A DNA stretch of 45,420 nucleotides from Verrucomicrobiota bacterium (GTDB lineage: Bacteria > Verrucomicrobiota > Verrucomicrobiia > Limisphaerales > Fontisphaeraceae): assembly GCA_037139415.1 (NCBI GenBank), contig JBAXGN010000043.1, positions 1 to 45,420 on the forward strand, in the 5' to 3' direction. Positions 1-45,420 of the stretch are shown piece after piece. Position numbers and translations under genes: made by a program. Below the pieces are notes generated by a model. The model was given only the letters and a program-made list of their open reading frames with translations. It was not told the DNA's origin and ran no database searches. Position 1 is the first letter of the stretch, and the number at the start of each line of letters is the position of its first letter.

Positions 1-59
1 ATCCCAACCGTCGCAGTGGCTATTGCTTATTCTGCTTCGGGACGGGCTCTAGCTATCGG

Positions 60-77
60 TCATCCCTGGCGGGATGA
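60..77. repeat. Short perfect hairpin
   Basis: A 7-bp perfect stem (TCATCCC / GGGATGA) closes a 4-nt loop. It lies about 85 nt beyond the stop of the leftward small membrane gene and has no T-run, so a terminator role is only possible. Nothing else is recognisable in positions 1-162. Confidence 0.3.
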
Positions 78-162
78 CTGAATGTCCGGAAGGCCGCTGT
101 GACCGAACCCGGAGGGTTTGCAGATAGTTGACTGGCACCGGAGGTTAGGCCCCGTTCGTTAC

Positions 163-423
163 TCATGGCTCGATCAATCCCAAGCCAACAAGCAAAAGCC
201 AACCTCCAAAAAACATGGCCAATGCACAATAGCACAACGGCATGTATCGGCTTCGGGGGCGCGAGAGATCCTCGCTGATATAGCGCATGAATCTGAAGAT
301 GTGGCAGGTTTCAGGAAAAAAGTAGCTGAGCAGGAAAAGCAGGCCAAGATAGATAAGGTAAACCCCACCCAGAGCGGTCGCAACGCCTTTCGTCACCAGT
401 TTCGTCACCAGCCGCCCGGCCAA
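163..423 (-). CDS. Small two-helix membrane protein
   Basis: The 86-residue product has two clear hydrophobic segments, roughly residues 15-35 and 66-83, joined by an Arg-rich loop. This pattern is far more protein-like than the overlapping rightward frame. The first codon is TTG and is directly preceded by an in-frame TAA, so translation starts at this TTG or at one of the GTG codons at residues 6 or 10. No strong Shine-Dalgarno sequence is visible. I do not recognise a family and infer only an inner-membrane location. Confidence 0.45.
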   Translation of the reverse strand: MAGRLVTKLVTKGVATALGGVYLIYLGLLFLLSYFFPETCHIFRFMRYISEDLSRPRSRYMPLCYCALAMFFGGWLLLVGLGLIEP

Positions 424-526
424 TTAATCAAATAACGGTGGAAATCGCTTGCATTTGACTATGACATGCGTTACGATTGGGTGTCGGTTGAATTGCGGAA
501 TTGTGAACTTTAAATAAACGAGACTT

Positions 527-754
527 ATGATTGCCAGTTGGTTTAACAATGTCCCGTTCGGGGTGGCCATGCTGATAACCGTGGTTTTTGGCGTTTTATT
601 GGTGCGTGAAGGTTGGTCTGAGCTGACCGAGGACGAGCCGTCTCAGGTATCCGCACCGGAAAGTCACGCGTTGCAACGCCACTGGTGGCCGCACGAGGCA
701 ATTATGGCCGCAACCGCATTCACGCTGGCGTTGGTTATTGTCAGTTTGCGCTAA
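527..754 (+). CDS. Small membrane protein, function unknown
   Basis: The 75-residue protein has an N-terminal hydrophobic helix (about residues 10-27), a central acidic and Ser/Pro-containing segment, and a second hydrophobic helix at the C-terminus (about 57-74). It starts at an ATG with only a weak purine stretch upstream. It converges on the Asp-box gene at 796-3051. No family is recognised; the membrane topology is what the sequence shows. Confidence 0.5.
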   Translation: MIASWFNNVPFGVAMLITVVFGVLLVREGWSELTEDEPSQVSAPESHALQRHWWPHEAIMAATAFTLALVIVSLR

Positions 755-795
755 ACAAATTTCTGCGGTCTGCCTAGCAAATTTTAGGGGCGCGA

Positions 796-3051
796 TTATT
801 TGTTTTTTCCACCCGCATCCCGCCCGATGAACACGCTGTTGCCGCTGGTGCTGATAAACAGCGTGGTGGGATCAAGTGGGCTGAGGCAAATCGCTTTGAC
901 GTTTAAATGCGAGAGCCCGGTGTTCTCGTGCTGCCAAGTCCGGCCACCGTCCGTGCTTTTCAGCACCCCTTCGCCGATGGCGTCATCGTGGAACGGATCG
1001 TCCTTCGTGGTGACGTAAATGGTCGTTGCATCCAAGGGGCTGACGGCGACGCTGGCCACGAATCGAAAATCGAGCAGGCGTTGCCACGTCTGCCCCGCGT
1101 CTTCACTGCGGTACACTCCACCGGGGGACAGCCGCTTTGCGGTCGGGTCGAAGTGTTCGCGTCCGGCAACGTAGAGCGTGCGTAAATGTTTCGGATCAGC
1201 GGTCAATTGTTGGATGGTGGGCAGCGCGCCGGCGGTTCCCAACGGCTGCCAGGTCTGGCCGCCGTTCTGCGTCTCAAAGAGGTTCCGATCCAGGGCGGCA
1301 ATGAGATGGGCGGGATTTGTTGCATCCAGCAAAAGGCCGCGCGGTTTTTTGGCGTCGGACGCCGGGAGGTTGCCATTGATAGTGTGCCAGGTACTCCCGC
1401 CATCCCGCGTCTCGAAGATGCCATTGCCATTGGAAGCGGCCACGAGTCGGCGATTCCCGGTCGGGCTTTGCTGGTCGAGCAGCAGTTCCAACACTTGTCC
1501 GGCAGGCAATCCCGACTTTGGCTCGCCCACTACCCGCCAGGTTTTCCCGCCGTCTTCGGAACGGCAAACATCCCCTTCGTTGCGATTCCACCACCCGGTG
1601 GTCGCCCAGATTGTTTCCGGCGCTTGCGGGTCCACCGCGACGCCGAAACAGTTGCCGGACATCTTCATCCCCTCGAAACTGCGGCGGAACGTCATCCCGT
1701 TGTCATTGCTGATCAACAGGCCGATGTCCATGTAACAAAAATACAGGCGGTTCTTCCGTACCGGGTCTGGCACCACCCGCCAGGCGCAGGTGACCGCCAA
1801 ACCATTGCCGGCGATGGTGCCATCGGTTGCCGGTGCCGCATAGCGTTGCTGCCACGATTTTCCGGCATCCGTGGTGACAAACACATGGCCGCTGGTGCCG
1901 AATGCCAACCGATCCGGCGCGGCAGGAGAAAGCGCCAGGCATTCCACGGCTGGTCCCCATTGGGTGATCCAGCCGTAATCCATGTTCGTTTCCTCCCGCG
2001 TGCGGCGGGCGCATCGGCTCCAATGGCCGCCGCCGTCGGTGGTCTTGTAAATCCCAGCCGTGACCCAGTCGCGGTGGCCGACATAGACCACGTTGGCATC
2101 CCGTGGGTCCACCACTAATTCCTTGGGGTTGGAGGAATGGGTTCTGGACGTCTTGCCCTCGGCGACCCGCCGGGGCAGCCCCTCGCCGTTGGCGGCGCGC
2201 CAGGTTCGGCCCGCGTCCTCGCTGCGAAATACGCCGCCGTTCCAGGGCTCCTGGTCATGCGCCGTGCAACGCAACGTCACATAAACGATCTGCGGCGATG
2301 ACGGTGCAAAGGCCAGTTCCTCCGTGTAACGATGCGGCAGCCCGTCGCTTGAGAGCTGCCAGTCCGCGCCGCCGTTGTCGCTGCGGAATACGCCCTCGCT
2401 GGTGGCGGCGAGCACCACTCGGGAATCGCCGGGTTTCACCTTGATATCGCTGACAATCGCCTTGGGTGGCAAGCGCCCGCCATCCACGCGCCGCCAGGTG
2501 ACACCGGTATCCTCGCTGCGGAAAATCGCACCGGCCCCAGACTTATCCCAGCGCGGCCGACCCACGCCCGCGTAGGCCACGGTGGGATTGAGCGGATCAA
2601 AGCACACCGCGCCAATGGGCGCGCTGAAGGAGAAGCGCTCCGGCTTCGGAAAAATATCGCGAACCCATTGCCAGGTACGCCCTTGGTCCGCCGTCCGGTG
2701 CAGGCCGCTTTCCGTGCCCAGCAGAATAATGCGGCGGTCGCGTGGATGAACGGAAATGGCTTCCACAAAGTAATCCCGCAAGCCACGGTTGCGAATTTCA
2801 AACGTGCGTCCGGCATTGGTGGAAAAATAAAAGCCGCCGACATCGCACCCAACGTACAAGGTGTCCGGCTGTTGTGGATCAAAGGTCATGGATTGAATCC
2901 ACCCGCCTCCGCTTGGCCCGGCCAGTCGCCAGGTAATATCCCGGCCTTCCCGCGCCTCGACGGCTTTGGGGACGGGATTGACTTGTGCCAAAACCTGAGC
3001 CGCCAGACCCAACGTCAGTGCCGCGCAATAACCCCAAGTTGATCGAAACAT
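796..3051 (-). CDS. Secreted Asp-box double beta-propeller, GH74/VPS10-like
   Basis: The 751-residue protein has a signal peptide (about residues 1-22, ending near AQVLA) and then about thirteen Asp-box motifs of the S-x-D-x-G-x-T-W type spread over its whole length, for example SEDAGRTWRA, SEDGGKTWRV and STDGGRTWQH. That number, the length and the GGGW...DVGG beginning match the two seven-bladed propellers of GH74 xyloglucanase-type and VPS10/sortilin-type proteins. I chose the ATG at 3051, because the upstream in-frame ATG lies inside the preceding gene and the signal peptide begins here. The previous gene ends 11 nt upstream, so the two are probably co-transcribed. An endo-acting glucanase role is possible, but catalytic Asp residues cannot be assigned by eye; a non-enzymatic sugar-binding propeller is the alternative. 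Confidence 0.8.
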   Translation of the reverse strand: MFRSTWGYCAALTLGLAAQVLAQVNPVPKAVEAREGRDITWRLAGPSGGGWIQSMTFDPQQPDTLYVGCDVGGFYFSTNAGRTFEIRNRGLRDYFVEAISVHPRDRRIILLGTESGLHRTADQGRTWQWVRDIFPKPERFSFSAPIGAVCFDPLNPTVAYAGVGRPRWDKSGAGAIFRSEDTGVTWRRVDGGRLPPKAIVSDIKVKPGDSRVVLAATSEGVFRSDNGGADWQLSSDGLPHRYTEELAFAPSSPQIVYVTLRCTAHDQEPWNGGVFRSEDAGRTWRAANGEGLPRRVAEGKTSRTHSSNPKELVVDPRDANVVYVGHRDWVTAGIYKTTDGGGHWSRCARRTREETNMDYGWITQWGPAVECLALSPAAPDRLAFGTSGHVFVTTDAGKSWQQRYAAPATDGTIAGNGLAVTCAWRVVPDPVRKNRLYFCYMDIGLLISNDNGMTFRRSFEGMKMSGNCFGVAVDPQAPETIWATTGWWNRNEGDVCRSEDGGKTWRVVGEPKSGLPAGQVLELLLDQQSPTGNRRLVAASNGNGIFETRDGGSTWHTINGNLPASDAKKPRGLLLDATNPAHLIAALDRNLFETQNGGQTWQPLGTAGALPTIQQLTADPKHLRTLYVAGREHFDPTAKRLSPGGVYRSEDAGQTWQRLLDFRFVASVAVSPLDATTIYVTTKDDPFHDDAIGEGVLKSTDGGRTWQHENTGLSHLNVKAICLSPLDPTTLFISTSGNSVFIGRDAGGKNK

Positions 3052-3062
3052 AATCACGCGTG

Positions 3063-4655
3063 TTATTTTCCCAACTGGGCTTTCCATTCGTCGTTCAGTT
3101 CCTGCGCGGAGTGTCCCGTAAGTTTGTTCCAGGATGATTCGTTGAAATTGCCATCGCGGATGATTGCATTCAGGCGGGGGACCAGATCTTTGCCGTATTT
3201 CTCCGAGATATAGTTCAGAAAATTCGCGGTGACACGGTAGCTGCCGTCATACTTGGCTTTCGCCATATTGCCCGGTGCAATCTCCGCGCCACGGGTTTGC
3301 GGTTCAAAGTGGTAGAAACGAATATAATCCGTGATGCCTTCCACCAGCCAGCCGGGAGCAGTGGTCGCGTTGGGATTCGTTCGCTTGGCCCGGCCGTATT
3401 GCTGCACCACATGGACCATCTCATGGAAGATCGCGCCCTTGGCTTCCCCTTTCAGATTCGACCGGACCCATTTGGCGGCGCAGTGGATGCGCGTGCCGGC
3501 AGTGTTGGCTACGCCTTTCATATCCTTCTTGAAAACGATGCTGAATTTGCGCGGAGCCTCGTAGTCTTCGCTGGGCAGCAGATTGACGATCTTGGGGTAC
3601 CACTGTTCCACGAGCGGGATTAATTCCTTGTCCGCCCACTCGGCGAGGTCGGGCGTTTCGCTGGTGTTCAGCGCGAGCGTGTATTTGCCGTCCCCGAACG
3701 TGATGGTCTTCTCGCCTTCCGGCAGCAGGGATGGTTCCACCAACTCGGGCGCATTGCGGTCAATGACATCAATCTCACTATAAAAGGTGTTGCCGAAGGA
3801 ATCGGTTGTTTCCGTGTGGAACATATCGAAGAGCAGGAAACGGTATTTGCCCACGGAGCCTTCGGAATCGCCGACGCTGACGCCGTATTGTCCACCGGGT
3901 TCACCGTCTTTGGGCCGGGTATCCACTTTGGCCAGCAGCTTCCAACCGCATTGATCCGGCGCGGTATCCCGTTTGGGGGCGGCGTTAAAATTGGCCGCGT
4001 TTCCGTCACTGGCATATAGATGATACACCTGCGGGCTGCGGGTACCGGGATGCCAGGAGTAGGTGTTGACCTGTTTGATCTCGATGGCTTTCCCAAGGTC
4101 CACCATGACCCGTCCGCCATCGGTGCCGGCACGGAAGAAGCAATTCGCGGATGGCTGATCTCCCTCCATGGGGGCTTTGCCGTCATGCAACACGTCAACG
4201 GTTCCGCCATTCTGGTCGCGGGTGCCATCCACGATTTTAAAGACCGCCTGGGCGGCGGCATCGCCGCGTGCCGGGGGACGCACCTGATTGAACTTGAATT
4301 CAGCGGTGGCGTCCTCGCTGCTGTTGTGGTTCACCACGACTTTGATCTCGCCACGCAAGAGGGAGGAGCAACCAAGAAGCGTGAGGAAGAGAATGCGAGT
4401 AAAGCCGAAGCCCGAAGCCCGAAGCCCGAAAGAAAACCGAAATTCGAAGCCCGAAAACAAGGCAAGTGCAGGCTGATAAAAAGATGGTAAGTGGAAAATG
4501 GGGAATGTTTTACCCGCCATTTTTCTGCCTGAACTTGAATTCTCGGTTTCGGTTTTCGGGATTCGGCCTTCTTTCGGATTTCGGGATTCGGGATTCGGAG
4601 TTCTACCGACCATTCCGCCGACTACATCCGGGAAACCTGTTCTGCGCTTGTTCAT
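3063..4655 (-). CDS. Secreted zincin-like peptidase, BSP family, with repeat-derived N-terminus
   Basis: The C-terminal half carries HEMVH (near residue 410) followed by GWLVEG about 20 residues on. This is the HExxH...E arrangement of plant-type basic secretory proteins (BSP, zinc metallopeptidase-like). The middle (about residues 110-290) resembles a discoidin/F5-8C-like binding module. A hydrophobic stretch ending in a lipobox-like LLGC suggests export as a lipoprotein. The first roughly 90 residues are translated from an intergenic inverted repeat (4401-4600), and there is no ATG, GTG or TTG between that repeat and the hydrophobic stretch. The ORF's first ATG overlaps the menG stop (ATGA), so coupling to menG is possible. 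The true start is uncertain and could instead be a later ATG inside the repeat. Confidence 0.7.
   Translation of the reverse strand: MNKRRTGFPDVVGGMVGRTPNPESRNPKEGRIPKTETENSSSGRKMAGKTFPIFHLPSFYQPALALFSGFEFRFSFGLRASGFGFTRILFLTLLGCSSLLRGEIKVVVNHNSSEDATAEFKFNQVRPPARGDAAAQAVFKIVDGTRDQNGGTVDVLHDGKAPMEGDQPSANCFFRAGTDGGRVMVDLGKAIEIKQVNTYSWHPGTRSPQVYHLYASDGNAANFNAAPKRDTAPDQCGWKLLAKVDTRPKDGEPGGQYGVSVGDSEGSVGKYRFLLFDMFHTETTDSFGNTFYSEIDVIDRNAPELVEPSLLPEGEKTITFGDGKYTLALNTSETPDLAEWADKELIPLVEQWYPKIVNLLPSEDYEAPRKFSIVFKKDMKGVANTAGTRIHCAAKWVRSNLKGEAKGAIFHEMVHVVQQYGRAKRTNPNATTAPGWLVEGITDYIRFYHFEPQTRGAEIAPGNMAKAKYDGSYRVTANFLNYISEKYGKDLVPRLNAIIRDGNFNESSWNKLTGHSAQELNDEWKAQLGK
4401..4600. repeat. Intergenic inverted repeat of 7-nt units inside a gene start
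   Basis: The left arm (4401-4458) is built from CGAAGCC-like 7-nt units. The right arm (4537-4600) carries the reverse-complement units (GGATTCG, GGCTTCG-like). Between them lies a second, nested imperfect inverted repeat: AGGCTGATAAAAAGATGG near 4471-4488 against CCATTTTTCTGCCT near 4518-4531. The whole element is an imperfect palindrome of about 200 bp. It occupies the 5' end of the peptidase ORF and supplies its apparent N-terminal residues. Confidence 0.75.
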
Positions 4656-5389
4656 TTGCGTGGTTTGACTCCGTAGTTTAATCCCATCACTCCGCCAAGC
4701 AGGTTATGAACGCGCACATCCTGACAGCCCAAGTCGCGCATGTTCTGCGCAATGCCGTGCTGGGCGGGGAAATGTTTCAGGGACTCCAATATGTAAGCGT
4801 AGGCGGCGGCATCCTTGCAAAAAAGCCGGCCAAAAATGGGGACCAACCAGCGCAGGTATTGGAAATACATCCAGCGCCAGGCGGCGTTGTCCGGCTTTCC
4901 GAAGTCCAGCACCAACAGACACCCGCCCGGTTTGGCCACGCGGTACATTTCCGCCAGTCCGGATTCCCAACTGGTGAGATTCCGCAAACCGTAGGCGACG
5001 GTTACAGCATCAAATCGGGCGTCGGGGAAAGGCAGTTTCTGCGCGTCGCCGTGTTGGAAGGAGATGGCGGGGGTTGCGGGGGGCGTGGGCTGCATCTGCG
5101 CCAGCCGCCGTTTGGCCACTTGCAGCATGGGTTCGCTGAAATCCAGCCCCGTCACCGCGGCACCCTGGCTGGCCAGGCGAAAGACAATATCCCCGGTGCC
5201 ACAGCAAAGATCCAAGGCGTGTTCGCCGGGTTTCAGCGCAGCCAGGCGCACCAGCTTGCGCTTCCACCAGCGGTGCAGGCCGAAGCTTTGCAGGTCATTG
5301 ATCAGGTCATATCGTGGCGCAATATGGTCGAACAAAGCCGCCACCTTGGCGGCCCGGTTCGATCCGGTCGCATAATACTCGTTGGCCAT
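4652..5389 (-). CDS. menG: Demethylmenaquinone methyltransferase
   Basis: The 245-residue protein is a full-length UbiE/MenG-family SAM-dependent C-methyltransferase. It has the family start FDHIAPRYDLIND (about residues 20-32), SAM motif I LDLCCGTGD (59-67), GDAQKLPF (114-121) and VAYGLRN (131-137). It catalyses the last step of menaquinone (or ubiquinone) synthesis at the cytoplasmic membrane. MenG rather than UbiE is inferred from the likely anaerobic, menaquinone-using host. The ATG at 5389 is unambiguous. The stop overlaps the first ATG of the downstream peptidase ORF, and the upstream gap holds REP-like hairpins. Confidence 0.92.
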   Translation of the reverse strand: MANEYYATGSNRAAKVAALFDHIAPRYDLINDLQSFGLHRWWKRKLVRLAALKPGEHALDLCCGTGDIVFRLASQGAAVTGLDFSEPMLQVAKRRLAQMQPTPPATPAISFQHGDAQKLPFPDARFDAVTVAYGLRNLTSWESGLAEMYRVAKPGGCLLVLDFGKPDNAAWRWMYFQYLRWLVPIFGRLFCKDAAAYAYILESLKHFPAQHGIAQNMRDLGCQDVRVHNLLGGVMGLNYGVKPRK

Positions 5390-5414
5390 GATAAATTATC
5401 TGCCGCCTTCTTCC

Positions 5415-5550
5415 TGTAGCGCAGGTTTCCAAACCTGCTGTATCGCCGACTTCCAGTCGGCAGACGGTGCAAAATTCCAACGACTTTGGTTTACCCCCGC
5501 GTCTGCGGATTGGAAATCCGCGATACAGCAGACTGGAAGTCTGCGCCACC
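5415..5550. repeat. REP-like palindromic hairpin quartet
   Basis: Four hairpins with 7-bp stems stand in a row: 5421-5438 (GCAGGTT/AACCTGC), 5445-5461 (GCCGACT-TCC-AGTCGGC), 5505-5521 (GCGGATT-GGA-AATCCGC) and 5528-5544 (GCAGACT-GGA-AGTCTGC). The first pair is joined by TGTATC and the second by GATACA, so the second pair is the inverted copy of the first. Loops are TCC on one side and GGA on the other. This is the layout of bacterial REP/BIME elements. It fills the gap between the YlbF-family gene and menG. Confidence 0.85.
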
Positions 5551-5622
5551 GGCGAATCCCCTGCTGCCGCATTAATCCTGTGGCGGTTCGCAGGGGATTA
5601 AAACACCGAAAATAAATGCCGC

Positions 5623-6027
5623 CTAGCCGCAATTGCAGCCGGAGCCGCATTGGTGGAAGTCGTCCGCCTCGGGTTGGCGGCCCACTTCGAAGGTCTTCAT
5701 GACATAGCGCACCACGGTGGAGCGCACTTCATTCATTTCCTCCTGGGCATCCAGGAATCCCTTGGCGACCGGATTGCTGATAAAGCTGTCCCGTTGCGCT
5801 TCAAACTTGGCGATTTCCTCCGGGGTGAGTTCGACGCCGTTACTTTGCTTTTCCTGGAGCGCCTGGCCCATCATGTGGACTTCTTCATATTCGGCACGCG
5901 CTTTATCATCGGCCATGAAGGCATCCATACGCTGACGGATGCTGGCAAAGCTGGGGTGATCGGCCAGGGTGGCGCACAATTCGCGCGTCTTCTGCATTAC
6001 GGGGCTCTCGTCTTGGATCAATGACAT
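5623..6027 (-). CDS. YlbF/YmcA-family regulator
   Basis: The 134-residue mostly helical protein matches the YlbF/YmcA (Com_YlbF) family over its central part, with the pattern of a short N-terminal helix, an AEYEEVHMMGQALQ-like helix and a long charged helix. In Bacillus, YlbF, YmcA and YaaT form an Fe-S-containing complex that controls RNA processing, sporulation and competence; that is family knowledge, not shown here. The C-terminus ends in a Cys-rich tail (CGSGCNCG) that could hold a metal or Fe-S cluster. The ATG start at 6027 is clear. It lies just downstream of the secreted Ala/Pro-rich gene, and the two are likely co-transcribed. Confidence 0.75.
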   Translation of the reverse strand: MSLIQDESPVMQKTRELCATLADHPSFASIRQRMDAFMADDKARAEYEEVHMMGQALQEKQSNGVELTPEEIAKFEAQRDSFISNPVAKGFLDAQEEMNEVRSTVVRYVMKTFEVGRQPEADDFHQCGSGCNCG

Positions 6028-6062
6028 GGTTGGTTAGGTTGGGTTACTGGGTTATGGTTTGG

Positions 6063-6674
6063 TTAGTATTTCTGGACGTCCGCGAGGACGCATTTCAAGT
6101 CGTTCAAGATCTTCCGGGAAGCATCGGCGTTGAGGCCGCTGAATTTCAGGAGCGCCTCCGAACTTTGGATAACTGCGGGCAGGTCCACATTCGCCAAGGA
6201 CTGCGCGTTCAGCAAAATCACCACGTTCTTCACCAAGGTGGCTTTCTCCGCCTCATTCATTTTCAGCGTGGGCCAGGCGGTGGCCAGATCGGCGGCCAGG
6301 CTGGTCAAGGTACTTTTGTCCGGTTTGGTGCCGGCTTTAGTGGTGCTTTCTAAGGCAGTCATCAGCTTTTGATTCAACTCCGCCGTGGCCTGGCCCTTGG
6401 CCTTGATGGCGTCGAGGTTGCTTTGCAATTCCTTGGCGGACTCCAACTGCGCCGCGCTCAACTTGGCCGCGCCCGGTTTGGCGGGGACCTCGGGTTCCGC
6501 CGACGGGGCGGGTGGTGGGGCAGGGGGCTGGGGACGGGCGGGTGCGCCGCCGCCTTGCTCGGGCGGATTGGCCATGCCGCGCGCGCGCTGCTTCAAGATC
6601 GTTGCGGCATCCGCATACAAATGGTTGGCCGACAGCATGCCGCCCAAAACCAGGATGGGAACCAATGTTTTCAT
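6063..6674 (-). CDS. Secreted Ala/Pro-rich protein, unknown
   Basis: The 203-residue protein starts at the ATG at 6674 (an upstream TTG is less likely). It has a signal peptide of about 22 residues, then a Pro/Ala/Gly-rich linker (about residues 40-70), then a helical domain of about 130 residues rich in Ala, Leu and Lys. I do not recognise a family. It is probably exported to the periplasm. The YlbF-family gene follows about 35 nt downstream, after a short G/T-rich stretch. Confidence 0.6.
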   Translation of the reverse strand: MKTLVPILVLGGMLSANHLYADAATILKQRARGMANPPEQGGGAPARPQPPAPPPAPSAEPEVPAKPGAAKLSAAQLESAKELQSNLDAIKAKGQATAELNQKLMTALESTTKAGTKPDKSTLTSLAADLATAWPTLKMNEAEKATLVKNVVILLNAQSLANVDLPAVIQSSEALLKFSGLNADASRKILNDLKCVLADVQKY

Positions 6675-7065
6675 AACTGCATTCAATTTCAGGTGAATGT
6701 GCGCCCGTTTGCCCGGAAAGTCAACGGCGTCATCAGAAATTGCTCTAAAGCCATTCTCTTCTGAATGTCATGGTGCCAGCCCGCACTAAAGCAGAATGGG
6801 AAACCTGGCGCGACCGTAAACTACAACCCGAACTCAAACTGGCTACCGCCTAACCCCCGTGGTAGCCGACGTATGCAGACTCCAATACGATTTACCAAAG
6901 CCATTACTCCCATCTGTCTCAGTTAAGGCCTATCATCCATGGTTTCCCCCATTTTTACACTCTCCCCCAGCCCTATCAGGGACCGAGGGTGGTCTTCGCC
7001 CCCGCCGTATGGTGACGGGCACGGTTTCTATTCAGCGATTCAGCGATGCGGTGTGCCGAAAATAT
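6675..7065. other. Divergent intergenic region
   Basis: This region separates the leftward secreted-protein gene from the rightward GntR gene, so it should hold both promoters. It contains an isolated 27-codon ORF (6770-6853) that looks like a gene fragment but is not assignable, and a short direct repeat (TTCAGCGA twice near 7030-7046). No other structure was seen. Confidence 0.5.
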
Positions 7066-7093
7066 TTGACGATCCAGCAGTTCTTGATATTAC
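7066..7093 (+). promoter_or_regulatory. Candidate promoter of the GntR gene
   Basis: TTGACG (7066-7071) and TATTAC (7088-7093) are spaced 16 nt apart and fit a sigma70-type promoter moderately. Transcription would begin only a few bases before the ATG at 7107, so the mRNA would be almost leaderless. This fits the absence of a Shine-Dalgarno sequence there. Confidence 0.35.
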
Positions 7094-7104
7094 TGATATA
7101 TCAA
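7084..7104. promoter_or_regulatory. Candidate GntR operator
   Basis: An inverted repeat TTGATAT-N7-ATATCAA overlaps the proposed -10 element and ends 2 nt before the GntR start codon. A dyad over the promoter of a regulator gene is the usual site for autoregulation. The assignment is inference. Confidence 0.4.
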
Positions 7105-7106
7105 AT

Positions 7107-7799
7107 ATGCAACGCCGTGTTAAAAAGCCGTTGGCACCCGCTCCCAGCGCTGGATTCCTGACCCTGAAGGAGCGGGTTTGCCAAATCTTGCGCCAGGAGA
7201 TTATTGCCGGGAAAACACCTCCCGGCACCCGGTTGGTGCGCCGCGGTATCAGCAAGCGTTTGGGGGTGAGCCCCATACCGGTCATCGAGGCGCTGCATCA
7301 GCTCGAACAGGACGGATTGGTGGAAAGCGAACCGATGTTCGGGCACCGGGTACGGGTGCTAACGGCGGAGTCCATGCGCAATGATCATGTGCTGCGCGAA
7401 GCGATTGAATGCCAGTCAGCCCGGCTTTGTGCCGAACATGCAATCTCGCAGCAACTGGAAGAATTGGCGGGCCAGGCAGAAGTGCTGGATAAGTTGGTGG
7501 TGAGCGACCCCGGTGGACAGACCCACGCGGAAAAGCACCTGGATTTTCATCTCAACATCGCTCGTTACACCGGCTACAGCGCGCTGGTGGACGCCCTGGC
7601 CAAACTCTGGTTCCGGCGTCTGATGGTGCTGAATACGCTCACCGCCGCAACGTTGGGAGTGCCCGACCAGTGGCATGCGCAACTGGTCAAAGCCATCCGT
7701 TCGCGGGATGCTGACCGGGCGGAAAAAGCGATGCGCAAACATGTTCTTTATAACGTGAAGCAGCAAATGGAGGATTTAGCCAAATCACTCAAGACCTGA
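7107..7799 (+). CDS. GntR-family regulator with FCD-type ligand domain
   Basis: The 230-residue protein has an N-terminal winged helix (about residues 17-85, with the GntR signature running from LRQEIIAGKTPPGTRL to SPIPVIEALHQLEQDGLV) and a C-terminal all-helical FCD-type ligand domain (about 95-225). The latter has conserved His residues that in relatives bind a metal and an organic or sugar acid. I chose the ATG at 7107, because the longer frame upstream is not protein-like. It heads a rightward cluster with an MFS transporter and three sialidase-fold proteins, so it probably controls that cluster in response to a sugar-acid product. Confidence 0.88.
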   Translation: MQRRVKKPLAPAPSAGFLTLKERVCQILRQEIIAGKTPPGTRLVRRGISKRLGVSPIPVIEALHQLEQDGLVESEPMFGHRVRVLTAESMRNDHVLREAIECQSARLCAEHAISQQLEELAGQAEVLDKLVVSDPGGQTHAEKHLDFHLNIARYTGYSALVDALAKLWFRRLMVLNTLTAATLGVPDQWHAQLVKAIRSRDADRAEKAMRKHVLYNVKQQMEDLAKSLKT

Positions 7800-7829
7800 T
7801 CCGATGCCTCCATCCGACAATTATATATC

Positions 7830-9098
7830 ATGATACCCCCCGTTATCCAACCTACCCGCACCCGCTATAAAGTGGTTGGTCTGGCGGTGCTGCTGGCCAT
7901 GGTCACGTACTTGGATCGGGCCTGCCTCGGGGTGCTCACCCCGTATATTCGACGGGACCTGAGTTTCAGCGAAGAACAGATGAGCATGGTCTTCAGCGCC
8001 TTTGCGCTGGCCTATGCGCTGTTTGAAATCCCCACGGCCTGGTGGGCGGACCGCCACGGCACCCGTCAGGTGCTGACCCGCATTGTCGCTTGGTGGTCCA
8101 CGTTCACCATGGCGACCGCCTTGGCGTTTAACCACGTTTCCATGCTGGCGATCCGTTTCCTTTTTGGCGCAGGCGAAGCCGGTGCGTGGCCGGGGGTGGC
8201 GCGTTCGTTTTCCCGTTGGATTCCCCGTCATGAACGCGGGACCATCATGGGGATCTTTTTCGCCGGAGCCCACCTATCCGGGGGGCTTACCCCATTGCTG
8301 GTGGTATGCATGCTCAACTTTATGGGCTGGCGGATGGTGTTTGTCTGCTTTGGCCTGATTGGTTTCGCCTGGGCCGTGGCGTGGCACCACTGGTTTCGGA
8401 ATGACCCAGCCGAGCATCCCTCCGTGAACGCGGCGGAACTGCAACTGATCGAAGCCGGGCGCGAGCCAGCCTCGGGCCATCATGCCGGCTGGGATTACTG
8501 GCGGTGCTTATTGGGCCAGCGCAATATTCTGGCGCTCTGTTTCATGTATTTCCCCAACAGTTTTGTGTTTTATTTTTGCATCACCTGGCTGCCGACCTAT
8601 TTGAATGAAAAGCATGGCTTCGATGCCACGTTGCTGGCGGTGTTTGCGGGGCTGCCGCTTATTCTGAGTGTGTTGGGGGATTTGTTTGGCGGCTTCACTA
8701 CGGATGCCGTGACCCGGAAGCTCGGATTGCGCATCGGGCGCGCGGGCGTCGGCGCCGCCGCGTATGTGGTGGCGGGCGTTGCCATGTTGGGCGCGGCGAT
8801 GACTGGACACCCGGTAACCGCTGCCGTGCTGATCTCCGTGGCGCTGGGCGCGAGCATGTTCACGCTGGGTGCCGCCTGGAGCACCTGCCAGGACATTGGC
8901 GGAACCCATGCGGGCGTGGTCAGTGCCGCCATGAACACCTCCGGCCAGATCGGAGGCCTACTGTGTCCCCTGGTGGTGACGTTCTTGCATAAGACGTACC
9001 AGGATTGGAACGCACCGCTATTCCTGATGGGCGGCCTCTTCCTAATGGGAGCGGTTGGTTGGTGTTTTGTAAACCCGCATAAGCGCATATTCGATTAA
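7830..9098 (+). CDS. MFS transporter, anion:cation symporter type
   Basis: The 422-residue protein has about 12 hydrophobic segments. The motif-A region between helices 2 and 3 reads [12 protein letters not shown], and the following [14 protein letters not shown] stretch is typical of the ACS group (hexuronate, glucarate and other organic-anion importers). It likely brings a sugar acid or similar anion across the inner membrane with protons. It begins 31 nt after the GntR gene and ends 3 nt before the next start, so it is part of the same transcription unit. The substrate cannot be read from the sequence. Confidence 0.87.
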
Positions 9099-9101
9099 TT
9101 C

Positions 9102-10982
9102 ATGAAAATACATTATCCTTGGCTGTTGGCTGCCGTGCTTTCTTGCGCAGCACAAATCATCAACGCAGAAACTCCTGCCGCAGTCGTTCCCGATCCCCGC
9201 CATCTCAGTAATGGCTGGAATATCCCCAGCGAAGGGTATGCGGACCAGCCGTACATCGTGAAGACCGATGACGCCGCGTGGCTGTGTGTCATGACCACCG
9301 GCAAAGGCGTCGAGGGAGCTGGCGGACAGCATGTGGTGTCCATGCGCAGCACGGATCGAGGCCGCACCTGGTCGGAAATTGTGCCGATCGAACCCGCCGC
9401 TGGACCGGAAGCGAGTTACGCAGTGCTCCTGAAGGTGCCGGGCGGTCGAATCTATGCCTTCTACAATCACAACACGGACCGGGTGCCGGAAGTGAAGCGT
9501 GAGGATAAAGGCGTTTATAAGCGCGTGGATTCCCTCGGCCATTACGTCTTCAAATACAGCGACGACCATGGTCGGACCTGGTCCGCCAAGCGCTACGAGG
9601 TGGAGCTGCGTGAATTTGAATGTGATCGCAATAACGCCTATGGTGGCAAGCTGCGTTTCTTCTGGAATGTGGGACGCCCCTTGATTGTGGATGGTACCGC
9701 CATGCTGGTTATCCACAAGGTGGGTGCCATGGGCGACGGCTTTTTCGCCCAATCCGAGGGGGCCTTCTTCAGCAGCCGGAACATCCTTAGCGAACGCGAC
9801 CCCGCCAAAATCAATTTCACCACTCTGCCCGATGGGGAGATTGGGCTGCGCACGCCCCCCGGAGGCGGACGCGTTGCGGAGGAACAAAGCATCGTCAAGC
9901 TGAGTGATGGTTCATTGTATTGCGTTTATCGCACCATTGATGGCTGGCCGACGTGCGCCTATAGCCGGGATCATGGTCATACCTGGACCACCCCGGCCTA
10001 CAAGACTTATTCCCCGGGGGGACGCCGCGTGAAACACCCACGCGCGGCCAACTTCGCCTGGAACTGTTCAAACGGGAAGTTCCTTTACTGGTTTCACAAT
10101 CACGGTGGCCGGTTCGTGGGCGAACTGGGGGCCAACGGCAAGGGTGGACGCAGTCCCTATGACGATCGCAACCCCGCGTGGCTCATGGCCGGGCGTGAAG
10201 TGGATACGCCTCAGGGCAAATGCATCGAATGGTCCCAGCCGGAAATTCTGCTCTACGACGATGATCCATTTATCCGCATGAGTTACCCCGATCTCGTGGA
10301 AGACGATGGCAAATACTTCATCACGGAAACCCAGAAGACCATTGGGCGGGCGCACGAAATCCCCAAGGCGCTCGTGGAAGGTTTGTTCAATCAGTTCACC
10401 TGCCGGGCCGGCGCAACGAATGGGTTGATCGGCAAGCTGCCTGCCGGGCAACCGGCAGCGCGGGAAGTGACGATGCCCAAGCTGCCGGAATTCCACCGGC
10501 GCAACACGAAGTCGGAGGATCAGCGCGGTCAGGACCTGCGGGCGGGCTTCAGCCTGGATGTGTGGTTGAAACTTGATTCACTCAAGGCTGGGCAGGTCCT
10601 GCTCGATAGCCGCACGGAATCCGGCCAGGGCATTCTGCTGGCCACAACCGAATCCGGCACTCTCCGGCTTACCCTGAATGATGGCCGCCAGGAAACCGGT
10701 TGGGATTGTGATCGCGGCGTCATCCAGGCAGATAAACTGCATCACGTGGTGGCGACCGTGGACAGCGGCCCGAAAATCATCACCTTCGTCGTGGATGGGG
10801 TGTTATGCGATGGCGGTGATCAGCGCCAGTTCGGCTGGGGCCGATTTAGCCCCACGCTGCGCGCTCCCAACGGTGCCTCAAAATTGCAGATCACCGCAAC
10901 CATTCAGGGAATGCGCCTATATAATCGAGCGCTCCGCACCAGCGAAGCTGTTGGCAACTTCCGCGCCGGCCCGGTTTGGTAA
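9102..10982 (+). CDS. Secreted sialidase-fold protein with C-terminal LamG-like domain
   Basis: The 626-residue protein has a signal peptide (about residues 1-22) and a sialidase/BNR propeller (about 30-440) with Asp-boxes STDRGRTWSE, SDDHGRTWSA and SRDHGHTWTT. A concanavalin-like/LamG domain follows (about 475-620: SLDVWLKL...HHVVATVD...FVVDG). Such proteins are exo-acting glycosidases or lyases of the six-bladed propeller class, or sugar binders. True sialidase activity is not implied. It starts 3 nt after the transporter stop and is the first of three propeller genes in a row. Confidence 0.82.
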   Translation: MKIHYPWLLAAVLSCAAQIINAETPAAVVPDPRHLSNGWNIPSEGYADQPYIVKTDDAAWLCVMTTGKGVEGAGGQHVVSMRSTDRGRTWSEIVPIEPAAGPEASYAVLLKVPGGRIYAFYNHNTDRVPEVKREDKGVYKRVDSLGHYVFKYSDDHGRTWSAKRYEVELREFECDRNNAYGGKLRFFWNVGRPLIVDGTAMLVIHKVGAMGDGFFAQSEGAFFSSRNILSERDPAKINFTTLPDGEIGLRTPPGGGRVAEEQSIVKLSDGSLYCVYRTIDGWPTCAYSRDHGHTWTTPAYKTYSPGGRRVKHPRAANFAWNCSNGKFLYWFHNHGGRFVGELGANGKGGRSPYDDRNPAWLMAGREVDTPQGKCIEWSQPEILLYDDDPFIRMSYPDLVEDDGKYFITETQKTIGRAHEIPKALVEGLFNQFTCRAGATNGLIGKLPAGQPAAREVTMPKLPEFHRRNTKSEDQRGQDLRAGFSLDVWLKLDSLKAGQVLLDSRTESGQGILLATTESGTLRLTLNDGRQETGWDCDRGVIQADKLHHVVATVDSGPKIITFVVDGVLCDGGDQRQFGWGRFSPTLRAPNGASKLQITATIQGMRLYNRALRTSEAVGNFRAGPVW

Positions 10983-11004
10983 CACTATAAACATTTCCAA
11001 CCTT

Positions 11005-12732
11005 ATGAACGGATCACCGACTCTATATACTCATCTTGTCGCAACTCTCTGTGTTGCCGCCAGCGTAGCTACCGCCAGCGAACCGCTTAAAATTTATCAA
11101 CCAAAGGTGAAACTGGCGGACATTTATTATTATCATCCGGGTGCCAAACCGGCCCTGAAATATAATCACGATGTGGATATTGTGAAATTTAAGGGAAAAT
11201 TCTTCGCCGCCTGGAACGCCAATGAAACCCAGCGTGAAGATGTGCCCGGCCAGTATAATTTTCTCAGCGTCAGCGACGATTTTGAGCATTGGTCCCCGCC
11301 CGTGCGCATGTTCACCGCCGAGGCGGGCGCGCAGAATCCCGTGGAGAGCGACAACCAATGGCAGCCCAACTTCATCAACTGGAAGGACCAGCAGCTCTTT
11401 TGCGCCTGGAGCGATTTCATGGCCCGGCGGGTCTTCGTGGCCGTCTCGACGGATGGCGTCCGCTGGAATAATGTGGAAGTGGTGAACGCTCCCGAAAAGC
11501 TCAAGGGCAAAGCCTGCGGCTTTCCCACCAACCACGGTCTGGTGACTTCCAAAGGGGTCATGCTTTTTCCGTGCAGCCTTCCGTTTTCCGATACTCCCCG
11601 CGCCCAGGTGGGGCGCACACAATATGCCGGCGTACTGCGCAGTGAAGACGGTGGCAAAACCTGGACCTGGAGCGAACCGATCGAGGCGGTGAGCTGGACC
11701 CAGGCGGGAGAGAAACCGGCCGATTTCGGCGGCGAGACGATTACCCTCTGGGAGCCCATGCTATTTGAGCAAGCGGACGGCAAAATCGGCCTCCTCATCC
11801 GCAACTCGACGGCGCAGGATGTGCCTGAACGAATGGAAAAACCGCATCGCATGCTGCTCTACTGCACCAGTGCTGATGCCGGCCTAACCTGGACCAAAGC
11901 CCGTCCGGTGGAGGTGGACACCATTTGTTCGCGCAATTACGCCGCGTCTGGGGTGGGCACTGCCGACAGCCTGCTGATGGTGATGAACGATAACAACGTG
12001 CGCGTGCCGGAACGCATCAGTCGCGACCGTTATTTTCTTTCGCTCTTCTGCGCGCCGGTTTGCGATCCTGACCTGCTGCTGCCGGGTCCGGTGGTACAAC
12101 CCGCAGGCGGCACGGCATATTACCCCAACGGGTTCGTGGATGACGGCAAACTTTATGTGGCTTACACCTATCCCCGCGGCATCCACAGTTCCGTGGTTGA
12201 ATCCCTCCCGGATTTCACCCGCCCGTTTCTGTTACCACGGGCCGGCCGGGCCGGGCTGCGGCTGGAACCCAACCTCGCCATCTTCGAACAACGCGTCACC
12301 AGCCTGGGGCTCGTGCTCACCGAAGCCATGACCCGCGCCACCAAACTGCGGCTGTCGTTTGATGTCAACCTCCACCGCTACGCTGGCGATGACTGGCCGC
12401 TGCTCACCCTCGGGGGCAAAAGCCGCAACGGCAGCAGTATTCGCGCAATCTATCGCGAGGAGCTTAAATCCGACGTCCTGCAAGTGGCCATCGGAGGTAA
12501 TCAATGGGCTGATCTCGGCCAAGTCAAACGCCGTGAATGGAATCATCTGGAACTGGAACTGCGCCGCGATGATTTCTCGGTGACATTGAACAGCGCCCTC
12601 CCCATCAACGTGAAGCGCGTCCTCCTGCGCAAAATCTGCTTCGGCGGTCTATACGTCGCTCCCGCCTGGCCCATGGGAATGCAGTGGACCAGTGATGTGC
12701 GGCTGAAGCTGGATACCATCCAGGTTGAATAG
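11005..12732 (+). CDS. Secreted sialidase-fold protein
   Basis: The 575-residue product begins at the ATG at 11005, 22 nt after the previous stop; the longer frame overlapping the previous gene is rejected because the signal peptide (about residues 1-24) starts here. Propeller repeats are seen as STDGVRWNN, SEDGGKTWTWSEP and SADAGLTWTKA. The last 130 residues form a beta-rich domain that ends in a strand pattern and may bind sugar. It is probably a periplasmic or secreted glycan-active protein in the same operon. I cannot assign a CAZy family. Confidence 0.8.
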   Translation: MNGSPTLYTHLVATLCVAASVATASEPLKIYQPKVKLADIYYYHPGAKPALKYNHDVDIVKFKGKFFAAWNANETQREDVPGQYNFLSVSDDFEHWSPPVRMFTAEAGAQNPVESDNQWQPNFINWKDQQLFCAWSDFMARRVFVAVSTDGVRWNNVEVVNAPEKLKGKACGFPTNHGLVTSKGVMLFPCSLPFSDTPRAQVGRTQYAGVLRSEDGGKTWTWSEPIEAVSWTQAGEKPADFGGETITLWEPMLFEQADGKIGLLIRNSTAQDVPERMEKPHRMLLYCTSADAGLTWTKARPVEVDTICSRNYAASGVGTADSLLMVMNDNNVRVPERISRDRYFLSLFCAPVCDPDLLLPGPVVQPAGGTAYYPNGFVDDGKLYVAYTYPRGIHSSVVESLPDFTRPFLLPRAGRAGLRLEPNLAIFEQRVTSLGLVLTEAMTRATKLRLSFDVNLHRYAGDDWPLLTLGGKSRNGSSIRAIYREELKSDVLQVAIGGNQWADLGQVKRREWNHLELELRRDDFSVTLNSALPINVKRVLLRKICFGGLYVAPAWPMGMQWTSDVRLKLDTIQVE

Positions 12733-12779
12733 CCGAAGTCCGAACCGTTAAACACGCAACAATCAATGCTCTGTACTTT

Positions 12780-14198
12780 ATGAAAACACCTCTTTCCTGG
12801 CTATTGGGTGTGGCGGCGTTCTGTGCCGCCCCATGCCTGATGGATGCTGCTACCAACGTTGTTGTCGCAAAGCCAGACACCAATTTCATCGCCACGCCCG
12901 CCGAACTCAGGGCACGCATCCCGGCCCAGCTCCGCATCACCAAGCCGGACTATGTGGTCTTTGTCCCCGAAGTTACCGATGCGGGCGTCAGTGATACCGG
13001 TAATGAGCACTTCCTGGTTTGCGAAGCCAAAGATGGTTCGCTGGCAGCCATTTGGACGCAAAGCTCCGTAGAGAACTTTTCTCCGGATGCACCGGCAGAC
13101 CAGCACATTGCGTTCGCACGCAGCACTGATGAAGGGGTGACCTGGTCCAAACCACGCATCATTGCCGGACCGAAGAAAGCCGGCGATGGGTTCATGGCCA
13201 GTTGGGCCTATCCCCTGGTGAGCAAGAAGGGACGCATCTACGTACTCTATAGCCAACACATTGGGAAATATGATTCCTTCTTCCACCATACCGGGCGGTT
13301 GGATGGCATTTACAGTGATGACCAGGGAGCGACATGGTCGAAGCCGCAGAACGTCTCGGTTGCGCGCAGCATCAACGATAATCCGGACACCAATATGCCA
13401 CCAAACATGTTGTGCTGGCAGAAACCATTGCGATTGGGCAGGGACGGCAAGTATTTCGCCGGTTTTACCCGCTGGACCAGCTTCGCGGTCCGGAAACCGT
13501 CGCCCAAGTCATTAGGAACAGCCGACTCACGCGTTGAGTTTATGCGCTTCGAAAACGTGGATGATAATCCTGAGCCGCGCGACCTGAGGATCAGTTGGTT
13601 CGCCGCGAACGAAAAGGCGCTGGCCGTGCCAACCCCAAGCTTTCCCGAGAACAGCGTTTGCCAGGAACCTTCGATCGTGAAGCTGCCGGATGGACGGCTG
13701 TTCTGCGTGATGCGTACCGGAGCGGGCAGCCCGTTTTGGAGCATAAGCGCCGATCTGGGCGAGACATGGGCCCAGCCACGCCGTCTCCTGCGCAAGGATG
13801 GCGGCGCCCCCTTGCAGCACCCGATTTCCCCCTGCCCGATCTACGATGTGGGCGGCAATGAGGCAGGGAGTGGTCGTTACGTGCTTTTCATCCATAATAA
13901 TGATGGGCACTTTAAAGGTTACCGGCCAACACCACCGGTCACCGGTTTCAATCGCCGCCCGATCTATCTCGTCCCCGGGCGTTTTCAGCCCGGCGCGGAC
14001 CAGCCCGTTTGGTTCGACGAAATGAAATTCTTCATGGACCACGACCATGTCAGCCTAGGCAAACCTGGCACGAGCGGCCGGTATGATCTTTCCCTCTATT
14101 CCAGTTTTACGGTTCGGAACGGCAAACCGGTACTTTGGTATCCGGAGCGGAAGTTTTTCCTGCTGGGCCGGGTAATCGGCGCGGAGTGGTTTAAATGA
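12780..14198 (+). CDS. Secreted sialidase-fold protein
   Basis: The 472-residue protein has a signal peptide (about residues 1-24) and one propeller domain with Asp-boxes STDEGVTWSKP, SDDQGATWSKP and SADLGETWAQP. It lacks the C-terminal add-on domains of its two upstream neighbours. It has the length of a single-domain exo-sialidase-like enzyme. Its place between two related genes and the decarboxylase-family gene suggests successive action on one glycan. The substrate is unknown. Confidence 0.8.
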   Translation: MKTPLSWLLGVAAFCAAPCLMDAATNVVVAKPDTNFIATPAELRARIPAQLRITKPDYVVFVPEVTDAGVSDTGNEHFLVCEAKDGSLAAIWTQSSVENFSPDAPADQHIAFARSTDEGVTWSKPRIIAGPKKAGDGFMASWAYPLVSKKGRIYVLYSQHIGKYDSFFHHTGRLDGIYSDDQGATWSKPQNVSVARSINDNPDTNMPPNMLCWQKPLRLGRDGKYFAGFTRWTSFAVRKPSPKSLGTADSRVEFMRFENVDDNPEPRDLRISWFAANEKALAVPTPSFPENSVCQEPSIVKLPDGRLFCVMRTGAGSPFWSISADLGETWAQPRRLLRKDGGAPLQHPISPCPIYDVGGNEAGSGRYVLFIHNNDGHFKGYRPTPPVTGFNRRPIYLVPGRFQPGADQPVWFDEMKFFMDHDHVSLGKPGTSGRYDLSLYSSFTVRNGKPVLWYPERKFFLLGRVIGAEWFK

Positions 14199-14214
14199 GA
14201 GATGGAATGACGTT

Positions 14215-15255
14215 ATGAACTCCGTCGAACGTGTCCATACCGCCCTGCGCCGTGGTCAGCCCGACCGCGTGCCGGTGATCGAATTTGTCGTGGATGAAAA
14301 GGTGGCCCGTGCCGCCGTACCCGGCTGCCATGATGTGGCGGACGCCATGGACCAACTGGATATGGATGCCGTGGGGTGCGGTGCCAAATTTGATATCATC
14401 AGGCAGAATGCCGATGAATCATTTGTGGATGAATGGGGCGTGACCTATATTCCCAGCCCGGAAGCCGTGGCCCATCCGCATCACGGACCAGTGGCGACGC
14501 TGGAGGATGCTCAGCGCTACCAGACTCCTGATCCCGATGCCCCGCATCGCCTGGGAAAACTGCCCGACCTGGTATCGCGCTATCAAGGCAAACGCGCCAT
14601 CTGCTTTCATCATCGCGCCGCCTTCATGTGGTCGGCTTACTTAACGGGGCTGGATAACCTCCTGCTGAATTTCCTGGTCGAGCCGGAATTAGTCGAGGTG
14701 CTGATGGACAAGGTTTTGACCTGCAACATGCGCATTGTACAGCGTGCCATTCGTGCCGGAGCGGAGGTGATTATTCTCGGAGATGACTATGCCGGGAACC
14801 AAGGACCGATGATGAGCCCGGCGCATTTTCGCCAGTACATTCTACCGCGTCTGAAAAAAATGGTGGACCTGATTCACGCCGAAGGCGCATTTTGCATCAA
14901 GCATTCCGATGGCAACCTCTATCCCATTCTCGCCGATATCGTCAGTGCCGGACCGGACGGCATCAACCCGGTGGAACCCGTGGCTGGCATGGATTTAAAA
15001 ACGGTCAAGCGGTTGGTGGGTGACCGCGTATGTGTCACCGGCAACATTGACTGCGCGCAACTCTTGTGCCATGGCACCACGGAACAAGTCCGGGAAGCGG
15101 TGCGGCAGGCTATCGCCGATGCGGCACCCGGTGGTGGTTACATCCTCACTTCCTCCAACAGTATTCACTCCTCCTGCAATCCGCAGAGTTTTGTCGCAAT
15201 GGTAAAGGCCTGCCACGAATTTGGAACCTACAATGCCGAGCGCAAGCGGGTCTAA
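14215..15255 (+). CDS. Uroporphyrinogen decarboxylase-family protein
   Basis: The 346-residue TIM-barrel protein belongs to the URO-D superfamily, which includes heme-pathway HemE and the corrinoid/methyl-transfer MtaA/CmuA group. The start NSVERVHTALRRGQPDRVPV is the typical family opening. Later motifs include HSDGN (about residue 224), VTGNID (about 278) and SSNSIHSSC. The setting in a catabolic operon, rather than with heme genes, makes heme synthesis unlikely. A methyltransferase or lyase-like role in the same pathway is an inference. It begins 16 nt after the preceding gene. Confidence 0.8.
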   Translation: MNSVERVHTALRRGQPDRVPVIEFVVDEKVARAAVPGCHDVADAMDQLDMDAVGCGAKFDIIRQNADESFVDEWGVTYIPSPEAVAHPHHGPVATLEDAQRYQTPDPDAPHRLGKLPDLVSRYQGKRAICFHHRAAFMWSAYLTGLDNLLLNFLVEPELVEVLMDKVLTCNMRIVQRAIRAGAEVIILGDDYAGNQGPMMSPAHFRQYILPRLKKMVDLIHAEGAFCIKHSDGNLYPILADIVSAGPDGINPVEPVAGMDLKTVKRLVGDRVCVTGNIDCAQLLCHGTTEQVREAVRQAIADAAPGGGYILTSSNSIHSSCNPQSFVAMVKACHEFGTYNAERKRV

Positions 15256-15433
15256 CAATTGGAGCAGCAGTAACTGCCCGCGCCGGCCGGCAGCAGCGTT
15301 GTCGCTCAGCACCAGGAATTGATGCGCTGCCACATATCAAGCGTGCGCCGCTGGTTGTCGGCGGAGAGCGGGGTTTGGAATCTCTGCCGATTTTCCCTTT
15401 CCCCCGCGCCCCATTTTCTGGCATACTACTCCC

Positions 15434-16378
15434 ATGCTAAACCGTACCAGTAACGCGCAATGGATCCCCGGCCAAGCAGTCGGGGCGTGGAGTTGTGCGC
15501 CGGAACAACTGCTGACGCTGCTGCTCTTCTTGATCACCCTCGCCGCCTTCACTGTGGTCGGGCAGGGGACGAACCAAGCCGTTGGGAAACTGACGGAGAC
15601 CAATAGCGCCGTGCCGCAACTGGGCGCGCGCTGGACGAACAGCCTCGGGATGCCCTTCGCCCCCGTGCCGGGAACCAAGGTGCTCTTTGGCATCTGGGAT
15701 GTGCGGGTGAAGGATTATGCCGCGTATGCCGCCGCCGTTCCGGGAGTGGATGAGAAGTGGAAGAAGGTGGAATATAAAGGCGTGCCAGTGAGCGATGGGC
15801 CGGAGCATCCGGTGGTGAAGGTAAGCTGGGAGGACGCCAAGGCATTTTGCGCGTGGCTGACCAAGAAGGAACAGGGCGAGGGTAAATTGGGAACCAATCA
15901 GGAGTATCGGCTGCCAACGGATGCGGAATGGAGTTACGCGGTGGGGATTGGGGATAAAGAAAAGAATGGTAATGGCACACCTAAAGACAAGAACATGAAA
16001 CTCGAAGGCGTCTATCCATGGGGCAACCAATGGCCGCCGCCGAAGGGGGCGGGCAATTACTCGGATATGACGAGCCGACAGAAGTTCGGCGATAAGTGGA
16101 CCTTTATTGGGGGCTATGATGATGGGTACGCGACGACGTCGCCGGTGGGCAGCTTTAAGGCGAATCCGTTTGGACTATATGATATGGGCGGGAATGTGTG
16201 GCAGTTGTGCGAGGATTGGTATGATACCGACCAGAAATACCGGGTATTGCGCGGGGGGTCGTGGTACCGCAGCCTTCCCGACAGTCTGCCGTCCTCGCGC
16301 CGTTGGTTCAGCACGCCTGAGTATCGGGTCAGCGGTATTGGTTTCCGTGTGATAGTGACTCTGGGAGCCGCGCCGTAG
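15434..16378 (+). CDS. FGE/SUMF1-fold protein lacking catalytic cysteines
   Basis: The 314-residue protein has an N-terminal hydrophobic segment (about residues 25-45) and a sulfatase-modifying-factor (C-type-lectin-like) domain (about 60-310) with EYRLPTDAEWSYA, GGNVWQLCEDWY and the terminal RVLRGGSWY. In true formylglycine-generating enzyme that motif is followed by the two active cysteines, but here the stretch after it (RSLPDSLPSSRR) has none. It is therefore unlikely to activate sulfatases. Comparable proteins in this phylum are thought to be structural or binding proteins. A 21-nt repeat array follows its 3' end. Confidence 0.8.
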   Translation: MLNRTSNAQWIPGQAVGAWSCAPEQLLTLLLFLITLAAFTVVGQGTNQAVGKLTETNSAVPQLGARWTNSLGMPFAPVPGTKVLFGIWDVRVKDYAAYAAAVPGVDEKWKKVEYKGVPVSDGPEHPVVKVSWEDAKAFCAWLTKKEQGEGKLGTNQEYRLPTDAEWSYAVGIGDKEKNGNGTPKDKNMKLEGVYPWGNQWPPPKGAGNYSDMTSRQKFGDKWTFIGGYDDGYATTSPVGSFKANPFGLYDMGGNVWQLCEDWYDTDQKYRVLRGGSWYRSLPDSLPSSRRWFSTPEYRVSGIGFRVIVTLGAAP

Positions 16379-17068
16379 CCTGCGGCTCTCCGGGAGTGCG
16401 CACGGCCAGGCCGGGGCGTCGGGGATCGAGCCGCCGCTTTGGTTGGCTGCGCCAATACCTCCATTGCCGCCCGTGTGGGCGCCCCAAAACCATCCCCTGG
16501 CACCCGGATGCCCCGCACCCCGTGCCGTCCGGTAGGCAACCGCACCGTTGGCGCTCTCCGGGGCATCGTTGGCGCGTTTCTGCGCGGCGCTCCGGAGTTT
16601 TCCGCCGCCCTTGGCGCATTTGGGCGCGCCCCTCCGCCATTTCGGGCAGCCCCCGTGAAGTTTCGGGCAGCCCCTGCGGAGTTTCGGGCAGCCCCTGCGG
16701 AGTTTCGGGCAGCCCCTGCGGAGTTTCGGGTGGCCCCTGCGGAGTTTCGGGTGGCCCCTGCGGAGTTTCGGGTGGCCCCCATGGAGTTTGGGGAACCCCC
16801 GGAATGGTTTAGGGGAGCCCCCAGACGATTTGGGGACGCCCCCAAATGAAATAGGGGAGCCCCCAAAGGGTTTCAGCGCGCCCCCAAATGAGCCAGGGGA
16901 GCCCCTAAATGGCAGGGGGGAGCCCCCAAGCGATTTGCTGCACGCCCAATTGGGTTTTCGGCACGCGAGAAATGAAATTGGGCAGCGTGGAAACATGGGC
17001 GAGTACGGTCCGGGAGGTTTCCGGGCAGGCGGTGCGTCGGGAAGGGAGCAGCCCGCGCTAAACAGCAC
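16175..17068 (-). CDS. Possible heptapeptide-repeat protein (array 1)
   Basis: An uninterrupted leftward frame starts at GTG 17068, with GGAGG about 10 nt upstream, and reads heptads such as GGSPKPF, RGFPKLH and RGHPKLR across the whole array. The heptads resemble those of the repeat gene at the right edge (GGSAKPF, RGFSETG). The C-terminal part decays and runs antisense through the end of the SUMF1-like gene. Whether it is translated is uncertain: repeats without stop codons keep several frames open, and the antisense overlap is a warning. No known family was recognised. Confidence 0.3.
   Translation of the reverse strand: MLFSAGCSLPDAPPARKPPGPYSPMFPRCPISFLACRKPNWACSKSLGGSPLPFRGSPGSFGGALKPFGGSPISFGGVPKSSGGSPKPFRGFPKLHGGHPKLRRGHPKLRRGHPKLRRGCPKLRRGCPKLRRGCPKLHGGCPKWRRGAPKCAKGGGKLRSAAQKRANDAPESANGAVAYRTARGAGHPGARGWFWGAHTGGNGGIGAANQSGGSIPDAPAWPCALPESRRLRRGSQSHYHTETNTADPILRRAEPTARGRQTVGKAAVPRPPAQYPVFLVGIIPILAQLPHIPAHII
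16540..16960. repeat. 21-nt tandem repeat array 1
   Basis: About twenty 21-nt units lie head to tail. They are nearly identical in the centre (GCAGCCCCTGCGGAGTTTCG repeated from about 16670 to 16770) and increasingly diverged on both sides. On the right they change to a GGGGAGCCCCCAAA-type unit. Because 21 is a multiple of three, each strand can encode heptapeptides. It fills most of the 816-bp gap between the SUMF1-like gene and the rhamnogalacturonan lyase; nothing else is apparent in that gap. Confidence 0.9.
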
Positions 17069-17194
17069 CTCTGGCGGCCCTCCGGGGGCGCTGGCGTGGT
17101 CCGCGGTCGCCGACCGTTGCGGCTGGAGCGGTCTATTTCTTGAGGGGTCTTTCTATTTGCCAGCGGGGGCCGCTTTGCAATACCTTCCCTGGAT

Positions 17195-19702
17195 ATGCAT
17201 TCGTCAAACATCCGTTCGCTGGCAGGGATTGTCCTTGGTATGGCGGCCGCCTTGGCCGGGCCGGCGGCCCCTGCGGCGGTGACCCCGGAGCCGTTGCGCT
17301 ATGAGGCCGAGGCGTGGAGCGAACCCAAGTCCGCCTGGATTGAAAACAAGGATACCCCGGATCATTGGAATCTCTGGAGCAAGGATAAGGACGCGGAGAG
17401 TAAGTGGTCCAAGGGGGTGGTGCTGCGCGCGCCCGCCGCATTGAAAACGCGCAACACGCCCGAGGAAGGCGCGCCCCCGTTGCATACGCGGATTACCGGC
17501 ATTCCGGCGGGCACCTTTGATGTGAGCGTCAAAATTGTGCGAACGCTGGGAGTGTCGCTGGATGGCCGCACGTGGCAGCCGTTCAAAGGCGGCTTGCTGG
17601 CCGAAGGGGTGGTGATTACGAACGGCGTCTTTGAACTCTGGGTGGATGATCGCTACGCGGATGAGCGAAGTCCCGGCACTGGTTACTATGATTATGTGGA
17701 GCTGACGCGCGTGCCGGAACGGGTGGTGAAGCCGTTGGTGCAGGGCTTCGCCAAGGAGCGGGTGCGGGAGAAGCTGGATCGCGGGGTGGTGGCGCTGCGC
17801 ATGGATGCCGAAGTGTATGTCGGCTGGCGGCTGCTGGTCGAGGACCCGGGCGACCTCGCGTTTCATGTGTACCGCACGGTGCCGGGGCAGGCGCCGGAAC
17901 GCGTGACGGCTGTGCCGGTGACGCGCACCACGGATTTTGTGGATCGCACCGCCCCGCAGGCGGAGGGGTTGCGGTATGGCGTCCGCCCGGTGCGCGGCGG
18001 CGTGGAAGGGCCGGAGCAAGGCTCGGCCATCGTGCCGGCCACCGTGGGCAATTGCCTGCGGTTCAAGCTGGAGCCCGGCGCCACGTTCCAGAAGGTGGGC
18101 ATTGGCGACCTGGATGGCGATGGCCGCTATGATATGGTTATAAAGTTGCCCAATTATAACATTGACCCGGCGGACGAATATTGGAAGCCCTCCACCAATA
18201 CGTACAAGCTGGAAGCCCGCCGCAGTGACGGCTCGCTGCTCTGGCGCAAGGACCTCGGCTGGGCCATTGAAATGGGCATCTGGTATTCGCCCTTCATCGT
18301 CTTTGACCTCGATGGTGATGGCCGGGCGGAAGTCGCGGCCAAGATCGGGGAAGGGGACCCGCGCGACCCGGATGGCCGCGTGCGGAGCGGCCCGGAATGG
18401 CTGGTGGTGTGGGATGGCACGACCGGCAAGGAGAAGGGGCGCGTGCCCTGGCCGGATCGCAGCGGGTTCGGCGAAGGCAAGCGGCAGTATAATTATGCCA
18501 GCCGCAATCAATTGGCGGTGGCGTACTTGGACGGCAAGACGCCGGCGATCCTCGCGCTGCGCGGCACGTACAACACTATGAAGGTGGACGCCTATGAGCT
18601 GGGACCAAACGGCTTGCGCTCGCTCTGGACCTTCCGTGATGCCGAGGGCGGCAAGAAATATTCCGGCCAGGGCTGCCATTTCACCCATACGATGGACGTG
18701 GACGGCGATGGGCGGGACGAGGTGATCCTCGGCAGCTCGGTGCTGGATGACAACGGCTCGCCGCTCTGGACTACCGGCCTCGGGCATCCCGATCACATGT
18801 ACGTGGGCAACCTCGATCCCTCCCGCTCCGGCCTGCAAATTTTCTACGGGGTTGAAACCGCCCATCAAAGCAACGGCATGTGCATGGTCGAGGCGGCCAC
18901 CGGCAAAATTCTCTGGGGTTGGAACAAACCCACCACGCATATTCACAGCTTCGGCATGTGCGCCGACATGGATCCCGCCGTGCCGGGTGCCGAGGCCTAC
19001 GCCGCCGATTGCACCAACCACATTCCGACCGGCGACCGCTGGCTCTGGAGCGCCAAGGGGGAAGTGCTGAGCCGCGACGTCAACTTCGGTTTCGGCCAAA
19101 AGACCGTCTATTGGGACGCCGACCTGCAGCGGGAAATCCTCTATCAGGGGAGAAACATTCGGGACTTATACAGCGTCTTGGTCCAGCAGGAAATTGAGGG
19201 CACCGTCGTCATGGTGGCGGACGTTTTGGGCGATTGGCGCGAGGAACTGATCGTCTCCACGCCCGGCGAACTGCGCATTTACACGACGGCCATCCCAGCG
19301 ATGGACCGCCGCCCCACGTTCATGCAAGATCCCGCCTATCGCCAGACCGTCGCCATGGGCGCGATGGGCTACACCTTGGTTCCGCTGCCGTCCTATGCCC
19401 TAGATGCGCGTGCGCCGAACCTGAACGTTACCGTGCTCGCCGAGGGCGTGGTGCAGACCGTGGTCTCCGCGCCGAAGGATAAGCCCCTCAAGGGACGGGT
19501 GGCCTTGAGCACCGCCCAAGGGACAGTGGAACCGGCGGAATTTTCTGTGGAGGTCGCCGCTGGGGGGCTCGCGGTCTTCAAATCCCGGCTGACCCCCGTG
19601 CCGACCCGCGGCCAAACCGTGGCGGTGACGGGCACGCTGGAAGCCGGAGAAGTGCAACGCCGCCTGGTCGCGCGCGGCGTGGTCAATGAGAAGGGGCGGT
19701 AA
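17195..19702 (+). CDS. Rhamnogalacturonan lyase, PL11 family
   Basis: The 835-residue protein has a signal peptide (about residues 1-28), an extra N-terminal beta domain (about 30-175), and then the PL11 body. The body has a fibronectin-like segment (about 205-285) and an eight-bladed propeller with calcium-binding DxDGDG loops (GDLDGDGRYD, FDLDGDGRAE, MDVDGDGRDE). The pattern of VGIGDLDGDG, WRKDLG and AEVAAKIGEGD fits YesW/YesX-type lyases, which cut the rhamnose-galacturonate backbone of pectin by beta-elimination. The N-terminal domain is not part of the minimal family and may bind sugar. A sulfatase gene follows 132 nt downstream. Confidence 0.9.
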   Translation: MHSSNIRSLAGIVLGMAAALAGPAAPAAVTPEPLRYEAEAWSEPKSAWIENKDTPDHWNLWSKDKDAESKWSKGVVLRAPAALKTRNTPEEGAPPLHTRITGIPAGTFDVSVKIVRTLGVSLDGRTWQPFKGGLLAEGVVITNGVFELWVDDRYADERSPGTGYYDYVELTRVPERVVKPLVQGFAKERVREKLDRGVVALRMDAEVYVGWRLLVEDPGDLAFHVYRTVPGQAPERVTAVPVTRTTDFVDRTAPQAEGLRYGVRPVRGGVEGPEQGSAIVPATVGNCLRFKLEPGATFQKVGIGDLDGDGRYDMVIKLPNYNIDPADEYWKPSTNTYKLEARRSDGSLLWRKDLGWAIEMGIWYSPFIVFDLDGDGRAEVAAKIGEGDPRDPDGRVRSGPEWLVVWDGTTGKEKGRVPWPDRSGFGEGKRQYNYASRNQLAVAYLDGKTPAILALRGTYNTMKVDAYELGPNGLRSLWTFRDAEGGKKYSGQGCHFTHTMDVDGDGRDEVILGSSVLDDNGSPLWTTGLGHPDHMYVGNLDPSRSGLQIFYGVETAHQSNGMCMVEAATGKILWGWNKPTTHIHSFGMCADMDPAVPGAEAYAADCTNHIPTGDRWLWSAKGEVLSRDVNFGFGQKTVYWDADLQREILYQGRNIRDLYSVLVQQEIEGTVVMVADVLGDWREELIVSTPGELRIYTTAIPAMDRRPTFMQDPAYRQTVAMGAMGYTLVPLPSYALDARAPNLNVTVLAEGVVQTVVSAPKDKPLKGRVALSTAQGTVEPAEFSVEVAAGGLAVFKSRLTPVPTRGQTVAVTGTLEAGEVQRRLVARGVVNEKGR

Positions 19703-19834
19703 TCAATTAACTGGCGGGCTAACTGACAGACTGTGCTTGAAATCGCGCGGGATTGCTCTAAGTTGCCTCCCGTGAGCACACAGATTTGAAATACACGAAC
19801 ATTAAATCGAACCAACCAACGATATCGCACGCTT

Positions 19835-21271
19835 ATGGAAACTCCTATCCGCCACGTTAGCTGTCCATCCCGCTGGTCGAACCCTTGGCTCGTCCGGGCC
19901 ACCGGTCTCCTGACCTTGATTCTGCTTTGCGCCTGCGTCGCCAACGCCCATGCCGCCGCGGCAGACCGACCGAATATCATCTTCGTCCTGTCCGATGACT
20001 TGGCGCAAGGCGACGTGGGGTGTTACGGACAAAAGCTCATCAAGACGCCCGTCATGGACCGCATGGCGGCGGAAGGCACCCGCTACACCCAGGGATATTG
20101 CGGTACCACCGTCTGCGCGCCTTCCCGAGTGTCTTTGCTGACCGGACGGCACATGGGGCACAGCCCCATTCGCGCCAATCGGGAGATTCAGCCCGAAGGT
20201 CAGATGCCCGTGCCCGCCGGCACCTTCACCGTAGCCCACTTGCTTAAAAGCCAGGGCTATGCGACGGCCTGCATTGGCAAATGGGGCATGGGTTTGTTCG
20301 ATACCACCGGCAGCCCGCTCAAGATGGGCTTCGACCATTTCTACGGTTACAATTGCCAGCGCCACGCGCACAGTTACTTTCCCACCTATCTGTATAACGA
20401 TGATCAACGGTTTGAGCTTCCGGGCAACGATGGCAAAGGCATTGGCAAAACGTATGCCCAGAACCTGATTGCCGACGAAACGCTGAAATGGATCCGCGCG
20501 CACAAGGCCGAACCGTTCTTCCTCTATTACTCCATCACGCTGCCGCATGCGCAATATGAGATTGATGACGTCGGCAAGCTTTACGCGTCGCAGCCATGGA
20601 CCATGCAGCAGAAAAGCTACGCCGCCATGGTCACGCGCCTCGACACTGATGTGGGGCGCGTGCTCGATTTGCTAAAGGAATTGCAGCTCGACGAGAAAAC
20701 CCTGGTCCTGCTCGCGGGGGACAATGGCTCCTCCTTCCCACCCAAATCGGAACTTGGGAAACTCTTTGAGCAGGCCGCGAACGGATTGCGCGGGTACAAG
20801 CGGGAACTGTACGAAGGCGGGCTGCGTCAGGCGGCAATCGCCCGCTGGCCGGGTGTCGTCCCGAAAGGACGCGTGAGCGACGAACCGTGGGCCTTCTGGG
20901 ATTTCCTGCCCACCGTCGCCGAATTGACTGGCGCGAAGCTTCCCGGCAATGCCTCAATGGATGGGCTGTCCCTTGTCTCCTTCCTCAAAGGTGGGCCGGC
21001 TCCCCAACGGGAATATTTTTATTGGGAACTGCACGAAGGAAAGTCCCTCCAGGCGATTCGCTTTGGCGATTGGAAAGCCGTGCGCAATGGTCCCTCCAGC
21101 CCGATTGAATTGTACGACCTGAAAACCGACGCGGGAGAAAAGAACGACCTCGCGGCGGACCACAAAGACCTGGTGGCAAAAGCGGAAGCCCTGATGAAAA
21201 CCGCACGTACGGATGACCCGAACTGGCCGCTGGTGGATCGCCGCCCGGCGCAAAAAGGGAAAAAGAAATAG
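19835..21271 (+). CDS. Arylsulfatase, S1 family
   Basis: The 478-residue protein has a signal peptide (about residues 22-43), the metal-binding opening [11 protein letters not shown] (46-56), the formylglycine motif CAPSR with Cys94 and Arg98, GKWGMG (149-154) and the second metal site GDNGS (296-300). Cys94 must be oxidised to formylglycine for activity, and the SUMF1-like protein upstream lacks the residues to do this. It probably desulfates a polysaccharide fragment in the periplasm, in line with the neighbouring rhamnogalacturonan lyase. The ATG at 19835 is followed by a long Arg-containing n-region; later starts are possible. Confidence 0.92.
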
Positions 21272-21470
21272 CCTCGTTCGTCTCGCGGCTATATCCGTTG
21301 GCACCTCGGCGGCTCTGTGTGTGGGCTATTGTAAAACTGGCGGGGCGGGGTCAATGCCGCCCCATAACCTTGCCGGTTTTGCAAATTTTCTTCAATTTCC
21401 CGGTTGCATTTGCACGGCGTACCCGCTATTTAGGAAGCCGAACACAGTTTAAATCAATAGAATAAAAAAT

Positions 21471-22502
21471 ATGGCACAAGCAATTTATCACGCCTCAATT
21501 GAAGGCGCTCAACACGGTGCAAAAGGGCTCGAAAAGTTCCTGGATTTTGCCAAGAACTCCGGCGCGGCGGGCGCGCAACCTTCCAACTACATGCTGGACG
21601 ACGGCAAGGGTGGACTCAAATCGGCCAAGGAAATCAAAGCCGCATTTGAATCGCGCGGGCTGAAGCTCGACGGTATCTCCTGCCACTGCCCGACTTGGGT
21701 GCATACGACGGCTTGGACCGAGAGCCCCACCATCAAACCGTTCATTCCGGAAAAGGTTGCCAAAATGAAGCCGGAGAAGATTGAACAATACTGTGAAACG
21801 TACCTGCTCAAGCTGATGGATCTGGCGATTGAACTGGACATCAAGATTCTGCCCACGTTCTGGGGCGTGGCGTTCGGTTGGGAAATGGCGACCGGATATC
21901 CTTGGGGATTCTGGCAGGCCGGCTACGACCTGATCAAGGAAGGCCAGGAGCGCTTTGTGACCAAGACCGCGAAGATTCGTGCCCATGCCAATAAGCTTGG
22001 CATCTATCTCGCTCACGAAATCCATCCGGGCACCGCCGCCATGTGCGCCGATGACTTCAATATGCTCGTCAAGATTTGCGACGGCGACAAATGCCTGGGC
22101 GTCAATGCCGATCCCTCCCACTGCTGGGAAGGTGAATCCTTTGAGACCCGCTTTCTGAAGGTCGCAGACCGCATCTATGCCGCGCACGTGAAGAATTTCG
22201 TGATCCGTAAAGGCATGCCTTTGCGCACCATGGAAAATAACTGGCAGAAACGCCCGATGCAGTTCACCGATCTCCCGAGCGGCGACCTGAACATGGTCCG
22301 CTACGCCGAATTGCTGGTGCTGACCGGTTATCCGCAGCGTTACATGAAGATCATGCAGCGCCCGACCGCCCCGCTGGTGGTCGAAGCCGAGAGTGCGTAT
22401 CGCGATTTGGACGCCGCCAGCGCCAACGGCATTGGCTACGTGCGCGACAATCTCTGCTTCCCGCTCGCCTCTGGTTCCTTTGAAGATGGCATGGGCGCCT
22501 AA
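21471..22502 (+). CDS. Sugar phosphate isomerase/epimerase, TIM barrel
   Basis: The 343-residue cytoplasmic protein belongs to the xylose-isomerase-like (AP endonuclease 2) TIM-barrel superfamily. Likely metal ligands are visible: Glu183 (AHEIHPG), Asp214 and His217 (NADPSHCW), His239 (AAHVKNF) and a Glu near 305. It would isomerise or epimerise a ketose, inosose or similar sugar. It is preceded by an A/T-rich leader and followed by a strong terminator, so it can be transcribed alone. The exact substrate is unknown. Confidence 0.82.
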   Translation: MAQAIYHASIEGAQHGAKGLEKFLDFAKNSGAAGAQPSNYMLDDGKGGLKSAKEIKAAFESRGLKLDGISCHCPTWVHTTAWTESPTIKPFIPEKVAKMKPEKIEQYCETYLLKLMDLAIELDIKILPTFWGVAFGWEMATGYPWGFWQAGYDLIKEGQERFVTKTAKIRAHANKLGIYLAHEIHPGTAAMCADDFNMLVKICDGDKCLGVNADPSHCWEGESFETRFLKVADRIYAAHVKNFVIRKGMPLRTMENNWQKRPMQFTDLPSGDLNMVRYAELLVLTGYPQRYMKIMQRPTAPLVVEAESAYRDLDAASANGIGYVRDNLCFPLASGSFEDGMGA

Positions 22503-22532
22503 TCGAAGGCGGAAAAACCACAAGACCGATTC

Positions 22533-22566
22533 AGCGCCGGAGGAATCCAACTCCGGCGCTTTCTTA
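22533..22566 (+). terminator. Rho-independent terminator
   Basis: A perfect 10-bp stem AGCGCCGGAG / CTCCGGCGCT (22533-22542 with 22551-22560, loop of 8 nt) is followed by TTTCTT. It lies 30 nt after the isomerase stop, in the gap where that gene meets the leftward thioesterase gene, whose last codons it adjoins. Confidence 0.85.
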
Positions 22567-22968
22567 TTGGCTGGACGGTAACTTATCCGTCTTGCGATAG
22601 GCTAGCCCGTGAAAGAGGGCGACCAGTTCACCTTGGTCGTCCTTGATTTCGACCGAGTAGTTTCCGAGCTTGGGGTTTCGGCTGACTTCTTTGGCTTCCG
22701 CGTAAAGCACCCCGGACTTGCTCGCTTTCATGATGGAAATGCTGGCGTTGATGGCAACCGCCATGGTGCCGTGCGAGTTGGACGCGGCGGCAAAGGTGAA
22801 ATCCGCCAGGGTGAACACCGCGCCACCATGCACGATGCCAAGGCCGTTGTGATGATGCGATTGGATGGTCATTTTCGCCCGGGCATGGCCTAGGGAAACT
22901 TCCACTAACTCGATATTTGAAAGCGCCGCAAAACGGTCGTTATGCAGGCACGCGAGCACGTCTTTCAT
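22564..22968 (-). CDS. PaaI-type hotdog thioesterase
   Basis: The 134-residue protein has the hotdog-fold acyl-CoA thioesterase pattern: HHHNGLGIVHGGAVFTLADFTFA (about residues 38-60; the family's HGG...D motif) and a following strand rich in Ala/Ser. Family members hydrolyse acyl- or aryl-CoA esters. I chose the ATG at 22968 because the longer frame overlaps the upstream gene; this leaves a 4-nt gap and suggests translational coupling with that gene. The substrate is not predictable. Confidence 0.85.
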   Translation of the reverse strand: MKDVLACLHNDRFAALSNIELVEVSLGHARAKMTIQSHHHNGLGIVHGGAVFTLADFTFAAASNSHGTMAVAINASISIMKASKSGVLYAEAKEVSRNPKLGNYSVEIKDDQGELVALFHGLAYRKTDKLPSSQ

Positions 22969-22972
22969 GCGA

Positions 22973-23464
22973 TCACTTGTTTTTGGTGAACAATACTGCG
23001 GAAAGCGCGAGTAATCCACCAAGTAGAACGGCTACCATGCAGACGCCGGTTTCCCATGTTTTCAGCGGGATCGGACTTTTAAAGGCAAGCAAAGCGGCCA
23101 TCACAACCAATGCCCCATCCGCCGTTAGCAACAACCAGCGGGGGAACCGAAACGGCGTCTCTAATTCCTCGCGCGTGGGACGCTCGGCGATAGCGGGGTG
23201 AGGGGTGATGGTCTCCTGGGCGTGCTCTGTCGCCAAGGGCTCGGGTTCTGCAAGCACACTCACGCTATCGGGGTTGGGGTTGGGAAGAATCGGGGCGTCT
23301 TCCACTGCCGTCTCCGCGCGATTGCCGCGCAGAAGCGTCTCCAATCCGGAACCGACTGCCTGTGAGGAATCCGCGACTGGGACGATCACTTTTTCCGCAC
23401 TGGCGGCGCCACGTGTTTCGCCCAGTAGATTTCCAAGATTACGGCCTAATGCTGGTTTTGCCAC
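22973..23464 (-). CDS. Two-helix membrane protein, unknown
   Basis: The start is most likely GTG 23464, giving MAKPALGRNLGNLLGE at the N-terminus; an upstream TTG is the alternative. The first 100 residues are polar, Ala/Glu/Pro-rich and likely disordered. The C-terminus has two hydrophobic helices (about residues 108-128 and 136-158). The roughly 163-residue protein therefore has a cytoplasmic tail on a small membrane anchor. It lies 4 nt upstream of the thioesterase. No family is recognised. Confidence 0.6.
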   Translation of the reverse strand: MAKPALGRNLGNLLGETRGAASAEKVIVPVADSSQAVGSGLETLLRGNRAETAVEDAPILPNPNPDSVSVLAEPEPLATEHAQETITPHPAIAERPTREELETPFRFPRWLLLTADGALVVMAALLAFKSPIPLKTWETGVCMVAVLLGGLLALSAVLFTKNK

Positions 23465-23594
23465 GTCACCAATGTGTGTCAAACTGCGCGGCGCGGCAAT
23501 GCAAAGTTATTCACAAGTTGTAAACAGCCGGTAAAACAACCGAGCAGGGCCTACGGTTCGGCAAAATGGCCGTCCCGGCGAGGGAGCCCCGGTT

Positions 23595-24494
23595 TTAATA
23601 GCTAGCTTGGATGCCCAGTTGCACGTAGGGGGCGTTGGGCGCGCGGAGCGAGAAATACCGCTCTTTGAAACGGAAGCGCCGATCAAACATCCAGCCGCCG
23701 TCCGCGACGACACTCCAATCCTTGCACATCTGGTAGCGTAACCCCACCCCGGCGCGGATTTCCCGATACGACAGCATCTGGTTGTTGAGTTCGCGATGTC
23801 CGTTGCGGTCGCCGAAGTCCTGCGCCACGCGGAACGCGCCCCCTTTAAAATCGCCGCCGGCGAGTAGGGTAAGGGCGTCATTGACTTTGTATTCGATACC
23901 CGGCTTGGGAACCATAAGGTTCAGGGTCCAACTGTCGTCCAGTTTCCAGCGCACGCCCACCGCCGGAAGCACCGGGTATTCGCTGCGGACGTTCACCATG
24001 AAACCAAACATCCAATGCACCTCGGGGCTTTGATTGAAGTTGGCGCGCAGGCCGAACGGCATGTTGAAGTCCGACCAGTTGATGTCTTTGAAATCGCTGT
24101 AAATCCCCGGCGCGAGGTCGCCCGAAATTTTCCATTTTTCCGCAATCTGCCAGCTCAGACCAACGCGCAGGGCGACGGATTGGAGTTGGCTGGGAACGGG
24201 TGCTGCCGCCGGACGGTCGAAATCATAGCGGTGCCAGCCCAGCCCCAGACGGAGGGAGAGGAACTCGTTCAGCGGGGTGGTGGCGGTGTAACCGGCATCA
24301 TAGTTGAAGCTCCGTAAGCCTCCCAACTTGGTATCACCAACGCGGAGTTGGGAACCAGCGGTGAGACCAGCCCCCGCCGTGAATTCGCCCCGGTAACCGT
24401 CGCTGGTCGCTTCCGCGCCCACCAACTTGGGCAGCGTGAGGGCAACCGCACCGAGCACCAATACCGATTTCTGCCAAAAAACATTTCGTTTCAT
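23595..24494 (-). CDS. Outer-membrane beta-barrel protein, DUF6268-like
   Basis: The 299-residue protein starts at ATG 24494 (upstream residues of the longer frame are not signal-peptide-like). It has a signal peptide of about 26 residues, then alternating amphipathic strands with aromatic ends, and finishes in a Tyr-terminated strand (QLGIQASY), as outer-membrane barrels do. The strand pattern resembles the DUF6268 family. The role is unknown; a porin-like or sensor function is only a guess. It points away from the PQQ gene, and the two share a roughly 130-bp divergent promoter region. Confidence 0.72.
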   Translation of the reverse strand: MKRNVFWQKSVLVLGAVALTLPKLVGAEATSDGYRGEFTAGAGLTAGSQLRVGDTKLGGLRSFNYDAGYTATTPLNEFLSLRLGLGWHRYDFDRPAAAPVPSQLQSVALRVGLSWQIAEKWKISGDLAPGIYSDFKDINWSDFNMPFGLRANFNQSPEVHWMFGFMVNVRSEYPVLPAVGVRWKLDDSWTLNLMVPKPGIEYKVNDALTLLAGGDFKGGAFRVAQDFGDRNGHRELNNQMLSYREIRAGVGLRYQMCKDWSVVADGGWMFDRRFRFKERYFSLRAPNAPYVQLGIQASY

Positions 24495-24626
24495 ACGTAT
24501 TTCATTTTGTCGTTCTATTGAACGACGTGCATTTTGCCTTGGCCTGCGCCGCCACGCAACCCGTATCTGAGCAAAATCAGGCATTGCCAAGTGTCTGCCA
24601 TTTCCACATGCTTCCGCGCTTTACGA

Positions 24627-27600
24627 ATGAATTGCGTACGCCGTTTCGTGTGGGTGGTCGCGCTGCTTGCGGCCAGTAAAAGTGCAACGGTCCTGGCTGG
24701 GGACTGGCCGCAATGGCGTTATGACGCCCGGCGCAGCGCGGATTCGGAGGAGAAATTGCCCGCCCAACTTGTCCCCGCGTGGTCTCATGAGTATTCCCCA
24801 CGCACGCCTGCCTGGGAAGACCCGCTCAACCAGGATCTCATGCCGTTTGACGCTGGCTTCGAGCCTATTGTGCTCGGGGATCGCCTAGTGATCGGGTTTA
24901 ACGACCGCGACAAGGTGGTGGCGCTTGATACGCAGACGGGCCGCGAGGCGTGGAGTATTTACACCGAAGGCCCGGTGCGGCTGGCCCCGGTGGGGTTGAA
25001 GGATAAGGTCTATTTTGTCAGTGATGATGGATTCATGTATTGCGTGAAGTCCGCCGATGGCGCGCTGGTGTGGAAATTTCGCGGTGGCCCTTCCGACCGC
25101 AAGGCGCTCGGCAACGGACGCCTGGTTTCCGCTTGGCCCGCGCGGGGTGGCCCGGTGATCCAAGACGGGGTACTCTACTTCGCTGCGAGCATTTGGCCGT
25201 TCATGGGAACGTATATTTACGCGCTGGACGCCGAGACTGGCAAGGTGGTGTGGGTGAATGACGGTACCGGGGCCAATTATACGAAACAGCCGCACATGGC
25301 CCTGGCTTTTTCGGGTGTCGCCCCCCAAGGCGCGCTTGTGGCCACCGAGAAATATTTGCTCGTCCCCGGCAGCCGTTCGGTTCCCGCAGTGTTTGACCGG
25401 TTGACTGGTAAATTGTTGTATTATCATCTGGCGGATTCGGGCAAGGGAAACGGCGGTTCTTTCGTCATCGCCGGGCATACCAACTTTTTTGTCCACACAC
25501 GCGGGCATGGGATGCGCGCGTTTGACCTGGCCACCGGGAAGAAGGGCACATTCACCATCAATGAGCCGGTGTTGGGCGCTAGCCACTATTATTGCGCCGC
25601 TGATTTCCCGAATTCCAACGGCGGTATGGCCGATGCATCGCAAAAGTTGGACGCCGCCCGTTACGGCGCGCTTCGCGCCAAGAGCGATTACATGGACGCC
25701 GTGTACCTTAACGATACCAATGCCATCAAACGGCTGAAGACTGCCCTGGGCGGAGCGGAGAAAAAGCTGAGTGCCGCCGAGGCTACCTTGGAAAGCGCGC
25801 GGAAGAAGTCCAGCACGAATGCCGTCTATAAAGTGATCCAAGCCTGGAAGGCGGATAAAACGCTGCAGTGGGAATTGAAGGGGGACGGCTCTGGCGATTT
25901 GATCCGCGCGAAAAACGTGCTCTACGCCGGGGGCTCGAATGTAATCATTGGGGTACAGATGCCGGCCCGCGCCAAGCCGGGTGCGGGTGCCGCCGGGGCA
26001 GCCAAGCCGACCATCGTTTGGACGCAGCCCATCGAGGGAAAAGTTTGGCGTTTGCTCGCGGCGAACGGGATGCTCTTTGCGGTAACGCAGGAGGGCCACA
26101 TTCTGGCGTTCGGCGCGAGTGCCGGCGCGCAGAAGGTCATCAAGGACGACCATAAAACCATTGCGCCCGACCCTGCCACCGTGGCGAAGGCGCAAAGCGT
26201 GCTCACGCAAAGCGGCGTCAAGGACGGTTACGCTCTCTGTCTGGGACTGGACGAGGATGATTTGCTTCCCGCGCTGGCCGACGCCTCAAAGTTACAGATC
26301 ATCGGCGTGGATGCCGACGCCGCCAAAGTGGATCGGCTGCGGAGGCGTTTCGATGCCGCCGGGCTTTACGGCACGCGGATCAGTTTGATCGTCGCCGCGC
26401 CGGAATCGTTTGGCGCGCCGCCGTATTTCGCCAGCGTGATGTTCGCTAATGCCAGTGTTTCGGCTAAGCTCGCTGACGAGGCGGTACTGCATCGCGTCTA
26501 TGAATCGCTGCGGCCTTACGGCGGCGTGCTCCTGACTGCCACCGGCGGTGCGGAGTTGGCCGAAAAGGTGAAAAGCGCCCGGCTCGCGAAAGCCCAAGTG
26601 AAGACAGCGGAGAATGGTCTCTTGATTAAACGCGAAGGGGCGTTGCCCGGCGCGGCCAATTGGACGCACCAATACGGCGATGCCGCGAACTCCATGAAGT
26701 CAGATGATCAGAACATCAAGCTCCCAGTCGGCGTGCTTTGGTTCGGCGGCAATACGCACATGGATGTCCTGCCGCGCCACGGCCACGGCCCCTCGGAGCA
26801 AGTCGTGGGTGGCCGCCTGATTCTCGAGGGCATGGATTGCGTCAGCGCCCGCGACGTTTACACGGGCCGCCGCCTTTGGAAAACCGTGATCCCCGGCCTG
26901 GACACCACCGGCATCTACCATAACGAAACGTATATCCCCGATCCGCTGACCACGTTGTATAATCAGAAACATTTCCCCGGCGCGAACGCACGCGGGGCCA
27001 ACTTTGTGGCCACCGAGGACGCCATTTATGTGGCGGTGAGCAATCATTGCGTGGTGGTGAACGCCGTCACGGGGGAAATTCTGCGCACGATTACGCTACC
27101 TGCCAAAGCCGGGCAGCCAGCTCCGCAATGGGGCTTCCTCGCGGTCAGCGATAACGTGCTGCTGGGCGGCGCGGAGTTTGGCCAGTTCAACAAACGCTTC
27201 GGCATTGATTTGTCGTGGCCACCGCCCGTGGCCGATTTCTCCGCCAGCCTTGGCCTGGTGGCGTTTGATCGCCACACGGGAACCGTCCTCTGGCAGACCG
27301 CCGCCAAGCACAGCTTCATTCACAACGGCATCGCCATTGGCAACGGGCGCGTCTATTGCCTCGACCGCCTGCCCAAGAACAGCGAGAGCAAATACAAGTT
27401 GCATGAGGGAAAAGCGGCGATCGGTTACCGTATCGCGGCGTTCGATCTACGTTCCGGGCAGACCGTCTGGCAGCAGAGCAGTAACATTTTCGGCTCGTGG
27501 TTGAGCTATTCCAAGGAACATGATGTCTTGCTTCATGCCGGAGCCGCTGCGACGGATCGTCTCAAGGACGAAGCCGGGCAGGGGATGATGGTGCTGAGCG

Positions 27601-28763
27601 CCAAGGACGGCTCGGTGGTTTGGAAACGTTCTGATCTGCGCTATACCGGCCCTTGCATCCTTTACCATGACCTGATTCTCACTACACCCACTTCGTACAA
27701 GCTTTCCGCTGGCGCGTTCCGCCTGCTGGATGGCAAACCCCACACGATCACCAATGCCCTCACGGGTGCCGTTCAGCCATGGCGGATTTACCGCACTTAC
27801 GGTTGCAGCACGCCGGTTGCAGCCGAGCACCTGATGACCTTCCGCTCGGGCGCCGCCGGCTATTATGACTTGGATACTCACAGCGGCACCGGCAACCTGG
27901 GCGGGTTTAAATCTGCGTGCAGTTTCAATTTAATTGTGGCGGACGGCGTCCTGAACGCCCCCGATTATACGCGCACGTGCAGTTGCCCCTACCAAAACCA
28001 AACCTCCTTGGGCTTGATCCCCATGCCGGAAATGGAAATGTGGACCTGCAATTATTCCGGTTTGGAGACCAAGGAAGGCGACCGCATCCAACGCGTGGGC
28101 ATCAATCTCGGCGCGCCCGGAGATCGCCGCGTGGCGAACGGCACTCTCTGGCTGGAGTATCCGGCCAATTCTGGTATCTCTCCCCGCCTGCCGGTCACCT
28201 TTGAAATGTCCGCCACCAACGTTTTCCGCCACCACTCCAGCGCGGTCACGGGCGACGGCCCCGCGTGGGTGTTCGCGTCTGGGTTGCGTGACCTTCAGGC
28301 CATCACCATCCGCCCGCAGATGCTCAAGCAGCCGCCGCTGCCTGCCGCGCCGAAGGTCCGGGAAGGCATGGATGATGACGATGAGGATGAAAATGCCACG
28401 CACAGCACTCACGGTAGCGGTAGTACGAATGAGGTGTCGTCCTCCAGCGAGACCAACGCCGTGGAAGTGCTGAACACTTCCAAGCTGCCGGACTTGAAGC
28501 CCGCCCGCTACACCGTGCGCCTGTACTTCATGGAACCGGATGCCGTGCAACCGGGGGAGCGCGTCTTTGATGTGGCGCTGCAAGGCAAACCCGTGCTCAA
28601 GGCGTTCGACGTGCTGAAAGCCGCCGGCGGCGTCAACCGGGGCCTCGTCAAGGAATTCCCCCACATCGAGGTACACAACGACGTGCGCATCCAACTAACC
28701 AAGGTCACCGCCGCGCAGGGCCCCATCCTGTCCGGCGTCGAATTAATCCTGGAGGACCATTAA
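24627..28763 (+). CDS. Giant secreted PQQ-propeller protein with inserted methyltransferase-like domain and malectin tail
   Basis: The 1378-residue protein has a signal peptide (about residues 1-25) and PQQ-type propeller blades (about 30-480, such as VVALDTQTGREAWSIYT and YALDAETGKVVW). A Rossmann domain follows (about 510-675: ALCLGLDEDDLLPALA, IIGVDADAAKVDRLRRRF) that looks like a SAM-methyltransferase fold. After it come further propeller blades (about 690-1130), a Cys motif CSCPYQNQTSLGLIPMP (about 1115), an acidic Ser/Thr linker (about 1240-1275) and a malectin-like C-terminus (about 1280-1378). I chose the ATG at 27 nt into the upstream-trimmed frame (24627) because the signal peptide begins there. 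It is probably periplasmic and binds sugar or quinone; activity is not established. Confidence 0.78.
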   Translation: MNCVRRFVWVVALLAASKSATVLAGDWPQWRYDARRSADSEEKLPAQLVPAWSHEYSPRTPAWEDPLNQDLMPFDAGFEPIVLGDRLVIGFNDRDKVVALDTQTGREAWSIYTEGPVRLAPVGLKDKVYFVSDDGFMYCVKSADGALVWKFRGGPSDRKALGNGRLVSAWPARGGPVIQDGVLYFAASIWPFMGTYIYALDAETGKVVWVNDGTGANYTKQPHMALAFSGVAPQGALVATEKYLLVPGSRSVPAVFDRLTGKLLYYHLADSGKGNGGSFVIAGHTNFFVHTRGHGMRAFDLATGKKGTFTINEPVLGASHYYCAADFPNSNGGMADASQKLDAARYGALRAKSDYMDAVYLNDTNAIKRLKTALGGAEKKLSAAEATLESARKKSSTNAVYKVIQAWKADKTLQWELKGDGSGDLIRAKNVLYAGGSNVIIGVQMPARAKPGAGAAGAAKPTIVWTQPIEGKVWRLLAANGMLFAVTQEGHILAFGASAGAQKVIKDDHKTIAPDPATVAKAQSVLTQSGVKDGYALCLGLDEDDLLPALADASKLQIIGVDADAAKVDRLRRRFDAAGLYGTRISLIVAAPESFGAPPYFASVMFANASVSAKLADEAVLHRVYESLRPYGGVLLTATGGAELAEKVKSARLAKAQVKTAENGLLIKREGALPGAANWTHQYGDAANSMKSDDQNIKLPVGVLWFGGNTHMDVLPRHGHGPSEQVVGGRLILEGMDCVSARDVYTGRRLWKTVIPGLDTTGIYHNETYIPDPLTTLYNQKHFPGANARGANFVATEDAIYVAVSNHCVVVNAVTGEILRTITLPAKAGQPAPQWGFLAVSDNVLLGGAEFGQFNKRFGIDLSWPPPVADFSASLGLVAFDRHTGTVLWQTAAKHSFIHNGIAIGNGRVYCLDRLPKNSESKYKLHEGKAAIGYRIAAFDLRSGQTVWQQSSNIFGSWLSYSKEHDVLLHAGAAATDRLKDEAGQGMMVLSAKDGSVVWKRSDLRYTGPCILYHDLILTTPTSYKLSAGAFRLLDGKPHTITNALTGAVQPWRIYRTYGCSTPVAAEHLMTFRSGAAGYYDLDTHSGTGNLGGFKSACSFNLIVADGVLNAPDYTRTCSCPYQNQTSLGLIPMPEMEMWTCNYSGLETKEGDRIQRVGINLGAPGDRRVANGTLWLEYPANSGISPRLPVTFEMSATNVFRHHSSAVTGDGPAWVFASGLRDLQAITIRPQMLKQPPLPAAPKVREGMDDDDEDENATHSTHGSGSTNEVSSSSETNAVEVLNTSKLPDLKPARYTVRLYFMEPDAVQPGERVFDVALQGKPVLKAFDVLKAAGGVNRGLVKEFPHIEVHNDVRIQLTKVTAAQGPILSGVELILEDH

Positions 28764-28766
28764 CCC

Positions 28767-29738
28767 GTGACTCCCGATACGCTCAACTCCCACACCTGCA
28801 AATTGACGCCGCCGCAAGCGGATCAAATGCAGCGGTACTTGCAGGAACACAACTTCAAGCCCCGGGTGGTCCCGTACGCCCGGTTCGCCGGGGAGAAGGA
28901 CAAGATTAACGTGGTCTTTTACGAGAGCGGCAAGCTGGTGGTGCAGGGCAAAGGCACCCGCGAGTTCGTGGAGTTTGTGCTCGAACCGGAAATCCTCGGC
29001 GAAGCGAAGCTCGGGTACGAGGAAGTGCTGAATCCCGACCTGCTGCTGCCCCGCATTGGCGTGGATGAATCGGGCAAGGGCGATTTCTTCGGCCCGATGT
29101 GCGTCGCGGGCGTCTATGTCAACGCTGACATTGTTCATGGCTGGAAGAATTCCGGCATCCGCGATTCCAAACTCGTCGGCAGCGACAAGAAAATTGTCGA
29201 GTTGGCCGAGGTGATCCGCACGACCCCCGGCTGCGTCTGCACGGTCGTGCCGATTGGCAATGAGGCGTACAACCGTCTTTACTTTAAGCTGAAAAGCATC
29301 AATGCCATCCTCGCCTGGGGCCACGCGCGCGTCATCGAAAACCTGATGTCGCTGCGCTACCAAATGAATCCGCCGCCCGTGCGCGCCATCAGCGATCAGT
29401 TTGCTGCGACGAAAGACACCGTGGCTAAGGCGTTGATGAGCCAGGGCCGTGCCATCGAACTGGTGCAACGCCACAAGGCCGAATCGGACCTTGCGGTGGC
29501 GGCGGCCTCCATCCTGGCGCGCAGTGAATTTGTCACGCGGCTCTTCCGCATGGGCAAGGAATACGGCCTCGTATTTCCCAAGGGCGCCTCGGAACAAGTC
29601 GAGAATGTCGGCCGGCAGTTTATCGAAAAACATGGCGCTGCGAGCCTGCCCAAAGTGGCCAAGGTGCATTTCCGCACCGCCTACCGCATTCAAGGGTTGC
29701 CGGAGCCGCCGGTGAAACAATGGAAGAAACACAGCTAG
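28767..29738 (+). CDS. rnhC: Ribonuclease HIII
   Basis: The 323-residue protein has the N-terminal TBP-like substrate-binding domain (about residues 8-80) and the catalytic RNase H2-fold domain. The motif GVDESGKGDFFGP supplies Asp100 and Glu101, AISDQF supplies Asp210, and HKAESDLAVAAASILAR supplies Glu239. It cleaves RNA in RNA/DNA hybrids in the cytoplasm. It starts at GTG, with GGAGG (28751-28755) inside the end of the PQQ gene, so it is translationally coupled to that gene. The next gene starts right after its TAG. Confidence 0.95.
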   Translation: MTPDTLNSHTCKLTPPQADQMQRYLQEHNFKPRVVPYARFAGEKDKINVVFYESGKLVVQGKGTREFVEFVLEPEILGEAKLGYEEVLNPDLLLPRIGVDESGKGDFFGPMCVAGVYVNADIVHGWKNSGIRDSKLVGSDKKIVELAEVIRTTPGCVCTVVPIGNEAYNRLYFKLKSINAILAWGHARVIENLMSLRYQMNPPPVRAISDQFAATKDTVAKALMSQGRAIELVQRHKAESDLAVAAASILARSEFVTRLFRMGKEYGLVFPKGASEQVENVGRQFIEKHGAASLPKVAKVHFRTAYRIQGLPEPPVKQWKKHS

Positions 29739-31475
29739 ATGGACGCGGCTTCCGAACCATCCGCCAACGGGCGGCAAATCTCCCTGGATCTCTGGCTGAC
29801 GCTGGCCTTGACGGCCTTTGTCCTGCTCGCGTTCGGCGGCGTGATGAATCATGAGTTTGTACACTTCGATGATGCGCGGAACATTTACAGTAACCCCAAC
29901 GTCAGCGGCCTCAATGCCGCCACCATCCAATGGCTGCTCACGGATACCAGCTACGCGCCGCGCTACATGCCGCTGGGCTGGCTTTGCTACGCGGTGGATC
30001 GCCAGTTGTTCGCCTTGAACCCGGTGGGTTGGCATCTCGGCAACCTGCTGCTGCACCTGATTAACACCCTGCTGCTGTTCCATCTGCTCAAGACTTTGGC
30101 GCGGCAGGCAGTGCGCGGGATGGCGGAGACGGAAAAAGTGGCCAGTTGGTGCGCCGCCGTCGGTGCGTTGGTTTGGGCGGTGAATCCGTTGCGCGTGGAA
30201 ACCGTCGCCTGGGCTTCCTCGCGCATCTTTGAGATGGCCTTTTTCTGGACGCTGCTTTGGATACTGGCGTGGCTGCGCGGGCTTGACGCAACCACCGTGC
30301 GGCAGCGGCGCGTCTGGGAATGGCTGGCCCTGGGCACCTTTACCGCCAGCTTGCTGACGTATCCCATCGCCTTGTTTGCGCCGGTGCTGCTGCTGGCGCT
30401 GGATTACCTTCCCTTGCAGCGGGCACCCGCTGGTTGGCAAGGCTGGTTCCAGCGCGCGGCGTGGCCGCTGTGGCGGGAGAAAATCCCTTTCATCATCGTA
30501 TCCGCGACGGTCCTGGCCATCACGTTCTCGGTGCGGTTGGCCAGTACGGATCAATTCCGGCCCACCACGCTGGCTGAATTCGGCTTGCTGGAGCGCCTCA
30601 TGCAAGCCGCGTATGTGGTCACCTACTACGCCTGGAAACCCTGGGCCCCGTACAATCTCGCCGCCACGTATCCCACGCTGCACGCCTTCAACCCGCTCGC
30701 CTGGTCCTTCCTGCTCTGTGCCGGGTGGGTGGCCGGGATGACTGCCGCCGCCGTCTGGTGCTTCCGGCGCTGGCCGGCCTTCCTGGCCTTCTGGGTTTGC
30801 CACCTGTTGATACTGGTGCCGTTTCTGGGACTCAGCGAGTACCCGCATTCCACCTACGACCGCTACAGCTACCTGCACGGCATCCTGTGGTCCCTGCTGA
30901 TTACCCTTGGGCTATGCGCGCTCTGGCGATCACGCGCGGAACGGCTCCTCTGGATAACTGTGCTGGTGTTCATCTCCGCCTGGTTTGCCTGGTGCTCCCG
31001 CCAGCAAGTGCCGGTGTGGCGGAATACCCTCTCGCTCTATCAGCACATCACCGCGCGCTTTGGCTCACACCCAGGCCGCGGGCGCTTCGATGAAGTGCTG
31101 GGCGGCGTGTATCTGCACGCCGGACGCACCAACGACGCCATCGTCAGCTTTGAACGGGCCGCGTACTTCGATGCCCGCCGCCGCGACCGGCAGATTTACA
31201 ACGAGGGCACCGTGACGCGCAGTGAACAGATGCTGGCCCAAATCGCCATGCAGCAGGACAACCTGCCCGCCGCGGTGAAACATTACCAAGCCGCGCTGGC
31301 GGACGAAACATATCCGCGCTTTTGGGCGCTGAATGTGCTGCGTCTAAACTTCTGCCTCGCCAAACTGGGCCGCCGCGCCGAAGCCCTGCCCTGGCTGAAA
31401 AAAGCCTCGGCCCTATTTCCCGACGACCCGGAAATCCAACGGCAATTGAAACTGGCCCAAGCCGCGCAACCGTAA
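29739..31475 (+). CDS. TMTC-like multi-pass membrane protein with TPR tail
   Basis: The 578-residue protein opens with a hydrophobic helix followed by FVHFDDARNIYSNPNV (about residues 40-56), a motif seen in TMTC-type and other GT-C-like membrane glycosyltransferases. About ten further hydrophobic segments follow (to about 430). The last 150 residues are helical TPR-like repeats (about 440-575). The acidic DD pair in the first periplasmic loop is the likely active site if it is a glycosyltransferase. The ATG directly abuts the RNase HIII stop (TAGATG). The substrate and function are unknown. Confidence 0.75.
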   Translation: MDAASEPSANGRQISLDLWLTLALTAFVLLAFGGVMNHEFVHFDDARNIYSNPNVSGLNAATIQWLLTDTSYAPRYMPLGWLCYAVDRQLFALNPVGWHLGNLLLHLINTLLLFHLLKTLARQAVRGMAETEKVASWCAAVGALVWAVNPLRVETVAWASSRIFEMAFFWTLLWILAWLRGLDATTVRQRRVWEWLALGTFTASLLTYPIALFAPVLLLALDYLPLQRAPAGWQGWFQRAAWPLWREKIPFIIVSATVLAITFSVRLASTDQFRPTTLAEFGLLERLMQAAYVVTYYAWKPWAPYNLAATYPTLHAFNPLAWSFLLCAGWVAGMTAAAVWCFRRWPAFLAFWVCHLLILVPFLGLSEYPHSTYDRYSYLHGILWSLLITLGLCALWRSRAERLLWITVLVFISAWFAWCSRQQVPVWRNTLSLYQHITARFGSHPGRGRFDEVLGGVYLHAGRTNDAIVSFERAAYFDARRRDRQIYNEGTVTRSEQMLAQIAMQQDNLPAAVKHYQAALADETYPRFWALNVLRLNFCLAKLGRRAEALPWLKKASALFPDDPEIQRQLKLAQAAQP

Positions 31476-31719
31476 CAACTCCTCATTGTTGGCAGGGAAG
31501 TTTTCTATATCACGCGTTATCTAATTTTTTCCAATTTCCTCGGGAAGATGGGCAGATCCTTGTTATCATTCCCATACGTCCTAGTCCCCGGTGTTTTTTT
31601 CTATTCGCGTTCGTTGGCGTGATTCGCGGGCACAAAATCCCCGGCTCAATTCAACGTGCCATAGCTATGACTATCGTTCGCGCCGTATCGGTGACATTAT
31701 TACTACTGATTTGAGAACC
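31476..31719. other. Intergenic region, nothing clear
   Basis: This A/T-richer stretch between the TMTC-like gene and the ATPase remnant has no ORF of convincing composition and no strong terminator. Only a weak CAAC...GTTG inverted pair is seen just after the stop. Confidence 0.5.
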
Positions 31720-31871
31720 ATGAATGACCAAACCATCACAATCGGTGAACGTAGCGGCTGAGGTGAACCCGGCTCTTTGGCATATCTGCTATTGACCAGT
31801 GCCAGCACATATATGTTGTCGGTAAAACCGGATCGGGTAAAACGACTTTGCGAATGCCCCACTTGAATTGA
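31720..31871 (+). pseudogene. Fragment of a HerA/TraD-type ATPase
   Basis: Starting at ATG 31720, the frame reads MNDQTITIGERSG and then stops. Moving to another frame at 31767, the DNA reads RLFGISAIDQCQHIYVV followed by the Walker A motif GKTGSGKTT and then stops at 31871. Together these two pieces match the opening of HerA/conjugative-coupling ATPases, where an FGI...D...HIYVIGKTGTGK segment follows a short N-terminus. A frameshift and early stop break it, and the remainder of the gene (several hundred codons) is missing. It is probably the relic of a mobile or conjugative element. Confidence 0.65.
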
Positions 31872-31884
31872 ATGAAGTCACACC

Positions 31885-31900
31885 TATCAGACGTCTGATA
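31885..31900. promoter_or_regulatory. Perfect 16-bp palindrome, candidate operator
   Basis: TATCAGACGTCTGATA is a perfect dyad centred at 31892.5 and ends 9 nt before the ATG of the beta-helix gene. In that position a bound dimeric repressor would block transcription or translation start. The cognate regulator is unknown. Confidence 0.5.
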
Positions 31901-31909
31901 ACTCATAGC

Positions 31910-33772
31910 ATGAATACATTGCGAACACTGGTTACGGTATGCGCGTTGCTGGCAGGCGCTGGTACAGGGAATACGCTGGCCGCAACCTATTACGTGGATG
32001 CGACGCGCGGTGAGGATACGCGGGACGGTTTGAAATCGGAATCGGCTTGGCGCACGCTGCCCCGGGTCAACCGTGCCTCCTTGGCACCCGGCGATGTGGT
32101 GTTGTTCCGGCGGGGTGAAACATTTCGCGGGCAACTCATCCCCCAAAGCGGCGCGGCCACCGGGGTGATTACCTATGGTTCGTATGGGGAAGGTGCCAAA
32201 CCGATTTTTCTGGGATCGGTGGCGGCGGACCGCGCCGAGGATTGGGTGCCGGTGAAAGAAGGTCTGTGGATCACCGCGCCATTGCGTTTTGAGACGGTCG
32301 GTGCGCCGACGGATTTGCAACGCGCTAACTGGACCATGCATCAAGAGGGGGGAGCTGCTTGCGGGTTGACCAAGGAGAAATCAGCGCCGGATGGCGCGTC
32401 AACACTACGGCTGGCCTGCCGCCAAAACGGAACGAAAGCGAATCATATTCAGTTGACCATGTTCGGTTTGACGGTCGAGGAAGGCGAATACTATCTCCTC
32501 ACTTTCCGGGCGCGCGCCACGAAACCATTTACACCCTCCGCCGTTTCCGTGATGAAAAGCGGGTCGCCCTACACCTCCTTTGCCAACGCGGACGCAGGAT
32601 TGCCGGTCCTCGGCACCAATTGGTCGGAACTCACCATCCGACTCCGTGCCCGGCAAACCGCTCAGGATGCCCGTTTGACCTTGTATCTTGGAGGGGCCTT
32701 GCCGGCAGACAGCGAGGCGTTTCTGCAACCCGGTCAATTTGTCAAAGCCCGGTGCAATCAAACGACACCGCTATCCGTGGATGTTGGGAACATCATCTTC
32801 GATCACGGCAAATCCACCGGCGTTAAGAAATGGAGCGAAGCGGACCTGCGCCAGGCGGGCGATTACTTGTACGATGCGCGAACCTGGCAGGTTAAACTTT
32901 GTTCCAACGGCAACCCGGCGTCGAACCATCGCAGCACTGAATTGGCCTTGCGCAAGCATATCATTGACCAGGGCGGGCGCGGCTATGTGACATACGAGAA
33001 CCTGGATTTGCGCTATGGTGCGGCGCATGGGGTGGGTGGTGGCAGCACTCACCATATCACGATTCGGGGCTGCGATATTTCCTTTATCGGCGGTGGGCAT
33101 CAAAATACCCGACCGGATGGGAAGCCGGTGCGCTTTGGCAATGGGATTGAGTTTTGGTCCAGTGCCAGCGATTGCCTGGTTGAAGACTGCCGAATCTGGG
33201 AAATTTATGACGCCGCGCTGACCAATCAGGGCGACGGCACCAACGTCCAGCAAAACATCACTTATCGGCGCAATGTGATCTGGAATAGCGAATATTCATT
33301 TGAATTCTGGAACCGGGGCCCCGCCAGCCGGACACAAAATATTGTGTTTGAGCACAATACCTGCGTGGCTGCCGGGCGCGGCTGGGGATATGGCCAGCGC
33401 CCTGATCCCAACGGGCGGCATCTGATGTTTTACAGCAACACCGCTGTCACCACCAACGTGGTCATCCGTTATAATATTTTTTGCGAAGCCGCAGACAGTT
33501 GCCTGCGGCTGCACGGACGGGATTGGACTGCCGCCTTGACGATGGACTACAACTGCTGGTTCCGATCCAGCGGGCCGCTGGTTTTATGGGACAAGGAAAG
33601 CATCGGACCGGAGGGATTCGCCGCGTTCATGCAGGCGCATAACTTGGATCAACATTCCATGGTCGCCAACCCGAAATTTATCGATGCCGCACAGCGCGAC
33701 TACCGTTTAGCTCCAGATAGTCCCGCCCGAAGGTTGTCCGATGCAGGTAAACCGGTCGGAGCGTTGCCTTGA
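31910..33772 (+). CDS. Secreted right-handed beta-helix protein with inserted CBM-like domain
   Basis: The 620-residue protein starts at ATG 31910, where the signal peptide begins (about residues 1-25). A pectate-lyase-like opening (YYVDATRGEDTRDGLKSESAW) leads into the beta-helix. A jelly-roll, carbohydrate-binding-module-like domain (about residues 140-290) interrupts it. The helix then resumes with repeats such as ITIRGCDISF, CLVEDCRIWE and IVFEHNTCV (about 350-520). Such proteins are polysaccharide lyases, hydrolases or binders; catalytic residues are not assignable. The start lies 9 nt after a perfect palindrome. Confidence 0.82.
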   Translation: MNTLRTLVTVCALLAGAGTGNTLAATYYVDATRGEDTRDGLKSESAWRTLPRVNRASLAPGDVVLFRRGETFRGQLIPQSGAATGVITYGSYGEGAKPIFLGSVAADRAEDWVPVKEGLWITAPLRFETVGAPTDLQRANWTMHQEGGAACGLTKEKSAPDGASTLRLACRQNGTKANHIQLTMFGLTVEEGEYYLLTFRARATKPFTPSAVSVMKSGSPYTSFANADAGLPVLGTNWSELTIRLRARQTAQDARLTLYLGGALPADSEAFLQPGQFVKARCNQTTPLSVDVGNIIFDHGKSTGVKKWSEADLRQAGDYLYDARTWQVKLCSNGNPASNHRSTELALRKHIIDQGGRGYVTYENLDLRYGAAHGVGGGSTHHITIRGCDISFIGGGHQNTRPDGKPVRFGNGIEFWSSASDCLVEDCRIWEIYDAALTNQGDGTNVQQNITYRRNVIWNSEYSFEFWNRGPASRTQNIVFEHNTCVAAGRGWGYGQRPDPNGRHLMFYSNTAVTTNVVIRYNIFCEAADSCLRLHGRDWTAALTMDYNCWFRSSGPLVLWDKESIGPEGFAAFMQAHNLDQHSMVANPKFIDAAQRDYRLAPDSPARRLSDAGKPVGALP

Positions 33773-33806
33773 ACAAGCATCGCAGTCTGAGCGGTTTTCT
33801 GCCGCT

Positions 33807-34211
33807 TTAATTCGCCATCACAGGTGCCGGGGCGACGGAAGGCGTGACCACGGGAGCCGGTTTTGGTGGCGGCATTTCGCCCTGATGCACTTCTTTGTCC
33901 TTGGTCACACTGCAATGCCCATGGCCGGAGCCCAGCGCGAGACTGTCTTTCGGGCAGATGTCCACACACGCGCCGCAACTGATGCAGAGCAGGCGGTCAA
34001 TGGTCCATTTGCGCTGGGCGCGGATCACGGCAATGGCACCGGTGGGGCATTTTTTTGCGCACACGGTGCAAAACGTGCAGGTCGAGACGGTGAATGACAA
34101 TTGACCACGGGAACCGAGAATTTCCACGCGCGGCGTGAAGGGATAGTTCAGCGTCGCCGGTTTCTTGAACGCCCATTTCAGGGCCAGTTTGGACATCGCA
34201 AAATACGACAT
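33807..34211 (-). CDS. echF: Ech-type hydrogenase ferredoxin-like subunit
   Basis: The 134-residue protein carries two [4Fe-4S] motifs: CTFCTVCAKKC (Cys45, 48, 51, 55) and CISCGACVDIC (Cys76, 79, 82, 86). This matches the NuoI/EchF/HycF electron-transfer subunit of complex I-related group 4 hydrogenases. It would pass electrons from reduced ferredoxin to the small subunit. The C-terminus is an unusual Pro/Val/Ala-rich tail of about 30 residues. The start is 3 nt after the large-subunit stop, at the end of the operon. Confidence 0.88.
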   Translation of the reverse strand: MSYFAMSKLALKWAFKKPATLNYPFTPRVEILGSRGQLSFTVSTCTFCTVCAKKCPTGAIAVIRAQRKWTIDRLLCISCGACVDICPKDSLALGSGHGHCSVTKDKEVHQGEMPPPKPAPVVTPSVAPAPVMAN

Positions 34212-34214
34212 AAT

Positions 34215-35294
34215 TCACCTTTCCGTACAACTGATACAGGGATCAATGGTCAACACCAGCACCGGCACATCCGAGAGTTCGCAGCCCTGGAGGATTTTTA
34301 CCAGCGCGGGGATGTTGGCAAACGTGGGCGTGCGCACCCGCATGCGCTGCACGTTTTTCATGCCGTTGGCCTTGATGTAATAAATGACTTCGCCGCGCGG
34401 TTGTTCGGTGCGCGCGGCAAATTCACCGTTGGGGTTGCCCGTGACTTTGGCGGCGAGTTCACCCGCCGGGATTTTCGCGGCTGCCTGGCGGATAAGGTCT
34501 GCGGATTGGAAAAGCTCCTCGCAACGCACCGCGCAGCGGGCGAAGGAATCCCCGTCTTGGCTGATTGCGGGTTTGAATGACAGGTCCTTGTACGCGGCAT
34601 AACCGATGGAACGCATATCCTGGGTTACACCGCTGGCGCGCGCCATGGGGCCAACGCAGCCCAGTTGGTACGCCTCGGCCTTGGAGAGCACGCCGACGCC
34701 GCAGAGGCGCTGTTTGACCGAACTGTCGGCCAGGAAGACCTTGACGATCTCCTTCATATCGGTCTCGATGATGTCCAATTCCTTGAGCAGGTGGCGCATT
34801 TGCTCGGCGTCAATATCGCGCCGCACGCCGCCCACCTTGCAGGCACCGAAAATGACGCGCCCACCAGTGGTGGCCTCGATGACGTTTAGCACGCGTTCGC
34901 GCACGCGCCAGGAATGCATGAACAGGCTTTCAAAGCCAAAGGCGTCCGCCAGCAAACCCGCCCACAACAGATGGCTGTGAATGCGGGAAAGCTCGCCCCA
35001 GATGGTGCGCAGGTAATGGGCGCGGGGCGGCACCGGAATGTTCATGATTTCTTCAATGGCCTGGCAGTAAGTCTGGCCATGGATGGCGCTGCAAATACCG
35101 CAGATGCGCTCGGCCACATAGACAAATTCCTGGAAGTCTTTTTTTTCCACCAGCTTTTCGAGACCGCGATGGATAAAGCCAATGGTCGGCAGGGCTTCCA
35201 CGACCCGTTCGTCTTCGACCACCAAGTCCAGGTGAATCGGTTCCGGTAACACCGGGTGCTGTGGTCCAAAGGGGATGATGGTTCGCTTACTCAT
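34215..35294 (-). CDS. echE: Ech-type [NiFe]-hydrogenase large subunit
   Basis: The 359-residue protein keeps both nickel-binding pairs: ERICGICSAIHG (Cys65 and Cys68) near the N-terminus and DPCISCTER (Cys353 and Cys356) at the extreme C-terminus. True complex I NuoD proteins lack these, so this is a hydrogenase. The chain ends directly after CTER, with no cleavable C-terminal extension. The ATG at 35294 is preferred over a TTG two codons upstream. It should catalyse H2 evolution or uptake at the cytoplasmic face of the membrane. Confidence 0.92.
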   Translation of the reverse strand: MSKRTIIPFGPQHPVLPEPIHLDLVVEDERVVEALPTIGFIHRGLEKLVEKKDFQEFVYVAERICGICSAIHGQTYCQAIEEIMNIPVPPRAHYLRTIWGELSRIHSHLLWAGLLADAFGFESLFMHSWRVRERVLNVIEATTGGRVIFGACKVGGVRRDIDAEQMRHLLKELDIIETDMKEIVKVFLADSSVKQRLCGVGVLSKAEAYQLGCVGPMARASGVTQDMRSIGYAAYKDLSFKPAISQDGDSFARCAVRCEELFQSADLIRQAAAKIPAGELAAKVTGNPNGEFAARTEQPRGEVIYYIKANGMKNVQRMRVRTPTFANIPALVKILQGCELSDVPVLVLTIDPCISCTER

Positions 35295-35341
35295 GGGCAA
35301 ATGCGGGATTTAACAATGTTTTATTGAACATACGCGTGACC

Positions 35342-35719
35342 TCAGGCTTTGGCCGCCACGGATACTGAAACCGGCGTGGGGCAGGCAAAGGGATGCGGCA
35401 CCATGGTCTTGTATAGGTTGCCTTTGAAATCCACGGCCATGCCGGTGATCGTGAGATCAAACAGATCGTGCAGTTCGTTTTCGTAAATGAAGGCGCACCA
35501 ATAGATGCCGCTGATGCTGGGCAGGGGACCCTGGCCAATGGCGGTGACGCGAAACGCGGTGTATTGACCTTCCCGGTCGAAGGCGTAATCCAACTGGATG
35601 TGGTCCGCCAGCGTGGTGCCGCCGATGTGGACCAGGCGCCAGCCTTGATCGCGCATTTGTTGCACGCGTTCGACGAGGGCTTCCGCGCCAAGCGGGAGGA
35701 TGGTTTGATTCTCAATCAT
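35342..35719 (-). CDS. echD: Ech-type hydrogenase NuoC-like subunit
   Basis: The 125-residue protein corresponds to the complex I 30-kDa subunit (NuoC/EchD). It has the segment ENELHDLFDLTITGM and the typical end DFKGNLYKT in shortened form. It is a structural partner that links the small and large subunits. Its ATG overlaps the stop of the small-subunit/acetyltransferase gene by 4 nt (ATGA), and about 47 nt separate it from the large-subunit start. The length is typical for EchD. Confidence 0.85.
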   Translation of the reverse strand: MIENQTILPLGAEALVERVQQMRDQGWRLVHIGGTTLADHIQLDYAFDREGQYTAFRVTAIGQGPLPSISGIYWCAFIYENELHDLFDLTITGMAVDFKGNLYKTMVPHPFACPTPVSVSVAAKA

Positions 35720-36621
35720 GGCTTCATTTTCTCCATATAGACCCAGCGGAAAGACGGGGTGTATGACGGTTCAGACTTATAAACTTTGTAACCCAGTTTG
35801 CCATAGATGTGCAGGTTGCGTTTGCTGCGGTCGCCCGTGAACGCTTCAAAGCGTTTAACGCCCGGGAATTCTTTCTCGATCTCATTGGCCAGGCGCGCCG
35901 CCACACCGCGCCCGCGGAAGTAAGGGTGTACACTGCAACGGAGCAAGTGGGCGGTGTCACCTTCCTGGTATCCACGAACGGAACCAATGATTTTGCCGTT
36001 GACCACCGCTTTGAGGAACAGGCCGCGATCAAAGTCCTTCTGTATTTCCGTGAGCGATTGCTGCAACGCCGGCAAGCTGTCGTCGCCGTAGATTTCCGCC
36101 TCGCTTTGATACGCCACTTTTTGCAGCGCCAGGATTTCTGGCAGGTCGTCCCGCTCCGCCCGGCAGATGATCGTGCGGTCAATGCTGTTGGCCATGCTCA
36201 TCATCTCGCGGTGCTTTTCCTGGAGAATTTCCACTGCTTTGAGCACGCCATCCATGATGGCCTCGGGACGCGCGGCGCAGCCGGGCACATACAGGTCCAC
36301 TGGCACCACGGTATCCACCCCGCCGGAGACGTTATAGCAATCCCGGAAAATGCCGCCCGTGCTGGCGCAGATGCCCACGGCGACCACCACCTTGGGCTCC
36401 GGCAACTGCCGGTAAATATTTTCAATGACGCTCTTGCTTTGCGCGTTCACGGCGCCGGTGATCAGGAAAATATCGGCATGCTTGGGGTTGCCGGTGTTGA
36501 TCACGCCAAGGCGTTCGACATCATACATCGGCGTGAGGCACGCCAGGGTTTCAATGTCGCAGCCGTTGCAGCTCGAGGCGTCGTAGTGGATGATCCACGG
36601 AGATTTTTTCAGGCCAATCAT
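35716..36621 (-). CDS. echC: Ech hydrogenase small subunit fused to GNAT acetyltransferase
   Basis: Residues 1-138 are a complete NuoB/EchC small subunit with four cluster-ligand cysteines (Cys18 and Cys21 in SCNGCDIE, Cys85 in GICASTGG, Cys115 in PGCAARPE). Residues 148-301 form a complete GNAT N-acetyltransferase with the acetyl-CoA loop RGRGVA (236-241) and C-terminal strands (NLHIYGKLGYKVY). The two are joined in one frame with no stop. Internal ATG codons at residues 140, 141 and 143 could also yield a free acetyltransferase, although the upstream AGGA is further away than ideal. No fusion of this kind is known to me. The gene sits third in the operon. Confidence 0.88.
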   Translation of the reverse strand: MIGLKKSPWIIHYDASSCNGCDIETLACLTPMYDVERLGVINTGNPKHADIFLITGAVNAQSKSVIENIYRQLPEPKVVVAVGICASTGGIFRDCYNVSGGVDTVVPVDLYVPGCAARPEAIMDGVLKAVEILQEKHREMMSMANSIDRTIICRAERDDLPEILALQKVAYQSEAEIYGDDSLPALQQSLTEIQKDFDRGLFLKAVVNGKIIGSVRGYQEGDTAHLLRCSVHPYFRGRGVAARLANEIEKEFPGVKRFEAFTGDRSKRNLHIYGKLGYKVYKSEPSYTPSFRWVYMEKMKP

Positions 36622-36640
36622 ACGGAATTCACAGTGAGAA

Positions 36641-37492
36641 TTACTTCAACAGAGACAACCACATTATATTGCCAAAGCCGCACACGATGGCGACCGCCCA
36701 GGCGCTCTTGACGGCGGTATGCCATTTCAAGCGGGCGAACGTGTTGTCGGTAAAAATAATGAAAAAATAGACCAATCCCACGGCCGTTGCGCCCAGCCAG
36801 GGAACCGCCGCAAAGAACAAGTACACCCAGCCCAACAACATCACGGATTCATACCAGTGGGCGATTTCAATCAGCGCCAGCGCTTTCCCGGAGAACTCCG
36901 TGGTGATGCCGCGCACCAGCTCCTGATGGGCGTGGTGGCTGGCGGCCAGGTCGAATGGCGATTTGCGAAATTTGATTTCCAGGCAGTAGAGCAGGCCAAT
37001 GAACGCCCCGGGGAGGGTCAGCACCAGGAGTTTGTTATGATCGTAGATTTGATCCACATAAAACGTGCCGGTCTGCATGTACATGCCTACCGCCGCCAGG
37101 AGAATCATCGGCTCATAGGCCATCATCTGGAGCAACTCGCGTTCCGCCCCAATGAAGCTGTAAGGCGAACTGGCCTTGTACGCTCCCAGAATAAAGAAAA
37201 TCGCCGCCAGAGTAAGCGCGAAAATCACCAGCAACAGATCAAACCCCGCGAAGAAAAGGCCACCGGTGAAAATGGTCAGGATGAAGAAAAAGAAAATGTA
37301 ATAATTTTGGGACCGGCGCACGACGACATTCTCTTTCTGCCACAATTTCAGCACATCGTAAAAGGGCTGCCAGATCGGCGGTCCCTGGCGCGCCTGCATG
37401 CGCGCGCTGATAATACGGTCAATGCCAGCCAGCAATCCGCCAATCAGCGGCGCGGCCACCAGAAAAATAAAGAAACGAGCGTAGGGATTCAT
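36641..37492 (-). CDS. echB: Ech-type hydrogenase membrane subunit NuoH-like
   Basis: The 283-residue protein has about eight hydrophobic helices and the NuoH/EchB signature SPFDLAASHHAHQELVRGITTEFSGKALALIE (about residues 180-211). This loop contacts the hydrogenase/quinone module. The start is the ATG at 37492; the longer frame upstream has no protein-like content. It anchors the soluble arm in the membrane and takes part in ion translocation. It starts 31 nt after the echA stop and ends 19 nt before echC. Confidence 0.9.
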   Translation of the reverse strand: MNPYARFFIFLVAAPLIGGLLAGIDRIISARMQARQGPPIWQPFYDVLKLWQKENVVVRRSQNYYIFFFFILTIFTGGLFFAGFDLLLVIFALTLAAIFFILGAYKASSPYSFIGAERELLQMMAYEPMILLAAVGMYMQTGTFYVDQIYDHNKLLVLTLPGAFIGLLYCLEIKFRKSPFDLAASHHAHQELVRGITTEFSGKALALIEIAHWYESVMLLGWVYLFFAAVPWLGATAVGLVYFFIIFTDNTFARLKWHTAVKSAWAVAIVCGFGNIMWLSLLK

Positions 37493-37523
37493 AGGAGCGT
37501 GGTAAATAAACGTCAATCTCGGG

Positions 37524-39410
37524 TTAAAACAAGGTCTTGGCAGCCAGTGCGACCGTGAGCACGATGCCCAGCCAGACACCGAAGTTCAGCAGCCAGGCTT
37601 CCGAAAGATATTCCGTCAGGTAATAATTGCGCATCTGCATGGTCTGTACCTGGCCGATGGCACCATGGAATAGCACGCTGCTGTTCTCAAGGTTGGCCCC
37701 GCCCATGTAGGCGTCGTTCACTTTGACGCGCCGGCCATAGTTCAGAAAGCTTAGCGGGAACAGGGCGATCATCGCCAGCATGATGAGCATGATCATCAGG
37801 TTGCCATGCGCCATGCGCGCGGTTTTACCGTAGAGTTCCATGACGTACGGTTCAATCAGCGCCGAGGAAATCAGCGGGAAGAGCACGCAGGTCAACGCCG
37901 TCAGCACGGTGAGCCCGGTGAGAGACAGCCATTCGCAGCGGCCGATGCCCTTTTCGACGTTGTCGTGAAACTTCACCACTTCGATCAGTTTGCCCATCCA
38001 TTTCACCCAGAACACCAGGGTTGCCGAACTGCCGAAGGCGATGAAAATCACCAGCAGGGGATGCGCATCCACGACCGCCTTGAGCACCGCCCATTTGCTG
38101 ATCAACATGCCAAAGGGCGCCAGGAACATGCCCGCCATGCCGATCTGCAACATCACTGACACGCGCGGCATGCTGATGACCAGACCGGACATGTCCTCGA
38201 TGTCGCGGCTGTGCAACTTGTGCTCCACCACGCCGACGCACAGAAATAGAAGTGCCTTGGCGATGGCGTGGAAGATAATCAGCAGGATGCCGGCCCAAAC
38301 CGCCTCGTAGGTGCCAATGCCGCCGCATAGCACGATCAAGCCCAAGTTGGCAATGGTGGAATGGGCGAGAACTTTTTTGGCGTCACTCGCACCAATGGCG
38401 GCAAACGAACCGATTAAGAACGTTACACTCCCAACCATGGCGACCACCAGTCCGGTCGTGGTGCCTTGCAGTACCGGGGCGAGTCGGATGATCAAATACA
38501 CCCCGGCTTTCACCATGGCGGCGGAGTGCAGCAGCGCGGATACCGGCGTTGGCGCCACCATCGCGCCCAACAGCCAGGACGAGAAAGGTAACTGAGCAGA
38601 CTTGGTCAGACCGGCGACGCAAAGCAGCGCCACCGCGCCCAGAATGGCGGGCGAATGGTTGGCGACCAGCAGGTCCAATTCAATTTTTCCGGTTTGCTTG
38701 TGGAACAACACGATTCCCACCGCAAAGGCCAGACCGCCGATCAAATTCAGAACCAAGGCGCGCAGGGAGTTGTTGCGCGAGACTTCATCCCCTTTGTAGC
38801 CAATCAGCAGGAAGGAGCAAAGCGTGGTGATTTCCCAGAAAAAGAACAGCCACAGCAGATTATTGGAGAATACCACGCCAAACATGGCGCCCATGAAAAT
38901 TAACAGAAGTCCAAAGAACAAGGGGCGACGGTCCTTCACCTCCGGGTGATGCTGCTCATGAAACTCCTTCATGTAGTCAGTCGCGTAAAAGCAGATGGCA
39001 CCGCCCACCAGGCTGATGATCAAGGCCATGATGATGGAGAATTTGTCCACCATCAGGTTGCGCGTCACTTCGAGGTGCCCTTCATTGGCGAATTCAAACC
39101 ACACCAACAGCGCGGTTTGTACCAGTGCCAGCAGCGCAATCAGCGGGCGTTTGGAGCGCAGCCCCACCACGATGATGAATAGGGCCATGGCCAGTTCCAA
39201 CCCCATCATGGTCATGCTGGCGGCATGGCCGGACACAGGGAACACCGTTTGGTCACCGGGAAAATAATGGACCGCCAGCGCCAGCGCGCCAGCCGCCAGC
39301 GCCGCCACCATTAGCGTGACCACCAAAGACCGGACCTTGTCCGACTTTACAATAAATAATCCCACCCCCGTTAGGAGGGGCAGGATGATCATCAATGAAA
39401 TGAGCCCCAT
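37524..39410 (-). CDS. echA: Ech-type hydrogenase NuoL-like antiporter subunit
   Basis: The 628-residue protein has at least 14 hydrophobic helices and the Mrp/NuoL/M core, including STIANLGLIVL and PVSALLHSAAMVKAGVYLIIRLAP (about residues 280-305), with the conserved Lys and Glu for proton movement. The C-terminal helix block extends beyond the minimal 14. It is the proton- or sodium-pumping arm of the complex. ATG 39410 is chosen; a TTG 20 codons upstream also stays in frame. It is the first gene of the operon. Confidence 0.88.
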   Translation of the reverse strand: MGLISLMIILPLLTGVGLFIVKSDKVRSLVVTLMVAALAAGALALAVHYFPGDQTVFPVSGHAASMTMMGLELAMALFIIVVGLRSKRPLIALLALVQTALLVWFEFANEGHLEVTRNLMVDKFSIIMALIISLVGGAICFYATDYMKEFHEQHHPEVKDRRPLFFGLLLIFMGAMFGVVFSNNLLWLFFFWEITTLCSFLLIGYKGDEVSRNNSLRALVLNLIGGLAFAVGIVLFHKQTGKIELDLLVANHSPAILGAVALLCVAGLTKSAQLPFSSWLLGAMVAPTPVSALLHSAAMVKAGVYLIIRLAPVLQGTTTGLVVAMVGSVTFLIGSFAAIGASDAKKVLAHSTIANLGLIVLCGGIGTYEAVWAGILLIIFHAIAKALLFLCVGVVEHKLHSRDIEDMSGLVISMPRVSVMLQIGMAGMFLAPFGMLISKWAVLKAVVDAHPLLVIFIAFGSSATLVFWVKWMGKLIEVVKFHDNVEKGIGRCEWLSLTGLTVLTALTCVLFPLISSALIEPYVMELYGKTARMAHGNLMIMLIMLAMIALFPLSFLNYGRRVKVNDAYMGGANLENSSVLFHGAIGQVQTMQMRNYYLTEYLSEAWLLNFGVWLGIVLTVALAAKTLF

Positions 39411-40038
39411 AAAATTAAGACTAAAAATAACAAACTTAAAATTACCAATGGAGTCGAAGATAACTTCCAACCAACATTAGTCAAGCTGAAGAATAAACGT
39501 CTGTATTTAGAACATATAAGCAATACTGAACAACTCGAAAACGGTTGGCATCGCAGCAGAACGGTGGAACTTGCGACATTGTACAAAAGAAAGCCTTATT
39601 TACGGTGTTTTACTGGTGTTTTTACGTCTTGCTTATATCATGACAAAACACGTTGTCATTAGGAATACCTTAAATTGCTGCGTCCATATAGCCATATTTC
39701 GACCTAAGCAATGACAATTTATGCAAAGAGAATGCCAATTGTGTGAAAAGAGACCGCTCGTCCATTGGACCCATTCCATTGGTGTTTGAAGCCATGCCAC
39801 TATTCGGTGCTGTTACCTAGATGGTCCGGACCCGTCCGCCAATGACGCGGACGCGCGCGAATCAGCGCCTTTGTAATTCGCGCTCATTAAGTTGTTTCGC
39901 GGGCCCGATTGCCGTTTTCGGTCCCCGGACCTGTGCTCCGTTCATGCATCGGCACTTAAAAAATATCCCTTTTGGACTTGCGTGTCATAAGAAAATAAGG
40001 TTTAATGTCAGCACTGAAACAAAGTAGAGAGACACAAT
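39411..40038. promoter_or_regulatory. Divergent control region between hydrogenase and flotillin genes
   Basis: This 628-bp non-coding region holds three perfect-stem dyads: ATGACAA-N6-TTGTCAT (39640-39659), CGTCCGC-N7-GCGGACG (39833-39853) and GCGCGAAT-N13-ATTCGCGC (39855-39883). TGACAA recurs near 39711. No ORF of convincing composition was seen. It must contain the promoters of both the leftward hydrogenase operon and the rightward NfeD/flotillin genes. Confidence 0.55.
39978..40006 (+). promoter_or_regulatory. Candidate promoter of the NfeD/flotillin operon
   Basis: TTGCGT (39978-39983) and TTTAAT (40001-40006) are separated by 17 nt. The -10 element matches the sigma70 consensus at five of six positions and the -35 only moderately. 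The ATG of the NfeD-like gene lies 32 nt further, after a GAGAG purine stretch. Confidence 0.35.
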
Positions 40039-40599
40039 ATGCTAGTCTATGCCATCTGTTTGGTGGTGGGGTTGTTATTCACCGTATTTTCGGCTGTCTT
40101 TGGTCATTTCTTCGGTGGCCATGACGGGGACGCCAGCGGCGTGGGCACGGGCGGGCACGCGGAGGCGGGCTACGATCATTCTGGCATTCCGGGAATTTCC
40201 TTCTTCAGCCCCACAGTTTTAGCGGCGTTTGTCACGGCGTTTGGCGGATTGGGGATTGTGTTCACCTCGATGGAGGCGACTCAGAGCCCTTGGGTCAGCG
40301 CACCATTGGCGGGCCTGGGGGCGGGTGGGATCGCCACGTTGGTGATGTGGTTGTTCAATTCGGTACTGCAAAAAGTGCAGGGATCCAGTGAATCCCACGT
40401 TAACCGGTTGGCTGGCTGTGAAGCCTCGGTTATCTCCCCCATCCCGGCCAACGGCACTGGCGAGATTGCTTATGTGCAAGGCGGTTCCCGCTACAACGCG
40501 CCAGCGCGGACCGAGGATGGCACGGCCATCAGTGGCGGTCAGACGGTGACCATCACACGGGTGGTAGGGACTCAATTTTTTGTGGCAGTGAAACATTAA
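40039..40599 (+). CDS. NfeD-like membrane protein
   Basis: The 186-residue protein has an N-terminal helix (about residues 2-25), a Gly/His/Asp-rich loop (about 27-50), two more hydrophobic helices (about 55-105) and a C-terminal OB-fold-like beta domain (about 120-186: GCEASVISPIPANGTGEIAYV). This is the layout of short NfeD/YuaF proteins that pair with flotillins. It most likely helps organise membrane microdomains. The flotillin gene follows after 13 nt. Confidence 0.8.
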   Translation: MLVYAICLVVGLLFTVFSAVFGHFFGGHDGDASGVGTGGHAEAGYDHSGIPGISFFSPTVLAAFVTAFGGLGIVFTSMEATQSPWVSAPLAGLGAGGIATLVMWLFNSVLQKVQGSSESHVNRLAGCEASVISPIPANGTGEIAYVQGGSRYNAPARTEDGTAISGGQTVTITRVVGTQFFVAVKH

Positions 40600-40612
40600 C
40601 CAAAACTCAACT

Positions 40613-42115
40613 ATGACTAACCTGATATTGTTCGCGGAAATTCCGTGGGTGCCGATCGCGCTGGTGGCTGGCGCGATCATGTTTGTAATCTTCATTTTCC
40701 TGGCGATTTTTGCCAGTCGCTTCACGAAGGTGGGGCCCAACGAGGTGCTGATCGTTTCCGGCCGCAAGTACCAGTTGGATGATGGCTCGACCATCGGCTT
40801 CCGCGTGGTGAAGGGCGGCGGCACCATTGTGTGGCCAGTCTTGGAAAAGGTGGATATTCTCTCGCTGGAGTTGCTCACCATTGATGTGCAGACGCCTGAG
40901 GTCTATACCAGCAAAGGCGTGCCAGTCAAAGTGGACGGCGTGGCGCAGATCAAGGTCAAAGGCGACGACATCTCCATCCGCACCGCCGCCGAACAATTTC
41001 TCAGCAAAGGCGTGGATGACATTAAGAACATCGCCACCCAAACGATGGAAGGTCACCTGCGCGCCATTCTCGGCACCATGACGGTGGAAGACATTTACCA
41101 GAACCGCGACGCCTTCGCCTCGAAGGTGCAGGAAGTCGCCGCCGGCGACATGGCGAACATGGGGTTGCAAATCGTCAGCTTCACCATTCGTGACATCCGC
41201 GACAACCAAGGTTACCTGGAAGCCCTCGGCAAGCCGCGTATCGCCCAGGTGAAACGCGACGCGCAGATCGCCCAAGCCGAGGCGGACCGCGACGCCATGG
41301 TCAAATCCTCCCAAGCCCAGCAGTCCGGGCAGGAAGCCAAGTTCCAGGCCGACTCCAAGATTGCCGAGGCGCAACGCGATTATCAATCGAACGTGGCCAG
41401 TTATCAGGCGACCGTCAACCAGAAGAAAGCCGAATCTGACCTCGCTTACGATTTGCAGAAATTCAAGACCGGCCAGCTCGTCAAGGCGGAAGAAATCCAG
41501 GTCACCATTATTGAAAAGCAGAAACAGATCGAGCTGCAACAGCAGGAAATTCTACGCCGGGAGCGCGAATTGCAGGCCACCGTGCAAAAGCCCGCCGAAG
41601 CCGAGCGGTTCAAGGTGGAAACTCTGGCTAATGCCAAAAAGTTCCAGTTGGAAACCGAAGCCGCCGGTGCGGCGTCCGCTGCGAAGCAGACCGGTTTTGC
41701 GCAGGCCGAAGTGGTGAAGGCCACCGGTATCGCGGAAGCCGAGGCGCATAAAGCCAAAGGGTTGGCTGAAGCCGCCGTTATCGAGGCGCAAGGCAAAGCC
41801 CAAGCCGAAGCCATGCGTCTGAAGGCTGAATCCTTCAAGCAATACAACGAAGCGGCGGTCGTGGAAATGATCGTGCGCGTGCTGCCAGAAGTGGCGGGCA
41901 AGATCAGCGAACCGCTCTCCAAGACCGAGAAGATCGTCATCATCAACAGCGGCAATGGCCCCGGCGGCGGCGCCAGCAAGTTGACGGGCGACGTCACCCA
42001 GATTATCGCCCAGTTGCCACCCGTCGTGGAAAGCCTGACCGGCATCAAGTTCGAGAAGCTGCTGGCCCAGGTGCCCGCGCTCCGGAACGCGATGGAACAA
42101 ACCAAGAAAGAATAA
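40613..42115 (+). CDS. Flotillin (SPFH protein)
   Basis: The 500-residue protein has one N-terminal membrane helix (about residues 12-34), the SPFH/band-7 domain (about 36-210) and a long Ala/Glu/Lys-rich coiled coil (about 215-420) of flotillin type. It ends in a C-terminal oligomerisation segment. Flotillins scaffold membrane microdomains and recruit other proteins. It follows the NfeD-like gene in the usual YuaF-YuaG-like pairing. I see no clear Shine-Dalgarno sequence before the ATG. Confidence 0.93.
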   Translation: MTNLILFAEIPWVPIALVAGAIMFVIFIFLAIFASRFTKVGPNEVLIVSGRKYQLDDGSTIGFRVVKGGGTIVWPVLEKVDILSLELLTIDVQTPEVYTSKGVPVKVDGVAQIKVKGDDISIRTAAEQFLSKGVDDIKNIATQTMEGHLRAILGTMTVEDIYQNRDAFASKVQEVAAGDMANMGLQIVSFTIRDIRDNQGYLEALGKPRIAQVKRDAQIAQAEADRDAMVKSSQAQQSGQEAKFQADSKIAEAQRDYQSNVASYQATVNQKKAESDLAYDLQKFKTGQLVKAEEIQVTIIEKQKQIELQQQEILRRERELQATVQKPAEAERFKVETLANAKKFQLETEAAGAASAAKQTGFAQAEVVKATGIAEAEAHKAKGLAEAAVIEAQGKAQAEAMRLKAESFKQYNEAAVVEMIVRVLPEVAGKISEPLSKTEKIVIINSGNGPGGGASKLTGDVTQIIAQLPPVVESLTGIKFEKLLAQVPALRNAMEQTKKE

Positions 42116-42166
42116 TGGCATTGGCGCCTGGTTCGTCGCGCCAATCCGGTTCCAAGGCGTGATTTT

Positions 42167-43282
42167 ATGCGACTATTTGAAGCCATCGTGGAAGCCAATC
42201 ACCGCGCGGTGGGCGGTGACAACAGCGCGAGCATCAAGCCGGGGGATTTCCCGGATTCGCTGCCCGTGGTGGCGCTGACCTGCATTGATCCCCGGCTGAA
42301 TCCCTTGATCCCGGAGGTGCTCGGCATCCCCGAGGAGAAATTCATCTGGCTGCGCAATGCCGGCAACATCATCACCAATCCGCTCAGCAGCACCATGCGT
42401 TCCCTCGCGCTGGCCTGCATGGTCAAGGGCGGCAAGGAAATTGCGGTGATCGGCCATACCGATTGCCTCATTGGCAAGAGCACCATCATGCAACTCACGG
42501 ACCGCATGCGGGCGCTTGGCATCGAGCGGGCGCGGCTTCCTGAAAACCTGGTGGAATATTTCGGCATGTTTGCCAGCGAGCGGCAGAACGTATTGAAGGC
42601 GGTGGAACACATCCGCAACAGTCCGATCATTGGCTCCAAAATCCCGGTGCATGGTTTCCTACTGGACATCCAGAGCGGCAAGCTGGAGTGGATTGTCAAC
42701 GGCTACCAGACGCTGGATACCACGGCTTCCAAATTTACCTCCGCAATTCGTAAAGCCGAGGACATCACCCAGGCGCTGGGGGATCACCCGCCGGAATTTC
42801 AGATTGGCGGCATGAAATTTCCCTCTAGTAAAATCGGGGAAATGGCTTCCCAAACCAGCCAAGTGCTGCACCGGGTTGAGCAAAAGGTCGAGGAAATCGG
42901 CGCCACGCTGCACAAAGTCAAGGAAGAGATTGGGATGAGCAAATCGGAAACGCCGTCCGTTGTCCATGATCGGCCCACTGCCTTTGCCGCCGCCGAACCC
43001 GTCGCCCTATCCCCCACTTCCCCGGCAGCGTTGCTGAAAAAAATTAATTCCAGCAAACGTTATCGCATCATTGGCACGGATCAGAAGGTGTACGGTCCGG
43101 TGCCGGCCAGTACCATCCTGCGCTGGATTGATGACAGCCGGATTGACGCCCAGACTCCCATTCAGCCGGAAGGCGCCACCTCATGGCAGCCGCTCGGTTT
43201 GATGCCGGATCTTGGCAAAGGCAAAGCCGTTCCTACTCCGCCACCGCTGCCGGGTAATAAAGATTGGTTCCAAAAACGATAG
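42167..43282 (+). CDS. Beta-carbonic anhydrase-like protein with GYF_2 domain
   Basis: The 371-residue protein has the beta-carbonic anhydrase zinc ligands Cys39, Asp41 and Arg43 (CIDPR) and His97/Cys100 (HTDC) in a domain of about 190 residues. A linker follows with an amphipathic helix (about 215-260), then a C-terminal GYF_2/DUF4339-type domain (about 300-350: YRIIGTDQKVYGPV...WQPLG). The first domain would interconvert CO2 and bicarbonate. GYF_2 domains are usually protein-protein binding modules. The combination is not standard. It is 51 nt from the flotillin stop, so it may be co-transcribed and bound to the microdomain. Confidence 0.87.
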   Translation: MRLFEAIVEANHRAVGGDNSASIKPGDFPDSLPVVALTCIDPRLNPLIPEVLGIPEEKFIWLRNAGNIITNPLSSTMRSLALACMVKGGKEIAVIGHTDCLIGKSTIMQLTDRMRALGIERARLPENLVEYFGMFASERQNVLKAVEHIRNSPIIGSKIPVHGFLLDIQSGKLEWIVNGYQTLDTTASKFTSAIRKAEDITQALGDHPPEFQIGGMKFPSSKIGEMASQTSQVLHRVEQKVEEIGATLHKVKEEIGMSKSETPSVVHDRPTAFAAAEPVALSPTSPAALLKKINSSKRYRIIGTDQKVYGPVPASTILRWIDDSRIDAQTPIQPEGATSWQPLGLMPDLGKGKAVPTPPPLPGNKDWFQKR

Positions 43283-43373
43283 GGAACCAACGCTCCTCAA
43301 GCCCTGACGGTTTGTCTCAAGTTATGGCCTTGATTGGCTCAGCCCCTGCATGAGTTTTGGAGACGTTCCGTCG

Positions 43374-43407
43374 TAAAAAAACCGGGCTGGCGTTGGCCAA
43401 CCCGGTT
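43374..43407 (-). terminator. Rho-independent terminator
   Basis: Read leftward, an AACCGGG...CCCGGTT stem with an inner TGGC/GCCA pair (one mismatch; 43380-43407) is followed by seven T residues (43375-43381 as A on the top strand). It lies 40 nt after the end of the deoxyhypusine-synthase-like gene. It may also work in the other direction for the carbonic anhydrase gene. Confidence 0.85.
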
Positions 43408-43446
43408 TGCTTGCGAAATATCGTGATAACGCGTCGCTCTGGTCCA

Positions 43447-44652
43447 TTAATCCAGCACCGGCTCCGAGCCATCGAGCATCTTCACCTTGTTATGGGCGAA
43501 GTATTCCTTGGTCAACGCCTTGACCATCTTGGCGCGGTGATCATACAGGCGCTTGAGCTTGCGCGGCTTGTGCTTGGCCAGCGCGTAATGCGTGAGCAAC
43601 GGCATGGCGATGGTCGTGTCCGTATAACACACCACGGCGTCCGGCAGACGCTCCGGGTCCACCTTGCCCCAACTGACGGCTTCGCTCGGCGTCGCGCCGG
43701 AAAGGCCGCCGGTGTCGGGCCGGGCATCGGTGACTTGCAGGAAATAATCCTGGCCCAGTTCCTTGATGCGCAGCACTTCCTGAATTTGCGGTTCGGTTTG
43801 CAGCATGAAATTCTTCGGACTGCCGCCGCCCCACAGCACCACGGCGCTCTTGCCGCCGGCCCGTTTGGCCGCGAGCACAAAGGCGGTGGTTTCATTCACG
43901 TCAATCGAGGGGTTCATGCGCAGCTTATTCCCGCGCAGCTCCACGCCCGCGACGTTCATGCCGATGGTCGAATCGCCCGGCGAGGACGTGTAGCACGGCA
44001 CCCCGGCGCGGTACGCGGCGGCGAGCACCGAGACATCCTTCAGCCCGTTTTTATCTTCCCAATCCGCGCAATACTTGCCTATCAAGTAGTGCAATTCGGC
44101 GGTGCCCATTTCCTTTTGGAATTCGGGCAGGATCAACAGCGCGCGCAGCACTTCATCCGTGGCCATCAGGCAATCGCTGTAGCCCAGCAGCACGTCATAA
44201 ATGCGGACGATGTCGTTATTGCGCAATTCCGTATCGTCAAACTTGAAGTTCCCCACCTTCACCGGGTAATTCAGCGGGTAATGCATGTCATGATACAGGT
44301 TCGCGCCCGTGGCGACGATCCAATCCACGAAGCCAGCCTTGATCAGCGGCACCACCGAGGAGCAGCCCAGCCCGGCGGGCGTCAGCGCGCCGGAAAGGCT
44401 CATGCCGATGGTCACATCCTGATCCAGCATTTTCTCGACAAACAACTGGCAGCCCTCCTTGAGGCGGGCGGAATTGTACGCCAGGAACGTGTTGTCAATC
44501 AGATCGGCCAGCTTTTCCTTGCCGGTCAGGTTCTTGGGCAAAATGCGTTTGCCGGACATGAACTTGGCCCGGTGCGGACACTTCTTGGCCTTCAGCCACT
44601 CCGGCGTTTCAGTCAGGTCTTCACGATAACGTGCGTTCTTTTGATGTTTCAT
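43447..44652 (-). CDS. Deoxyhypusine synthase-family protein
   Basis: The 401-residue protein is a full-length member of the deoxyhypusine synthase family. It has the NAD-binding segments [12 protein letters not shown] (about residues 114-125) and [11 protein letters not shown], and GGGSPKNF with Lys280 at the position of the catalytic lysine of the human enzyme. Bacteria lack the eIF5A target, and characterised bacterial members make homospermidine from spermidine and putrescine; I infer a polyamine role. ATG 44652 is preferred over a TTG four codons upstream. A terminator follows the gene. Confidence 0.85.
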
Positions 44653-45013
44653 GTTCTGTATCAATTAAAGTTACGGCCCTAACAATACGGATACCCGGCC
44701 AATTGCCAACAAAAATCATTCCGCCCATTCCGCTCTCCGTCACTCCCTCGGCCACTATCTTCAGATTATGGGAATCCGATCCAGCGCCGGGTTGTGCCAA
44801 TGGAGCCGCGTGAAACCGCGCACCCGCCAATGTGTGCCGGGAGAATCCCAAGGGGGATTCCGGCCTCCAGCCCGGCAGCGTTGGAGAAACCTTCCACGCC
44901 ACCCGCTCTGCGCCGAACCAATTTATTTTTATTTTCCTGCATTTTTTTGTTGCACGACGCCAAGGACTTGATAAGTTTTCCGCGATTCAGCAAAGACCTT
45001 AAGAAGGAACGAC
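44653..45013. other. Intergenic region with T-rich stretch
   Basis: This 361-bp gap has one perfect 7-bp hairpin (GAATCCC-AAGG-GGGATTC, 44843-44860) without a T-run and a T-rich stretch at 44920-44951. It should hold the promoters of both flanking genes. No convincing coding sequence was seen. Confidence 0.5.
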
Positions 45014-45420
45014 ATGGATCGTTACGGGAACAGGGTTGCGGTTTTGGATATAATTCCGACCGGACAACAGGACGCGCTAACCAGCGCGCTCCCCGCCATT
45101 TCCCCCGCCCCCGCCCAAACCGTGGCGCGCCGGGATGGTTCATCCGGAAGAATCACCCTCCCAAAAAAATCATTCTTCGGGTTCTCTGACTCTCCCCGAC
45201 AGTCCTCCACGAGCAGTAGAGGGTTCTCTAAATCATTTCGCGGGTTCTCCAACACCCTTGGAGAGTTCTCCGAGACCCTTGGAGGATCCGCTAAATCATT
45301 TCGCGGGTTCTCCGAGACCGGTGGAGGGTTCTCCAACACTCTCCGAGGGTTCTCCGAGACCCGTGGAGGATCCGCCAAACCGTTCCGAGAGTTCTCCAAG
45401 ACTGGTGGAGGGTTCTCCAA
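45014..45420 (+). CDS. Heptapeptide-repeat protein, 5' part (array 2)
   Basis: An open frame begins at ATG 45014 with AAGGA five nt upstream and runs to the window edge (135 codons) without a stop. The first 60 residues are unique and end in LPKKSFFGFSDSPRQ. After that come heptads of 21 nt: GFSKSFR, GFSNTLG, EFSETLG, GGSAKSFR-like, GFSETRG and so on. Between units, codons change mainly in the third position (TTT/TTC, ACC/ACT, CTT/CTC), as expected for a coding repeat. The reverse strand is also open, so the reading direction rests on the start signals. No family is recognised; the C-terminus lies outside the window. Confidence 0.55.
   Translation, partial: MDRYGNRVAVLDIIPTGQQDALTSALPAISPAPAQTVARRDGSSGRITLPKKSFFGFSDSPRQSSTSSRGFSKSFRGFSNTLGEFSETLGGSAKSFRGFSETGGGFSNTLRGFSETRGGSAKPFREFSKTGGGFS
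45222..45420. repeat. 21-nt tandem repeat array 2
   Basis: Nine to ten 21-nt units with a GGGTTCTCC- or GGATCCGC-type start lie head to tail and continue past the window edge. The units resemble those of array 1 when array 1 is read leftward. Confidence 0.88.

Follow-up and report, generated by a model that had tools for sequence, protein, structure and literature searches.

The DNA analysed here, called the window, is a stretch of 45,420 nt from the genome of a bacterium of the Verrucomicrobiota (genome G000). A six-gene operon on its minus strand, running from 39470 to 33807 in the order NuoL, NuoH, NuoB-GNAT, NuoC, NuoD and ferredoxin, encodes the predicted subunits of an energy-converting hydrogenase; the Ech, Nuo and Mbh subunit names follow general usage. 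The features of the operon and of its fused third gene are as follows.

37524-39470, minus strand: antiporter-like membrane subunit (NuoL/EchA type), PF00361, E 2.1e-57
36641-37579, minus strand: NuoH/EchB membrane subunit, PF00146, E 6.2e-44
35716-36621, minus strand: fusion gene, small subunit (EchC/MbhJ/NuoB type) plus GNAT, 301 codons and a stop, ATG start; from the open reading frame list, Pfam and phmmer
36217-36609, minus strand: small-subunit domain, residues 5-135, by phmmer; cluster cysteines C18, C21, C85 and C115
36193-36204, minus strand: in-frame ATG codons at residues 140, 141 and 143, a weak candidate internal start
36181-36216, minus strand: junction, residues 136-147, from the predicted model and an alignment
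35719-36180, minus strand: GNAT domain, residues 148-301, from Pfam, the predicted model and VIA-align
35899-35916, minus strand: P-loop R236-G-R-G-V-A241, fitting the consensus Gln/Arg-x-x-Gly-x-Gly/Ala
35803-35805, minus strand: Y273, at the place of the usual GNAT general-acid tyrosine (Y-x3-G-[FY]), spaced as RimI Y115, YjaB Y117 and PhnO Y128
35342-35719, minus strand: NuoC/EchD-like subunit, overlapping the fusion gene by 4 nt, PF00329, E 5.8e-05
34215-35300, minus strand: large subunit NuoD/EchE, PF00346 and PF00374; L1 CGICSAIH, L2 DPCISCTER
33807-34211, minus strand: ferredoxin-like subunit NuoI/EchF, two Fer4 stretches

The Ech core is described in excerpts of PMC9356269 as six subunits, two integral membrane and four hydrophilic, and the window operon encodes the same set. 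Both [NiFe]-binding motifs, given in an excerpt of PMC7886697 as C[GS][ILV]C[AGNS]xxH (L1) and [DE][PL]Cx[AGST]Cx[DE][RL] (L2), were found in the window large subunit; since they are intact, the complex should be a true hydrogenase rather than a cofactor-less relative. The best solved relatives by sequence were the small and large subunits of the group 4d Mbh hydrogenase of Pyrococcus furiosus (6cfw), a result compatible with subgroups 4d, 4e and 4g alike. The large subunit matched 6cfw_L with an E-value of 1.4e-79 and the two align to a common C-terminal end, and residues 5-134 of the fusion matched MbhJ (6cfw_J) with an E-value of 5e-42 in phmmer. Unlike the window protein, MbhJ (167 aa) has no GNAT, and the short six-gene operon is itself unlike that of Mbh. 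The Ech-type hydrogenases of group 4e and of the heterogeneous group 4g, either of which may hold the window enzyme, share the six-subunit core (PMC9356269, in part) and differ from the window in that its small subunit bears a GNAT. By prediction, then, the gene product is a small subunit that relays electrons in an energy-converting [NiFe] hydrogenase of the Ech type, with six subunits, and that bears a GNAT domain at its C-terminus; what is new is the extra domain on a core subunit of an otherwise known enzyme. Among the fused relatives, the large subunit of L035 is the only one in which a proline replaces the conserved histidine of L1; L2 was unreadable in L033, L054 and L072.

Both halves of the fusion were recognized within a single predicted protein, Oxidored_q6 covering residues 18-128 (E 1.5e-29), Acetyltransf_1 (PF00583) residues 181-278 (E 4.6e-12). 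The cysteines C18, C21, C85 and C115, which we take to be the ligands of the proximal cluster, were present in the window and in every NuoB row compared (59/59). The preliminary description had reported a complete small subunit, its four cluster cysteines all present, and a complete GNAT with its acetyl-CoA loop, and had regarded the fusion as built into the operon by the 4-nt overlap of the neighbouring gene (35719 to 35342) with its stop; all of this was borne out. The preliminary description named no strand for these coordinates; reading of the plus strand at 35716-36621 in the same frame was interrupted by a stop. A chance open frame was ruled out by the conserved domains and by dN/dS values well below 1. 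That the fusion might be an artefact of sequencing or assembly is hardly credible: most of the genomes are draft metagenome assemblies, but 29 complete and distinct fused copies were found, and for two of these the genome, G002 (4.7 Mb) or G706 (6.0 Mb), is a single contig. It had been proposed that other Ech-type operons be searched for the same fusion, and that relatives all encoding separate proteins would speak for an error; relatives, G002 and G706 included, share the fusion. The predicted NuoB-GNAT fusion is accordingly real and no sequencing error.

The 29 copies compared comprise the window, 20 from a species-wide scan and 8 further genes; the fused loci total 31, of which L212 and L213 were excluded from the 29 as cut at contig ends. 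Of 97 relatives searched, eight have both domains in a single frame. One is the window; four others matched in full at 62-75% identity, and in the remaining three the longest stretch was at 70-74% identity and the GNAT part held an insertion. G044, a close relative in this set, has the small subunit alone. Small subunits with 61% identity or more were present in 18 of 320 genomes from the order (15 fused, 3 unfused), the next matches reaching at most 48%; a GNAT-only profile was positive in 20 of the 320, with 15 fusions, four free GNATs and one truncated by the start of a contig. In a collection of 84,980 genomes, each standing for one species, two GNAT peptide patterns (A[YG]Q[ST]EA... and PA[LQ]QQ...) gave 64 loci, of which 20 were fused and lay in the same operon; the conservation of residues ~170-178 and ~184-191 in these hits is partly selected by the patterns, and these columns were not used as evidence. 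The record titles of the 20 name Verrucomicrobia/Verrucomicrobiales/Limisphaerales, Lentisphaerae/Victivallis, Omnitrophota and, for L054, only a 'bacterium'; by kinship the Victivallis genome falls in the phylum of the window. The phylum of an Omnitrophota MAG, with 285 genomes searched, gave six complete fusions and one cut fusion; the window's phylum, with 288 searched, gave six, the window's own counted. Confinement to the genus or family of the window was ruled out by these copies across wider groups, and the predicted fusion is lastingly kept in several bacterial groups whose members are mostly uncultured. Viral contigs gave 23 stretches that matched a pattern, none of which was confirmed.

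Full-text literature, with most subscription papers lying outside the search, yielded no description of this fusion. In the accessible part of a neighbourhood survey that included [NiFe] hydrogenases (PMC12727194), GNAT genes appear in a neighbour table that may belong to either of its two targets; two papers with 'GNAT' beside hydrogenase terms (PMC13101534, PMC10924467) were, in the parts seen, unrelated to the fusion.

A hydrogenase tree was built from NuoB, NuoD and NuoH with 56 rows, 29 fused and 27 unfused; L066 and L213 were left out of the fused rows for a missing subunit and L212 was included, and among the unfused loci L230 and L232 were omitted (missing or short large subunit) and L217 is a free GNAT locus. 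All 29 fused rows fell in one clade of 32 rows with an SH-aLRT of 95 and a UFBoot of 91, the latter below the usual 95. Three unfused rows lie inside this clade, namely G044, deep within the Verrucomicrobiota part, and the pair G440 and G489, and the fused/unfused label requires three changes on the tree (3-4 over bootstrap trees). In the unrooted GNAT tree a branch with a support of only 87 separated the fused domains from the 37 free ones. Several independent fusions are not favoured by the three changes and the single GNAT branch; a single gain followed by two losses is the best account of the three changes, a reading that leaves the order of events unproved. The nearer unfused relatives have the same gene order and no GNAT match between NuoB and NuoC, which marks the GNAT as an add-on, and the five most distant ones (L239-L243) have a different gene order. 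The probable course is thus a single capture of a GNAT behind the small subunit, long retention and at least two losses; the two losses on the tree make the module dispensable. At L214, L218 and L219, where the tree places GNAT loss, NuoB is followed directly by NuoC. The window's genome contains at least three further NuoB-like genes (C39:10279-10671, C62:3773-4156 and C33:30619-30963), with 39-47% identity to the small subunit, and the matches listed for them stop before the GNAT proper.

An AlphaFold single-chain model showed a full GNAT fold at residues 148-301, mostly at high confidence (mean pLDDT 63-95 in ten-residue blocks from 151 onward, most above 80), and a single helix, residues 119-144, that passes from the small subunit into the junction. 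The arrangement of the domains in this model is not reliable, with residues 18-44 and 89-97 below a pLDDT of 50, and the model is silent on placement in the complex. Superposition on the acetyl-CoA-bound GNAT 3f0a with VIA-align gave a Z of 21.3 and an rmsd of 1.6 over 147 residues (148-300), and that on RimI (2cnm) a Z of 19.7; the structural matches were GNATs, the Pfam match was above the gathering score, and the domain alone matched YpeA (2pdo) with an E-value of 1.4e-10 in phmmer. RimI, other E. coli protein acetyltransferases and YpeA have the same fold; all of these differ as free enzymes, the fold identity of the window to RimI structures being 17-19%. Among the closest systems outside the fusion were stand-alone GNATs, here called 'AYQSEA' after their motif, from Asgard archaea, Thermodesulfobacteriota, Bacillota and others. 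They are mostly free proteins of ~150 aa, reach 54% domain identity to the fusion and have many conserved residues in common with the fused domains, among which E249, E259, T262-G263, S266 and K298 are largely shared. L041, the one free member scanned with Pfam, matched only general GNAT families. The fused GNAT would derive from a family in which other members stand alone. For the alignment, 36 of the 44 non-fused scan loci and one from G257 (37 in total) were used as the free set, L075, L079, L087, L088, L089, L091, L093 and L094 being left out.

The P-loop consensus given in the consulted part of PMC4964394, Gln/Arg-x-x-Gly-x-Gly/Ala, was found in 23/29 fused copies and 35/37 free ones; six fused copies deviate, and G239 and H232 are each present in 28/29. 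Position 273, by comparison, is variable in the fused proteins, with 11 Tyr (the window copy among them), 7 Phe, 6 Leu, 4 His and 1 Gly, and is Tyr in all 36 readable free GNATs (one gap) and in six further readable ones, taken from the eight left out of the alignment and the free GNATs of G258-G260. The spacing of this residue was read from the mutagenesis primers for RimI Y115, YjaB Y117 and PhnO Y128 in PMC6199490, excerpts of which also report that the acetylation signal was lost or lowered in Tyr mutants of four E. coli GNATs. At least four changes of state at this position were required on a tree of 28 rows, and 12 of the 18 fused copies without Tyr retain the P-loop. Some active GNATs lack this Tyr and are served by water or another residue instead, as a section of PMC4964394 states, so that its loss is no proof of lost catalysis. 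The window copy retains N269, Y273 and the full P-loop. Pairwise dN/dS was calculated with YN00, with NG86 as fallback, and for nine pairs, several with a dS near or over 1, gave 0.04-0.21 in the GNAT part and 0.01-0.09 in NuoB with an outlier of 0.43 (L032/L033); the GNAT value was the higher in eight of the nine. Six of these pairs are without Tyr and still constrained (L037/L038, L032/L033, L039/L072, L049/L210, L210/L211 and L049/L054). The GNAT part is, on these estimates, clearly constrained by purifying selection, and the pattern speaks for a function dependent on the fold and, mostly, on the acetyl-CoA loop, but not always on acetyl transfer. An insertion of 21-24 residues near residue 200, between the second GNAT helix and the next strand, was present in 7/29 copies (L035, L036, L037, L038, L039, L072 and L209).

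Pyruvate:ferredoxin oxidoreductase (PFOR) yields acetyl-CoA and reduced ferredoxin together, and energy-converting hydrogenases make H2 from reduced ferredoxin. A homodimeric PFOR over the cut-off was found in 18/21 fused genomes of the window's phylum (the fusion of G266 being cut), in 12/14 genomes with the unfused hydrogenase, and in 1/14 members of the order chosen without this hydrogenase, one more scoring below the cut-off; in the Omnitrophota-like group it was found in 2/9 fused genomes. The gene adjoins the operon in 4/60 loci searched, all of them unfused (L220, L221, L223 and L224); it stands beside none of the 30 fused loci searched and lies on another contig in the window's own genome. 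As support for the fusion this co-occurrence was rejected, since it tracks the hydrogenase and not the GNAT; it supports the pathway only. Recurring neighbours of the fused operon at 22 fused loci and the window were a HypA-like gene, a Fer4_20/Pyr_redox_2 oxidoreductase and a HypC-radical-SAM gene, and none explains the GNAT; the domains of these neighbours are from Pfam scans of single members, and several other neighbour clusters were reverse-strand frames over the operon.

The reading preferred here, with a probability of about 0.42, is that the captured GNAT would serve as an acetyl-CoA-binding module on the electron-relay subunit, tuning ferredoxin-driven H2 release, with catalysis optional. 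The hydrogenase would oxidise ferredoxin reduced by PFOR; the tethered GNAT would bind acetyl-CoA, or sense the acetyl-CoA/CoA ratio, and this binding would adjust H2 release so as to match it to the other product of PFOR. Acetyl transfer would be optional, probably lost in many lineages and still possible in the window protein. It is conceivable, and is put forward only tentatively, that a built-in acetyl-CoA sensor gates electron flow to protons and keeps both products of PFOR in step, many lineages sensing only. Tuning of H2 release is favoured by the single fused clade, the P-loop in 23/29 copies beside Tyr in 11/29, the purifying selection, the intact [NiFe] motifs and the PFOR records, that is, its place beside four unfused operons and its presence in 18/21 fused genomes of the phylum; it is weakened by the independence of PFOR from the GNAT, the lack of PFOR beside all 30 fused loci searched and its presence in just 2/9 fused Omnitrophota-like genomes, the six deviating P-loops, the two losses of the module and the higher dN/dS of the GNAT. 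A precedent is PanZ/PanM, a GNAT fold that acts as a CoA-binding regulator of its partner: excerpts of PMC3496974 describe PanZ as binding CoA or acetyl-CoA and activating PanD apparently without catalysis, and report that added CoA or acetyl-CoA changed nothing in vitro. PanZ differs as a free protein with an unrelated partner; the window scored 21.9 bits against the cut-off of 22 for Pfam PanZ (PF12568), and L209, one of four fused relatives scanned, scored 26.7. A link of H2 metabolism to acetyl-CoA, suggested in the preliminary description, thus stands as the best lead in view of the intact loop, although, in the loci searched, PFOR adjoins unfused operons only.

An active enzyme, acetylating the hydrogenase itself, ferredoxin or a nearby protein as a covalent brake or switch, appears unlikely as the general function. 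The window copy speaks for it with its full P-loop, N269 and Y273, as do the residues largely common to the free proteins, and Lys is retained at positions 47, 77 and 136 (K47, K77, K136) in 90% or more of the 29 fused copies. Conservation of these lysines may, however, have other reasons, and 18/29 fused copies are without the usual general-acid Tyr, the residue whose mutation lost or lowered the acetylation signal in the four E. coli GNATs (PMC6199490, in part). The earlier suggestion that a partner is acetylated is therefore weakened as a general function and keeps its force for the window copy, which retains Tyr. Still less probable is a structural or assembly module in which the GNAT offers a docking surface to the membrane, a partner enzyme or an assembly factor and acetyl-CoA binding is a relic; the same loss of Tyr, the deviating P-loops, the GNAT insertion in seven copies and the one continuous helix leading into the domain in the predicted model agree with it, and the retention of the P-loop consensus, G239 and H232, together with purifying selection on the domain, argues against it.

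Least probable of the functional readings, and quite doubtful, is translational convenience, by which a passenger enzyme with an unrelated substrate was fused after insertion into the operon and is perhaps also made from M140. Free members of the family occur in Asgard archaea, Thermodesulfobacteriota, Bacillota and other records, and no Ech-type operon was found near free GNATs by tblastn in up to 6 kb on each side, which counts for a passenger; maintenance of the fusion across record groups named as three phyla counts against one. The ATG codons proposed as an internal start are there at residues 140, 141 and 143, and residue 140 is Met in 16/29 copies. Mean Shine-Dalgarno (SD) pairing with the anti-SD sequence was -4.9 kcal/mol for 29 linker ATGs vs -2.6 kcal/mol for 72 other internal ATGs. 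The start itself must be called weak: the linkers of L042, L049, L210 and L211 hold no start codon, and the purine-rich SD-like stretch lies well upstream of the ATG inside coding sequence that is itself conserved, and is thus constrained by coding.

Group 4 hydrogenases and complex I have a common core. A direct link of an electron-relay subunit to a carbon metabolite was not found described in the searched literature. Should the GNAT be a sensor of acetyl-CoA, the Verrucomicrobiota, Lentisphaerota and Omnitrophota concerned would tune their fermentative H2 release at the enzyme and not only by transcription. The repeated change of the catalytic Tyr beside retained acetyl-CoA-loop residues offers a natural series for studying how a sensor may arise from an enzyme fold.

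A side result, from outside the window, concerns hydrogenase maturation. HypD was found in 42/55 tested genomes with this kind of small subunit (17/26 plus 25/29). The 13 genomes without it are the fused G610, G636, G739, G321-G325, G395, G451 and G574 and the unfused G440 and G489; among Omnitrophota-like fused genomes only G320 has HypD. In none of these 13 did HypF pass the cut-off; HypE passed it only in G325, possibly just an incomplete genome, where a HypF fragment was found as well. Their [NiFe] motifs are intact in every readable operon (L066 and L212 were unreadable; in L054 the first motif only). In six of the 13, HypA is followed, at the end of the Ech operon, by a gene of ~430 codons whose product begins as HypC, N-terminal Met-Cys included, and continues as a HydE-like radical-SAM domain with CxxxCxxC:

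L048, 5771-7066: HypC-HydE-like radical-SAM fusion behind HypA
L060, 8828-10126: the same
L206, 4490-5776: the same
L207, 9087-10403: the same
L218, 8385-9680: the same
L219, 8933-10225: the same

Five of the proteins were scanned and gave 202-236 bits with HydE TIGR03956, against a cut-off of 254.6. G610 and G636, which are 95-97% complete, carry this gene; it was found at no other locus within the flanking stretch examined, and at L049, L210 and L211, also from genomes without HypD, HypA is followed by other genes. Six Hyp proteins are stated to be necessary for the [NiFe] cofactor in an excerpt of the review PMC12134894; in the six genomes with the HypC-HydE-like fusion HypD was not found, nor HypE or HypF over the cut-off, although the [NiFe] motifs are intact, so that the fusion may mark another maturation route. 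The window's own genome has HypD, HypE and HypF over the cut-off and gave no match for HypA.

Elsewhere in the window, tandem repeats whose period is 21 nt or a multiple of it were found at 16640-16929 and 45242-45420, the latter running to the contig end, which is also the window end. A carbonic-anhydrase-like protein (PF00484) is encoded at 42167-43282 on the plus strand, with a weak C-terminal GYF_2 match below the cut-off, and a protein of the deoxyhypusine-synthase family (PF01916, E 1.6e-62), here in a bacterium, at 43447-44664 on the minus strand.
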